Origin: Sporopachydermia quercuum
Lineage: Eukaryota; Ascomycota; Sporopachydermiomycetes; Sporopachydermiales; Sporopachydermiaceae
Assembly (NCBI GenBank): GCA_001599295.1
Contig: BCGN01000002.1
Span: 1,612,001 to 1,676,000, forward strand
Length of the DNA: 64,000 bases
Direction of reading: 5' to 3'
Part shown: one piece after another, positions 1 through 64,000 of the stretch
Position numbering within the stretch: position 1 is the stretch's first letter
Layout: each line of letters starts with the position of its first letter
Notes under the pieces: model-generated
Seen by the model: the letters and a program-made list of their open reading frames with translations, nothing else
Told to the model about the DNA's origin: nothing
Database searches by the model: none
Translations under genes and position numbers: made by a program

Positions 1-197
1 AGAAGAAGCGCAGGGAACTTAATAAAAAACTGACAACCGTTTATGGTTTACAAACAGAGAATACGCCTGGTGGCTATTTATTGCCGGACGTCGTGACCAG
101 CAGTAGCAATGAAAAGAAGAAATTTAAAACTAGTGACAACAAAACAACCCCATCCAGTAGTCATAAGACGAGTGGAAGGAAGGAACCTACTAAGTAA
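1..197 (+). CDS. 3' end of an unidentified protein gene (partial)
   Basis: An open frame enters at the window edge in frame 3 and stops at TAA 195-197, giving about 64 C-terminal residues. The visible tail is basic and Ser/Thr/Lys-rich: it opens KKRRELNKKL, passes through YGLQTENTPGGYLLPDV and ends SGRKEPTK. The GGYLLPDV segment looks like the end of a folded part and the rest like a disordered, possibly nuclear, tail. I do not recognise the family. It converges on ARG3 with 165 bases between the two stops. Coding status rests on the open frame and its composition only. Confidence 0.5.
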   Translation, partial: KKRRELNKKLTTVYGLQTENTPGGYLLPDVVTSSSNEKKKFKTSDNKTTPSSSHKTSGRKEPTK

Positions 198-362
198 TTT
201 TATGATTTATGTACTAATTAAGATTGAGCTAGTCAATATTATAAAGATATATGAATGATTATATTAGCATCGTTCGTACTTTTTGGATCGAAATGATATT
301 GTTCTGATAGCAAGAATATCACTTAACACTCAAATAGGTTGCCAATAATTAGCATAACAAAA

Positions 363-1394
363 TTACTCAAGCTTTCCCTTTTTAATAACAAATCCTTCTA
401 AGGCAGCAATTGCAGCATACAATCTGTTTTCAGCTTCAGGGAATACTACAGATCTATCAGAGTAAAAAACTTCGTCGGCAACTTCTTCCTGATGTCTAGG
501 TAAACAATGCATGAAAATCCAGTTTTCATTTGCTCCACCTTTTTTAGCAAGATCATTCGTAATTCTGAAACCATCGAATTCTTTGACTTTTTGTTGAGTC
601 TCAGCCTCTTGACCCATAGATATCCAGGTGTCAGTAACTAAAATGTCAGCATTCTTAACAGCTTCCAGAGGATCGTGAGTAGTTTCAAATCTAGCATTTG
701 TCTTTTCGCCAATTTCCTTGGCAACAATTCCAATTTCTGAGTCAAAATTGTAGGCAGGAGGTGTAGCAACACTTACATTTATACCTGATTTTACACATGC
801 AATAGCCAAATCATTAATAACGTTATTGGCATCACCAATCCAAGCCAATTTCAATTTTCCATCAACTTGAGATTCTGGNTTTATTCCAAATGCTTCTTTT
901 ATAGTAAGTATATCGGTGATAGCTTGAAGTGGGTGATAATTATCACACAAAGCATTAATGACAGGAACAGATGATGATTCAGCTAATTCAGCAATCTCAG
1001 CATGTTTGCCAACTCGAGCAACAATACATGATACCATTGACGAAATCACACGGGACGTATCATAAAGAGTTTCATTGACACCAAGTTGAATATCGTCCTT
1101 ACCCAAAAACATAGGCAGTCCCCCAAAATATTGAACTGCACCTTCTGTAGAGACTCTGGTTCTAGTAGATCTTTTGGAAAAAATCAAAGCAACTGTCTTA
1201 GCTGCCAAGGATACCTTTGGTGCTACTGCATCTGATTTGATCAGTGCCTTATGCTTAGCTGCCGATGAAACAAGAGCAGCTAACTCAGACGAACTAAGAT
1301 CTTGTATCGACAGAAGATGTCGAGGTTTGGTCCCAGTAGATAGAAATCGGCGACTTATTGGTAGCGTCATCTTTGAACAATATCGAAAACTCAT
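363..1394 (-). CDS. ARG3: ornithine carbamoyltransferase
   Basis: This enzyme transfers the carbamoyl group of carbamoyl phosphate to ornithine to make citrulline in arginine biosynthesis. The 343-residue product has the carbamoyl-phosphate motif STRTR (76-80), HPLQ (154-157), the ornithine-site motif DTWISMG (255-261) and HCLPR (296-300), so it is full length with an intact active site. The first 25 residues are rich in Arg, Ser and Thr and lack acids (PISRRFLSTG), which looks like a mitochondrial presequence; in S. cerevisiae the enzyme is cytosolic, in most other fungi mitochondrial. Met1 and Met9 are both possible starts. One codon (residue 172) holds an ambiguous base. A perfect Gcn4-type palindrome lies about 430 bases upstream. 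Confidence 0.97.
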   Translation of the reverse strand: MSFRYCSKMTLPISRRFLSTGTKPRHLLSIQDLSSSELAALVSSAAKHKALIKSDAVAPKVSLAAKTVALIFSKRSTRTRVSTEGAVQYFGGLPMFLGKDDIQLGVNETLYDTSRVISSMVSCIVARVGKHAEIAELAESSSVPVINALCDNYHPLQAITDILTIKEAFGIXPESQVDGKLKLAWIGDANNVINDLAIACVKSGINVSVATPPAYNFDSEIGIVAKEIGEKTNARFETTHDPLEAVKNADILVTDTWISMGQEAETQQKVKEFDGFRITNDLAKKGGANENWIFMHCLPRHQEEVADEVFYSDRSVVFPEAENRLYAAIAALEGFVIKKGKLE

Positions 1395-2746
1395 TATCGA
1401 GAATGTTGGCTAGACGTAAAAAAAAGCTTCCCTGAATTACTCTGATACAAATTTCTTATATGCTACGTGATAAATAAAGTATTAGAAAGTACATACTCTT
1501 CTTAAATAATAAGAAGAATAGGGGGAGCTTTTTACAACTCGGTGCCTGAATCGCTTCCGACACCCAATTTAGTCCCCAGGCAAAGAAGATCATTATTAAC
1601 TTTCACTTTTCAATCTATCAATTGGAGAAGAGCTGTGATTGTTTCTCACATTATTGTTGTCCGGATATATGTCCTATCTGTTAGGAGTCCTTGCGTACTT
1701 CAAGTATATTTGTATACCAGTAACCAGACCGTTAGTAAGTTTCATCGTACCGGTTCATGGACAGTAGTTCGGTTTCTTGTTCGCGAAACAGCGTTACGCT
1801 TCCTCCACCTAAAGAAAGCCGATGAGTCATTATAGGAACGATAGTTTGTCGCTAATACTATAATTATTTGATTGCGGTATATATGAGAGGACATTCGACA
1901 TATCTTCCGTATTAAAGTTCCATAAATTTACTGAAATTTCAGTTACTCAAATGCTGTGAAGCTGTTGAGTTTCAAAAGCCGAAACGGAATCAGCACAATA
2001 AAGATACACAATTAGTCCATAAAGTATATGATTATACTTGATATCTATTGCAGTCAAGAAGACATGAGAATTCAATAAGTTAAGATACATAATGGCTGGC
2101 ACTGTCTAGTTTTAAACCTATCTTGTCTTTGTAAAATAGTTTTTCGTTCATCCTTGCAACTCAGTACCAATTTCACACCGTGAAACACCTTTTGTGGTTT
2201 GGTCATTGAGCACAGAGGACCTCAATTTGCAGCAAAAGCAAAATGAATAGAACAAATAATAAACAGCCGCTCCTATATTCCTCCCTTTTTCTTTTCTTTT
2301 TTATTGTATGTTAATATTCATTCAACATCAATAACAAAACAGAGTTACGAAGGTTACAGTATAGTACTAAACAAGAGTGTTTATGATATTAGTTCTTGAC
2401 TTATAATAAATTAAAGAATAACCATTTTTAATGTATCNTTATCCTGTTGTGATTAAGTTGCCGAATACAGTTGTCAATAATGAACGACTGAGATGAAACT
2501 AATGCGACAGGGTAAAGATACAAGAACTGAAGTAAACCAAAAAAAAAAAGACAATAAGCAATAAGCAAAAAGGAAAAGAAAAAAAATTATAGTTAAAATA
2601 AACAAACAAATGATAAAGACACCAAACGAATGAACGAACGAAGTGAATGAAGAAATAAATCAAGAAATCCTACCAACTGGAATCGGATATCAGTATGACT
2701 AGAAACTGCAAGTTGGTCTCGGTCAATAGCTATCAATCTATTCTAC
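1395..2746. other. 1.35 kb intergenic region upstream of ARG3
   Basis: This holds the ARG3 promoter on its left and the 3' flank of the cell-wall protein gene on its right. The only sites I can point to are a Gcn4-type palindrome at 1822-1830 and a weak minus-strand TATA-like stretch near 1453-1460. The right part (2270-2680) is purine-rich, low-complexity sequence. An open stretch from 1542 begins with GTG, has no ATG and matches nothing I know. Confidence 0.6.
1822..1830. promoter_or_regulatory. Gcn4-type palindrome in the ARG3 upstream region
   Basis: The sequence ATGAGTCAT is the ideal Gcn4/AP-1 bZIP site (ATGASTCAT). It lies about 430 bases upstream of the ARG3 start. ARG3 is a classic Gcn4 target under general amino-acid control in S. 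cerevisiae, so the site makes biological sense, although one such 9-mer is not very unlikely by chance in 64 kb. Confidence 0.55.
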
Positions 2747-3889
2747 TTACAAAATAGCTAGACCAATAGCCAGAGCAGGAATCAAAAGTTGGACATTCAT
2801 ACCGTTTGCGGAGTCCCCACCATTACTAGGGGGAATTGTATGGTTGGTAGGGGTAGAGTGATTATACTTGACACTGGTTTTGATAGTATAAGGGACGGAT
2901 GATGTGGTCGTGACAGGGGGTGTTAGGTGAGTGACTGAATCAGTTTTGGTCTTAGTGACTAAAGTGGTGTTATACGAAGTAGTTGATTCACAATCTTCAT
3001 CATAGTCTTTTTTATCTTCGTCGCACTCTTCATCGTAGTCCTTTACATCCTTTTCCCAATCTTTCTCGTTCCAATTAGTTGAATTAGCATAGCCTCTCTT
3101 AGACAAGTTCAAAGATTTAGAAACTGCGGAGTCTTCGCAATCTTCATCTTCCTCGGTTGGGTCTTCTTCTTCACAGTCCTCCTCCTCCTCGGGGTCTTCC
3201 TTTCCAAACTTGCCCTTCAATTTGTCTTTAAAAGCTTGTTTCTTATCTGTAAGCTTGTCTTTCAAGGCCTGTTTCTTGTCTGCGAGTTTGTCTTTGAGAG
3301 CTTGTTTCTTTTCCTTCAATTTTTCTTTCTTGGAAGGTTCTTCCTCTTCGCAATCTTCATCTTCTTCAACTGGGTCTTCTTCTTCACAGTCTTCTTCCTC
3401 TCGTTCCCCTTTTCCAAGTTTTTCTTTAAGGGATCCGAGGTCTCTTTTTCCAATAGTAGGCTTCTCGTTTCTCACAAGGAGCATGGAAACATTAATTGAA
3501 TCTGACTTGCATTTACCTTGCTGTAAGTAAAAAGCATCAGTTAGAGGGTCTCGACAGGCAACCAATTGGTTTTCGGTAGCTGACACTATTTTGTTTCCCT
3601 GAACCAAAACAGGATAGTTACCATATGGCGTGGTAACAATACGACCATTATTTGTCAAAGATAATTGACCGTTGGGAGTAACAACAATTCCATTATCATT
3701 AACATTTGCAGCAATAGTATCTTCTCCTTCTTCTCCAATTGCTAATCCAAAAGCGGTGTCTTTGATTGATTGAGTAGTTCTGATAGCAGGGTGATCCAAT
3801 ACAGCTTTCAACTGAAACTCACGTTGAGATTCAGCTTCAGCCATAGCCGCTGATAACATACCCAGCGTTGCAAGAGTTTGGTACTTCAT
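2747..3889 (-). CDS. secreted GPI-anchored cell-wall protein with acidic/basic/acidic repeat core
   Basis: The 380-residue product has a signal peptide (about 1-19, ending AAMAEA) and a GPI-type tail: Gly/Asn/Ser around 356-364, then a hydrophobic end with no basic residue. The N-terminal part (20-145) contains CRDPLTDAFYLQQGKC, resembling yeast cell-wall protein domains. Two Lys-Arg sites (148-149 and 264-265) could be cut by Kex2 and bracket a repeat core. In that core, two near-identical 19-residue acidic modules with two Cys each (164-182 and 235-253) flank three 11-residue lysine-rich repeats of the type KKQALKDKLAD (194-226). The segment 266-355 is Ser/Thr/Asp-rich and N-glycosylatable. 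I cannot assign it to a named family. A TATA box lies 142 bases upstream. Confidence 0.85.
   Translation of the reverse strand: MKYQTLATLGMLSAAMAEAESQREFQLKAVLDHPAIRTTQSIKDTAFGLAIGEEGEDTIAANVNDNGIVVTPNGQLSLTNNGRIVTTPYGNYPVLVQGNKIVSATENQLVACRDPLTDAFYLQQGKCKSDSINVSMLLVRNEKPTIGKRDLGSLKEKLGKGEREEEDCEEEDPVEEDEDCEEEEPSKKEKLKEKKQALKDKLADKKQALKDKLTDKKQAFKDKLKGKFGKEDPEEEEDCEEEDPTEEDEDCEDSAVSKSLNLSKRGYANSTNWNEKDWEKDVKDYDEECDEDKKDYDEDCESTTSYNTTLVTKTKTDSVTHLTPPVTTTSSVPYTIKTSVKYNHSTPTNHTIPPSNGGDSANGMNVQLLIPALAIGLAIL
3131..3400 (-). repeat. duplicated acidic Cys-containing module flanking the basic repeats
   Basis: Residues 164-182 (3344-3400) and 235-253 (3131-3187) are nearly identical. Both read EEEDCEEEDP, then V or T, then EEDEDCE. 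The copies lie 71 residues apart and sandwich the basic 11-mers. Confidence 0.85.
3212..3310 (-). repeat. three in-frame 33-bp repeats coding 11-residue Lys-rich units
   Basis: Residues 194-204, 205-215 and 216-226 of the cell-wall protein read KKQALKDKLAD, KKQALKDKLTD and KKQAFKDKLKG. An 11-residue period with alternating charge is typical of long amphipathic helices such as group 3 LEA proteins. Such in-frame repeats commonly change copy number between strains. Confidence 0.85.
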
Positions 3890-5338
3890 CTTGTTGTTGA
3901 ATATTGTTTCGTCTATCTAGTTTTAATTTCTAAAAGCTTTACAATATCTGGTGTTGTAAATCGATGAAATAGAGTCTACAAATCAGCAGGTTGTCTGCTC
4001 AATTACTATCGATAGGGAATCAAAGCCGGCTTATATAGCCACAACCTCAATTTCCGCATTATCCCTTGTTGATGATATTTGGTATACTCATCAAGGAAAA
4101 CTGGATGGCACAGTCCAACAAGGTAAGTATAGCATCGAATGCAAGTCAATGTAAGATCGTAAATACTCTTCCGGAAGTTTGAAGAATCATAAGCAATTGC
4201 ACTGGTTATATCAATCTGATATTAATAATACTAGACTGAGTGGTTTCACAAGTAATTGATTAGGTGGGATTTATAACAAGATGTGTACTCGAAATTTCTT
4301 TAGGTTCATCAGTGCAGTTGCAATTACCATTTCCTACCACTGAGGAGGAAGTGCCTAAGATACAGTTCGCATTGTTCCATTGTTCTTTCACCACAACTTT
4401 ATCTATTTCTGAATCTTCGTATATTCAAGAACTGTCATTTCATCGGTAAGGTGTGTTTCTATGGATTTTTCACTTCAGGAAAGTCGAGTTTCCGATGNTG
4501 GAGTTGGCATCCACTCTTGATTTTCGAACATGTTGACGTCTGGGCTGCAATTCAAAATAAAAAGGATGTAAGTGCCTTTATGGTTCATGTGTTTTCATCA
4601 TGTATTATGTGTTTAGCGGTAGGACCCTTTTCTTTACAGAGCTTTACCCTGAAAATAACTGCTGTTCACCATGAATCAACAAGGCTATCTTTTCGAGATT
4701 GTTTAATACATATGAAAGTGATATATGGAGCACTACTTCTATCTATATAAGATGAACATGTATCAAGTCTCTCTTTCATGAAACACCAGTCAGNTTTCTT
4801 AGGCAACTAACACATTATCTAGGAGTTTCCTTAAAATCAATCCTGGAACTCTGATTAACAAATGACATAGACAATAAGTTTGATGCAATTGTGTTTATGG
4901 GAATATCAATCGATTCCACAAGCCTTACAACGGAAGTCTACCTCAGGTGAATAGCTTTCTTCAAATTTGTATAAAATAAGCTTCGAGGTATAAATCATGT
5001 TCAATGCAAACTTTATTCAGATAATGTATACTTTTGAGAGAATATCGTAGAGACCTTGAAAAAGAAAAAAAATATAGAACATACAGCTTAAAATCCGGCG
5101 GAAGTTACACTTACCGAATTACAACGATTAATGGGTTTTTTTAGTTGTAAGATTTTGAATTGCTCGTGTTGTATTCGATAATTGCAAAACAAACAGACTT
5201 CTATCTTGTACACAATTTTGTCCATTTCCCCTGACTTTCAATCCATCATTCAATAAGGCCCGATCTCGATACAATACTACGGAGTTAATCTTAATATAAA
5301 GTGATTAATGTTTTATTTAGATGTTAATTCGATTCCAT
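3890..5338. other. 1.45 kb intergenic region between the cell-wall gene and RPL28
   Basis: This holds the cell-wall gene promoter (TATA at 4031) and the RPL28 3' flank. Plus-strand open stretches at 4264-4449 and 4451-4750 begin with GTG codons, not ATG, and show no recognisable domain. I see no gene here that I can support. Confidence 0.5.
4031..4037 (-). promoter_or_regulatory. TATA box of the cell-wall protein gene
   Basis: On the minus strand the sequence TATATAA lies 142 bases before the start codon, within a short GC-rich palindromic setting (GCCGGC). A strong TATA is usual for regulated, highly expressed wall-protein genes. Confidence 0.5.
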
Positions 5339-6105
5339 TTAAGCAATCAATTCGACAACACCACCAGCAGCCTTAATCTTTTCTTCAGCTAACTTGGAAA
5401 CAAATCTAGCCTTAACAATAACAGGAACTTGAGGTAATCTTCCTTTACCCAAAACCTTACCGTAGCCAGCAGCCAAAGTATCAATGACAGGGGCAGCTTC
5501 AGAAGAAGCAGCAGACAAGTACTTATCTCTGGATTCAGTAGGAACAAGAGTCCATAGTTTATCAAGGTTGATAACTGGTTTCCAAAAATGAGCTTGCTGC
5601 TTATGAAAGTATCTCATACCAACCTTACCAAAGTAACCAGGATGGTATTTATCCAAGTTAGTTCTGTGATGGTGTTGACCACCAGCCATACCTCTACCAC
5701 CAGGATTCTTTCTGTGCTTTCCGATACGACCGTAACCGGCTAGGAAAAGTTAGTGTACTATTCAAAAATAAGTTTAATGAAAACTGACAAACAATCTACA
5801 AAGCGGAGTCTCAAGCAATATATATTCATCTCCGTCTCAAGACGCCCATATGTTGTGCCGACATTTCTATGATCATACAATAAGATAAATTCTGATAAGT
5901 TGCAATTCAAACAATCTGATCAATCTCCAACTATTGTGAACAAACAATTCATCTAATGCAATTAAAAACTCCAAAGATCGTTATTGCTTCAATAGTAATA
6001 TACTTCTCACTCGTTATCTTGATTGCTTTGACATAAAACAAGAATCGTTAACATACCGGTTACGTGGCCTCTGTGTTTTCTTGTCTTTGTTAATCTGGTA
6101 GGCAT
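5339..6105 (-). CDS. RPL28: 60S ribosomal protein uL15 (L28/L27a), one intron
   Basis: The coding sequence is complement(join(5339..5739, 6057..6105)), 149 codons, the same length as S. cerevisiae Rpl28. Exon 1 encodes [16 protein letters not shown] plus one base; exon 2 resumes at [17 protein letters not shown] and ends with GGVVELIA. The 317-base intron starts GTATGT and ends CTAACTTTTCCTAG, so its branch site is only nine bases from the splice junction. The first Met visible in exon 2 alone (at 5689) is internal ([10 protein letters not shown]). The protein is part of the large ribosomal subunit near the peptidyl-transferase region. Its upstream region shares two motifs with the RPL39/RPS14 promoter. 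Confidence 0.97.
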
Positions 6106-6310
6106 TTTTGATATTATCTATTAGCTGTCAATTCGTTACTGAATAAAACAATACCGTCTCGAAATAGATAATAATAAATTCACTCTATATGTGAACAACT
6201 ATGCAATGTACTTGGTAATTATGAGAGTGTCTACAGCAGATAGTAGAAACGAGCTCTAACCTGAGTCCTCACAAGCTGGAGAATTGCCCAGGCATACAAT
6301 GAATAATTTT

Positions 6311-6318
6311 GCGTGGGT
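6311..6318. promoter_or_regulatory. GCGTGGGT (ACCCACGC) ribosomal-promoter motif, Rap1-like
   Basis: The extended sequence is TTTTGCGTGGGTACA. The same core occurs at 13481-13488 between RPL39 and RPS14. Read on the other strand (ACCCACGCA) it is one base from the ACCCACACA type of Rap1 site. Binding is inferred, not shown. Confidence 0.4.
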
Positions 6319-6436
6319 ACACCAAGATTTCATAGTCGAGCTTCGATAGAGAATTCTATATGAAACATATGAGCACGGACAGAGATATACAGAATTCTGC
6401 CCAAGCAAATAAACACTAAATGCATCCTGTGATAAC

Positions 6437-6442
6437 CACGTG
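6437..6442. promoter_or_regulatory. CACGTG E-box (Cbf1-type) upstream of RPL28
   Basis: The context is AACCACGTGATG. Cbf1 sites occur in ribosomal-protein promoters of non-Saccharomyces yeasts. The hexamer is also found elsewhere in this window, so the assignment rests on its pairing with the GCGTGGGT motif. Confidence 0.35.
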
Positions 6443-6889
6443 ATGATTAGGTCATATTTTAACTTTACAACGCTCTTTGATCTTTGATCTTTGAATAGTA
6501 CGTAGGATATGAAGAAAGCTGCTTATTGATATCACTTTGATTTTTCAATCACGGTAGAAAATTAGAGAATTTTACAGAGATCAATCATATTTACCTATGT
6601 ATTGCATTCATGCCCGTCTGTGCATCGTACTGATGTATGCTCAATAGGGAACAGTTTCAAAGACAGTTGGTGTGGAAGGCGAATAGGAAATTACTGGTAC
6701 TCAACTGTTTTGGCATCAACCATGAATAACCCGATTACATGACACTATAAAGTGGACTTTCTCATTCAAATTCATGTGGTGTACTAGTGATTGTGATTAA
6801 ATTGAACTCAATCTTTATTATTACTCTAGGATAAAAAATAGAGATATACTTTAATATTACAGACAACTAAATCCTCAAATCCCCACTCA

Positions 6890-7584
6890 TTATATTTCCT
6901 GGTAACGTTGCATTAATAATCGCTTATACTCGGTTGGATTTTCATCCCAAAGTTGGGCAGCCCTTAATATTTGTAGTTAGTACAGTACTTTTTAGCCAGA
7001 AAATTACTTAACTGTATCAAAGCGCAATAACATACTGTGCGTTCAACGGACTACTGTTATTCGGTTCATTTAGTAGCGATTGCAATGAAAGTAAAATTGT
7101 TTGCACGTTATAAATTGCCGACCACTTTTCCTTGAGAATATCCAAACAGATATTTCCTGCCATGTCAACATTCGGGTGGTACATCGGAGAAACAAACTTG
7201 ATCGTTGGTGCAGCATATGGGTAGTTTTGGGGGAAAGTTAAGGAAATTTTGAATGTTAATCCTTCGTAGTACGTTCCTTCAGGACCAGCTATGGTTCCTG
7301 CCCATTGAAGCATGTCAGCGTCAGATTCAGGAAATGCACTAATACCTGGAGTTGTAGACATCTATTCAATTAATGCTGTTAGTATTACCCTCAGAGGAAC
7401 AGGAAATTGTTTAGAACGAGTGGCCTATTCCTTGACGTTGCAGAGACAAACTGATACTTACCATTAATTGTAAAAGCTCACTTTGTAATCTTTTTGTGAC
7501 AGAATGATTGTCAGTAGCTGGTGTTGAAGCACCTGAAAGCTTAGAACTATTAATCATAGCTGGATTGGCGTTTTGAGCATCCAT
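6890..7584 (-). CDS. UBC11: E2 ubiquitin-conjugating enzyme of the UBE2C/Ubc11 type, two introns
   Basis: The coding sequence is complement(join(6890..6962, 7036..7361, 7462..7584)), 173 residues. Exon 1 gives a short extension and the first helix ([11 protein letters not shown]). Exon 2 carries [12 protein letters not shown] (103-105) and the catalytic Cys113 in [11 protein letters not shown]. Exon 3 gives [30 protein letters not shown] and the N-terminal extension are hallmarks of UBE2C, the E2 that works with the APC/C on mitotic substrates; the sequence also matches S. cerevisiae Ubc11. Intron 1 is 100 bases (GTAAGT...AATAG) and intron 2 is 73 bases (GTATGT, TACTAAC, ...TTAAG). Exon 2 alone would read into a false ending (QYVIAL) inside intron 2. 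Confidence 0.93.
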
Positions 7585-9696
7585 TTTAATTTCAGAAGAA
7601 AGGTCTCGAAAATAGACTAACGAAAAAACCGATGAATATATAAAATCTTAAAACAATGTTGTTATTTTCTCCTTATTAACTGTATTGATGTATTTGAGAT
7701 TCTTCAACTGTTGTAAATAAATGTTAGGATGGTTACCTCAGATTAGTTATGAACGAGGCTTACAATTTAGGTCAGGCCGAACCAGTGTCATATTTCTACT
7801 TACTGAATAAACGCCACTGCTATGTTAATGACTCTGAATCAATAGTAGACTGTTGGTAAAATTTATTAATTATTCTTTTATAATCTGATAATCAAACTGC
7901 TTTCTCTGATGATTATACCACAAATCGGGGAAGTAAATAATTATGTCAGTTTAGTTGTTATAAACCATTAACAAACGCGAAATATTTCTTAAATTGCTAT
8001 TTTACTCAAATATAGTATTGTTTATTCTGAACAATTCTTTCATTAGATTATGAAAAAGAAAGAAAAAGAATATAAATGAGAACAAGAATGCAGATATTGG
8101 ATTGGAGAGAGGGAGGAATGAAATGATTACTGTCAACGGAATTGAAGAAATTTAGTTCACACGCTCTTTTTGTCTTACAGTGTGATGTTTACCAGTTACT
8201 AATAATTAACTACTACTTTTAGATATTGTCTACATATTGAATTCGTATTCCGTTTTAAGACAGCTACATCAGACATCGATTGCTTATAACTATGAAAGTA
8301 CATAAATATACATGAATAGATATAACTCTAGATATCCATATATTTTTTCTACTTCATCTCTTTTTCAATTCCCAGCCCTATTTATATCTATAGTCATTGT
8401 GAAGAAATGCTTAGCTTCTTGCTCCCTGATAAGTATAAAAGCTGACCAGTTTTACAGCTTCAGATTTCCCTTCAACTGTAAATGAAAATTCTTATCAGGG
8501 ATATATAGCTTTATAGTGGGATCAGTACACTGTTCTCCAAGTCAATTGCTTACATTGATTATGCACAACATACGGTAGTCCAGTATTCTCACCTATTATC
8601 ATAGGATTGAGGGATAGTTTCAACTATATCTTTTGATATCAGAACTCCCTTTATACTTTTGAACTATCATCTGGGAGCAATACTCTGTAATTAAGCGAAC
8701 GAATATGTTCTGTATTATTAATCAAGCAGCCAACAATTCTGTAGTTTCCCTTCCGATGCATGAAGGATAGTTAACATCGGTACTATAAATTGATAATTAA
8801 TTGGAGGTTGCACACAGCTTCTTCAATAGAGTTTGATTTGTAGTTGATTTTTTCTTAATTAGGAATACTAATATCACTCCTTGTTTGGAAGTGGGTAAAC
8901 AGCAAACAGATAGATCACATGTACACGATCTCCTATCTCTTGTCAATGAATATTCTTTTGAAAAGACATATTTATCTGAGTGCTCGAAAGCGAAGATATC
9001 TCAATTATTGGAATCCTCTAGCTGGAAGTGTTTGAGAAGTCGAGCTGACTCCGGCAATTCCCTTCATACGATTTCCCCATCGCAGCGCGCACCTCGTAGA
9101 ATTTTCGTTTAGTCAGGCTGTGCATGCTGGCGGTTAGGTGTTGATCTCGAGCTCTTCAGAATGTAAGATTGGCTCATCTTTTAACATAAATGAATAGACT
9201 TCAAATATCCAAACTTCAAATAGCTCTTTCAAAAAGAAAGAAATCTTAGAATTTACCTAGCTCATCCCATTATTATCAGAACTACATTGTTCCTGGCTGC
9301 TTATCACACATTAGATTTCGAATCTTCCATCAATATTCATAGAAACAAAATACTGATTAATTGATTATGTCATCCGCAACTAAACATCTATCACACTATT
9401 CAATGGACATTGAATAACTTAATCTACCTGTACAATTTTTTTCTTTTTCAGATCACTTTAATTGCCATTGGATTGAAGAGAAATGCTATGTCGTGGGAAA
9501 AGATGAATAGTTTTTGTATATGTATTAGCCTAAAGAGTTTCAATTTACTATTCTGAGTTTTCCTCTAACTATTTGTTCTAATTGAATTACCTGGGTCCTG
9601 TTATAGGATGTTCTTCATGAGTTGCAGATAATATTCTGTCAAATTTGACTCTGATAGACAACTAGATGGCATATTTTGAGGTTCAGGTAAATAATA
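7585..9696. other. 2.1 kb divergent intergenic region, UBC11/DCR1
   Basis: This is a long AT-rich interval between two divergent genes. An open stretch at 8885-9112 starts with TTG and resembles nothing. Apart from a short upstream ORF overlapping the right-hand gene start (9666-9710), I see no RNA gene, repeat or convincing site. Confidence 0.5.
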
Positions 9697-9710
9697 ATGA
9701 GTGGAAGTGA
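9666..9710 (+). other. upstream ORF overlapping the DCR1 start codon
   Basis: An ATG at 9666 opens a 14-codon frame that ends in TGA at 9708-9710, overlapping the main ATG (9697) in another frame. If the transcript starts upstream of 9666 this would lower translation of the RNase III; the transcription start is unknown. Confidence 0.3.
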
Positions 9711-11562
9711 TAAATTGAAACAGAATGCTCCGAAAAGAAAAGTGAGTCAGTCAGCTTCAGAAGGGGGTGGAAATGCAAGGGCTAAGAGGAGTCGACTAAA
9801 TTCTTCACCACCAGGACCATCTTCATCATCTCTAGAAGCAGAGAATATACCTTTAGCTCAAGTTGAAGCTGTTAAAGAAAATGGCCTTTCCAAAAATTTT
9901 GGACTAACAATATCTACTTTGGAGTCAGTAGAGTATTATGTATCGCAGTTAACCAATGCAGTGGAAAATATCATACAATTTGCACCCACACAAGAAGTGA
10001 ATGATAGGATTCTGAATTCTGAATCTTCAAACTCAACGGAACTGATTCAAACACTGTCTAGAAAGAAAGTTCAATTGGCAGTATTGTTGAAGAATGTCCA
10101 CACAAAAGGTCATTTGAAACTTTTTGATCAACTACTGGAGTTTACAAAAGCTCAAGATTTGCAGAAACTATCCAATTTGAGTGATAAGGAGAATGAAATA
10201 AAGAAACCATCAACTATAGCGATAGTAAAAGCACAGACAGGTGTGAAGAATTATGATCCTGGACTTGGATCATTCCCTTCATTACCAGAGATTAATAATA
10301 AGGCATTAGAGTTTCAAGTGTTCAGTCATAAGTCCCGGATGAACGATAAGGACTATCTAACAGATGAAGAACGAATATCTGGTAGCAACGAACGGTTGGA
10401 ATTCTTAGGAGATTCAATTCTTGGTACGGTGGTGACAGAAACACTATTTGACAAATTTCCTTACGCTAGAGAAGGAGCATTGACAAAGTTACGATCGAAA
10501 TGTGTTTGTAATGATACTCTAAGAAAATGGGCTGAAGCTTATGAGTTTCCCTCTCGTATTTTATTTGACGATAAAAAAATACAAGCATTGAGAGTTAAGA
10601 CGAAAGATACTGACAAACCTGAGAAAGAAAGTTCAACAGTATTAGAAGAAGTCGCTGCAGGAAAAGGGAAAATTTTTGCTGATGTGTTGGAGGCATATAT
10701 AGCAGCCGTCGTGCTTGATTCTGAGAATGGAAGACAGGTGGCTACTAAGTGGATTCAAGCTTTGATTAAACCACTTATAGATAAGGCAGAGTGTACGCTG
10801 AAAAACGAAAGGCTCAACGAAAATGCCAAGAACGTTTTATACTCTAAAGTGGGATCAGCGCAAACTCCCATTGAATATTTACGCGTACGAAAAGGTGACG
10901 GTCAAAAAATTGATTATGTTGTGCATGCTCGTATAAATGGTACTGTCGTAGGTAAAGGTAGGGGAAAAAGTGAAAAAGATGCAAAGACACGGGCTGCCAT
11001 GGATGCTTTAGCAAATGAAGAGCTGATTGAACAGTTTGCATCAATAAGGAGAGAAAAGCCAAGATCAGAAACAATGATTAAAGAGGAAGAGAGACAAGAA
11101 ACTGTGACATCAGTGATCAAATACCCTTTAGTTCAGAATGATGGTGATAATAATGGTTACGTAGAGAAACCTCTATCTTCCCCGAAATCTGAAGTAGTTG
11201 CACCTATAAGAAGGAATGCTGTTCTACTGGATTCTCTAACCGATAGTTTAGCTGATAAAAAGTTTTCTGAATTTTTTGCGAAAACGGTGATTCAAGATAT
11301 GCCTGATGAAGAAGTCTCTCCTGATGCCAAACAACGACTAGTACAAGAATGTAACAATAAACCTTTAGGACGACCTATCTATAAACATGTGGCGATTCAT
11401 GAGACTATTCCTTATCCGGAATTTGAAGCAAATGTATATCTAAAAGGAGTTTTAGTCGGGAAAGGAGTAGGTAGAAGTAAAAGAGCTGCCGAAAGAAAAG
11501 CCGCTGAGATCGCTTTGAAAGGTATCAAGCTTTTTTATGGTACAGATAAAAAAGGACAATAA
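9697..11562 (+). CDS. DCR1: RNase III with two dsRNA-binding domains (budding-yeast Dicer type)
   Basis: The 621-residue protein has basic nuclear-type signals near the N-terminus (PKRKVSQ, RAKRSR), a helical N-terminal domain (about 70-190), and one RNase III domain (about 190-360). The signature is NERLEFLGDSIL (231-242), and all acidic residues expected for catalysis are present: Glu232, Glu235, Asp239, Asp329 and Glu332. dsRBD1 is at 376-443 and dsRBD2 at 544-611 (VGKGVGRSKRAAERKAAEIAL). One RNase III domain plus two dsRBDs, at about 600 residues, is the layout of budding-yeast Dicer (Dcr1 of Naumovozyma, Cdl1/Dcr1 of Candida albicans). S. cerevisiae Rnt1 has a single dsRBD and 471 residues. 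As in C. albicans, it may both make siRNAs and process rRNA and snRNA; no Argonaute gene is in this window. It has no introns. Confidence 0.87.
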   Translation: MSGSDKLKQNAPKRKVSQSASEGGGNARAKRSRLNSSPPGPSSSSLEAENIPLAQVEAVKENGLSKNFGLTISTLESVEYYVSQLTNAVENIIQFAPTQEVNDRILNSESSNSTELIQTLSRKKVQLAVLLKNVHTKGHLKLFDQLLEFTKAQDLQKLSNLSDKENEIKKPSTIAIVKAQTGVKNYDPGLGSFPSLPEINNKALEFQVFSHKSRMNDKDYLTDEERISGSNERLEFLGDSILGTVVTETLFDKFPYAREGALTKLRSKCVCNDTLRKWAEAYEFPSRILFDDKKIQALRVKTKDTDKPEKESSTVLEEVAAGKGKIFADVLEAYIAAVVLDSENGRQVATKWIQALIKPLIDKAECTLKNERLNENAKNVLYSKVGSAQTPIEYLRVRKGDGQKIDYVVHARINGTVVGKGRGKSEKDAKTRAAMDALANEELIEQFASIRREKPRSETMIKEEERQETVTSVIKYPLVQNDGDNNGYVEKPLSSPKSEVVAPIRRNAVLLDSLTDSLADKKFSEFFAKTVIQDMPDEEVSPDAKQRLVQECNNKPLGRPIYKHVAIHETIPYPEFEANVYLKGVLVGKGVGRSKRAAERKAAEIALKGIKLFYGTDKKGQ

Positions 11563-12338
11563 TACTCAATAGTCAGTTATTAATGAATATGAAATTTTAG
11601 TTCTGTCATACAGGTTTATAGGATTTGTAGTTTCTTGGTCTTGTAAATTGTTTGCCATTTCACTCCTTCTAAAAGAATCGCCAATATCAGATCCTGAAGT
11701 ATTTTTTGAATCGCCTGAAGGCCCAGCAAGTTGCCATTCTCATTCAGTAGTTCCAAACGGTTGTGTACATTATNATACTAAGTAACCGTAATATCTATTG
11801 TTGAAACGTAATATCTGAAGTGATTATCGAAGGATGTCAAATAGCAGTGAGAATTCATTATCTTAATATAAGAGAGACTCATTATTGCATCTTGTGGGAT
11901 TTTTGTATTATGGCATAGATCATGGCTATTATTACATGTATATATCATAGTGAGACATTAAGTTTTCTAAGCTTTTTGAACATGAAGTAACCCAGGTAAT
12001 AAGGCCTGTCACTCCACAGAACGATTATTTACCACTTTATCCTAGAATTCCAATAGAAGGAAGACAGAGGATAGTTAAATATAGTATTTTCCTAATCGGA
12101 AAATTTAGAGTAAGCAAATATACTTCTGTTGAGAGAAGACAAATTCGTGGATGGTGGACAACCAATGGTGGACACGATGAAAATGGTGGCATTACGCTGG
12201 CTTTTATTTCATTTTTACTTTGGTATGTTTTAGCATTTACTTAAAGCGATTGCTTACAGTTATATATATAATAACGGGACCTTGAACGGACATTGTCCCA
12301 TTAATTTTCATGGCCGGTAGACTAACTTATTTAGAGCA
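11563..12338. other. 776-base intergenic region before the ATL gene
   Basis: This holds the DCR1 3' flank and the ATL gene promoter. A plausible 5'-UTR intron (12223-12334) is listed separately. I see nothing else. Confidence 0.5.
12223..12334 (+). other. candidate 5'-UTR intron of the ATL gene
   Basis: A GTATGT at 12223 and a GACTAAC followed by TTATTTAG (ending 12334) would define a 112-base intron with the same spacing as the coding introns here. Splicing would remove a short out-of-frame ATG at 12310. After joining, an in-frame TGA lies just before the start, so the protein would be unchanged. Confidence 0.4.
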
Positions 12339-12665
12339 ATGAACTTCAGGGACCAGGTTTACGGAGTGACACGAAACATTCCTTACGGTAAAGTTTTGAC
12401 ATACGGTGATATTGCCCGTATCCTTGATAAGCCGAACAATGCGCGACATGTCGGACAAGCATTGAAGCAATTACCTGGATCTACAAGTTTACCTTGGTGG
12501 AGGGTTGTTGGTGTCAATGGTGTTTCATTACGAGGGAATGCAGGTTTAGAACAAGTCCGGAGATTAGGAGAGGAGAATATAGAAGTGCATGGTTGGAGTA
12601 TGAATGTCGAGTTGTATAGAGTTCGATCGACCGATATTAATATAGGTGAAACTGGGTATATATAA
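12339..12665 (+). CDS. alkyltransferase-like (ATL) DNA repair protein
   Basis: This 108-residue protein is the DNA-binding half of O6-alkylguanine-DNA alkyltransferase. It has IPYGKVLTYGDIA (Tyr22, base-flipping position), NARHVGQAL (Arg36, the arginine-finger position) and then LPWWRVVGVNGVS at 51-63. The alkyl-accepting motif PCHRV of true alkyltransferases is PWWRV here, so the acceptor Cys is Trp and the next His is also Trp. In S. pombe Atl1 and bacterial ATLs a Trp at the Cys position marks non-enzymatic sensors that bind O6-alkylguanine and pass it to nucleotide excision repair; that role is inferred. S. cerevisiae has the enzyme (Mgt1) instead. The size matches Atl1 (108). It converges on RPL39. 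Confidence 0.88.
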   Translation: MNFRDQVYGVTRNIPYGKVLTYGDIARILDKPNNARHVGQALKQLPGSTSLPWWRVVGVNGVSLRGNAGLEQVRRLGEENIEVHGWSMNVELYRVRSTDINIGETGYI

Positions 12666-12993
12666 AAGGACCAATACTAAATGGTGATAGCTCACGGACA
12701 TGATCTTACTTAGTACACTTGGTGTCGTTGATGTAGTCCGAATAGACCATTGTAAAAAGTTCTGTTTAAGTGGTTTGAAAATTTGTTTTTTATTCGATGG
12801 TTAGTCGCTCATTATTCACAGATAGCCTACTGTAACTCCATTCTATTCCTAGAATGCCCATACAATCCTGAACCCACAATTCTACCTCTACAAATCAAAT
12901 TAATGCTGAGATTTATCAAATTACAGCAAATCCTTCATTATATTTATACAGACATAGCTGAGGGTTGTTTTTGAACAAATGATATAATGTAAC
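12666..12993. other. convergent intergenic region ATL/RPL39
   Basis: This 328-base 3'-3' interval has no recognisable feature. An open minus-strand stretch reported across it is a frame shadow of RPL39. Confidence 0.5.
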
Positions 12994-13271
12994 TTAGATG
13001 CCCAACTTGGTTCTTCTCCAGTGTCTTCTCTTAGCGTTGTATCTAATGGTGTTGTCAGTCTTGAGACGGAACCATTGAGGAATTTGTCTGTTCTGCTTTT
13101 GAGCCTTGGCCAACTTGACCTTTGTTCTGAATGACTTATTGCTCTACATAGTTTGTTAGTAACTTGTCCCAATATCTCCCTGACTTTAATACAGGGGCAC
13201 TTCACAATTCGAAAGCATCTAGCCTTTTTTCTTGTATCACTCTTCCTCCATCATCATGTACATACAGGCAT
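12994..13271 (-). CDS. RPL39: 60S ribosomal protein eL39, one intron
   Basis: The coding sequence is complement(join(12994..13143, 13266..13271)), giving the canonical 51 residues. It starts [20 protein letters not shown] and continues with [19 protein letters not shown] to the end at RRTKLGI. Exon 1 is just two codons (ATGCCT) followed by GTATGT. The 122-base intron ends TACTAACAAACTATGTAG. The protein is a tiny, highly basic component of the large subunit's exit tunnel. Because of the six-base exon and small size, the gene is missed by ORF calling; a longer out-of-frame minus-strand ORF covers it. It is divergent from RPS14 with a shared 623-base promoter. Confidence 0.96.
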
Positions 13272-13894
13272 AGTGAATAGTTATTGCTTAACTTTTGATG
13301 TGTTGATCAGAAGATAATTCAAACAATAATCTTTGCTATTAGGTAAGTATATATTGAAGTCGTCGTCAAATATGTATATCACTAAGGAAAAATATGAGTC
13401 CTCTTCCTGTTAGTCTCTCACNAGCTTCCAAGGTTGACAAGTGAATTAATGAGAGCATGGAAAACAAAGAGGAACATTGTGCGTGGGTTTGTCTTTTCTG
13501 GAGTGAAAATGGTTAGCCAATACTTAATAACAGTCACAACACGTGAAGTAACTAAGGTGTCCTCATAATGGTTTATATTTTNTTATGGTTGTGACGTGCA
13601 TTACCAAACTAGGATATATGTCTTACGTGAAGTGAAGTGAAGTATCTCAGTATTTATAAATAATTAATATTTTCAAATGACGCATTAAATTGTAAGTGGT
13701 TCCTCACTATGTGAGGGCGGAGTTTGGGTGTTGGTTGAACAAACTATCAAATCTTCGAAGGAGAAGGACTCAGGTTTTCTTTTCACGCACTTGATAACTA
13801 CCATTCTTTCTATATGATTAGTGCAATAGACGATAGTGAAGGTCAATAGTCTTTTTGAATATTTTCATCAACTACAGACCAAATACATTTCAAG
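13272..13894. promoter_or_regulatory. shared bidirectional promoter of RPL39 and RPS14
   Basis: The 623 bases between the two start codons must hold both promoters. GCGTGGGT (13481-13488) and CACGTG (13540-13545) lie near the middle, the same motif pair seen upstream of RPL28. S. cerevisiae RPL39 (YJL189W) and RPS14B (YJL191W) are also close neighbours, so the pairing is old. Confidence 0.65.
13481..13488. promoter_or_regulatory. GCGTGGGT ribosomal-promoter motif
   Basis: The context is TTGTGCGTGGGTTTG. It shares the TGCGTGGGT core with the RPL28 upstream motif at 6311, apart from one preceding base. It is 52 bases from a CACGTG. Confidence 0.4.
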
Positions 13895-14766
13895 ATGGCT
13901 CCAAAGACTGGTATGTGCATAAAAGAGAATATAATTAATACAAAGGAGATATTCATTGATCAATAAGCAGTTANGGCAGGTGATGTTTGTTGAATGTAGG
14001 AGTTACTGAAGGAGAAGATTTATACCGAGCGACAAATAAAGTGTAATAAACAGGTCAACCTATGAGAGTAGTTAATCAACAAGTTATAAGGAAGTTCTGG
14101 AGTTGTTGAAATTTGAGACGAAATGACCCTTCCGTCGAATGTTATTGAAGGAATTGTTTATCAGCAATACAAAGCTGAAAAAAGATCACTAGAAAGCAAC
14201 TAAACCATTCAACGTTTCTTCTATGATCTAGTTGTATAATCAACAAACATCGGTGTGAAAATGCGAAAAGCCATTTTGGGCGTTGAATATTTCCTAGTAC
14301 GATTTGTTATCATTAGTTTTACCGTATCTCATGTACTAACTTATTAGAAAACGTTACCTTAGGCCCACAATCCCGTGATGGCAGCCAAGTTTTTGGCGTT
14401 GCTAGAATTTTTGCTTCTTTCAACGATACCTTTGTTCACGTTACTGATTTATCAGGACGTGAAACCATCTCTCGCGTTACCGGTGGTATGAAGGTCAAGG
14501 CCGACAGAGATGAATCATCTCCTTACGCTGCTATGTTGGCTGCCCAAGATGTTGCCGTTAAATGCAAGGAAGTTGGAATTACTGCTGTTCACATCAAAAT
14601 CAGAGCTACTGGTGGTACCGGTACCAAGACTCCTGGTCCTGGTGGTCAATCAGCCTTGAGAGCTTTGGCTAGATCTGGTCTCCGAATTGGTCGTATTGAA
14701 GATGTTACCCCAATTCCTTCAGACTCTACTAGAAGAAAGGGTGGTAGAAGAGGTAGAAGACTTTGA
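13895..14766 (+). CDS. RPS14: 40S ribosomal protein uS11 (S14), one intron
   Basis: The coding sequence is join(13895..13910, 14348..14766), 144 residues. Exon 1 is 16 bases (MAPKT plus one base). Exon 2 continues [20 protein letters not shown] and includes [31 protein letters not shown] and the invariant C-terminus GGRRGRRL. The 437-base intron begins GTATGT and ends TACTAACTTATTAG, with the branch site at 14334-14340. The protein sits on the small-subunit platform, where its C-terminal tail contacts the mRNA path. The expected N-terminus is reached only with the first exon; the first Met inside exon 2 (14488) is internal. Confidence 0.97.
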
Positions 14767-16049
14767 TTATCGCGTTTGTATTCATGCATTGGGTGTTTTA
14801 ATATCTTTAGATTTATATGTAATGCCATAAGTTAGTCTTTTAATCTCTAATGAAAAACTTTTAGTCAATTATCTTTTCGGTCAAGTATTGTAACATTCAG
14901 AATCTCAGCGGAAGACCTGCTTGAATCAGTTTGCATTTTTATTGAAGTTTGCTTTCTTTCATTTCTACACACTAAGTCTGTTTATAATTTTATCCCTGTT
15001 GGCTTGTTCTCCATTGTTCTTAAGTTTCTTCTCGCGTTTGAAGCTCAGATAGTAAGTCGTAGTATAATGAGGTATAATTAGTATACTTTTTAGCTACCAA
15101 ATAAATGTTATGGTAATCATTATCCTTATCATACAAAATACGAACTCAAGTCAAAGAAGTTATTCTTTTCCGGTGAGATTACTGATATCCTCGTACTAAA
15201 GACTGCTCTTATACTTCTGCTACTATAAACATTCTTCTCCCCATATATTGCAGTACTATATCATTTTTCAGTACATATTATTTATAGTACTCCAAATACT
15301 CCTAGTTTTCTTCCTTCTAATCGCTTGATGCATAGGCTATCTACCCTTGATGTCTCAGTACCCTTTCAAAATAAAATTAAAGTTAAAGTCCCATCTTAAA
15401 CCTTAATCCCGAAAATATGCATGAAGATTGCATAACCAGAACAACTCTGTTCGGAACACTGTTTCATGGTGCTCCTGGTAAACAGGAAAAATAATTAACA
15501 CTTCATACTTCTTGTAAGGGAGCGCTATATAGTCGCACTTTGTGACCGAATTGTTTCGACAGAAGATGGACTGTGGATTAGTCATCTTGTTGAACGAAAT
15601 AGAAAACCGATATTTGAATATGACTGTTTATGTTTCATTATTGATAAGTGATTGATCTGGTGCTCATCGCGTTTTGAATTGATAAAGAAGTACGCTTGAC
15701 ATCAGTGAATTATTAGAAACGATAATAGCTGTTCTACCGATTAAATTTACACTTTAGAAAACCGTGTCAATTTGAGAATCAGTTTGATAGTCATTAACTA
15801 TTTGTCAGGGATCAAAATACTCTTTTATACTCTTATTTCAAATTCCTTCTCCGGCACGTGAATCCATTCTTATCATAAGCAGATTTGTAGATTCGCACAA
15901 CAATAAAATCGAACCAAGTATATCAAACATTTCTTTTTGAAAAAAGCATAGCCTTAATTTTTGGAAGGATTTTTTAATACATTTGATCAGTGTATTATCT
16001 ATAATATTTTTTGTTCCCTGGTCACTTTCAATCAGCTTCATAAGTCAAG
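14767..16049. other. 1.28 kb intergenic region RPS14-ISW2
   Basis: This is a tandem interval holding the RPS14 3' flank and ISW2 promoter. A CACGTG lies near 15856. The small open stretches inside have no recognisable content. Confidence 0.5.
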
Positions 16050-19000
16050 ATGGCACCCTCTTTGACATCCTCGGTGCCAGCTACGCCATCAACAGCCTTA
16101 TCTACAAATACTACAAGAACGAACACACCTGTTCATAATTTTGTTGAACCTCCATTTGAATCTTTAGAAGACAAGCAGAATAAATATTTACTACCGAAAG
16201 ATTGGAAGAAAAGCTCAAACAATGACTTGGAAGATTCTAAGAAGCGTTTCAAATACCTCCTGGGCTTGACTGATTTATTTCGTCATTTCATTGAGGTAAG
16301 TAAGGATCCCAAACTACGGAATATTGTGGCTGAGTTGGATGAACAATCCAATTCAGGATCACTTCAAACTAAACGAAAAAGCCGAAGGAGTTCCCAAGCT
16401 CAACGAAATAGTAATAACACATCCAGCCGCAGGAGAAAGACTGAACGGGAAGAGGATGAAGAATTGATTCATGAAGAAGAAGATGATGAATACGGGCAAC
16501 CAACAATTGTGACTGAGTCTCCTGCATATATTAATGGAAAGTTACGAGAGTATCAGATTCAAGGTTTAAATTGGTTGATATCTTTACATGAAAACCAGTT
16601 ATCTGGTATTTTGGCTGATGAAATGGGTTTGGGAAAGACCTTACAGACTATTTCATTTCTAGGCTATCTACGATACACAAGGGGTATATCAGGTCCATTT
16701 ATTGTGATTGTTCCTAAATCAACATTGGACAACTGGCGCCGAGAGTTCAAGAAATGGACACCTAATGTTAATACATTGGTATTACAAGGAGATAAAAATG
16801 CACGTGCAGATCTAATTAGCCAAAGATTACTGACCTGTGATTTTGACGTTTGCATTTGTTCATTTGAAATGGTTATCAGAGAGAAAGCGCAACTAAAGAA
16901 GATTGCCTGGAATTATTTAATTGTTGACGAAGCCCATAGAATTAAGAATGAGAGTTCGGCACTATCTCAAATCATTCGTCTATTCTATTCGAAATATAGA
17001 CTACTCATAACTGGTACACCTTTACAGAACAACTTACATGAATTATGGGCACTGTTGAACTTTTTACTACCAGATATTTTTGGAGATTCTGAGGTATTTG
17101 ATCAATGGTTTGAGAGTCAAGAGAATGATCAAGATTTGGTCGTGAAACAACTTCATAAAGTTCTATCACCATTTTTACTACGAAGAGTGAAATCAGATGT
17201 TGAGAAATCGTTGTTACCAAAGAAGGAAGTCAATCTGTTTGTCGGTATGAGTGAAATGCAAGTTAAATGGTATCGGAAACTTTTGGAAAAAGACATTGAT
17301 GCAGTAAATGGTGCCATTGGTAAACGTGAAGGGAAAACCAGATTGCTGAATATAGTTATGCAACTAAGAAAATGCTGTAATCATCCTTATCTTTTTGAAG
17401 GAGCCGAGCCTGGACCACCATTTACAACGGATGAGCATTTAGTTGCTAATGCTGGGAAAATGGTAATTCTTGACAAGCTTTTGAGAAAATTGAAAGCTAA
17501 TGGATCGCGTGTGTTGATCTTTTCTCAGATGTCTAGAATGCTGGACATATTAGAAGATTATTGTTTCCTCAGAGATTATGAATACTGTAGAATTGATGGT
17601 TCTACTGATCATGAGGATAGAATAGCTGCTATTGATGAATTCAATAAACCCGGATCAGAGCAGTTTATATTTCTGTTGACTACTAGAGCTGGTGGATTAG
17701 GTATCAATTTGACCACCGCTGATACAGTTGTTTTGTACGATTCAGATTGGAATCCACAAGCTGATTTACAAGCTATGGATAGAGCACACAGAATTGGTCA
17801 AACCAAACAAGTGTACGTTTTCCGATTTATTACTGAGAATGCAATTGAGGAAAAAGTTCTCGAAAGAGCTACTCAAAAGTTACGTTTAGACCAACTGGTT
17901 ATCCAGCAAGGAAGAGCTAGCGTTGGTAATGGAAATGCCAAGGAGACAAGTACTGCAACTAACAAAGATGCACTTCTATCAATGATCCAACATGGTGCCA
18001 AGCAATTGTTTGAATCGACTGGTGGCGGTACTTTGGTGGATGATGATATAGATACTATTCTCAAAAAGGGTGAAGAGCGTACCAAGAAATTGAATGACCG
18101 TTATTTGAAGCTTGGAATTGATGATCTTCAAAAATTTACCTCTGATTCAAATGCCTATGAATGGAATGGTCAGGATTTTACAAAAGTTGCAAAAGAAGGA
18201 TCTGAAAGAATGAAGTTTTGGATCAATCCTAGTAAAAGAGAAAGGAAAGAACATGCATATTCCATTGACAATTATTATAAAGATGTTTTGGCATCTTCTA
18301 TGACTAATGCAGGATCTAAGAAGCCAAGAGCACCTAAAAATTTAATGGGACAAGATCATCAATTCTTTCCTCCAGAACTTAAAGAATTATATGAGAAAGA
18401 AATGCTGAATTATAGACGTGTCATTGGTAACAGATTTTCAGGCAATGAAGTCACCGAAGAGCAAATACAGAAGGAAGGAAAATCTCGTGATTCAATCCGG
18501 CGAAGAGAACAGAAACGAATAGATGAGAGTGTACCGTTGACAGAAGAAGAAGAAGAACGTAAAGCTGAGTTGTCAAAACAAGGATTTTCTAATTGGACTA
18601 GACGTGATTTCTTAACATTTGTTCATGCTGTTGGTAAATATGGAAGAGAGTCTTTTGATTTGATGGTGAATGAATTCAGTGATAAAAGTCAAAAAGATAT
18701 TGAAGACTATGCTAAAGTGTTTTGGGAGAGATACAAAGAAATTGAAGGGTATGAGAAATATATTGCTCAAATCGAGGCAAATGAGAAGAAAGCTAAGAAG
18801 CTTCTTTTACAGCAACAACTTTTAAAGCAAAAAATTGCTCAATATCGCGCTCCCCTAACTGAATTTAACGTCACTTATCCTCAGAATAACTCTAAGCGTA
18901 CTTATACTAAGGATGCTGACAGATTCATTTTGGTGCAAGTAAATAAATACGGATTGCTATCGCAGAATGTCTGGGATAGGATAAAGAATGATATCAGGAA

Positions 19001-19322
19001 GTCTAAAGACTTCAAATTTGATTGGTACTTCCAATCTCGTACTCCTGTTGAGTTATCACGAAGGTGTAACACTTTATTGTTGGCAGTTACTCGAGAGTTC
19101 GAAGGACCAAATGCAATGAAACGGAAGTCAGGCCCTAAGTACAGCAAAGACAAAGAAAAGGAAAAAGAGAAAAGTAAAGAGATTTCTACTTTAGAAGATA
19201 ATCATGCTTTGGTTTTTGAACCGACAACTGGGAGGGGCAAACGAAAAGCTGAAAGCGTTGAATCGGCAGAAGAGAAACCTTTACCAAGAAAAAGAACAAG
19301 GAGAAGTGAAAAATTGGTGTAA
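16050..19322 (+). CDS. ISW2: ISWI-family chromatin-remodelling ATPase
   Basis: The 1090-residue protein slides nucleosomes to fix their spacing, usually repressing transcription. It has the N-terminal AutoN-like block ([16 protein letters not shown], about 66-82), a Snf2 ATPase with Walker A DEMGLGKT (190-197) and DEAH (293-296), the helicase C lobe ([19 protein letters not shown]), then HAND, SANT (about 840-900) and SLIDE (about 960-1030) domains and a basic tail. Blocks such as [19 protein letters not shown] and [15 protein letters not shown], and the N-terminal block, fit ISW2 better than ISW1. No intron or damage is visible. Three CTG codons fall on conserved leucines (335, 498, 542), showing CTG is read as Leu. 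Confidence 0.93.
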
Positions 19323-19415
19323 GATATACTCATAAATGATAAATATAGGTGTATTATAGATGATAATATTAGTTTAACATATATTTTGACAATGCCCTTC
19401 CTCAAGTGAAATAAC

Positions 19416-19442
19416 ATATATATATATATATATATATATATA
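19416..19442. repeat. AT dinucleotide microsatellite
   Basis: This is an uninterrupted run of alternating A and T, about 13 units, in the 3' flank of ISW2. It is likely length-variable. Confidence 0.9.
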
Positions 19443-19523
19443 AGCGAATAGATAATAATCCATCTTTAGAGAGTTTGATCATACCCAAGCTAATTCCTTT
19501 ATCTCACATAATAATCACTTCTT

Positions 19524-19549
19524 AACCTCAACCTCAACCTCAACCTCAA
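19524..19549. repeat. AACCTC hexanucleotide repeat (4 copies)
   Basis: Four perfect AACCTC units followed by AA lie in non-coding sequence. This could be a simple microsatellite; the base pattern is somewhat telomere-like but there is no other telomeric context. Confidence 0.85.
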
Positions 19550-20694
19550 ACATACTTATCTGTCTCATCTTATCTTCATTTTTTATCTTCATCGTTCATC
19601 ATTCACCTATTCATTATCTCCTATATTATCATCAATTGTTAACGATTACATAAGCATAATATGAAATGCTCAGATATCCGCCATGTTCTCTGTTTCCCGC
19701 GTAATTTGAGTAACCAATCAAAGCCTGGTTGATAAAGCTGATTCATAACATCAAGTCTCATTACAAGTGATGTCACTTCAAAAATGGACGAATTGGGGGA
19801 GTTGAATTTATCCATCAATCCCTATAAATCAATGTTCACCATATGTATTGCTACTTTGAAGAGCGAAGATCTATAGCCAATTAAAATATAAGTCACTTTA
19901 AAGATAAATTCTAACAATTTCTGCTATATTCAGCTGATAAATTCGTCCATTCTCCTTAATTTCTTACCCCCACATTCTCTACATGTAATTATAGCATCTT
20001 GCATAATTCTTGCATATCTCTACAGTGAACATAGAAAATTACCGCTTTTTCTATAGGCTGTCGAATAATTTGTGAGGAACCAAGTAAAATTAAAGATTGA
20101 CCTGATTTGTTGTGGGTTCCTTTCTTATAACGAAAGGAATTTATATAGAAAAGAAAAGGTAACTTAGGATGGAAAGAGAACATCTACAACATTCTACTTG
20201 AATAAGAANGTATTCAATTTATTTGATTAAAATATTGGAATTTTTTGAATCACAGATTTCCAATAGTATTGCGTATATTCAGCAGAAGGGGTATTTAAAC
20301 TGCGACCTCGAGACCTGAATTGAATACCTGTTAGTTGAGTAAAGGAAAAGGTACAGTCTCAACCTTCTTCTCATACTAGAATCATCTGGAGGACACGATA
20401 AAGTCAGCAATAATAAGTTGGTTTTTTCCAGTTGAATCTCAACATAACAATTCATTATATCGGATTCTCAACTATTGGAAGAAAGACGGTTGTCATTTCA
20501 ATCTTTTTGCATATTGTGGTCACTATAGACTGAGAAGCTTCAAGCTCGTTACTTGCGTCTGGAACTAATTGAGATTCATCGATAAGTAGTCCATCAAAGA
20601 ACGTCGAATTTGATACCATTGGCTTGTTTCATAAGACTTCAAGAATTTCAGCCAAAGTAAGCAGAAACCTCATCCACAATCATATATCATCATA

Positions 20695-22881
20695 ATGCTT
20701 TCTGTCAAATCTGTTTTGAGAGCTAGCAGAGCTCAAAGTTCCATAATATCAAGATCCTTCTCTAATACAGCTATCAAATGTGCCGATGTTGAAGTGACAA
20801 TCGATGGCATAAAGGTAACCGTTCCAGCTGGATCTGCTGTGATTCAAGCTTGTGAGCAAGCTGGTGTCACTGTACCAAGATACTGCTATCATGAAAAGTT
20901 AGCTATTGCTGGTAATTGCAGAATGTGTTTAGTTGATATTGAAAGATCTCCAAAGATGGCTGCATCGTGTTCTTTCCCTGTTGCTAATGGTATGGTTGTT
21001 CATACAAATACTGAGAGAGTTAAGAAAGCTAGAGAAGGTGTGACTGAAATGATTTTAGCTAATCATCCATTAGATTGTCCAGTATGCGATCAAGGTGGTG
21101 AATGTGATCTTCAAGATCAATCGTTAAGGTACGGTAGTGATAGAGGTAGATTCAACGAAATTGTTGGTAAGAGAGCTGTTGAAGATAAGGATATTGGTCC
21201 TCTAGTCAAAACTTCAATGAATAGGTGTATTCAATGTACCCGTTGTGTAAGATTTATGAATGATGTTGCAGGTGCTCCTGAATTTGGTACTTCTGGTAGA
21301 GGTAACGATATGCAAATAGGAACTTATCTTTCTCGTAATATCAACACAGAACTTTCTGGTAACATTGTCGATTTATGTCCAGTTGGTGCCCTCACATCCA
21401 AACCCTATGCTTTCAGAGCCAGACCATGGGAGCTAAAGAAGACTGAATCTATTGATGTTTTAGATGCTGTTGGATCAAATATTAGAGTTGATTCTCGTGG
21501 TGTTGAAGTCATGAGAGTTTTACCTAGACTTAATGATGATGTGAATGAAGAATGGCTTTCTGATAAATCTAGATATGCTATTGATGGGTTGAAGACTCAA
21601 AGACTTACTACTCCTTTGATCCGTAGTGGTGATAGATTTGAAGCTGCTACTTGGGATCAAGCTTTATCAACTATTGCTTCAGCCTATAACAAGCTTAATG
21701 TTAAGGATAATGAATTCAAAGCTGTTGCTGGTGCCTTAGTTGATGTCGAGTCATTGGTTGCTCTTAAGGATTTAGCCAACGCATTAGGTTCAGAAAACCT
21801 CACCACTGATGAATCTCATACCGTTCCCGCTCATGGAGTTGATTTCAGAACATCATATACGTTTAATTCTACCATCAACGGCATTGAAGAAACAGACCAA
21901 ATCTTATTAGTTGGTACCAACCCAAGGTTTGAAGCTTCTCTTATTAATGCTAGAATTAGAAAACATTTCTTGAATGCGGATGTTGAAATTTCATTAGTTG
22001 GCGAAGAATTTGATTCTACATTCTGGGTTAATCATTTAGGAACATCTTTCAAGGATTTGAAGAAGGCTTTAGGTGGTGAATTAGGTAAGAAATTATCTGG
22101 TGCCTCTAAGCCAATGATTATTGTCGGCTCAGCAGTTGCTGATCATCCAGATTCAAAGGCCATTTACAACCTATTATCCAAGTTTGTCTCAGACAATGGA
22201 AATTTCTTGAATGAAGAATGGAATGGATATAACGTTTTACAGAGAGAAGCTTCAAGAACTGGTGCATTGGATGTTGGATTTGCTACACCAAGTGAAGAAG
22301 TTGCTAGCACACAACCTAAGATGATCTATCTACTTGGTGCTGATGAAGTCACCAATAGCGATATTCCAAGAGATGCATTTGTTATTTATCAAGGTCACCA
22401 TGGTGATTTAGGTGCGTCATTTGCTGATGTTATTTTACCAGGAGCTGCCTATACTGAACAAGCCGCCACATATGTCAACACAGAAGGACGTGTACAGGCT
22501 ACACGAGCAGCTGTTGGACCCCCAGGAGTTGCCAGAGAAAACTGGACCATTATTAGAGCTCTTTCTGAATACCTATCAACACCATTACCTTATGAAGATA
22601 TATACGAATTGAAGGGTAGAATAAATGACGTGGCCCCTCATTTAGTCCGGCAGGATTCTATCGAAAGACCATCATCTGAATTAGCTAAATTGGCATTAGC
22701 AGCTTTACAAAGTGCCAATAGTAAAGCAAAGGCTACAGATGCACCTTTGACCAACCCTATCAAAAATTACTACTTTACTGATGTCATTTCAAGATCTTCG
22801 TCTACAATGGCGAAATGTGTTCAAAGGTTTGGTGAAACGAACGGTAAGGATGGAATTGAACATATTGCTGCATCTGCTTAG
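20695..22881 (+). CDS. NDUFS1: NADH:ubiquinone oxidoreductase 75 kDa subunit (complex I)
   Basis: The 728-residue subunit carries three Fe-S clusters of the peripheral arm of mitochondrial complex I. A basic, Ser-rich mitochondrial presequence (about 1-28) precedes the ferredoxin-like 2Fe-2S domain with Cys64, Cys75, Cys78 and Cys92. The N5 4Fe-4S ligands are His124, Cys128, Cys131 and Cys137, and the N4 ligands are Cys178, Cys181, Cys184 and Cys228. A molybdopterin-oxidoreductase-like domain follows. All cluster ligands are present and the length is normal, so the gene looks functional. Saccharomyces and its relatives have lost complex I, so the gene shows this yeast has a proton-pumping NADH dehydrogenase. 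It converges on the IBTK-like gene. Confidence 0.97.
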   Translation: MLSVKSVLRASRAQSSIISRSFSNTAIKCADVEVTIDGIKVTVPAGSAVIQACEQAGVTVPRYCYHEKLAIAGNCRMCLVDIERSPKMAASCSFPVANGMVVHTNTERVKKAREGVTEMILANHPLDCPVCDQGGECDLQDQSLRYGSDRGRFNEIVGKRAVEDKDIGPLVKTSMNRCIQCTRCVRFMNDVAGAPEFGTSGRGNDMQIGTYLSRNINTELSGNIVDLCPVGALTSKPYAFRARPWELKKTESIDVLDAVGSNIRVDSRGVEVMRVLPRLNDDVNEEWLSDKSRYAIDGLKTQRLTTPLIRSGDRFEAATWDQALSTIASAYNKLNVKDNEFKAVAGALVDVESLVALKDLANALGSENLTTDESHTVPAHGVDFRTSYTFNSTINGIEETDQILLVGTNPRFEASLINARIRKHFLNADVEISLVGEEFDSTFWVNHLGTSFKDLKKALGGELGKKLSGASKPMIIVGSAVADHPDSKAIYNLLSKFVSDNGNFLNEEWNGYNVLQREASRTGALDVGFATPSEEVASTQPKMIYLLGADEVTNSDIPRDAFVIYQGHHGDLGASFADVILPGAAYTEQAATYVNTEGRVQATRAAVGPPGVARENWTIIRALSEYLSTPLPYEDIYELKGRINDVAPHLVRQDSIERPSSELAKLALAALQSANSKAKATDAPLTNPIKNYYFTDVISRSSSTMAKCVQRFGETNGKDGIEHIAASA

Positions 22882-23326
22882 AGAATTAAGTTACATAAAT
22901 AGAGAATACTGTTTTTATCATCGTATTAGTTAGTACTTTGGGCATTTTCATTTCTTTTCCATCATCGTGTTTCTTTTTCCTAATATTTTATATTTATTAT
23001 TCTTTTGGTATTAATATTTCCATTATTTATGCATAGCTGATTTGTTCTGCTTGTCGGTGTTTCATTTTCGTTTTCATTTTCATATTTATATTTATATACA
23101 TAATTTTATATTTTGTTTATTATATTCATGACTTTGAAGTAAATAAATTTATTGCAGTAGAGAATCGCTGAAATATCGGACCTGTATGATGATAGACTTA
23201 GCAAGAGTCAGCACATCTGGTTGTGTTTTACATGTAAGAATAGATCTTGACGGTCTTTTTATTACTATGCTTATATGATATATATGTATGTGTATATATT
23301 ATTAGGATTATTATTTATTTACATAG
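22882..23326. other. convergent 3'-3' interval NDUFS1/IBTK-like
   Basis: These 445 AT-rich bases have T-rich and TTTATA-type stretches suited to 3' end formation of both genes. I see nothing else. Confidence 0.5.
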
Positions 23327-26300
23327 TTAAGAACTGACTATCGTTGAGTGTGAATGTGATGACTGTGCTTGTGCCTGTGACTGCGAAAGTCTCTCTGGTT
23401 TCTCAGGTTTATGAGATCTATTGTTTTTTCGTGATTTTGAAGGTCCCGACCCTGATGTTGATGTTGATCCGATATATTGATTGCTGTCATTAGAATACAT
23501 ATGTGAGGATTTTCTGTGTTTCTCTGTTTTTTCCTGTCCATCATTGTTACCGTTTGAACTGTTGGCTACTTTTGATGACTTATTACGCTTCTTCTGAGTT
23601 GGTCTGCTCTTCTCCCTTTCCTTATCTTTTTCTTTGTTTTCACCTCTGTCACTACCATTAACTTTACTTCTATTTTCCTGTTTGAACACTTTTCGAAGTC
23701 TAGCAAGTTCTCGTTCTTCCGCATCTTGTTTCTCTTTCATTTCTCTTTGAACTCTTTCGGATTCCGCACGCCACCAAAGCTCAAACTGTTCTTCAGCTCT
23801 GATTTCAGCAAAACTTGGAACTGCTTCCGTCTCCTCTTTCTTTTTCTGAGCTTTTCGCTTTTCTTCTTCTACAATTCGTCTCATTGATGGGATCGTTTGA
23901 ATTGGCTTTGGGTTAGAAGCCCAGGAGAATGGAGAACTATTGTTACTTTTCGACACAGTGGAGGATAATCCATTGGAAGTAATAGCTCTTGAGCCAGAAG
24001 CAAGACCAGAGTTAGAATCATTTGAAGTTGAACCTGTTGCTTTTTCCTCACGCATCATTTTTCTTCTTTCCTTTTGCGAAAGCTTTTTGCTTGGCAAGAT
24101 AGAAATTGCAATCTCTTCACTAGGTACAGCCAATTCTATCAAAGGCGAAGAAGATGCTGAGAAATTAGAAGGAGTGCTAGAAATTGGTGAAGATGAGACA
24201 ACTGCAGCAAACGAAGCAGCTTTGTTGGATACAGAGGGTGTACGCGGATGATTAAAACTAGAACTACTGATCGGAATTGCTATTGGTGATGAGGCAGTTG
24301 ATAAAGTAGCCGAAGCAGCCGAAGTTCTATGAACAATAGGTGTCACTGGAGGTATCAATATACTAGGAGACGATTGAACAATAGTAGATTTGTCACGATT
24401 GCTGGATCTTCTTCTCCTTCTGCCAGATTGAACCTTTATAAAGCTATCGTCAGTATCTGTAGCGAATGTGTCCTCATACTGAGGACCATTATTTTTATTT
24501 CCCGGAGATTTTGATGGCGTAGAAGCACTCAGGCTATTCACACTTGGACGTCTACTAGAACCAAATGACTGAGATTGCTTCATACCTGTAGAATGTTTTC
24601 TGTTTTTTATTGAGTACTGAATTGATCCCGGAATCATATCTTCAGATGCATAAATTGCATTCAAACCCATATTTTGATGAAGAAATATTGGCAGTAGCTT
24701 TTTGTCCTTATTAGTGAATAGCTCATGGTAAGTATTCGGTAATTTCCAAGGAGTCTTGAGAACTTCACTATTGAAATTGAAATATTTTCTGACCCCATTG
24801 TCAATCTCTGTCCATATATTCATGTCAATATCGGTTAGAAATCCGTTTAACAGTAGACATTCGACGTTATTATAAATATAAAATAAGCAAGCTTCTTCTA
24901 ACTTATGAGCTTGATAGAAGTATGCCTCTTGCAACATTGAAACGACATTTCTTGCATGTATGAAATCTGCTAAAATAGCTTGACATCCATCTTTCAATTC
25001 TAATAGTAGCAATTCATCGGCAATAGCTAAAACAGAGAAAACTAGAGAAACAAATTCAGAAAAATGTTTCTTTTCTTTCCCATTATCAGCATCACAGAAA
25101 TTGTCAAATAGTCCAGTTAATTCTGCTCCATAAAGATAACGCAGAACAACCATAAAAGGAGTTCTTTCAAATTGAGTCAATTTGATAGTTACTTTAGAAC
25201 TTGGAGTTACATCGGTTTCAGATTTTGTTTCTGCCGCATTATCTATTTCCTCCTCTTCTTCGGTGTATTGCCAGCGGGATGATAACACGGTTTCGAAAAA
25301 AGCGCTTCTTGAAGCCAGAATAACAGAATTAGCTGGAATCTCGACATTATTTGCTAATTCCAACGTAACATCATATAACTCAGGTGATGTAGTGATATCA
25401 TCATCTGGATGCTGGATTAGCTTGCTTAAATGACCGGAAAAGGTGTTTGCTGGTTCCAAAGCATTGTAATGAAGAAATAATAAGGCATGTAAGGATCTCA
25501 TATCCAGCAACTTAGCCAACTGAATAACTTCGGATTTGGCTTCATTTACTTTTCGAACAATCTTCACAGAAGAATTGAATTTGACCCATACATCCAGTAA
25601 TATATCGGTGTATAAAAAATAGAGAAGAATCAGAAATGCTCGAAGATGAATTCCTGAGAATACTAACTCATCATTTTTCCAAACCACATGAATATTTCCT
25701 TCTGACAATCCTTTACCTTTACATTTATTGAACATTTCACATCTACTCAACAGAATTGATTTATGACCTGAAAGGTAGAAATTCTTGTACCCCAGTAAAC
25801 ATATCTTAATATCTGAACCTGGCTGTCTTTCCGAATCAGAAAAACTAAATGTTTCAGGTGTTGCATAAATTACACTCTTTTCCAATTCCAAAAGCCCTTC
25901 AGGAATGTATTCTTTAAGCGATATGGTCTTATCTTCTAATAGTGATGAGCATAACAGAGGTTTCCTAAATGCAACAGTATTGTTTTTCCTTGGCCAACAC
26001 TTTAGATAATTGTTATGAAGAAGATCAGCAGTATCTATCGCATTGGAAGATTCTGAAATTCTAATATCATCAACCATTAAGCCTAGTTCATCTATCTCTG
26101 ATTTTTCCTCCGGTGCAGGTTGAAGGAAATATGGCAAGATATCAGGTGATTCAGGCAAGATGAAACGGATTGTCTCTAATGTTTTCCGATCTCTTCCTTG
26201 CATAGCCACTAAAGGAGAAGTGAAATGCAAGTCATGGAAGAGGGTATCGATGGGAACAGCCAGTGGGGGTAAATCTATGTCATCACGTAAAACAGCAAAC

Positions 26301-28210
26301 GACTGGAAAAGAGGGTCACAAGCTACCCTAGTAGCTTTCGTGAGCACAGGTACTTTGAACAACCTAAGAGTTTTTTCTTTGCTTCCATTTCCGTTGCAAA
26401 TTTCTTCGCTATTTGGAAATGAGGTTAAATGACGGAGAAGTTTTGGTGTTGAATGAGTTAGTAAAAATACACTTCCATCTTTGGTACAAATTATTAAAGA
26501 ACCATCTTTTGCAACGTCAAAGTCAACTACTTCTCTAATAGAACGATGAGATTTCCAAAGAGGCTCTAATTTCACTGATTTCGCAAACTGGGTTGCACTT
26601 AGAATTGTATGGAAATCGTTATGAGAATGCGTAATATGTAGCGATATGCTGAACAAATCACCATTATCACANAAAGCGATGATTGAATTAGAAGACCTAG
26701 CTGCAATTTTTATTATTGGTCTTAGCTTGTGCTGGTTTCTTGGAGTAAATGTATCGAAGATTGTTCTAGAGTCAAAATGGCTGGATTTTTCTATAGGACT
26801 GAGCGATGTTTGACTTGAGCCGGCAATCTTGAAATGAACCCCTTGTGTATAGATAACAATTTCCTTTGAATCCAGCAAGCAAACAGTCGCATGATTAGTA
26901 CAAACGACATTCAAGATTTTGTTATCCGGAAAAGACACCATGGATCTTGGATTGCTTTGGATTTGTCCAGTTATATCAATTTCCGGTCCTTCAGGTTGTT
27001 TGACAGTAATCATCTTTTTATCTCCTGTTGTAACAAAACCCATTTGGCCAATATTGAGACCCCAAGTAAACATCTCAGTTTTCGTATAAGCCACTATATG
27101 GTATTTACTGGTAGCAACACCTATAACAGATCTCTTTTTCAAATCACCAGATACTTTTCTCGGGACTGGGTTTATTGGTTCTGAACCAGATAACCCACCA
27201 CTAAAATCTACTAAATAGCCCAATTGTCCAAAAATATTTGACCCCCAAGTGTAACATTCACCTTTGGCTGTAACAATAACTGTATGATCTTCTGCTAATG
27301 CTACAGATGATACATGTTGGTCTAGAAAAAAATTTGTTGCTTGAAATGTAAATTGTGTACCCCAAGATGATTTCAAAGGGGACGTAGAAGATCCAGTTGT
27401 ATCAGATTTAATTCCTAATCGCCCTTTTGAACCAACACCACACACATATAAATTGTTATACCGATCAGTGGAAAGAAGAGCGGAATGATACTTAGAAATT
27501 GCTATCTGTTTGAATCGTGTAGGTAAATATTTTTCTCGAGGAGTAGAGTCAGACTTGAGAAACCCAATAGCTTTCACTTTTACTTTGTCAGGTGTGCTTC
27601 TATCGTCTGGATCAGCAAATCCTAACGTATAAGTTGAATTTGAGCCAAACATAAATAACTCTGATGCACCACGTTCTTTATTCCACCATTTACTCGATGG
27701 GATACGAGAACACATAGTATTGTCTCTTAGTTTAATATCATTATCGTAACATGAAATTTTTTCTCTGAACCAATACTGATTATCCAAACTAGTTCTAAGA
27801 AAATATAGCTCAAAAGGAGTGTTGAGTTCTCTGTCTGTTATTCGTAAAAGATCATGAGCATTTGGTTGCTCACAAATAAGTTTTGCTAAAGCAATATTGC
27901 CGTAATATAGAGCATAATGCAATGGGGTCCAGCCATTTTCCCAATCTTGTATAGATAAGCTGCAATATGGATTCTCAAGCAAAGCACTGAATATATTAAC
28001 GTCACCTAGAATTGCCAAAATATGAGCAAGCGTTCTTCCCATTCGATCATATTTTTCAACTTCAGCTTTAGGCAAAACAGCAATGGCAGATAGATGACTC
28101 TTTGAGAGAGTGGGTGCTCGTTTCAATAACAACTGCTCAGCTGTCAGTTGGGTCTTCGGGTCCACCAACGTTGACACACTGCATTTAGCATCTATTCCCA
28201 TTCTGTACAT
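23327..28210 (-). CDS. ankyrin-RCC1-BTB protein, IBTK-like putative Cul3 adaptor
   Basis: The product is 1627 residues from the first ATG (28210); the frame is open further upstream but without an ATG, so an extra 5' exon is possible. Ankyrin repeats lie at about 55-125 (GRTLAHILAILGD, GWTPLHYALYYGN). RCC1-type blades run from about 185 to 480 (MFGSNSTYTLGF, CGVGSKGRLGI, TWGSNIFGQLGY, TWGLNIGQMGF). A first BTB-like region is near 800-930 and a second near 965-1110 (NVEIPANSVILASRSAFF). A Ser-rich region and a conserved charged end (FAEIRAEEQFELWW) follow. This order is that of metazoan IBTK and S. pombe Cul3-binding Btb3-type proteins, so a substrate adaptor for a Cullin-3 E3 ligase is likely. 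S. cerevisiae has no clear counterpart that I know of. One ambiguous base. Confidence 0.87.
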   Translation of the reverse strand: MYRMGIDAKCSVSTLVDPKTQLTAEQLLLKRAPTLSKSHLSAIAVLPKAEVEKYDRMGRTLAHILAILGDVNIFSALLENPYCSLSIQDWENGWTPLHYALYYGNIALAKLICEQPNAHDLLRITDRELNTPFELYFLRTSLDNQYWFREKISCYDNDIKLRDNTMCSRIPSSKWWNKERGASELFMFGSNSTYTLGFADPDDRSTPDKVKVKAIGFLKSDSTPREKYLPTRFKQIAISKYHSALLSTDRYNNLYVCGVGSKGRLGIKSDTTGSSTSPLKSSWGTQFTFQATNFFLDQHVSSVALAEDHTVIVTAKGECYTWGSNIFGQLGYLVDFSGGLSGSEPINPVPRKVSGDLKKRSVIGVATSKYHIVAYTKTEMFTWGLNIGQMGFVTTGDKKMITVKQPEGPEIDITGQIQSNPRSMVSFPDNKILNVVCTNHATVCLLDSKEIVIYTQGVHFKIAGSSQTSLSPIEKSSHFDSRTIFDTFTPRNQHKLRPIIKIAARSSNSIIAXCDNGDLFSISLHITHSHNDFHTILSATQFAKSVKLEPLWKSHRSIREVVDFDVAKDGSLIICTKDGSVFLLTHSTPKLLRHLTSFPNSEEICNGNGSKEKTLRLFKVPVLTKATRVACDPLFQSFAVLRDDIDLPPLAVPIDTLFHDLHFTSPLVAMQGRDRKTLETIRFILPESPDILPYFLQPAPEEKSEIDELGLMVDDIRISESSNAIDTADLLHNNYLKCWPRKNNTVAFRKPLLCSSLLEDKTISLKEYIPEGLLELEKSVIYATPETFSFSDSERQPGSDIKICLLGYKNFYLSGHKSILLSRCEMFNKCKGKGLSEGNIHVVWKNDELVFSGIHLRAFLILLYFLYTDILLDVWVKFNSSVKIVRKVNEAKSEVIQLAKLLDMRSLHALLFLHYNALEPANTFSGHLSKLIQHPDDDITTSPELYDVTLELANNVEIPANSVILASRSAFFETVLSSRWQYTEEEEEIDNAAETKSETDVTPSSKVTIKLTQFERTPFMVVLRYLYGAELTGLFDNFCDADNGKEKKHFSEFVSLVFSVLAIADELLLLELKDGCQAILADFIHARNVVSMLQEAYFYQAHKLEEACLFYIYNNVECLLLNGFLTDIDMNIWTEIDNGVRKYFNFNSEVLKTPWKLPNTYHELFTNKDKKLLPIFLHQNMGLNAIYASEDMIPGSIQYSIKNRKHSTGMKQSQSFGSSRRPSVNSLSASTPSKSPGNKNNGPQYEDTFATDTDDSFIKVQSGRRRRRSSNRDKSTIVQSSPSILIPPVTPIVHRTSAASATLSTASSPIAIPISSSSFNHPRTPSVSNKAASFAAVVSSSPISSTPSNFSASSSPLIELAVPSEEIAISILPSKKLSQKERRKMMREEKATGSTSNDSNSGLASGSRAITSNGLSSTVSKSNNSSPFSWASNPKPIQTIPSMRRIVEEEKRKAQKKKEETEAVPSFAEIRAEEQFELWWRAESERVQREMKEKQDAEERELARLRKVFKQENRSKVNGSDRGENKEKDKEREKSRPTQKKRNKSSKVANSSNGNNDGQEKTEKHRKSSHMYSNDSNQYIGSTSTSGSGPSKSRKNNRSHKPEKPERLSQSQAQAQSSHSHSTIVSS

Positions 28211-31108
28211 CAATTTATTTTCAATGGCTATGTTCCGACTCTCTATATTTGCTGTCTCAGTGCTGAATAAGTCAGAACTTCAGTGACTATTGGCCATCTT
28301 GACTAACGATGTCGTTCTTCCGTCTATCTGTTGTGTGATGTAGATTCAATAATAGATTCCCTCAGTTTAATACAAAATAATCCAAAAAAAAACACTCCAA
28401 AATATTATTTTTTAGTATTTCTATTATATTAGTATTATATCTGAGAATCCTATTATAAAAGGAAGGTAATCAATCCAAATCTGGGGCAAGAACTACCTCA
28501 CTTACTATAAGTCTTAAAATTGACTTTATCGTGCAATTCGTTGAGTTAAATGAAGATCGAGCAGACAGTTGACTTTATAGATTAATTCATGGTTTGCACC
28601 ATATAAATACTCAGTAACAATAGAATTTGAGCCTCAAAAACTATATAATAATGAGAAGATATATAATAGTTCCTACCAATACTTTCTATGATATACTCTT
28701 TTGTCATCTTACAAACTCCAAGGTAATAGATACTTTTCTTTGCTTTACCTGGCATGATGGGTAATGAGACAAGATTCCCTTAATAGTTACCCTATTCCTT
28801 CACGTGCTATAAACAATGAATCATTTCATTGTCAGTACTTTACTGATTATGTAACCATAAATGAGTTGGTTGTAATGAGACCCTTATGATTCTGCCGTGG
28901 ATACACGGATGGAGTCTTGTTGAACACATTTATTGCGTAGAAACAGTCACAGAGACTGATTGTCCGAGACTTTTGGCGGACAGCTTGTTTGTTTCTTGAG
29001 ATTTTTTTATTGAAACTTTTTCACTTCTTGTTTGAGCTTTCCTTTTTGTTGGAATTTTCTTCCTTTCCTCTAACTTTCTTCTCACTGATAACTTTCGGAC
29101 CATTATTTTGTTATTGGTTTTTCAGGCTTGAGTAACAAGTGTTCATTCTTAGTTGGATGGGTCTTGAGTATGAATGGATGTCTTCCGTTAGTATAGACAT
29201 TATTCATCATCCGTAAGCGTAGAGAGATGGATGATATATAGTTCCTGATAAAAGGTAAGAATTGATTGATACTTTNATTTATAAATTGAAATTGATGAGT
29301 TTAAATGATGATTGAACAAAACAAAGCTGGAATTACTGGCAGAACTATAGTGTTGAGAACCTTTTGGTACCATACGCCGCTGAAAACTAATCAATTTCAA
29401 ATGAATTAGCGAAGATAACTTACTAATTTTGTTTGAGAAAGTTGTGACTAACAATTGCATTAGGTATGGATCATTCTAGTTAAAAAATTTACTTTGTAGT
29501 GTTGAGATGAAGACTCTAAGCACTGGGCACCGATACATAATGAGTGATAATGCTTAGTGGGCCTAGAAAACCCACGTTACAGATCAATTGCAATGGAACA
29601 ATAAATAATAGAATCAAGGTGAAAGTAACCACATTATAGAGCCAGAGATTAACCAATGTTTTAGATGAATGGAAATTGTTTTCTATATGATTGCTATTCT
29701 AAATTGTAAGTATACTGAGAAGTTCTTTCAACCCGCAAGCTTATTTACCAAAGTGATGATATTCTTAGATGACGAGTCGGATGGGTTTCCTACTGACGAT
29801 AAAACTATTTAATTACCATTCATGCATTTCTGATATTTGTATTTTAATTTGCGAGTTCATTCTGAGTAATTTCAAGAAAAATCGTATTATTAGGAATCAA
29901 AGCTAACCAATAAATTTAGTGTAGAACATTTGTTTTCCAATGTATTGTTTTGGTATGGAATGCTTTAACTAAGCTTCGTTANATAGTCGCAGAAGATGAA
30001 CATTTTAAAATTTTGACAAGCATATGTCTGACTATTGATGAATTTTTTATGTCTGATGCGTTTATTTGATGATACTACTAAATCGTTCTAGACCGGACTG
30101 AATTCCCACTTTACAAAGTTCCCTTAGGGAAGTAAATAAGGTAAGCTATTTCGAGAGTATATAAACCTCCATTTGAATATTGAGTAGCTTGTTAAATCGC
30201 ATGATGATCTCTCCACAACTCACGACGGTCAACTGTGTCCGAAATACGGACGTTGATGATAATCAGCCTGTGACAAGGCGTGGAAACTGAATCAAGTGAA
30301 GCCTTATTCATATGGAGTGTGCTTTATTGTATTAGTTTCATGCGTTACAATTTATTAACCATCCGTTAGTTTCCGATGTTCATAACAACATATAACTTCT
30401 GTATATAAATTATTCTACTTGGATTGTAGTCGCTGCCAACAGATATCAATTGTAAGGATTCTCCCATAGAGAATCGTTAGCTTTACTGTAAGGATGTTGA
30501 AACATTGAAGTATTATTTAACATTATATTTCATTCTATTTACGAAATCGCTTAAAAAAAGAAGCTCTGTCTCCCTTTCGACTATAGATTGACATATAGAT
30601 CAACTACTTAGTAATAACACTATTATTCTAACCTTCTCAGTAGTCTCTCCTTTCAGTAATGCATTACTTTATAAGAAGCCACAAATCTTTGAATCCAATA
30701 TCAATTGTCTTTTATAATCTCTATGCGCTACTAAAATCAGAGACAAACACTGCCTGCTCCTTTAATCTACTATCATCAAAATTAGTATCATGTTGCATGT
30801 TAAATTAAATAACTATTCATCCTGTTGCCTCACCTCCATTTCAGCCCTTCATATCTCAATTAGTTTATTTAAGATCTCCAGACACCCCCAATTAATGATT
30901 AGAAATCAACAAAAGAAAAAAAAAGACAACTTCACACTAAATGTGAATTGATTGATTGTAGATTTAAACAATCAGTTTACCTGATATGAAACAAGCAGTT
31001 GGGTTGCAAAAGAACAAATACAATCGCTTTGATTGCATTGTTATTACTTTCAGTAGGCCAGTAATCTGCGAATCATAGTTTCCAGGCTGATAAAACTCTA
31101 CACACACA
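28211..31108. other. 2.9 kb gene-poor divergent region
   Basis: This is the longest gap in the window, between the divergent IBTK-like gene and YIP3. It holds perfect short hairpins near 28962 and 30235 (see findings), a CACGTG near 28801 and no open frame that I trust. An 86-codon minus-strand stretch (29200-29460) shows no recognisable domain and contains an ambiguous base. Long promoters or an undetected non-coding RNA are possible. Confidence 0.4.
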
Positions 31109-31734
31109 ATGGATTTTGGTACTTCAGTAAGTCAGGATATTAATGCAATAGATATGTGATGTGATGTGATGTGATGGCATATATGTCATGAAATGGAATA
31201 CAGTGGTACCTATACTATTGATTTCTGGGGAACTACAAATTTAAGGATGTACTAACAATATTCAAATAGCTCTCAAGAATGTCATCTTACATTCAGAATA
31301 CGCCGTTTGCAAATATCAGACCAGTGTCTGAGTTTTTGGCACCCACAAGATTGTCAGTCCCATCATTCTTAGTTCTTCAAACTCGAATTCCCTATAATCT
31401 AGGTTATTTTTCATCTAACTATGCGATAATTNTCCTGTTATTGAGTCTTTATGCTCTNCTGACGAATTTATTGTTACTATTAGTACTGACTGTGGCTATT
31501 GTTGGTATTTATGGTATTTCATCTCTTCGTGGAGGTGACCTTACATTCTCAACTGTAAGAATTACAACTAACCAACTATATACAGCATTGTTGATTATCT
31601 GCACACCATTAATACTCATTGCAAGCCCCATTTCAACTTTACTATGGCTTGCTGGAACATCAGCTGTGATAATTTTATTTCATGCAGCATTGCTCGATCG
31701 ACCTGCTCAAACCGCGTTTGCTGATGTTGTTTGA
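31109..31734 (+). CDS. YIP3: PRA1/Yip3 family membrane protein, one intron
   Basis: The coding sequence is join(31109..31126, 31270..31734), 160 residues. The PRA1 domain carries IPYNLGYFSSNYAII and ASPISTLLWLAGTSAVI, with two long hydrophobic hairpins. The family binds prenylated Rabs in ER and Golgi membranes and aids vesicle traffic. Exon 1 is only 18 bases (MDFGTS). Joining adds LSR before the Met at 31279 and gives LSRMSSYIQN, which aligns with the start of S. cerevisiae Yip3. The 143-base intron starts GTAAGT, ends TACTAACAATATTCAAATAG, and contains a short ATGTG repeat. Two codons hold ambiguous bases. Confidence 0.92.
31154..31176. repeat. ATGTG pentanucleotide repeat inside the YIP3 intron
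   Basis: Four perfect ATGTG units plus a partial unit lie within the intron, about 28 bases downstream of the 5' splice site. Confidence 0.85.
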
Positions 31735-31888
31735 TTTACTTTGATTACTACATGTTACACACAATCTACGTATTTCATTAATACAATAAATCATTTTACA
31801 ATTACCCTGTAGTCCCAATAATTTCACAATATCGAAATTGATAGCATGCTCGTAGAACCAAACATATTTATGTTCACCATGCCATTTC

Positions 31889-32605
31889 TCATACGTCTGT
31901 TGATCTTTTAGAATTACACGCGACAATCTTAACCATATCAGCATGAACTTTGTCACCATTGTCTAATTTGAAATCAGCATTCTCCACCAAAAAAATCCAA
32001 ACGTCGTCGCAAAATCTATATGTATGTAAATGTGCCTTAGCTCTCGGTTAGCACATTATTTATTTCCAAGAAACTCTCCGAGATTCCTCCGAACCACCAA
32101 CAATCACATACCTTGAAAGAAAGCTTCGATTTCACCCTTTCACGAAGGGAGTCGGTTACAGCCTTGTCGAACTGTCCTAAGTTAGTANCATCATTCTTCT
32201 ATAGCAGAGCAACATATCAGGGTAAGCATAAACAGAAGTAGAAAATGACCTTAGCCAATACCTGAACATACATTGTGAAGAACCTTCATGGCCAACTGGG
32301 GAGGAATCCTCTCATCCCTGTTCATACTTGTTAGCAAAATGTTCCACCATATACTCTAAAGCTTTCCTACATAACTAACTATCTATCCCAAAGGAAATAA
32401 ACCATACATGATCAAACTATCCAAGGCATCGGTGAGAGCTGTTCCAACACTAGATTTAAAGGTTAATAAGTGCACTCAGCATGACGCACAATTGACTCAT
32501 GACAATTCTGCTCGTAAGCTGCTATCTCTAATTCTTCACATACGTGCTCATACGATACAACTCATAGTTACCAGAACTATTGACTGCTGATAAAGCTTCT
32601 GCCAT
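31889..32605 (-). CDS. TOA2: TFIIA small (gamma) subunit, four introns
   Basis: The coding sequence is complement(join(31889..32035, 32112..32171, 32272..32317, 32408..32449, 32544..32605)), 118 residues (S. cerevisiae Toa2 has 122). The exons give [20 protein letters not shown], then [50 protein letters not shown], and [14 protein letters not shown] to [17 protein letters not shown] stabilises TBP on the TATA box. All phases agree. Introns are 94, 90, 100 and 76 bases, with 5' sites GTATGT (three) and GTATGG (one), and branch sites TATTAAC, TGCTAAC, TACTAAC and TGCTAAC. In intron 3 the AG four bases after the branch must be skipped for the next one (GACAG). The gene is missed by ORF calling. 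It is divergent from MPE1, its neighbour in S. cerevisiae too. Confidence 0.94.
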
Positions 32606-33747
32606 CCTGTGTGATACCTGTATGTACGTTATACTACACCTGATCAAATAACTAGTTTTATATAAAGAAGCAGAACAATAAAAAAAACTGCTCCAAAAAC
32701 TGATTCGTCTAAACCTCCTTTCAATAAGCAGTTCTTTTCGTTACGATATCTATTACTTTAATTCTTGATTGCAATCCCCTTTCATCTATCTCTTCATAGA
32801 TAATGTATGTATCTGATTGTTCCCTGTGCAATTCGCCCTTGTACTAATTTGGATTACATAATCAGATAACTATCTTATACTGAAATTTACTAAGTGCCAG
32901 AGTTTACTGTAACCTTCTAACTTTTGTTTATATCTTCAATGTCATCGTCAAATAGACTTGCCACTATTTCCTTTCCACTGCTGATGCTTATTTGTCTTCG
33001 ATATTTGGTTGAATCATAATAGCAGAACAATTAGAATCCATTTTTTCGATCCCCCAGTTATATATAAGTGTTGCTTGACGAATTAGAGCAAATTGTTTGT
33101 TTTTTGAAGTAAGAACAAAAGATTGATTTTCCTGTGCGTGCGGATAAAGTTGGAAAGCACAACAAGAAGCAAGATCGTTAGAGGAAGTCTTTGGTTTGAT
33201 AAATACATTTCAAGTACATTTCGACAGGTTTTTATTTGTTAGAATTTAAGTATTGCTTATTGGTGCAGTATATGACTGAGAGAAGATTCAAAGAGGAAAC
33301 AAACCTTTTTGTACAAAACGGTGGAGATATACCATCAGCGATTTCGAGTAAAAGATAGTAGAGCAAGTTACCACCCATTGGAGTAAGACAGCAATACGTG
33401 ATCGTTCACTGAATTCTCAAAGCATTTACTGATTTGAATATAGTACTGCTAAATAATTGTCATTTGATATTTTTTCTGTTTTCTTAATCTGAATAGCGGA
33501 AGAGCTCTTGTCTTTCAATTATCAATAACGAACTACGCTAGACATTCCAGCCAGGAGGTGAATATTTGATTGGGAAGTTAGTAGAAATTACTACCTATTT
33601 GGATTTTTATTTACCTTTAACACGAAAGCTAATAAAAAAGAATCTATTAAATACTTTGTTCTTTCTTTTAATTTGTTATCATTATTGTGAATTGCTCATT
33701 CGCCCTCTTCTGTTAATCGTCATAGTTTCAATCATATTTGATTAGAT
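32606..33747. promoter_or_regulatory. divergent promoter region TOA2/MPE1
   Basis: This 1.14 kb divergent interval holds both promoters. Composition is AT-rich with several T-rich tracts toward MPE1. I see no further gene or clear binding site. The divergent TOA2-MPE1 arrangement is the same in S. cerevisiae. Confidence 0.45.
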
Positions 33748-35370
33748 ATGTCGTCAGCTGTGTACTATAAGTTTAAATCCCAAAAGGACCCATCAAGAAT
33801 ACTCTTTGATGGAACGGGGATAACTATATTTGATTTAAAACGAGAAATTATCATCAGCAATAAACTAGGAGATGGAACTGGCTTTGATTTATCTTTGTAT
33901 GATCCAGATACCAATGAAGAATATACGGATGATACTTTAGTTCTTCCTCGAGCATCTTCAGTTACTGTTCGAAGGCTACCTGCTTCAAAACCTGGAAGAG
34001 GTAATGCTTCAAGGTATTTAACTGGAAAACTATCCATTTCGAATCGTGATTCTAAACATTCTAATATAAGTTCTGGCTCTGCGACTGCGGCAGCAGCGTC
34101 TCAAATTGCAGCTAGTAATTCCGAAGCCGATAAGATCAAAGCCATGTTTTCTGCGCAAGATGAAAACTGGAAAGAGACACAGCAGCATATGGCATCTATC
34201 GTACCAATTCGAAAACCACGATCAGGTGCTACGGAACCACCACCTCCTAACTACGTTTGTTATAAATGTGGCCAGAAGGGTCATTTCATTCAAGATTGTC
34301 CTTCTAATGATGATCCTAATTTTGAAGGTAAACGTATAAAGCGTACTACAGGTATCCCTAGGACCTTTCTTAAAACTGTTGAGAAAACAGATGAAGATAG
34401 TGATAATGTAATGGTAACTGAAGATGGAAAATTAGTAGTAGCTGTTGCTGATAGTAAATCGTGGGAATCTTATAAGAAGAAGACAAGAGAATTACAAAAC
34501 GAAGACAAGGTTGATGATGAGTCATTGGTTTGTCCTTTAACGAAAAAGCTGTTCATAAAACCTGTTAAAACTCCATGCTGTTCAAAAACTTATTCTGATG
34601 ATGCAATTCAGCAGGCGTTACTGGATGGAGATTTTGTATGTCCAAACTGCGGCGCCACCGAAGTTCTTTTGGATCAATTAACTCCAGATAAAGAGATGGA
34701 AGAACGGTTAGAAGAATACAAAGCAAAGAAAAATAACGAGAACAAAACTGAAGAAGAAACCAATAAAAGGAAACGAAGTGCAGAACCTGAAGCTTCTGAT
34801 AATCAATCCGATGAAAAGAATGAACTATCAGTGAAGAAAGCAAAATCAGATCTCTCGGATAATAATGAAGAATCAAACGAAAAGGAAAAAGTAACCAGCA
34901 ACGGCGAAACAAGAAGTAAAACTGTTTCACCATCACAACCTCTATCAAGTTTATCATCTCCCAGTTCAATTCCTGCTAAACCAGTTGATTCATCAGTTGC
35001 AAACTCATATATGATGCCTGATGGCACTCAAATGACACCAGAAATGTTCCAACAAATGATGGCTATGAGCATGATGTACAATATGCCTATGCCGATGATG
35101 GCTATGCCAATGAACCTGAATATGAATATGAACCCAGCGATGGGTATGTATAACAATGTTTCATATGGTGCAACTTATAGCAATGGAAATGAGCAAGTTT
35201 ATGATACTGTTCCTCATCAGAATTCTGGAACTTACAGCAATTATAATAATTATAATAACTATAATAACTATACTAATTACAACAATAACTACGACAAGAA
35301 CAAAAATAACGGCAATAATAATCAAAGCAATGGTTATTATAAGAATGACAACAAATACAAGGGAAAATGA
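33748..35370 (+). CDS. MPE1: Mpe1, zinc-finger subunit of the cleavage and polyadenylation factor
   Basis: The 540-residue protein begins with a ubiquitin-like DWNN domain (about 3-78; VYYKFKSQKDPSRILFDG). A CCHC zinc knuckle follows (Cys171, Cys174, His179, Cys184 in CYKCGQKGHFIQDC), then a U-box/RING-like segment (about 262-300; CPLTKKLFIKP to VCPNCG). This is the RBBP6/Mpe1 order. Mpe1 helps the cleavage and polyadenylation factor recognise and process mRNA 3' ends. The C-terminal 130 residues are low complexity: Met-rich (420-465) and then Asn/Tyr-rich, which makes it about 100 residues longer than S. cerevisiae Mpe1 (441). It has no introns. Confidence 0.95.
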   Translation: MSSAVYYKFKSQKDPSRILFDGTGITIFDLKREIIISNKLGDGTGFDLSLYDPDTNEEYTDDTLVLPRASSVTVRRLPASKPGRGNASRYLTGKLSISNRDSKHSNISSGSATAAAASQIAASNSEADKIKAMFSAQDENWKETQQHMASIVPIRKPRSGATEPPPPNYVCYKCGQKGHFIQDCPSNDDPNFEGKRIKRTTGIPRTFLKTVEKTDEDSDNVMVTEDGKLVVAVADSKSWESYKKKTRELQNEDKVDDESLVCPLTKKLFIKPVKTPCCSKTYSDDAIQQALLDGDFVCPNCGATEVLLDQLTPDKEMEERLEEYKAKKNNENKTEEETNKRKRSAEPEASDNQSDEKNELSVKKAKSDLSDNNEESNEKEKVTSNGETRSKTVSPSQPLSSLSSPSSIPAKPVDSSVANSYMMPDGTQMTPEMFQQMMAMSMMYNMPMPMMAMPMNLNMNMNPAMGMYNNVSYGATYSNGNEQVYDTVPHQNSGTYSNYNNYNNYNNYTNYNNNYDKNKNNGNNNQSNGYYKNDNKYKGK

Positions 35371-35756
35371 GATGATTCATTTCCAGTCCAATTCTTAATA
35401 TTTAACGACTACTCTTGCATTAAAATTCATCCCTATGTATAATAAACTGAATTTCATCATTAATAATAATGAAAATCTATGAGACTATCTATAATTAACA
35501 GCTAGCATATTCAAAACGTAAGAATAACCATACAATAAAGTAGCCATAAAAACTGTCTGAATATTTACGATCTTAATAATTCTATTATCATTGTTGCATA
35601 TAATATGTGTTCACTGGTAACCACACACGTTACTTTCTCTTCTACATAGTATAATCAGCCATTGCTTTGCAAATTTATCAAAGTTCATCTAATTTAAATT
35701 ACCAGGCCTTTCATTTCAAATAAGTAGACAAAGAGGCTAGAATAGCACAATGAAAC
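35371..35756. other. convergent interval MPE1/HRT2
   Basis: These 386 AT-rich bases lie between two 3' ends. I see only sequence suited to transcript termination. Confidence 0.5.
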
Positions 35757-37227
35757 TTAATTACCATCCCCATTAGAATAGGAAATTACTGCCCATTTGC
35801 CAGACCAAACCCATCCTTCTTTGGGCTCTTTACCCATAGCCAAATATTCTTGTTCCAGCTCTTTATCTTGACCTTTTCTTAGATTGACGCATACATCAGC
35901 CTTACAAGTTCGTAAAGCAAGAACTTTCACACCTGAAGTTGCCAATTCTTGAATAGCATCAATAAATGATGTCTCTCTTGGCCACATACAATCGCCAGTC
36001 AATTTTCTATAGTTTAAGTCACCTTTAAAAATAACTAAATTAGAATTGATCAANTCTTTCCAAACATCAGCACCTCCATTCAACCCATGTTCATTGATTT
36101 GCCAGTACGTTTCAAAACTAGTCCAGAAAGGATCAGATCTCTCTTCAATTTGCCCAGCTTCAATATAAGATGTAATCTTTTCAGCTAAAAAGCCCAATTC
36201 TTCTCTATGTTCAGGGAAAAAATCCGCGTCTTTTAAATCAGCAACTAAAGCTTTAAAGTCCCAAGGTGTTACGTCAGAAACCATCCAAGGGATATTCTTA
36301 GTATGAAATACAGCCTTGGAGATTAACTTTGAATCAAGCAAATAGAGAGTTAAGATCATATCAGTGTAAAGTTCAAATCCTGAATTGTCCAAAACAAAGT
36401 CAACTCTTTTATTAGCAACTGAGCTGTCAGAAATGATACTCCATGCTTTGTTTGTATCGTTAACAATTATCTTGCTCTCACTCTTTTTCCTTGCCTCAGC
36501 TCCTTGAACTGATTTTATATCATCTAAAGTAGCATTAGCAAGTAATGATAAATCAGTAGCATTGCCCCAGAGTGATACTTCGATGAATTCTTTAAACAAT
36601 AACTTCAAAGTTTCTTCATCAACCTTCTTGGAACCACCACCAGCTAACTCTTTAGAAAGGTTTTTATATCTAACAGCTAATTCACCAACCCCAAAAGCAG
36701 ATGATTTGTAAGTATTTTCTTTCAAATTGAAGAAAACATCGTACTCCTTCCAGAACTCAGAGTGATAAAAAATCTGGTTGATCTTTCTGTAGAATATACA
36801 TTCACTGAAAAGCCATGGTGCGTTCAACCAAGTAATCTCTTTTCCAATTGCTTTCAATGCATCATCATAATTCTTCAATCCCTCAATTTCGTCATCATCG
36901 AAAGGAGTAATTACATCTCCATTAGCAATTGCAGTTTTTAAAGCTGTCAGTTTCTCACTCACTTTCTGTCCGTCAATTTTCTTATCACTTTCAGTATCAG
37001 GTAATGCAGGATAAGTTTCTGTGATATCAGTAATAGTATTGGTGATAATGGCTAACCATCTAATTCTTGCAGTTGTCCAACCAAATGAATTGGGATCATC
37101 ATTCATATAAGGAGAAGGAGGAGTTGCTATTGGTTGATTCGTTAGTCCAAATATTTAGATACAAGTATCAACAGTTTGTTTATTCCAGATTTGTAGAATA
37201 ATAGTCTAACTACTTACGAGGAGTCAT
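35757..37227 (-). CDS. HRT2: DUF89/ARMT1 family metal-dependent damage-control phosphatase, one intron
   Basis: The coding sequence is complement(join(35757..37126, 37218..37227)), 459 residues. The DUF89 fold is marked by VLDNSGFELYTDM (Asp250 and Asn251 at the metal site) and KGDLNYRKLTGD (about 371-382). Family members dephosphorylate damaged or side-product sugar phosphates; the S. cerevisiae homologue is YMR027W. Exon 1 is ten bases (ATGACTCCTC) and the join gives MTPPTPPSPYMNDDPNSFGW. The 91-base intron starts GTAAGT and has branch GACTAAC and 3' site CAATAG. Translation from the Met at 37106 would also be possible but lacks the conserved Pro-rich start. It is divergent from TAP42, its immediate neighbour in S. 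cerevisiae as well. Confidence 0.92.
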
Positions 37228-38138
37228 TTTGATTAACTTTAGCTATCTCAGTTGTTATTTGACCAAATACTATTATGATCTCACAGAATTGAATCCACAG
37301 CAATGTACAAGACAGAGAAGTACCAATGGAGTCAAATAAATAACAGTTTCGCTAGATAGTGTTTCTTGACATCATCAGAAGCAATTTTCCTTCTCTCCAA
37401 TATTGCAGAGTGCATTGATTACGCATAATAAACATTCAATTAAGCTTTACGCATTCTCATTACCTTGTTGAGATGTCATTTACCCTGAGTACATGGCATA
37501 TGATAGGTACAACGGAACTGGGATTGCAGATCTGTGCAACCAGAAGAGTTCTGAACATTTGAATGAGGCCAATAAACTCTTAGTTATCCTTTTAGTTTTT
37601 ACACTCAATATGAAAATAAGAGTCAATTATCGAGTTTAACAATAATATCTATGATGAGTCCTCTTCTTTCTCCTATCCCCACATGGCTATTTAATTCCGT
37701 CTCTACTAATCAGGAAGTTGAAATAAATGGGTTATTGCATGTATACGTAATCATTATATAAAATGCTTTTCTACTGGCTCCCTAAATTGAGACCCTTTGC
37801 TAGATCAACATTAATTATGGAGTGTAGTAAATCTTCTGATGTGATGGCCTGTTCTTGTATGTCTTAATGAATTATTTGTTATAGATCAAGTAAATGTTAG
37901 GAGGCAAACGAGCTTATAGTGAAATCGGATCTATCAATTGAATACGAAACTCTGTTATACATTTTCATTACTGAAACCAGTCAGCCGATAGCAATATATC
38001 GACGTACATAGTATTATTCGTTTCTTGCAGGCAAAGCAAAGACAGAAACAAATCTATTCATACGTTGCCCTTTATTAGCCATTTCTGAGCGAAATAAGCA
38101 TCAGCATTTTCATTTAATATTACACTATTTGATTTATA
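37228..38138. promoter_or_regulatory. divergent promoter region HRT2/TAP42
   Basis: A 911-base interval that must hold both promoters. I see no gene, RNA or repeat. Confidence 0.45.
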
Positions 38139-39221
38139 ATGTCTAACTCATCACCATCGTTGAAATCGTTATTTCTTGAATCGTTGAAGCTGAAGAGGAA
38201 TCTGGACAATTCATCAATCATACCTTCTTNAGATTCTTACAAGTCACTTTTGAAAGAGGTGATCGGCAGCTTCGAGAAATGTAAAAGAGAGGTTGAGTCT
38301 TTAGCCTTATTTAGTGATAATGAAGATATTGAAGAACTTTCAACAAATGAACTGAAGTATATGAATATTGATTTCTATTTGGCAACTCTGCACGAAAAGG
38401 CATATCTAGATAAACTGACCCGTCAGAAACTAATCGAGCAATCAATAATAAACTATCTGAGGTTCGTAAAGAATTGTTCGAACTATGGTATAATTCCAAA
38501 AGCTCTGATAAAACGATTAGAAAAAATAACTGAAGAGAATGATGCAGCGTTTGATACTAAGAAATTAGAGAAGATTTTGAAACCTATTGAGTTAGTGAAT
38601 GCAACAGATAGACGTGAAGATAAAATTTCGAGACTAAAGCAGGCAAGAGAATTGAAAGAGAAAATATCGATATTGGATAAAGAAGATGTAACGANTTTGG
38701 ACGATGAAACTGTTAGATCGTTATATATTTCGGAACTACAGNTTCATTTGCTTGAAACTATTTCTTCGCTTGACTCTCTTCAAATGGAGTTAGAAGTCTT
38801 ATCACACGCACCACCAATATCTTCTAATATCAGTGTTTCTGGCCTCGCAAAAGAGGAATATCAGGATTCTCAAAAGCTATCAGATCCTACTGGTTATACA
38901 GAAAAACTTGAACCTATCAGCAACCCTATATTGTCAAAGCAGGGAAAAGTACTCCGACCATTCACTCTGGTTTCATCTCGTGATGAACTGAAAAAGAAAG
39001 TTTTTGGTACTGGACAGGTGTTACCTTCTATGTCAGTTGAGGAGTATATGGAATATGAATTACAGAATGGATTATTAGCCAAATCAGCTCCAAAAGAAGA
39101 AGAGGAACCTGATGAAGACAATATAGATGCAGCAGATAAGGAAACATATAAAAAAAGGGAGTGGGATGAATTCACAGAATCTCATCCTAAAGGCTCGGGA
39201 AACACTATGAATAGAGGCTAG
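38139..39221 (+). CDS. TAP42: Tap42/alpha4, regulatory partner of PP2A-type phosphatases
   Basis: The 360-residue protein has the alpha-helical TAP42 domain (YMNIDFYLATLHEKAYL, about 68-84) and the conserved C-terminal part. That part reads VLRPFTLVSSRDELKKKVFG (about 271-290), then SMSVEEYMEYELQNG, and ends DEFTESHPKGSGNTMNRG. Tap42 binds the catalytic subunits of PP2A and Sit4 and links them to TORC1 signalling. Length and both conserved blocks are normal (S. cerevisiae 366). Several ambiguous bases give unknown residues at 31, 186 and 202. Confidence 0.95.
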   Translation: MSNSSPSLKSLFLESLKLKRNLDNSSIIPSXDSYKSLLKEVIGSFEKCKREVESLALFSDNEDIEELSTNELKYMNIDFYLATLHEKAYLDKLTRQKLIEQSIINYLRFVKNCSNYGIIPKALIKRLEKITEENDAAFDTKKLEKILKPIELVNATDRREDKISRLKQARELKEKISILDKEDVTXLDDETVRSLYISELQXHLLETISSLDSLQMELEVLSHAPPISSNISVSGLAKEEYQDSQKLSDPTGYTEKLEPISNPILSKQGKVLRPFTLVSSRDELKKKVFGTGQVLPSMSVEEYMEYELQNGLLAKSAPKEEEEPDEDNIDAADKETYKKREWDEFTESHPKGSGNTMNRG

Positions 39222-39782
39222 TGATAATTTAGTCTATTAAACGTAACTCTGGCTTAACTTCGATCGCCAATGAGTGAAAGCGATGCCAAGAAAACTTGTT
39301 TTTTCCAAAACTATATATTATATCTTGGTGTTTAACCGCTCTCATATCCACGCTTCTTAATATTTATTGACTCCCCTGATATATATTATTGGACATAGAG
39401 TCAAACTAATGACATATAGTTGGACCTGTTGATGGATGTTTACTATATTATGTTCTTTCACGTGAATGATATTTTCACTATTTCACCTACATATATGTTT
39501 AATAGTTGATACGTTACAGCAATCTTCTAGCTTGAAAAATGCTGGTTTTTATTTNTCGATTAGAGATATGTTAGTTTCGCNAAGNCAATCTCATATATCT
39601 TCAAAAATTTAGCTTGAAAGAGGAAACATTGGTGAGCGTGTAACTGAGAAGTACGCTCAATTTACGAAATTTCAATCGCGTAGATAACGGATTGTAGTTG
39701 AAGAAGAAATTAAACATATATTTGTTGTATTTCTCTATGCATAAATACATATTCCCTCAGGTTAGGAAAATTATTCAAATAC
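39222..39782. other. convergent interval TAP42/NUP120
   Basis: A 561-base 3'-3' interval with a CACGTG near 39460 and three ambiguous bases within about 35 bp (39555-39585). No gene is visible. Confidence 0.45.
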
Positions 39783-42700
39783 TTACACCTTAAGCTTCAT
39801 TCTTTTATTCGACATAATTTGAGAAAGTTCGATGTCTTCAACTAAATTTAACCACTCATTTTCTTGAGCATAGATATCCTTAATAGTTAATATTTCCTTC
39901 CTACCAGATCCAACAGGAACAATAATCCAGGCGTCATTTCTATCCAAACATAGTAAAGCATTGATAGCAAATCTGAACAGTTTTGAGATCAAATAAATAA
40001 TTCGCTCCATTTCTTCACCAGATGAAGACTCATTTCGCTGTAACTGTTTCAATTTGTCTCTAACACTAATAATATACCGATATAATGCTGAAGCAGAGCC
40101 ACGGAAGTCCTCGCCGTGAATTCGCCAAGTGTAGAGAATGGGATACTTTCTAGCGTCTTTCTTGCATAAATCTTCTAGAATATTATCCACTTGATGTTCA
40201 TATCCAATGAAAGGATAGTTGAACAATGACTTTTCAGTTTGTGGGTTGCCATTGATAATCATTGAAATGAATCTAGTAAGCAATGTTTGAAACTCTAAGG
40301 TATCGCTCAATTCTACCATAGTACTATAGAAAACATCTAGGTCACCCAGCTTTTCTGCCAAGTTCATGATATTGCTATATATATCCAAGACGTCTGGTTC
40401 ATCTGAACGGAGTTGTTTACTCATAGCAACAGCCTTCTTCATAAATCCTAATGCAACTTGCTCCAATGGATACTGTTCTTGAAATAATTTCCCCAAATAG
40501 AAATAACAATGTAAAGGCGATGATGACTCCAAAAGCTCAATATGATTCTGCAATACTTTTGATTGGCTTATCAGTATTTTGTCTTGTTCAGATAGCTTCT
40601 GAGCAAATAGATCCACAATATGACTTTCTAATAGTTCCGCTGCTCCAGACAGTTCATTGTTTTCAAGCATTATCAATGCTTTCAAGAGTATAGCAGGTAC
40701 ACTCGCATTTGGAAGGAAGCCCATTAACTCTTTTGCAGCGTTCAGCTCCTTTTGTTGAATTAAAGTATCAATAACTTTGACGAGGAAATAAGTTGACCTG
40801 AATTTCAAAACTTGATCCCAAAGTTCTTTTCCTCTGTATAACTTTGATGGGGCTTTCTCAGTCTTCAAAAACTGTTTAATAATAAGCTCACCTTTAACAG
40901 TGTACCTAAATAATTTATTGGCTAAGTCAAACATCCTGAAGTAATCCAGAAACTCTTCATAACTATCATTCAAGCTCCATAATGAGCTTTTACTGGATAG
41001 AATTCCACTAGAAATAGCGAAACTTGAAGCCAAATCCCGAGATAATTCTAATAAATACGACAAAACGTTTCTCAAGTAAAACTGACCTTGTTCTGTTAAT
41101 GTTTCTTTATATTGAGCCTGGTTCAAAACACAAGTACCATCATCAAACATGGCTTGGCCCAAGAAGTAAAGAACATCAGGTAGTTTACTGCCAATTTTCG
41201 TAACAGCAGCGATCAAATCAGCCAAAGCGGATTCAGCATAGCCATTGTTGAGCAAGTTTGCTAATCTGGCCATTCTATCATCAACTGATGTTGAAATATG
41301 ACTATCATCAGATTGAAGTAACATTTCTGCTTCTAATCCAACTAATACCTCGGGTAGCAAATTCTGACGAAACTCCTGAGCAACTGTCACAAATTCAATT
41401 ATAATTGGAATTAGCTTTTTGTCACTTTCATTGGGGATTAGGTATGATATCTGAGCAATCTGTTCTTGGCTTAATGACTTCAAAGTCGTATCATCAACAA
41501 GGACATCTATCAAGGTAGATTCTCTCACTGTATCTATTGAAGAGCCTTTAGCAAGCCACACTTGTCCTGTTACTGGATTAATGGACAAAGAAATTCCATC
41601 ATTGGCTTGTCGTAAGAGATCAATACAAATACTTTCAAATCTAAGCCAAGCATCAACAACTAAAGAATCATATTGATCATCAGGTACTTTACCTGTTTCC
41701 AGTATTGCATCGACGACAGAATTAATTGCTGACAGAACCCTTGATTGCAGTGATTTTTCTGATGAGTTTTCCTCAAATTGAGAATCCTTCGTTTTAGAAT
41801 TACTAAATAGATCTAACGCATGGAAGATTAAAGAATGAGAAAATACACCAGAATATAAAATGCGATCACTGAATAACTGTGAAAGCTTCTCTGGGTCATA
41901 ACTAACCAGGGAAGCCAATAAGGATATATTAGTTCTGGTAAAAACTGAAGAAACGTCTGATTTCATCCAGGAAGGATGAACAGCCGATTCAGAGGGAGAA
42001 TCATTTCCAGGCACTGGAATAGAAGCCGTTTGAACACAGGACTGCGCATCGCTATTCCATAGAATCCAGATATCAAAGTATTTTTTGTTTCTCACAGACG
42101 GTACTACATGATAATCTTGTAACAAAGCTGGACCGACTGTTGGTTGCTCACAGGCAATTTTCAGAGGTTCTGATGAGATGGTTAGGTTATCAGTATTAGA
42201 ATTCAAGTTTAATCGATACACCAAAAAGAAGGGCTCCTCCGCTGGAATATAAGCTACTAAACAAGCAGAAGAGTTGTCGTTATTTTCAACCAAAGTAATC
42301 AACGTCTCAGGTTTATCTTCCCATAAAAGCAGTACCTGGTCAACAGAGTAATCAGGTAGTAAATTAAATGCTTTTATTGTAGAATTTGATGTTTTTGACC
42401 AGATATTTATACTGCCATCCTGTGAAAGAGTGATATAAAAGTCTCCAAATTTACTGTAATCACCAAGTGTAGTCGTTGTAATAATTTTACTATTCGTGGT
42501 ATCAAAGTCGTTTTCTGTTGCATTATTGACCCAAGATTTTAGCCATCCACGTAAACCAGAAGGTGTCCGTGGGTTTTGTTGCTGGAAAATGGAGACGGCA
42601 AACACGTCAATTGGCGTCTCCCTTGTAATCACTACATTATCTCCATTCTCTAGCATCAGTATAAACTGATTCTCAGATATAGAAAATAAACTGTTGATAC

Positions 42701-43178
42701 TTTGTTCATCCCAATTCTCAGTTGCGCTAGACTCGCTTATCTCAGGGTGTTTAGTGATTTCATTTGCTTGGATAATACAACTCTTCCGATCAATTGGTAT
42801 GTGTAAAGAACAGAATCCAGTTTCAACAGTATGGAAATCGATTAACAAAGACGAGTCTGTTGATGTGACTACTATACAGTTTGGTTTCACTGGTGATGGT
42901 AGATGGATTCTCTTAGTAGTAAAGGTTTGATTTGCTGTTTCTGTAGTTAGGTTCAAAAATGTTAATTCTATAACTGTACCGTTTCTTATAACTCTCCAAG
43001 CTAAGGAGACTTCTTCAAAGTGAACAAATCCTGTCTGTTTTGAAATTGAGGATAAATATGTGGAAGGGTNAGGATATGTAGTTCCTTGAGGGAATAATGG
43101 CTCATCAATGTACATAGACACTGATCCTGCTTGGAAAACGCATGATTGCTTCAAAAGTTGTACTTCATGCGTTGCCAT
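39783..43178 (-). CDS. NUP120: nucleoporin Nup120/Nup160 of the Y complex
   Basis: The 1131-residue protein has an N-terminal beta-propeller region with a typical propeller strand (GDFYITLSQDGSINIWSKTS, about 246-265) and the signature SWMKSDVSSVFTRTN (about 405-419). A long alpha-solenoid follows to the C-terminus. Nup120 forms one short arm of the Y-shaped Nup84 subcomplex that coats the nuclear pore membrane. Size is close to S. cerevisiae Nup120 (1037). NUP120, TOA2 and MPE1 are contiguous in S. cerevisiae; here HRT2 and TAP42 lie between MPE1 and NUP120. One ambiguous base. No introns. Confidence 0.9.
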   Translation of the reverse strand: MATHEVQLLKQSCVFQAGSVSMYIDEPLFPQGTTYPXPSTYLSSISKQTGFVHFEEVSLAWRVIRNGTVIELTFLNLTTETANQTFTTKRIHLPSPVKPNCIVVTSTDSSLLIDFHTVETGFCSLHIPIDRKSCIIQANEITKHPEISESSATENWDEQSINSLFSISENQFILMLENGDNVVITRETPIDVFAVSIFQQQNPRTPSGLRGWLKSWVNNATENDFDTTNSKIITTTTLGDYSKFGDFYITLSQDGSINIWSKTSNSTIKAFNLLPDYSVDQVLLLWEDKPETLITLVENNDNSSACLVAYIPAEEPFFLVYRLNLNSNTDNLTISSEPLKIACEQPTVGPALLQDYHVVPSVRNKKYFDIWILWNSDAQSCVQTASIPVPGNDSPSESAVHPSWMKSDVSSVFTRTNISLLASLVSYDPEKLSQLFSDRILYSGVFSHSLIFHALDLFSNSKTKDSQFEENSSEKSLQSRVLSAINSVVDAILETGKVPDDQYDSLVVDAWLRFESICIDLLRQANDGISLSINPVTGQVWLAKGSSIDTVRESTLIDVLVDDTTLKSLSQEQIAQISYLIPNESDKKLIPIIIEFVTVAQEFRQNLLPEVLVGLEAEMLLQSDDSHISTSVDDRMARLANLLNNGYAESALADLIAAVTKIGSKLPDVLYFLGQAMFDDGTCVLNQAQYKETLTEQGQFYLRNVLSYLLELSRDLASSFAISSGILSSKSSLWSLNDSYEEFLDYFRMFDLANKLFRYTVKGELIIKQFLKTEKAPSKLYRGKELWDQVLKFRSTYFLVKVIDTLIQQKELNAAKELMGFLPNASVPAILLKALIMLENNELSGAAELLESHIVDLFAQKLSEQDKILISQSKVLQNHIELLESSSPLHCYFYLGKLFQEQYPLEQVALGFMKKAVAMSKQLRSDEPDVLDIYSNIMNLAEKLGDLDVFYSTMVELSDTLEFQTLLTRFISMIINGNPQTEKSLFNYPFIGYEHQVDNILEDLCKKDARKYPILYTWRIHGEDFRGSASALYRYIISVRDKLKQLQRNESSSGEEMERIIYLISKLFRFAINALLCLDRNDAWIIVPVGSGRKEILTIKDIYAQENEWLNLVEDIELSQIMSNKRMKLKV

Positions 43179-44283
43179 TCTTCACAACGTAATATCTACT
43201 CCCGATAATTGGTCTCTTATTTCAATATAGAGTATACACACATTCACTATGACCTCCCAATGTTTTGGCACTTAGAGAAACAATCGACGCGAAAACTTTT
43301 GCGCAACAATAGCTTTGTGAATTCAATAAATAACGATATCTATTCTTGTTTCTACTTTCCTTTCAGTAGTTGTTTTTAGGCAACAGATAAATGTTGATTG
43401 AAAGTCATTGGCTTATTCAATGCTAATTGTTCAGATGATTTGATTTGATTTGCTTTGGTTTGTTTTGCGTTTATAAAAGGGTAATTAGCGTTCATACAGA
43501 AAAAGAATACTGTGCTTATCACGTGATTGAGGGTCTTGATTCTGTTCAGTTCCTGAGCCATGGAACATCTTGGGAGCTCTCAAAACGCAGAAATTAAACA
43601 ATAAATGCTTATTAATGCTCATTTATTTATTTATTTATATACTGAGTCATTACATAGTATTCTAGTGTGTTTCAGTGTAAATCTTTTAGTAAGAAATGAA
43701 GTAAATAGTTGTGTCTTTCTTTGTCGATACTAAGCATTATGGAGCATACGGAGAGGATTTATAAGAAAAAAGAAAAGAGTATTTTCGTGTGTGTATCTTG
43801 ATGTTGTATTTACCGCTTGTTGATGAATATAATTCGTAGTATCAGTCGAATACAGGCGCCATTTTCATCATCGTACACAAAAAAATAGAAGATAAAATAT
43901 GATATGAATGAAATATCTAGGAACAGACCCCTATGTCTAGACATTCATTATCGTTTAATGAGGATTTTGTCTCATCCGTTGAAAACCTTTCCTTCAAAGT
44001 CATACTTCAACTGGTTCGTTCTATTGTTCTTCTTATACTGGTTGCATGAAAGTAACATAGCTTTGGGTGACACTTTAATCTACAAATTGAACGACATAAT
44101 CTATAATCATTTATAACACATTGTAACCTAACCTGTATTTCTGTATATACACAATGCTCATCCTAGAAACCAAAGAATAAGACAATGAAGAGTAGAGTAA
44201 TTCAAAACGTCTTCAATTCATTACTCAAGAAAACTTGATAATCAAAAAATATAGCTGAACCCTAAATAATAATCAATAAATAC
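43179..44283. other. 1.1 kb intergenic region NUP120-OLE1
   Basis: This is the NUP120 promoter side (CACGTG near 43518) and the OLE1 3' flank. A plus-strand ATG frame (43904-44116, 70 codons, one hydrophobic segment FNWFVLLFFLYWL) could be a small membrane protein, but I recognise no family and give it little weight. A minus-strand 61-codon frame at 43376-43561 is equally unsupported. Confidence 0.4.
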
Positions 44284-45774
44284 TTAAGCAGCATCTGCAG
44301 TAGCAGCAGGCTTAGAAATCTTGGTAGCTTGTTCGCCAGCTCTTAGAATTTTAAACCCTTCTGAATCAGAAGTCAACTTCACATCTTTGTTTTCCTTATG
44401 CTGTTGTCTCCACACTTCAACTTCACAACCACCTCGAATAACAGCATAACGCATAGTACCCAAAAGATTGTGAGCAGCGTTAGAATGTTCGTACACACCA
44501 CCATTGAAAACAGCAGTTGCATCCTTTCCAATAGCAGATTTGATTAAAGCATATCCGCCAGGATGTTCATTGACAAATGTAGAGATATCATGAACAATAC
44601 CAGAGATCAACACAAGATTTCGTTCCTTGGATAACTCCTTAAACTCATCAAATTCAATGATAGGTAATTGTTCAATTGGAACACCCCAATCAAGCTTAGA
44701 TCTTCGCTTATCTAGTTTCTTCTGTTCTTGTTGAACCCGTCCTTGCTCTATAGCATTTTGAGAAAAGGTCTTCAAATCCCAAGCTAAGCCAACTTGCTTC
44801 AATAACCAGATGACATGCTTTGTAGGATCGTATTGATACCATTTCAGAGCATTTCTATAGTCTGATGGAAATTCGTGGTGGAAATTGTGGTAACCTTCAC
44901 CGAAAGTGACTAAAGCAGTCAAAACATGATCTCTTGGAGTTCTTCTGTCATCAAAAGGTTGTTCACCAATCCAATGAGCTAAAGAGTTAACACAGAAAGT
45001 AGCTTGCTGAATGAAGCCAACTCTGATTAATCCACCATAAACAAAACCACCCTTGAAATCGCCCCATAACATTGCAACTAAAGCTGGGAAAATAACAGCC
45101 ATGAAAGGCATAATAAAAACATAATACTTATGTTGCCACTTGACAATAGGATCAGCATTCAAATCGGAAATATCAACTCTACCTCTGTTTTTGGGATTTG
45201 GAACTAAAACCATCCATCCCATATGAGAGAACCAGAAACCAAACTTTGCGTTGTAGGGATCTCTATCAGTATCTGTATATCGATGGTGAACTCTGTGTCC
45301 AGCACTCCACCATCGAATGGAACCTTCAACAGCTCCTCCTCCACATAATGCCCAGAATAATCTGACGGGAGCAGCAGCAGAATAAGCTCTATGTGCATAT
45401 AAACGATGATAACCTGCAGTAATAGATAAACCGGACAAAGCATAATAAAAAATAGACCAAACGGCAGTTTGCCAGCAGAGGGGAGTTTTCAAAGCCAAAA
45501 GAAGCCCTAAGCTAGGAAGAACAATAACTAATGTAATATTTAACCAATTTAGATGTAAATACCAATTCGAAAGAGTCCATGGTTGCTCAGATATATGGAC
45601 CTTCTTTACTGGCTCTTTGGCAGTCTTGACACTCTTATTGGTTTTCACTTCAACCAGACCTTTTCGGTGGCTAACACCAAATGATTTGATATCAAGTTGA
45701 GGCTTGTCAGCTCCTGATGCCAATCTGGCAACTTCNTCATAATCGACAGCGTCAATACTGAGTCTGGGATCCAT
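44284..45774 (-). CDS. OLE1: stearoyl-CoA (delta-9) desaturase with fused cytochrome b5
   Basis: The 496-residue ER membrane enzyme puts the first double bond into palmitoyl- and stearoyl-CoA. The three di-iron histidine boxes are intact: HRLYAH (123-128), HRVHH (160-164) and HNFHH (296-300). Four hydrophobic segments lie around them. The C-terminal cytochrome b5 domain has the heme motif HPGG (404-407) and a second candidate heme His at 430 or 435. The fusion is the normal fungal form (S. cerevisiae Ole1 has 510). The last 15 residues are Ala/Lys-rich. One ambiguous base near the N-terminus. The long upstream region (2 kb) fits a heavily regulated gene. Confidence 0.97.
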
Positions 45775-47732
45775 TTTTGAAACGGTTCTAAATCACTTGG
45801 AGTGCGGTATCACAACTATCTTTGCTATGGATGAACCTTAGNTTCAATTAAGCCAGTAAGAATGGTATCTTATTATTTGAACTGTTATGCTTAAAACAAT
45901 CCTTCAACTCAAGTTTTCACGATCGTTTAAGGACAAGCGCCAAATGATAGAACAACAACTTCTGTAAATAAAATATAAATTGTAGAAGAACAACTGTGGT
46001 GAGAAGAAATTATTCCAAAGCCCAATATTAAATATCTAACAGTTTTGATTGAGTTCTATTTATGGTTCCAACTTTTTGGAAGGTTTTGTTTAGCTTACTG
46101 TTCTTACAATGAGTTGTTGTATACGGATAAATGTAAGAAGTAAAACAGCAACGAATAGATTGACCGATTAATTCTCAAAACAACAAAAAGATGGTAGATG
46201 GAAATAAATTGAAATATATATATAAAATCAAACACTGGTTGGATGTCTAACTGTGCATAAAGCCTCATAATGAAGGATAATTAACGATCTAGCTAGCAAT
46301 GGTAATTTAGTTGAGTATACGTACAACTTGTCTAAAATGCTTCACAAAACTAGCTACTAATTGTTAAAGCTGAAATGTTGTGAACAATTAACGAGCTAAA
46401 GGATGCTGATAAATATATGTGTACAAGCCAAGAAAATATGCTGAGAAGTAATTAGAATTATGCACACATGAAGTACATGTTTAACTGTTCTTTCAATACA
46501 TGATGGCAATTTCCTTTCGCAGTAAGAGATAAATCGTGTTAAACTATTATATGATTTCTATTATATATGGCAATATATACTCATTAGACCCTAATTTGAA
46601 TGAACCATCAATATTATTTCCGGGAAATCTCGTACGAATGGAAAGTTATGAAACGTTTGATAATATTGAAAGGGTCTGTGATAGTGTTGAAACAACTTAA
46701 TTCTTCCCAACATATTAACAATTTCGGAAATAATGAAGAGATCATGAGGGTCCCTCAACTCATTGAGATTCAAAGGTCATTATAATCGGTATAATAACAG
46801 CTCATAAATGGTTCGGGTGCCATCGAATAATTGAGTCAAATTGATTATTTAAAGAAAGAAATATTGTTATAAATGAGATTTACTTATTTATTATCAGTTA
46901 TTGAATAACCTTATCAATTATATTATCTCATTATTTGGATATTATTGTCTTAAACTTCCTCAAGAGCTCTGAGAATATATTTAAGATAAGATAATCATTA
47001 ATTTACACTTTGTACGTAAACAATAGTAGACCCTCTGTTTCTCAACCCAACAAATCTCAAGCAAAAAATTACTATAATAATTCTTCTCATTGTTACCAAG
47101 GTTATACTCAACACTCTAATGAAACATACTAGACAAAAATTATGCGTGTCGCTTAGCTCATCATGAAGAACAATGTGTATGATAGGATCAGATGTCTTTT
47201 AATTTAGGAAAGTGACAAATTACAAAAATGATTTCATACCTTATACGATGAATGAAGTTAATTGTAAGGTTGAATCGTAAGACTTCACATTATCATGATG
47301 AACAAGATCAATTCCAGCGAAATTTACTGAAGATTCCCTTCAGAAATTGTTGTGTAATAAAAATATATAATATAGGCTCTTAGCAGATCNTTAATGATAT
47401 CATCATTATCGACTGCGGTCTCAAAAGTAAGATTGATGAACCTTGATGAGCCTTCATGAACCTGCAAAGCTGCCTATTTGGCTTTAATTCTCCAGAGCAC
47501 CAGAGATGAGACAGTAGGTGAGATTTTTGAGCCAACCAAATATCTATTTTTACTTATGGTTAAAAAGAAGTATACTTCGACTTCGAGCGGCATATCTTGA
47601 TATCAAATGTAAAGTTTTAGTTCTCTTNTCTAAGTTGAAATAGGCACCTCCAGTTGCTGGATGTGTCAAAAATACTGTCATTTATGTAGAGACATATATT
47701 TCAGAAGAAAACACCTGGACAATTAAAAAAAG
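45775..47732. other. 2 kb OLE1 upstream region
   Basis: This AT-rich interval must contain the OLE1 promoter. I see no open frame with recognisable content. Overlapping opposite-strand 60-codon frames near 46600-46780 look like chance. No tRNA or repeat is visible other than the tRNA at its right edge. Confidence 0.45.
47725..47731 (-). terminator. Pol III terminator (T7) of the tRNA-Met gene
   Basis: On the minus strand a run of seven T starts one base after the tRNA 3' end, the usual RNA polymerase III stop. Confidence 0.9.
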
Positions 47733-47826
47733 TGCTTCGTGGGAGGATCGAACTCTCGACCTTCAGATCACACAGCTAAGTTTATACAGTATGAGACTGA
47801 CGCTCTACCGACTGAGCCAACGAAGC
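47733..47826 (-). tRNA. tRNA-Met(CAT), elongator, with a 21-nt intron
   Basis: The gene is 94 bases with a 21-base intron (47769-47789) after position 37, leaving a 73-base tRNA. The acceptor stem GCTTCGT/ACGAAGC is perfect. The D arm (GGCTCAGTCGGTAGAGC), the anticodon loop CTCATAA and the T loop TTCGATC are canonical. The body is close to S. cerevisiae elongator tRNA-Met, which has no intron. The T stem GAGAG/CTCCC holds one A-C mismatch (A50-C64). The A box (TGGCTCAGTCGG), B box (AGTTCGATCC) and T7 terminator are in place. tRNA-Met is not one of the ten intron-bearing tRNA families of S. cerevisiae. Confidence 0.94.
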
Positions 47827-48114
47827 TTTTTTCAAAACCTGATTTTGTTGCCTATATAAAGAACATAAATTAATGTATATGAGATTGCAATTGTGGTTAT
47901 GTTTGAATCTGGTGTTCTACTACTTTATCTTCCTTAATTTCATTAATTAGACGCTAGTGGATCATGCATTCAAATGCAATTGACTTATAGGGTTGAGAAG
48001 GCATGACAGGCATGTGCAAAGGATTACTACTTGTCACAAACGATATAAGATTAACATATAGTGAACGTTGGTTCATCGAACGTATGTATAGTACAGGTAA
48101 CTGATTGTGTTTAT

Positions 48115-49362
48115 TTACAAGAGCTTTGCTGATTCCTCTTCAGGCAAAGAGTCAGAACTATAAGAACCACTGGGAAACATTGATGAAACTTTATCCGTAG
48201 ATCCAAGCTCATCAAAAGTGGGTGTTGATGGAGACGGCATCCTTGTCTGTACAAACTCGTTATTGTCAAGAGAAGATACTTTGACTACGTTCATAGTCCC
48301 AGATTCGATTCCTTGACCATCTTTCCGAACTTCATTTCTCTCCCGATGATGCCCATCATCTTTATCAGATTCGTTTACTACTCTGGGACCGGGATTTGCT
48401 CCCGGCTCTGAGCCTGAATCCGAGTCTGAGTCTGAGTCTGAGTCTGAGTCTGGCTTTGAGCTTGAACTTGAATCTGAACTAGAAGCAGAATCTTCATCTA
48501 AATCAGACTTACTAGTCGAATTGCTCTTTTTTGGTTCAACATCTTCGACAGTGAACCCATTGACTGTGACAGTCTTCAGGATATCGCTCTGTTTACAACT
48601 CGCTGTATTTATTTTAATAGAATTAGCCCATATGATACTTTCACGACTTTCCAGTTTCACCATATAAAATGTAGGAAACTCGATTACCACCTGGTCTTTT
48701 AAAACCTCTCCTAGTATTCGACTAGACGGTGAACTGGTATTCTGTTCTGAATCCCATACTTTGAGTACTCTGAGATTTTTCGAATCTGCTAGTAAAAATA
48801 TTAACCAATTATTGTCTTCTTCCGTATCTCCTTCTCCAGTAGTCAGCTCCATCTTCTGTAATGCTTTTAACAAAAAATCTACTACCAACGATCGCTCACC
48901 AATTCGATGGAANAGCAGCTTTCCTAACACATTACTACCTGGGTCTACTGCAATTACTTCAATAGTCCATTCGTACTCCCCACTGGACTTATTCCAGTCA
49001 CTCCTATTCTCTATAGACCTCTGTAAACCGGACGGAGCTAACTTCACTTTCACACCCCTTCTATATTCATCTGATGTTGAGAGTCGCTTACGACTATTTC
49101 GGCCATTGAACTTCTTAAAAACGGGTTCCTCCTTTTTCAAGTGGATCGCCCTATCAAGTTGTTGCAAAAACCTATAGTCTCTATTCAATACATTCGGATT
49201 CTCAACTATTTCACCTGCAGGAACATATTTTGTTGGATCAATCAAGCCTTTACAGGAGTACTTTAGTTTATGGTTCTTTGAACATCGAAGAGAACATGTT
49301 TGCCTTTCGCATGCGGGACACTTGTACTTCGATTCACTGAGGTGACATATCTCACATAACAT
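48115..49362 (-). CDS. BCD1: Bcd1, HIT zinc-finger box C/D snoRNP assembly factor
   Basis: The 415-residue protein starts with a complete zf-HIT finger (CEICHLSESKYKCPAC at 3-18, then CSLRCSKNHKLKYSC), followed by the Bcd1 signature NRDYRFLQQLDRA (about 59-71). Bcd1 is needed for biogenesis of box C/D snoRNPs in the nucleus. The C-terminal third is disordered, with a long Ser/Asp alternation (about 300-315). An ambiguous base hits one codon near residue 150. It is divergent from VMA10, and the same neighbour pair exists in S. cerevisiae (YHR040W/YHR039C-A). Confidence 0.92.
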   Translation of the reverse strand: MLCEICHLSESKYKCPACERQTCSLRCSKNHKLKYSCKGLIDPTKYVPAGEIVENPNVLNRDYRFLQQLDRAIHLKKEEPVFKKFNGRNSRKRLSTSDEYRRGVKVKLAPSGLQRSIENRSDWNKSSGEYEWTIEVIAVDPGSNVLGKLXFHRIGERSLVVDFLLKALQKMELTTGEGDTEEDNNWLIFLLADSKNLRVLKVWDSEQNTSSPSSRILGEVLKDQVVIEFPTFYMVKLESRESIIWANSIKINTASCKQSDILKTVTVNGFTVEDVEPKKSNSTSKSDLDEDSASSSDSSSSSKPDSDSDSDSDSDSGSEPGANPGPRVVNESDKDDGHHRERNEVRKDGQGIESGTMNVVKVSSLDNNEFVQTRMPSPSTPTFDELGSTDKVSSMFPSGSYSSDSLPEEESAKLL

Positions 49363-49822
49363 CTTCTATTTATATTACAAAAATGCAATTGCAGCCGTTT
49401 CTAGTTGTANAATGGAACCATATGCATGAAACTCTCTGAGCAATATTTTAATCAGTTATTTGGCCTTCAGTTTATTTCCATGTGTGCTTTTTCATTCATA
49501 CTATGCGAGGAAGGTATTTTCACTTCTGAGAAGAGACCTAATGTTGGATTTATCTGCACTGTCCCATCTGGAATCATAATGAGTCTTTATGTAGGCAAGG
49601 GTGTATTGTATATACTTGGTAACTTAGAGCCAGCTGCAGCCAACATCACAATTGGCATCTTATCATTCATGATATAAGTTTTATCAATTGATTTAAATTA
49701 GAACATACCACAACTAGTTAACTTATTACTGTAGGTCAGCTTTTCATTTGAATCAAGCTTTAGTGAGATACTACAAAAGTAGACAAACTAGAACTGTGTA
49801 GGAAATAAAGAACGAAAGCAAA
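49363..49822. promoter_or_regulatory. divergent promoter region BCD1/VMA10
   Basis: A 460-base divergent interval. A 90-codon plus-strand open stretch (49405-49677) begins at TTG next to an ambiguous base and has no recognisable domain, so I treat it as non-coding. Confidence 0.45.
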
Positions 49823-50413
49823 ATGGTATGTTCTTGACATGGGTGATGAATCGACGAGATAAAAGATACGTTGACTTTGNCGAAACTAATACTAACCGGA
49901 TGATTAAAGTCTTCTAACAATGGGATTCAAATGCTTCTCGATGTATGTTGATACTCTTTGTGAATTGATTAAGTGATTCTTGGTACGGTTGCAGGGCAAC
50001 TCAGATTTTCTAACATCTCTACTCAGGCCGAAAGGAAGGCACTAGAGATTGTTGCGGAAGCAAGAGCTTGTAAGTAGACTTTGCTGTGATAAACAATATA
50101 TATATGTGGTATATGTTGTGAATAACAGTTCACTAACAGAATAGATCGTGCACAAAAGTTGAAGGCCTCAAAGGCTGATGCCGCTAAGGAAATCGAGACA
50201 TACAAAGCAAAGAAGGATGAAGAACTTAAAAAATATGAAGCAAAGCATAGTGGTTCTAATGTGGAATTAGAGAAAAATGCAGAAGAAACAATCAAGAAAA
50301 GCGTTGAGGAAACTAAGAAGCTTGCAGTTACTCATAAAAATGAAGTCGTCAAGATGTTATTAGATGCTGTGATCAAACCTGAACCAGCTCTTCATACAAA
50401 TGCTTCTTTCTAA
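49823..50413 (+). CDS. VMA10: V-ATPase subunit G, three introns and a 3-base first exon
   Basis: The coding sequence is join(49823..49825, 49910..49942, 50027..50069, 50145..50413), 115 residues (S. cerevisiae 114). Exon 1 is the ATG alone, followed by GTATGT. Exon 2 gives SSNNGIQMLLD, exon 3 AERKALEIVAEARA, and exon 4 YRAQKLKASKADAAKEIE to the end. Together they align end to end with Vma10 (MSxxNGI...AEARxYR). Introns are 84, 84 and 75 bases, with branch sites TACTAAC, TTCTAAC and CACTAAC; in intron 3 an AG right after the branch is skipped. Subunit G is part of the peripheral stalk that joins V1 and V0 in the vacuolar proton pump. It is tandem with MSC7, as in S. cerevisiae. Confidence 0.93.
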
Positions 50414-51273
50414 GTACGAAGGTTCTTCATCTTATGAGAGAACTAGTGTGACGGATCAAACATTCTATAATATATCAAACAATTTTCATGTATTCTAGAT
50501 AATATTATGGCCAAAATGTAAATGTCAGTCTCTTTACTCATTATATATATATAATAAGCATGGTGAAACAGGTTACCGATATCCCTCCCTATCAAATAAA
50601 TCCCAATGGCTACTCGGTTGGGCTTNTTACATAGGTTATTTTTATAAGACTATTTGCGGTACTTCTGGAGCTCCCGAACAGTTTAATAACATCTATCCAT
50701 CAGTTTTCATCTCGAATGCCAAACCTGTTCTCTACACTGGTTGTAGTGCCTATTAATTTGTAATACCCGATTACACGATCATACATTTTTATGATTACAT
50801 AACAAACAATTTGTNCTCATTGTCGATGACATAATCCATCTCCATCTTCCTCTTCGAAATTTCGTGTCAGGTTTGCATATTTCTTTCAGTCATCCTTATT
50901 ATTGCACGTTCCATTGTTTGAGCTTTTAACAGTAGCAAATCAAGATTTATACTATTAACTGTTTCTTCAATAATCACTTGAGAGTTTCGAGTACCTTGAT
51001 TGTTTTACTGCCTTGAATTACAAGAGATAAGAACCCTACCGTTGACAGTTTGCCAACACTAAAGTCATACTTTGTATGTGGCTTTGAGAGTACAACATTA
51101 GATAGGTCTCGTTGCCTGGGCTGGTTGGATTGCACAAGTAATTGAAGCAATTGGAAGATAGCATAATCATTTGAACTTTTCATCAATTTCATTGTTTGAT
51201 ATTGACAATTTTTGTATAATCGGCGAAGATCCAAGCCAATACTACTTAAGAGCAAACACTTCGCAACTTTTCA
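50414..51273. other. 860-base intergenic region VMA10-MSC7
   Basis: A tandem interval that holds the MSC7 promoter. A minus-strand 93-codon open stretch (50974-51255) lies against MSC7 and matches nothing that I know. No other feature is visible. Confidence 0.45.
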
Positions 51274-53163
51274 ATGGATTTCAATAGTAGTGTGAATGAA
51301 ACCATTGCTTCTGCTGCAGCGCGTATTTCATCAAGATTTAACAACTTCGTTATGATGATAAATTCGATGGAGATACTTGGTACGCAAGCAGTTCAAATTT
51401 CTCTATCATTTTTTGTTACAATATGTATCCCAACATTTTATTTTCTCTTTACAAGATATTTCAGATCTTTGTCCAGCATTGATAGAGTTCCTAGTTTTCA
51501 ACTCGAGCCCGTTGTAGAAGCATTACCACATTGGAAAGGCAAAAGGCTTGATCCTATTAGTCTCCGTTCCCCAGAAGACNCAACTAAAATTCAATGCTAT
51601 TGTCCTGCAACTGGCCAATATTTAGGATCTGTCAAGGCATCAAGTAAGGATGACATAGACACATCAATCCGCTTATCAGCTAAAGCTCAGAAAGAATGGC
51701 GAAACACTTCATTCAAACAGAGACAACAAGTTTTGAAATCTTTACAAAAGTTCATTTTAGACAACCAGGACATGATTGCCCGTGTTGCTTGTCGTGATTC
51801 AGGAAAAACAATGGTCGATGCTTCAATGGGCGAAATTTTAGTTACTTTAGAGAAGATTGGATGGATTTTGAAACATGGTGAGAAGACGTTGAGACCATCC
51901 GGAAGGCCAGGCCCATCAAATTTATTGCTCAGGTACAAGAAGGCTGAAGTAAGNTATGAGCCAATGGGCGTAGTGTCAGCTCTTATCTCATGGAACTATC
52001 CTTTTCATAATTTAATGGGACCTTTAATTGCTAGTATATTTACTGGTAATGGTATTGTTATCAAATGCTCAGAGAATGTTATTTGGAGCTCATTGTTCTT
52101 CATACAAATTGCGAAAGGCGCCTTGAAAGCTTGTGGCCATGACCCAAATCTTGTTCAACTTGTTACTTGTTGGCCAGAAGATGCTGATTACTTCTCTTCT
52201 CACCCAGAAATCTCACATATTACGTTTATTGGATCCCAAGCAGTGGCTCATAAGGTTACCGCAGCTGCTTCAAAATCTNTGACACCAGTAGTTGTCGAGC
52301 TTGGTGGAAAAGACGCATTTATTGTTCTTGATGATGTATCTGATATTGAAGCTATAAGTTCGATAGTCATGAGAGGTTCATTTCAATCATCAGGCCAAAA
52401 TTGTATTGGGATCGAAAGAGTTATTTGTTTACCAAAATCATATGAGAAAATGGTTAATATTCTTCAAAAGCGAGTACCAACTCTTCGGTTAGGATCTGGA
52501 ATTGATCAACAAGATGCTGTTGATATGGGTGCTTGTATAACAGATGCACGATTTGAAAGTCTCGAACTACTGATACAAGATGCTGTGAATCAAGGAGCAA
52601 GACTACTAAGCGGAGGTAAACGGTATACACATCCTAAGTATCCACAAGGGCATTACTTTTTACCCACTTTAATAGTCGATGTTACCAAGGATATGAAGTT
52701 AGCACAACAAGAGGTTTTTGGACCAGTGCTGACTGTTATGAAAGCAGAAGATATAAATGATGCGATTGAGATTGCCAATTCGACTGATTATGGTCTTGGT
52801 GGTTCCGTATTTGGATCAAGCTGGAAAGATCTTAATACCGTGACTAATGGACTTCGTACAGGAAACGTTTCCATTAATGATTTTGCCACGTATTATCTGT
52901 GTCAATTACCTTTTGGTGGTGTAAGAGGTTCAGGATATGGTAAATTTGGAGGAGAAGAAGGATTATTAGGATTATGTTATAGTAAAAGTGTTTGTTACGA
53001 TAAGCTACCTTTTATTTCTACCCAAATTCCTAAACCAATTGATTACCCTATAATTGATATGAAAAGAGCTTGGATATTCGTCAAAAGTTTATGTGCTGCG
53101 GGTTATGACCCAAGTATGTGGAACAGAGTAAAGGCCATTGTCAAACTAGCCAAAAATGCTTAG
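51274..53163 (+). CDS. MSC7: membrane-anchored aldehyde dehydrogenase family protein
   Basis: The 629-residue protein has an N-terminal membrane segment (about 40-60; VQISLSFFVTICIPTFYFLF) followed by a full aldehyde dehydrogenase fold. SWNYPFHNLMGP (239-250) is the cofactor-side motif, PVVVELGGKD (338-347) holds the general base Glu342, and SSGQNCIG (372-379) holds the nucleophile Cys377. EVFGPVLTV and PFGGVRGSGYG follow. The anchor plus the ALDH core is the S. cerevisiae Msc7 (YHR039C, 644 residues) pattern. The substrate is not known; mutants in S. cerevisiae affect meiotic sister-chromatid recombination. Three codons hold ambiguous bases (103, 227, 336). It converges on RRF1. Confidence 0.93.
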   Translation: MDFNSSVNETIASAAARISSRFNNFVMMINSMEILGTQAVQISLSFFVTICIPTFYFLFTRYFRSLSSIDRVPSFQLEPVVEALPHWKGKRLDPISLRSPEDXTKIQCYCPATGQYLGSVKASSKDDIDTSIRLSAKAQKEWRNTSFKQRQQVLKSLQKFILDNQDMIARVACRDSGKTMVDASMGEILVTLEKIGWILKHGEKTLRPSGRPGPSNLLLRYKKAEVXYEPMGVVSALISWNYPFHNLMGPLIASIFTGNGIVIKCSENVIWSSLFFIQIAKGALKACGHDPNLVQLVTCWPEDADYFSSHPEISHITFIGSQAVAHKVTAAASKSXTPVVVELGGKDAFIVLDDVSDIEAISSIVMRGSFQSSGQNCIGIERVICLPKSYEKMVNILQKRVPTLRLGSGIDQQDAVDMGACITDARFESLELLIQDAVNQGARLLSGGKRYTHPKYPQGHYFLPTLIVDVTKDMKLAQQEVFGPVLTVMKAEDINDAIEIANSTDYGLGGSVFGSSWKDLNTVTNGLRTGNVSINDFATYYLCQLPFGGVRGSGYGKFGGEEGLLGLCYSKSVCYDKLPFISTQIPKPIDYPIIDMKRAWIFVKSLCAAGYDPSMWNRVKAIVKLAKNA

Positions 53164-53631
53164 AAACCTTTGATGGTGATTCTTATTTCTTAGAAAATCA
53201 GAAGACGACTAGAGAGAAGGATAGCATTATGATCAATTTTAGGGCACGAATATTAATTTTTGTTTACCGAGATATTTATATGGTATTATTTATTGTCTTA
53301 GTAGTTTTTCTTCAGCAACACTTGATAGTAATATTTATTTGGTTTCGGGGCTCTTCTTTTAGATTGAGCAAGTAACAAATGTACACATACGTTAATGAAT
53401 CTTATAATATATATAAATATAAACATGAAACTAGCATGTCCTTCTTCCTTTAGTGATATTGTATTCGATGTANTTTTCGAGTCAAATGAAAGTATTCAAA
53501 ATACTGTATATACAAGTTCATAATTTTCTCCAAACTTCTCTCTCTTTTACTACAAAACTACTCCATAAGTTACGGGAGACTCGTGGAAGTGTTTATCATG
53601 CGAAGCGAAAAGCATCCAATTGAAAACATGA
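53164..53631. other. convergent interval MSC7/RRF1
   Basis: 468 bases between two 3' ends, AT-rich. A plus-strand open stretch over the MSC7 stop is a frame shadow. No feature of note. Confidence 0.5.
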
Positions 53632-54453
53632 CTAAACCAAAAGGTCTTTGAGAGCCTTCTTGAATACTTCTTCTAATTCAGTAGAATACTGCTTGTGCAG
53701 CTTCTCGATATCAGCAGCCATTTTTCTTTCATCGTCATTCATTTTCGCTGATTTTGGTAGCTTTTTCATAACCGTAGTTCGAACACTTGACAGTGAGTGT
53801 CTTGAAGGAGAATTCTTGAAATGTTCGAAATCAGTTTTGATTTCTTTGGCTATCTCTTTCTTAGCTTCAGAAGTTTGCTTAGGTAAAGAAATGTTCATGA
53901 TAACATCAGGTGCTGTTTTATCAGGTTGAGGATTATAATCCATGTTAAGGCCAATAATTGCAGACTTGACGTATTTGAAGTGTTTGGGATCGAAAACTGT
54001 AACAGTGACAACTTTGGTTCCTTTAGCAGCAACATGTGCTAATGATGTGAAAGGACATACTTCACCATGATCTAAAGTCACTTCAAGATTTTGAAATATC
54101 TTCAAATTGGCCTTACCTTGTTTCTTTTCTCGAATAGAATCTTTAAATTGATTTATTGTAGTTTGAAACTTGGATTCAAGATCCGAAAAGTCTATCTCAA
54201 CCACTGACACTTCTTCTGCTTGTTCTTCCGATTTGCCTTTCCCCTTCGCACTTTTCACTTTCTTCTTCTGAGCCAGCACGCAGGAATGAAAATAACTCAT
54301 TCTGCTAAAAGATAGCTCACTCTTGGGACTTGAGGGAACATTGGATTGAGTTCTTGTTAATGAATAGACACTTCGATTTGCTAACATTGGAACTCTAACC
54401 CGAAGTCTCCCCGTCAATGATCTTCTGGTGCTATTTCTTGCTGCGGTAATCAT
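53632..54453 (-). CDS. RRF1: mitochondrial ribosome recycling factor
   Basis: The 273-residue protein has a long Arg/Ser-rich mitochondrial presequence (about 1-60) and a Lys-rich linker. The ribosome recycling factor domain runs from about 85 to 273. Recognisable blocks are SLAHVAAKGTKVVTVTVFDP (about 137-156), then IGLNMDYNPQPD, and a C-terminal helical domain ending FKKALKDLLV. RRF splits mitochondrial ribosomes after termination. S. cerevisiae Rrf1 (YHR038W) has 230 residues; the extra length is in the presequence. It is next to MSC7, as in S. cerevisiae, and in the same convergent arrangement. Confidence 0.92.
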   Translation of the reverse strand: MITAARNSTRRSLTGRLRVRVPMLANRSVYSLTRTQSNVPSSPKSELSFSRMSYFHSCVLAQKKKVKSAKGKGKSEEQAEEVSVVEIDFSDLESKFQTTINQFKDSIREKKQGKANLKIFQNLEVTLDHGEVCPFTSLAHVAAKGTKVVTVTVFDPKHFKYVKSAIIGLNMDYNPQPDKTAPDVIMNISLPKQTSEAKKEIAKEIKTDFEHFKNSPSRHSLSSVRTTVMKKLPKSAKMNDDERKMAADIEKLHKQYSTELEEVFKKALKDLLV

Positions 54454-55910
54454 TTTTCTTATTTACAGAATAAATCTGCTTATCTAACTTTCAGAATCCC
54501 CAATAATTTCAAATTGGTTGGTGCATATATTGCATACTCTGCTTGATAAAATAACCAGCATGAAAGACCCTGCATGATCATCATCGGAACCAATGGCTTA
54601 TTCAACGATTATGTGATCAAAAGGTGAAGAAATTTGGATGAGATCATGTGATCTAGTACAGAGCTTCGAGAAGCAACTACAGGAGTTCTGAGAACCGGAA
54701 GCAATTTAGATAGAACTAGAAAGTGTCGTAATAGGATATTTATGGATATTATTTAAAAGAACTATCACGACAACTCCTGTATAAATTTTGACAATTTTTA
54801 ACATTAATATTGATTGCTGTGTTATATTTATTAGCATTTCTAGTTTCTTTCATTTGACCCTATCCTCGCCGTGCTTCTCTTTACCAATGGTTCGTTTCAG
54901 CAGAGACACAGCGTAAAGTGCATACCATGCCTAAAGGGAAGAATTTTTCATAAGCGATTACTGTCGAATGGTGGACAATGGGCACAGTATATAATTTAGC
55001 TTTCTCGTCTTTCTCTTTCCTCTTCATTTCTTCTTCTTTCTTTAATGATATTTTCTAGTACTGTTGTGGTATATTACCCAAGTTAATTTAAACAAACAGT
55101 TTGTTGAATAAATATACAATATTGAACTTGTCAGTATTATAACCGATAAGAATAAATATGATCCAACCCCATAGTCAACTTAGCCATGAACTAGTTTTCA
55201 TCACAGGTTCTATCTTACCTACCATTTTATTCGTAATTGTTTAATAAATGGTTTTGATTATACGCGTTCAAGAGATATATGATGGGAAAAGTCATCAGAG
55301 TCCCGCAAATGGCATATTTGATTTGAAATTTGTTGTTAAATCATATCATATGTACATTATTATCTTTTCCTTACCTTCGTTCGTAGGATACTATTACCAG
55401 GACATTTTGCCTTCGCTGAAATTATATCATATGTTTTCAGGGATAACTGTTGACCTGGAAGATTAAAAAAAATGACTATTCAAGTAATTGAACATTCATT
55501 TTTTTGGTTTTCTCCACCTTGGTTGAAGTATTTCAGTATTCTTCCAGGACTAAATCACTAACCGATATTCACCATTTTGTAGGACTGTTATCAATAAGTA
55601 ATTGCAATATTTTTTAATATTTTTTAAGTAAGCTTAAACAAGTACAATAAGAATAAACTAAAAACATAGAATGGTCTTTATTATTGTGATTGTACAACTA
55701 AATATAAACTTTTAACAATTAAAACGTATTATTACACTAAAATCATCTATCAGTAATATTATCAATGCAGATGTATGAATATTAGCATGGTTGATCAAAG
55801 AACACTTTAATCGAATTAAGAGATAGTAAACAAACTGATGAACTGATTTAAATAAACATGAATAAACAATTATGCGACGGGAAGAAAACTTCAACATAGT
55901 CTCAAAATAA
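54454..55910. other. 1.46 kb intergenic region RRF1-SSO
   Basis: This holds the RRF1 promoter and the 3' flank of the SSO gene. A 72-codon plus-strand ATG frame (55248-55466) has no family resemblance. I see nothing else. Confidence 0.45.
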
Positions 55911-56998
55911 TTATCTTGTACCAAGAGGGATACCGACTGCCAATGCAATGATGATGATAATGATGATAACAATGAGTAAACACCAAAGCTTCTTCTTTCT
56001 GGCCTTCCTAGCGCTCACTACAGCTTTCGCAGCTTCACCAGTGCCTTGCTCAATATCATGTTGAGCATTTTGAACGTTAGCTTCAATTTGTTGGACACCT
56101 TCTTGTTGCTCGGCCACTAAGTTTTGCATATCTTCAAACAAAGCTAAGAGTTCAGCCATTTGTTTGGTTAGCTTCTGGACTTCCGCATGTCTAGCTTGAA
56201 CATTAACCAGGGCGTTTCGGGCATCACCTCTTCTGCTGGAATTGAGTAATGCTTGAGAGAACACTTGAGTACCGGCAGAATCTTCCAAGGCAGCTTCAAT
56301 CTCATCTTCAGAAGCTTCGGGACGAATAATTTGATATTGCTTGACGGCAACATCCTTACTATCTTCTTTGTATCTTGCTTCTGTAGATCGGTATTCCTGA
56401 ATTAAATCCATAAATTGTTTCTTAACACTCTCAGCTTGTTGTACTTTTGCCTCATCACTTCCGGCAGCATTTAAACATTGTTGAATAGCATTCTTAATGG
56501 ATCTTGATTTGGCGTTCTGATCTGCTGTCAACTCATCTAATGACTTTGTCAGCATATCNATTTGGTCTACAGANACTTCATTCAACAATCTTTGTTGTAT
56601 CCTGTTGATAGCACCGATGTTCTGCTGATATGATTCCAATTCACCTTCAATAGATCTAATTTGTTTCATATAAACNCCGAAATCGTCGGCATTGTTCAGT
56701 TCGTAACTTTCATTATAAGGATTTTGCTGTTGGTAACTAGTTTTCGCTTGTTAGTATATTCCTTTCATACATCAAAAGTCCTTACGTAGTCTAATGAAAG
56801 CTAAATGCCACCAAGTACAAAGATTCTATTGAATCGCAATTCAGTTCACATACTTGAATCCACCGTAGGGCTATATTCGTGTAAAAATAAATGTTAGTAA
56901 ATGATTATAATAAAATTTTCCACCACAATCTTCTACAAATAGTCTGTGACAGCCCCTGGCTTGTTTATACATACATTTTGTTGTTGTTGATAAGCCAT
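55911..56998 (-). CDS. SSO1: plasma-membrane syntaxin (Qa-SNARE), two introns with a 17-base exon
   Basis: The coding sequence is complement(join(55911..56736, 56854..56870, 56975..56998)), 288 residues (S. cerevisiae Sso1 has 290). Exon 1 encodes MAYQQQQN, the 17-base exon 2 gives PYGGF plus two bases, and exon 3 continues NYQQQNPYNESYELNNADDF. The Habc helices follow, then the SNARE motif (about 190-250; FEDMQNLVAEQQEGVQQIE) and a C-terminal membrane anchor (WCLLIVIIIIIIIALAVG). It mediates fusion of secretory vesicles with the plasma membrane, with Sec9 and Snc partners. Introns are 104 and 117 bases, both GTATGT with TACTAAC. Whether it is the orthologue of SSO1 or SSO2 cannot be asked, because those arose by whole-genome duplication. 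Several ambiguous bases. Confidence 0.92.
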
Positions 56999-58717
56999 GA
57001 TGTTGATTCCAATTTACAAACAAATCTCCTGAGCAAAGTCGTTTCGCGAAAAGATTGAGAAGCAACCGTTTAGTTTTCGAGCAATCAAATAATAGTGATG
57101 TTAGTAGCTTAATTCTTTTTTGCAACTACTTTCCAAACAATGTTCTCATCAGCAAAATAGTATAACTTAACATCATTATGATTTACGTTTTTTCTTGTCC
57201 TCCTGTGTTTATAGGAGTGGTATTTTTATATCGAGAAGAGAAATTCTGTGTTGGACCGAGAAAACACCAAGTTTGGAAGTCATGTACTGAATCAAGTCAA
57301 TAAGTACAGTTTTTATTACTTAATTTAGTTACTGGATAAAAGAATCTAATAGTGGTGAATTTGTGTGGGTTAGAGATAATACGTGTAACAAACTATAATG
57401 AGATTATTTGAAAACAAAATATTGAATTCATTATTGAGCATATTTGTCCAGTAGAAAGATCTTGGTTGTTATTCAAATAAGATGNCATCCATTTGTACTA
57501 TCTTTAGCTCAGATATCAAAATTCAAACTTGAACTCTAGTAGAGTCATGTTAATTAATGAGGCACAGCAAAAGCTTTACGTATAATTCACTACTTTCAAA
57601 CAGCCTCACNCCAAGGCCAAAGAGTATCGTTCGCTAAGTTATGATAGCCAAGTAAAAAAAAATGCTTGATAGAAATTTAATTTTCGAAAAATTTATAACC
57701 AAACTGTAACTGGAAGGGTTGAACTAAGGAATTGGATTGTATAAAGTTCAGGGTCCAAGTTCGGGGGTTGGAAGAGAGCCCTAAGCTCTAAGAATCTCAA
57801 ATGACCCAGGAGCTCTTTTTTGCATATTTGACATATTAGTTCTAATCTTATCCCCGAATTATACAGTATCTATATAGAATTATTCGCCGCACTTATCACT
57901 TATTACAGAGAGCTTAATCAGCATATCGAACATTATATTTGATTAAGAGAGAATAGACAATGAACAAACACGATAATCACATCTGAAGATCTATTAAAGG
58001 TTGGTTCAAGAGAACAATTTCTCTAGTTAAGCTCAACTCCTTTATATTCTCTGACTATTATACCGCTTATGTGGCCAGCTCGATATAGCATAGCAGTTCA
58101 CATTTTGTTTGTAGGTAGATTTTCCCGTAAAACATGTTAACTACTCCAATGTTCACAAACCAAGAGGGTACAATGCAATGGAACTTCGTTCCTGTAGTTC
58201 ATTTAGAAGGTATCTTGATCCCGATTCTATTTTCAATGATCTCCTTAATTAGAGATTGTCTAGTATATATCAGCTGCCAAACATTACGAGAACGGTACAC
58301 TATTACGGACTATCTCTATCAAAATACCTATGGTCACAGCTTGGTTCTCATTTGAAATAATTCACGTGATAGATCACATCCAGGCTTGGTTCTCGTAAAT
58401 AGACAAAACCAACAATTGGTTGTTTACTGTTTGATTTACCATTACATTGTATTTATAGAATAGCCAAGAACAATTGGGAATCAATTGAATTTAATGTTCA
58501 CAAACCTCATCTAAATTTTTCTTGATTAATACTCAGCTCATCGGTCTAGTCGTCAGTAATAAAGGAAAAAGCCGGAGATCGTCTCATACACATTATTGCA
58601 CCAGTTTGCAGTACAGAGCATACTTCATAAGAATTGGTTACGGCAACTGTGAGCTGAATATTGTTAGTTTCGTAAANATAATTATTATCCGCGTTTCATT
58701 GGATACAATCAGTCGGG
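56999..58717. other. 1.7 kb divergent intergenic region SSO/ARG82
   Basis: This holds two promoters. A locally GC-richer patch at about 57740-57821 contains a perfect small hairpin (57775-57789) and ends in six T, possibly a small Pol III transcript (see findings). A CACGTG lies near 58363. Open stretches at 58134 and 58522 are not convincing. Confidence 0.45.
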
Positions 58718-59686
58718 ATGGAAGATTTTGTTCCCTATGACCTATCGGTAGCTGGTCATGATGGCACTATTATAACAAAAACTGGAGAACTATTTGCAAA
58801 ACCCAGTTCCAAGAAAGAAATTGAATTCTATACAACGCTGCAAGTAGAAGAATCCTTAAGCGGCCTTCTGCCTTGGGTGCCGCAGTTTTATGGGTGTTTG
58901 CAGCCACAATCGAATACATTAGATCAATCAAATGTAAGTGATGAACGTATCTTGAAGGATGCATTAGAAAAACCTAGTGAAGAACAGTTTATGGTGCTGG
59001 AAAATTTAACTCATGGCTTTAACGGTCCATGCATTATGGATATAAAGTTGGGATCAAGGCTATGGGATTCAGATGCTAGTGAAGAAAAGGTATCGAGGCT
59101 TAATTCGGTATCCGAATCAACTACATCTGGAAGCTTGGGTTTGAGGATTTGCGGAATGAAAGTATGGGAAAATGAAGACAAATGGAAAGTTTATGATAAG
59201 TGGTATGGCAGAAATATCAAAGCTGGAGAGGTTACTGNGAGTATCAAAACTCACTTTTTCAGGTATTGTGAAAGTGAAGATTTGGTGAAAAGGAGACGTA
59301 TAAGAGATTTGATTGATAGATTTCTAAAACGCTTAAGATTGATTTATGATTTACTTTCTGAAGTTGAGGTCAGAATAATTTCTGGAAGTCTACTGTATAT
59401 ATACGATGGTGATTGGAGCCGTTGGGATCAGAAGAATGATGAAGACGTTCTGGTACGGAAATTGGAGTTATATGATTCTGAAGATGATGATGACGACAGT
59501 GAAGTTTTACTTGGAGGTACTAACAATACTGAAGATGAAGGTAAGGATGTTCCATTGAGCCGTTTAACTTTGATAGACTTTGCTCATTCCGATTATACAC
59601 CAGGCCAGGGTAAAGATGAGAATGTATTAAAAGGAATCGAGAATTTGATTAAGATATTCACTGAATTAAAGCAAACTTGCAGTTAA
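58718..59686 (+). CDS. ARG82: inositol polyphosphate multikinase
   Basis: The 322-residue kinase phosphorylates Ins(1,4,5)P3 to InsP4 and InsP5. It has the family catalytic motif PCIMDIKLG (104-112, PxxxDxKxG), the GSLLYIYDGD block (223-232) and the metal-binding LIDFAHS (285-291). An acidic insert (DSEDDDDD, about 253-260) is also seen in S. cerevisiae Arg82/Ipk2 (355 residues), which acts with ArgR-Mcm1 in arginine control and in phosphate signalling. The start ATG is well placed, with the family's N-terminal AGHDGTI just after it. One ambiguous base at codon 174. It is convergent with the Bni4-like gene. Confidence 0.93.
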   Translation: MEDFVPYDLSVAGHDGTIITKTGELFAKPSSKKEIEFYTTLQVEESLSGLLPWVPQFYGCLQPQSNTLDQSNVSDERILKDALEKPSEEQFMVLENLTHGFNGPCIMDIKLGSRLWDSDASEEKVSRLNSVSESTTSGSLGLRICGMKVWENEDKWKVYDKWYGRNIKAGEVTXSIKTHFFRYCESEDLVKRRRIRDLIDRFLKRLRLIYDLLSEVEVRIISGSLLYIYDGDWSRWDQKNDEDVLVRKLELYDSEDDDDDSEVLLGGTNNTEDEGKDVPLSRLTLIDFAHSDYTPGQGKDENVLKGIENLIKIFTELKQTCS

Positions 59687-60087
59687 GCTATNTAAATTAA
59701 CGGCCCGAAGTTTTGAAAACGCTAGTACAATCCGTCCTACTTTTAGCGCCCATCAATATCAAAGTCGTTGTTTGTTATGATGATGTGATGAGACCTGTTC
59801 ATATTAATGGTCCATTAGCATTAATACCCTTTAATTTATCTACTAAAAATAGTTAGCCTTAATGTCATCATTATTGTTGAAATGGAAAACAATTCATTTA
59901 TTTGGGAAGTAGTAAACCTAAATTCGGAAAGCCTACTAAATTTATGAGAATGTTGCCCAAAATTACCATCTATTAAATTATCTAAACAAATAAATCATTT
60001 CAGCAAGAAAAATGCCTATTACGTAAATAAAAAGAAACCAAAAAGAAAAATTAACAGGTATAAACCAAACATAAAACCATTAATACT
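59687..60087. other. convergent interval ARG82/Bni4-like
   Basis: 401 AT-rich bases between two 3' ends with A- and T-rich stretches. No feature is seen. Confidence 0.5.
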
Positions 60088-62496
60088 CTAAAAGTAGTGT
60101 GTATTTTCCATACTCATATCATGAACTGGCATTTCCTGTGCCTTATAATCGTTGAGTTCTTGTTTAATCAAATCTGCCGTTTCAGGAGTGAGATTGTTAC
60201 AAGTTGCNAACTCGTCAGCCTTACGATCATATTCAGATGATGACCAAGTATCAAACATGATTACTCTGGATGAAAATAACACTTGTGATGACTTTTCTAA
60301 CAACGAAGTTGGTCTTAGAAGAGGTGAAGATGTTTGAAATTGAGCTCTTAAAGGTCTAGGTGCATGCTTTGGAGCAGTTGATGTTGACATTGACTTTAGC
60401 GAAGGTGAAGTTTTCAAGACCGGTTTTGTAGGATTAGGAGAAGTGGGTGGAGAAGGTAAAGAAGTTGTGGAAGGAAATGAAGGTAAAGGTTGTCCAGTTG
60501 TAGACTTGAATAAAGATCTGAACCTAGATTTAGAACTTTTTGATGCAATAGAAGTTGTAGAATGTGTTCTTGCTAGTGTAGGCAAATCTGTTGTCGAAGA
60601 AGATCGGGAAAGCGTAGATTTTTTAGACTTTCCAAATAATCTGGATATAAGTGACCTCTTCTCTTTAGATGTGGTTTGATCTGGAAGAATAGCTTTAGGA
60701 GATTCTGGTGGTGAAGGTAGGTGAGTCCTTATTTCTGAATCAGTAGTTGTTTGTAAAGAGCTTTCACTTGAGAAAAGAACAGTCATAGATACATCAGATA
60801 TGTCAGACAAGTCAGATATTTCATTGGAGGAGCTGGATGAAAGGGGGGGATCGGATTCTTCAGGTGTCAATAATGGACTTAGGTATGCACTGGAGGGAGG
60901 TAAGAGCTTTCCTGGTAGATCTGTAAACTTCTTATTGGACTTGAAAGGAGTAGTATCAAATTCCTGGTTGTTCTTGATGCCACTCATTGCTCTCTGCCTT
61001 ACTTTAGTGGTTGGTGATGACATTTTGTAAGTTCTAACAGGTCTTGGTTTGGAAATAGTAGGTATATGTAAATCTGGAACTGACACTGATCTTGGCAGAG
61101 TGCGAGCTTGAAAAATGTCACCATAAACAGAAAACCGAGCCGTTGGTGGCCTTTGAGGCATAAAATCGTTGGCTAGCATTTTGATAGTTAGTAGGAGAAT
61201 TTCAACATTCCATAGTTATAATAGATCTTCGTTCAACTGAAAGAGATTTTTTAGTGCAGAACTAAACNCTTTCTTAATAATGATTAAATTCACTAAAGAC
61301 AATAGAAACTAATTGAAACCAGCTAAGACAAGAAAAAAATCATATATATGAAAATGCAGTGATTTTCTCTATTACTAGCAATCTCTGAATGAGTTCGATT
61401 TCCCTTTTGTTTAAAAAAGACGTTTCTATTCGATTTTTAGTTTACCGATTCCTTTCGATCAGGCAATCCTGAAAACTATTGATTCAAATCAGGTATATCG
61501 GCAATATTAGTTCTATCATGAGAAACTTTGTGNTATTGCAGTAGTGACTTTTGTACCTTAGAATGATTCAATCGACATAGAGAAAGAGGAACAGCAGGAT
61601 TATAGAAATTGAAGGCACGAACTATCTCTCTTCATTACGCTTCTCCAACTATTTTTTTCAACAACAAGAGTAAAAAGAAACTCTAAGAAGTCTAGCGTGA
61701 AACCTTAACCGTATATCCAAACCTTAATTATGCCCCTTTCCATTCATGTCACTATTGAATCTGATCGTTAATCAGGAATAAAAAATGCATAGTTGATATA
61801 TGATAAAAAGAAATATAACAAAATAAATGAGGTCACTTCAATTTATAGCTCTTTTGGATGTATAGAATAGTGTCTTGACTGAATATGTGCTTCAAGTTGT
61901 GATAACATAATAACGTGATTAGCCAGAGGACTCCGGACAACAATTTGCAATTGACAGGTGTTTTACCCTTGAGACGATTGAAGACATGTATAATGATGGA
62001 AATATCGGGTAGTTATTGAAAGAAATTTGCAATGANAACAACGAAAATGAAGCCATAGAACAAAGAAATCATGACACATGAAAATAAGAAAACGTAGAAA
62101 TTATATATGTTTCAATAATATTAAGAAAGAAATGAGAATAGATCATTTTGAAGTCAGAAAAAAAGTTTACATACCATTTGATTGCCAGCGTTGATCTTCT
62201 GGCTGAGGAGCCCATTTTCTTGAAGAATCCATGGGTTGATAAAAGCTACGAGAGTGAGCATGCTGATGATATCTTTGCTTAGTACTGTTATCACTTGACG
62301 AGTAACATTTTTGAGAATTGATTAAATTATCGTTTGATACATTCAACAATGTTCTGTAGCAATGATTCGTAGGTGGTAGGTCAGAGCCAACACTAGAAGA
62401 GATCGAACCATTTGACGTTGTTCGACTATGATGACTGTATCTCTTAGGATATCCGTGAAAGCTGTTTTCGGTTAAGGCGTTGCCAACAGAAGTCAT
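60088..62496 (-). CDS. Bni4/Afr1-type septin and PP1-targeting protein, one 1-kb intron
   Basis: The coding sequence is complement(join(60088..61172, 62175..62496)), 468 residues. Exon 1 ends in GTATGT, and a TACTAAC followed by TATCAAAATGCTAG precedes exon 2; phases agree (AAT-G/CC-AAC). The body is Ser/Pro/Thr-rich and disordered. The last 60 residues form a conserved block (SSRVIMFDTW, EYDRKADE, TCNNLTPETADLIKQELNDY, ENTHYF) that I associate with S. cerevisiae Bni4, Afr1 and relatives, which tie Glc7/PP1 to septins and polarity. QVLF sits where a PP1-docking RVxF is expected, so docking may be weak. A Met lying within the intron six bases before exon 2 (61179) could start a shorter 363-residue form. 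The family call is from memory of the C-terminal motif. Confidence 0.7.
61173..62174 (-). other. 1002-base intron of the Bni4-like gene
   Basis: This is about ten times the length of the other non-ribosomal introns here. It has GTATGT at the 5' end and TACTAAC with CTAG at the 3' end. I see no open frame or RNA gene inside; two or three ambiguous bases lie within. Confidence 0.7.
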
Positions 62497-64000
62497 TCTC
62501 AAAATATTGTACGGTCCTAGTGGTTGGTCTTTTTTAACAATTGATCATTTTCAATCTTCAACCACATGACCTACTCTATACTTTTCTGATTATTGAAAAC
62601 CAAAAGATTCTACTTTATCAAGCAGTAGTATACTCTTCATAACATTTTTCGGTTAGATAACCAATATTTCGAAAATCCCTTAATCTACNAAGTGAAGAAG
62701 GAAAAAGAAATGAGAGATAGAGAGGAAAGAAGAAAGATATAAAGAATCTCAGAGAACGTGTAGCCTTTCCACTTGAACGAAACTGTTTTAGTATAGAGTT
62801 ATCCAGCTCTCTATAACAACCATTATGAATTAGCCAGTAGTTCTAACTATACTCTATTGGATACAGCAGCATATTATAATTTTTTTTATTTTCTCAGTCA
62901 TTCTTCGCCTATCTTAGAAAATCTAAACTTCGAGTTGATCGATTTGAGCAACACTTTTTGTTCTACAGTTCTAATAATACCATCATGCAAATTTTCGATA
63001 TGGTTACGTATAATGATTGTCTGTAAATGACCGATAAGATTTGTTCAATGTTACAAAATTCTAACGCTCTAATGGCTGCTTTGTGAAAATTTAATGATTT
63101 ATATGAAAACCTGATTGTCCATCGGCAATAACCTGATACTGACTACGGACACCAAGCTCAACCGACAATAAAAAAATTATTTTTCTTTGGTCAATTTCTG
63201 AGACTCCAACATAGTTAGTACATAGCAAATTGAATAATGCTNGTATTATAATAGTTTATCTGATTCATTGTAAATGATATTTCAACTTTTGAGAACAATC
63301 TCCTATATTTCAAATGATTCTTGTTGCGTATACGCTTGACTGTGTTGATAGTTTGGTTAGTATGAGGATATTAATNAGTGATTTCCTAATAAAGCGTTAA
63401 ATCCAATTTACCGTTGTAATTGGAAACTGAAACGCGATTCATTTGGTAAAGCATAAATTGTATCATTGGGGCAAACCCTTGCCTTGTGCAAGTTTCCACC
63501 TCAAAATGGATACATCTCATAATATTTNATTGGGAGAATGCTAACCTCATGCACACTATATGCAGAAAGCTGAATGAACAGCAAAGTTAAATNAATTACA
63601 GTACCTGATTCGGTAGGTACTACTTGGGGAAATGAATTTTTACGCGTNCAGGAATAACTCAATTCCAAAAATGCCATTCCAATTTACATTANGATTAGCT
63701 TAAGGTTTCATAAGTGAGATGAACCAAACTAAAATTAATTATTTGTCGAATTGCTAAAAATAGTTCTAATCATCTCATCTTCAAGGTATTAATGGATATT
63801 CGATTTTATTCGATTTNCTTGATTATTCCATTTGGAATGTTTCAAGCTTCTTATTGTTCAAAAGATGAGAAATCACAAATCACACCTTAATCTTAACGTG
63901 ATGAGGACAAGGTAGCCGAATATTGTTGAGACTGTAATATATATTTGAATTTGATTGAACTGGTTGCTCGGGGTTATTATCAAATTTACTGTCATGAAAC
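62497..64000. other. 1.5 kb region upstream of the Bni4-like gene to the window end
   Basis: AT-rich with a high density of ambiguous bases (at least eight n in about 600 bases after 63240). No open frame that I trust and no RNA gene are visible. Confidence 0.45.

Follow-up and report, generated by a model that had tools for sequence, protein, structure and literature searches.

Does an RNase III gene with two dsRBDs mark a budding yeast that still carries out RNAi, or does it encode a housekeeping enzyme of RNA maturation? The question is raised by a gene in a stretch of 64,000 nucleotides of Sporopachydermia quercuum (the window), which an original prediction had described as a budding-yeast Dicer. 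The reading that best explains the evidence, to which we give a probability of roughly 0.78, is that the gene is an intact housekeeping RNase III of a yeast in which CTG encodes leucine, in which RNAi has very probably been lost, and in which a paralogue, here called C6, lacks dsRBD2. The genome searched comprises 16.4 Mb in 12 contigs.

As predicted, the 621-residue protein carries a single RNase III domain, which retains its catalytic acids, and two separate dsRBDs, and the Rnt1-like motif LYSKVGSAQTP of the first dsRBD is present at residues 381–391 (Table 1). The Pfam Ribonuclease_3 model matches at 232–342 with 78.5 bits. E235, D239, D329, and E332, which we take to be the RNase III catalytic quartet, do not vary among the 34 aligned proteins. 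The Pfam dsRBD model covers two stretches of the protein, the best being 548–608, and dsRBD2 is also matched by a profile made from C-terminal tails. In the AlphaFold model, the dsRBDs form separate alpha-beta-beta-beta-alpha folds (377–439 and 544–619) with block pLDDT values of 85–96, except for the final block of dsRBD2, and the N-terminal region is predicted to contain helices between residues 72 and 163. The model rests on 34 aligned sequences and has a mean pLDDT of 74 and a pTM of 0.47, so the relative placing of the domains is unsure. Relative to S. cerevisiae Rnt1 and the P. stipitis Dicer, the RNase III domain carries an insert at about residues 290–320.

Table 1. Coordinates of the RNase III gene and its parts (window positions), and of the related loci elsewhere in the genome.
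Feature	Location	Strand	Basis
Two-dsRBD RNase III gene	9697..11562	+	single unbroken ORF, 621 codons / 621 aa
RNase_3_N (N-terminal helical domain), residues 71–158	9907..10170	+	Pfam PF18497, 50.7 bits (cut-off 26.8)
RNase III catalytic domain, residues 202–357	10300..10767	+	Pfam PF14622 202–357; PF00636 232–342
Signature NERLEFLGDS, residues 231–240 (E235, D239)	10387..10416	+	invariant residues, alignment column counts
ADVLEAY, residues 328–334 (D329, E332)	10678..10698	+	invariant residues, alignment column counts
dsRBD1, about residues 369–440, then Rnt1-like tail (IRREKPRSETMIKE)	10801..11016	+	
dsRBD2, about residues 536–610	11302..11526	+	Pfam, custom dsRBD2 profile, AlphaFold model
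Second RNase III, open core and decayed dsRBD2	C6:1117238-1118965 (L006 3739-5466)	-	
Argonaute pseudogene, interrupted by four in-frame stops and spread over three frames	C4:1039028-1041926 (L005 2529-5427)	-	

Two features of the neighbourhood may be mentioned. The adjoining 5.8 kb of the window (3890–9696) contain no ORF of at least 150 aa. Further along, at 14317–14766, lies an ORF for ribosomal protein uS11, whose first 31 bases include TACTAAC (14334–14340) and a TAG (to 14347) resembling an intron's 3' end, which would place the 5' exon of uS11 upstream.

The architecture fits more than one known class. The protein has the RNase_3_N domain, RNase III domain, dsRBD1, and intact catalytic acids of an Rnt1-type enzyme, but two dsRBDs instead of one; for this reason we class it as a protein that works like Rnt1 and not as its orthologue. 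It also has the layout of a budding-yeast Dicer (Dcr1), namely one RNase III domain, two dsRBDs, and neither helicase nor PAZ in Pfam. The canonical Dicer layout is absent, since Pfam finds no helicase or PAZ match and one RNase III domain in the protein; the ORFs at the genome's two further RNase III loci show neither helicase nor PAZ. The name Cdl1, which had been applied to this layout, does not fit: C. albicans CDL1 is described as inactive in the cited part of PMC11047096, and the window protein keeps its catalytic acids.

It had been reasoned that a two-dsRBD layout identifies a Dicer. Pfam scans of ten relatives show two dsRBD stretches in P0002, P0011, and P0038 and a single one in each of the remaining seven, and a second dsRBD judged by C-terminal tails occurs in 22 rows of the alignment. 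Many other RNase IIIs of yeasts thus share the layout. Being so widespread, it is no mark of a Dicer, and on its own it is poor ground for inferring RNAi.

Similarity to characterized enzymes leans towards Rnt1. In Foldseek, the best structural match is S. cerevisiae Rnt1 (5t16; E 8.7e-17, 37% identity), compared with E 6.9e-12 (22% identity) for K. polysporus Dcr1 and E 7.0e-10 (32% identity) for the P. stipitis Dicer. A sequence search gives 152 bits for Rnt1, 90 for K. polysporus Dcr1, and 148 for the P. stipitis Dicer. The phylogeny with Rnt1 and Dcr1 relatives that had been proposed was built twice, with 41 rows and with 40 (without W. mucosus P0051), but these trees do not settle the ancestry of the window protein. 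It and C6 sit on long branches with no supported sisters in both, and a sister relationship between the two is not rejected (p-AU 0.318). The window protein falls outside the Rnt1 clade, on a long branch, and forcing it into that group gives p-AU 0.043 (C6, 0.153); forcing it together with the CTG-clade enzymes gives 0.074 (C6, 0.094). For the window protein, both placements are strained.

The gene had also been thought to be possibly the only RNase III of this yeast. A genome search, which had been suggested as a check, shows otherwise: PF00636 matches three loci, the window gene, C6:1118117, and C2:570579. The last was rejected as a further enzyme, as no NERLEFLGDS-like motif is seen by eye in its ORF; it resembles mitochondrial mL44, with a weak match below the cut-off. 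The C6 locus is a second RNase III. Its ORF of 385 codons covers the RNase III domain and dsRBD1, and a protein search matches it best to a C. orthopsilosis entry that bears the name Dicer (44% identity over 58%), with P0002 slightly closer in the core alignment (46%). Beyond its stop codon, a dsRBD2 profile made from 22 C-terminal tails hand-picked as dsRBD2 matches two collinear halves in different frames (profile positions 8–36 and 45–85; E 8.1e-5 and 1.1e-4), the next best of 3489 fragments having E 4.1. The original frame contains five stops from the end of the ORF onward. From the halves behind the stop it follows that C6 formerly had two dsRBDs, and, as read from these frames, its dsRBD2 has been lost through nonsense and frame changes. 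A low-complexity stretch upstream, possibly part of this gene, also has stops and frame changes.

Could the roles of the two enzymes be swapped or shared, with the truncated C6 as the live Rnt1 and the window gene as a former Dicer, left over or repurposed? The core of C6 is open between disruptions on both sides, for which the chance at an Argonaute-like density of disruptions is about 0.09; it scores 168 bits against S. cerevisiae Rnt1, slightly above the window protein; and the single N in the core is the last base of a leucine codon, CTN. However, no RNase_3_N match is found in C6 at E values up to 0.1, its signature reads NQRLEF, with Q at a position that is E in 39 of 41 rows and G in one other, and it lacks the conserved tail after dsRBD1, whereas none of these is missing or altered in the window gene. 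Swapped or shared roles are therefore considered unlikely. The C6 core stays open, and it might share or hold the RNA-maturation work.

A Dicer would need a working Argonaute partner. If the window protein were a dual-function Dicer, its siRNAs would load Argonaute, the enzyme would serve rRNA and snRNA processing as well, and RNAi would be alive. One Piwi locus was found in the genome (C4:1039130), and its reading, P0100, aligns with its closest relative P0101 at 45% identity over 98% of the query. The alignment runs through three frames, which amounts to two frame changes, one of them in an RG-rich repeat and less certain. The long frame has the stops TGA, TGA, TAG, and TAG at places where P0101 has R, G, S, and A. 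The remainder is well conserved, clearly so in PIWI, and D560, E599, D631, and D782 of P0100, presumably the slicer tetrad, are identical in P0101. Upstream there seems to be a first exon, followed by an intron.

In principle, assembly errors could account for the breaks in Argonaute and C6, or the stops could be read through, and the assembly does contain single Ns, 56 of them in the window. These, however, probably represent heterozygous SNPs: they occur at half the density in coding DNA, and 10 of the 18 coding Ns are at codon position 3 (p 0.043). The 9.5 kb around Argonaute hold two Ns, neither at a stop, and there is none at the frame changes. As a control, a kinase family was picked regardless of open frames, and 108 of its 116 matches contain no stop. 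Six of the eight flagged kinases were inspected; in four the stop is at or within 5 residues of the match edge, and in two there is a GT-AG intron candidate, so that the "TAG" kinases among these six were discarded as a sign of recoding. The nearly stop-free control makes assembly error or recoding unlikely. In addition, two TGA and two TAG codons over R, G, S, and A fit no single reassignment, and frame changes accompany the stops. Taken together, an artefact or readthrough is very unlikely.

The genetic code of the host was considered separately. Membership in the CTG-Ser or CTG-Ala clade, suggested by the first named matches, is ruled out by an ISWI-type ATPase, in which 8 of 9 CTG codons align with leucine in S. 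cerevisiae Isw1. In OTC, one of four CTG codons aligns with leucine in both targets compared and the other three are uninformative. Judged from such alignments, the host decodes CTG as leucine. A gene for the complex I 75 kDa subunit is present.

Because the sole Argonaute gene found is a pseudogene, it is very probable that this host no longer has RNAi but has lost it, as far as one assembly shows (other strains may differ), and no siRNAs would be expected to act. The suggestion that the yeast may retain RNAi has accordingly become unlikely. By a rough estimate the loss is recent, the four stops corresponding to about 81–129 substitutions in 2478 bp, or 3–5% neutral change. A living dual-function Dicer is not without arguments, as the protein has two dsRBDs, the Argonaute is recognizable over nearly its full length, and C. 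albicans DCR1 is, in the cited part of PMC11047096, essential and dual-function, with dsRBD2 needed for RNAi. In vitro dicing of long dsRNA may remain, yet the effector is missing, its four stops and two frame changes lying where there is no N, and we regard this alternative as very unlikely. The original prediction had held that the protein would be simply an Rnt1 with an extra dsRBD if the genome held a closer Dcr1 and no Argonaute and there were no siRNA-sized RNAs; a working Argonaute is indeed missing, but no closer, intact Dcr1 lies elsewhere in the genome.

Loss of RNAi would make this one more yeast case, notable because it is still readable. Most Saccharomycotina lack RNAi, with a patchy distribution, according to the cited part of a review (PMC5499181), and killer virus retention is a proposed cause of the loss in that of PMC7763443. 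Relics of Totivirus-like RdRp, sought as a sign of RNAi loss, gave no match here, but the family gave none in any control genome either, so the negative carries no weight. A weak literature search, made without the species name, found no title on this pair of genes.

What work would be left for the intact enzyme? Most likely it works like Rnt1 in routine RNA maturation. S. cerevisiae Rnt1 recognizes AGNN and cleaves the precursors of U1, U2, U4, U5, and U3, as given in the cited part of PMC13183374. Hairpins were sought in the first 200 nt 3' of each matched snRNA end, with pairs counted over at most 2 mismatches. Behind U2 is a hairpin of 21 pairs with an AGGT loop at +40, and behind U4 one of 17 pairs with an AGGT loop at +30, neither matched in 500 dinucleotide shuffles; behind U5 is one of 14 pairs with an AGGA loop at +16, and 1 of 500 such shuffles reaches 14 pairs. 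U4 served as a fresh test, examined only after the AGNN pattern had appeared at U5 and U2. Among 638 background stretches of 200 nt, none reaches 14 pairs and three reach 12, and, counted over single positions in the window, 14 pairs are reached by none of the 7819 AGNN loops and by 13 of the 120053 loops of other kinds. An earlier, simpler test of contiguous pairs gave 9 pairs for U2 (1/500 shuffles) and 7 for U5 (26/500), U5 being weaker here than in the mismatch-tolerant test. U1, whose own match is below the cut-off of its family, is weak: its best hairpin has 11–13 pairs with AGAG (16/500 shuffles in the first 200 nt), and a bulged AGGT-capped hairpin near +153 in its minimum-energy fold was noticed after the fact. 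No NGNN hairpin was found within 400 nt of U3. AGNN hairpins thus accompany three of the five RNAs known as Rnt1 substrates.

On the model of its family, the following mechanism is proposed for the enzyme. In the window protein, a second dsRBD is added to the body of an Rnt1, which comprises the N-terminal domain, the RNase III domain, dsRBD1, and the conserved tail. Like other members of its family, it would act as a homodimer, with dsRBD1 docking on hairpins capped by AGNN tetraloops and two active sites cutting both strands at a fixed distance below the loop. Such cleavage would trim the 3' ends of the U2, U4, and U5 precursors, and pre-rRNA may, by analogy, be trimmed likewise. We infer this assignment of enzyme to substrate. 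The window gene is the sole fully intact candidate for RNA maturation and presumably does that work. Of the dual role originally proposed, snRNA maturation is likely in view of the hairpins behind U2, U4, and U5, but persisting RNAi is unlikely given the Argonaute pseudogene.

A wider scenario can be put forward tentatively, as possible but doubtful, in which RNAi has been caught in the middle of its loss outside the well-studied families. Two paralogues with two dsRBDs would once have shared dicing and housekeeping; Argonaute then broke, C6 lost precisely its RNAi-specific dsRBD2, and the survivor keeps its own dsRBD2 with no Argonaute left, so that this domain would have to serve RNA maturation. 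If true, nature would have produced in C6 the equivalent of the dcr1-RNAi truncation made in the laboratory in C. albicans. In yeasts, the disappearance of RNAi is frequently viewed as plain gene absence, and a readable Argonaute allows it to be timed. A two-dsRBD enzyme that persists without Argonaute is likewise a natural test of a need for dsRBD2 other than RNAi.

How does the window protein compare with known systems? S. cerevisiae Rnt1 resembles it in its RNase III domain, dsRBD1, and tail, and is its best fold match. Rnt1 also has an N-terminal domain of the RNase_3_N family, as does the window protein. The two differ in that their core identity is only 38% and the tree does not join them; moreover, Rnt1 proteins are without a second dsRBD in the account of the cited part of PMC11047096. 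K. polysporus Dcr1 likewise has an N-terminal domain, an RNase III domain, and a pair of dsRBDs, of which the crystallized protein lacks the C-terminal one, but its identity is low (see above), its fold match is weaker, and the aligned part has no Rnt1-like tail. C. albicans Dcr1, taken to be row P0038 (611 aa) from its closeness in the tree to a C. dubliniensis row, has the same domain order and a similar length, but it does not rank among the 14 rows with the highest identity to the window protein (at most 38% in the core). In the cited part of PMC11047096, C. albicans keeps an Argonaute gene, which is broken in S. quercuum, and removal of dsRBD2 from its Dcr1 dramatically reduces siRNAs and slows growth while the cells stay viable. 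Nearest to the window protein, both by path in the core tree and by identity (43–44% in the core), are P0002–P0004. P0002 differs from it in that its RNase_3_N match is below the cut-off, but all three share its two dsRBDs, P0002 by Pfam and the others by their tails.
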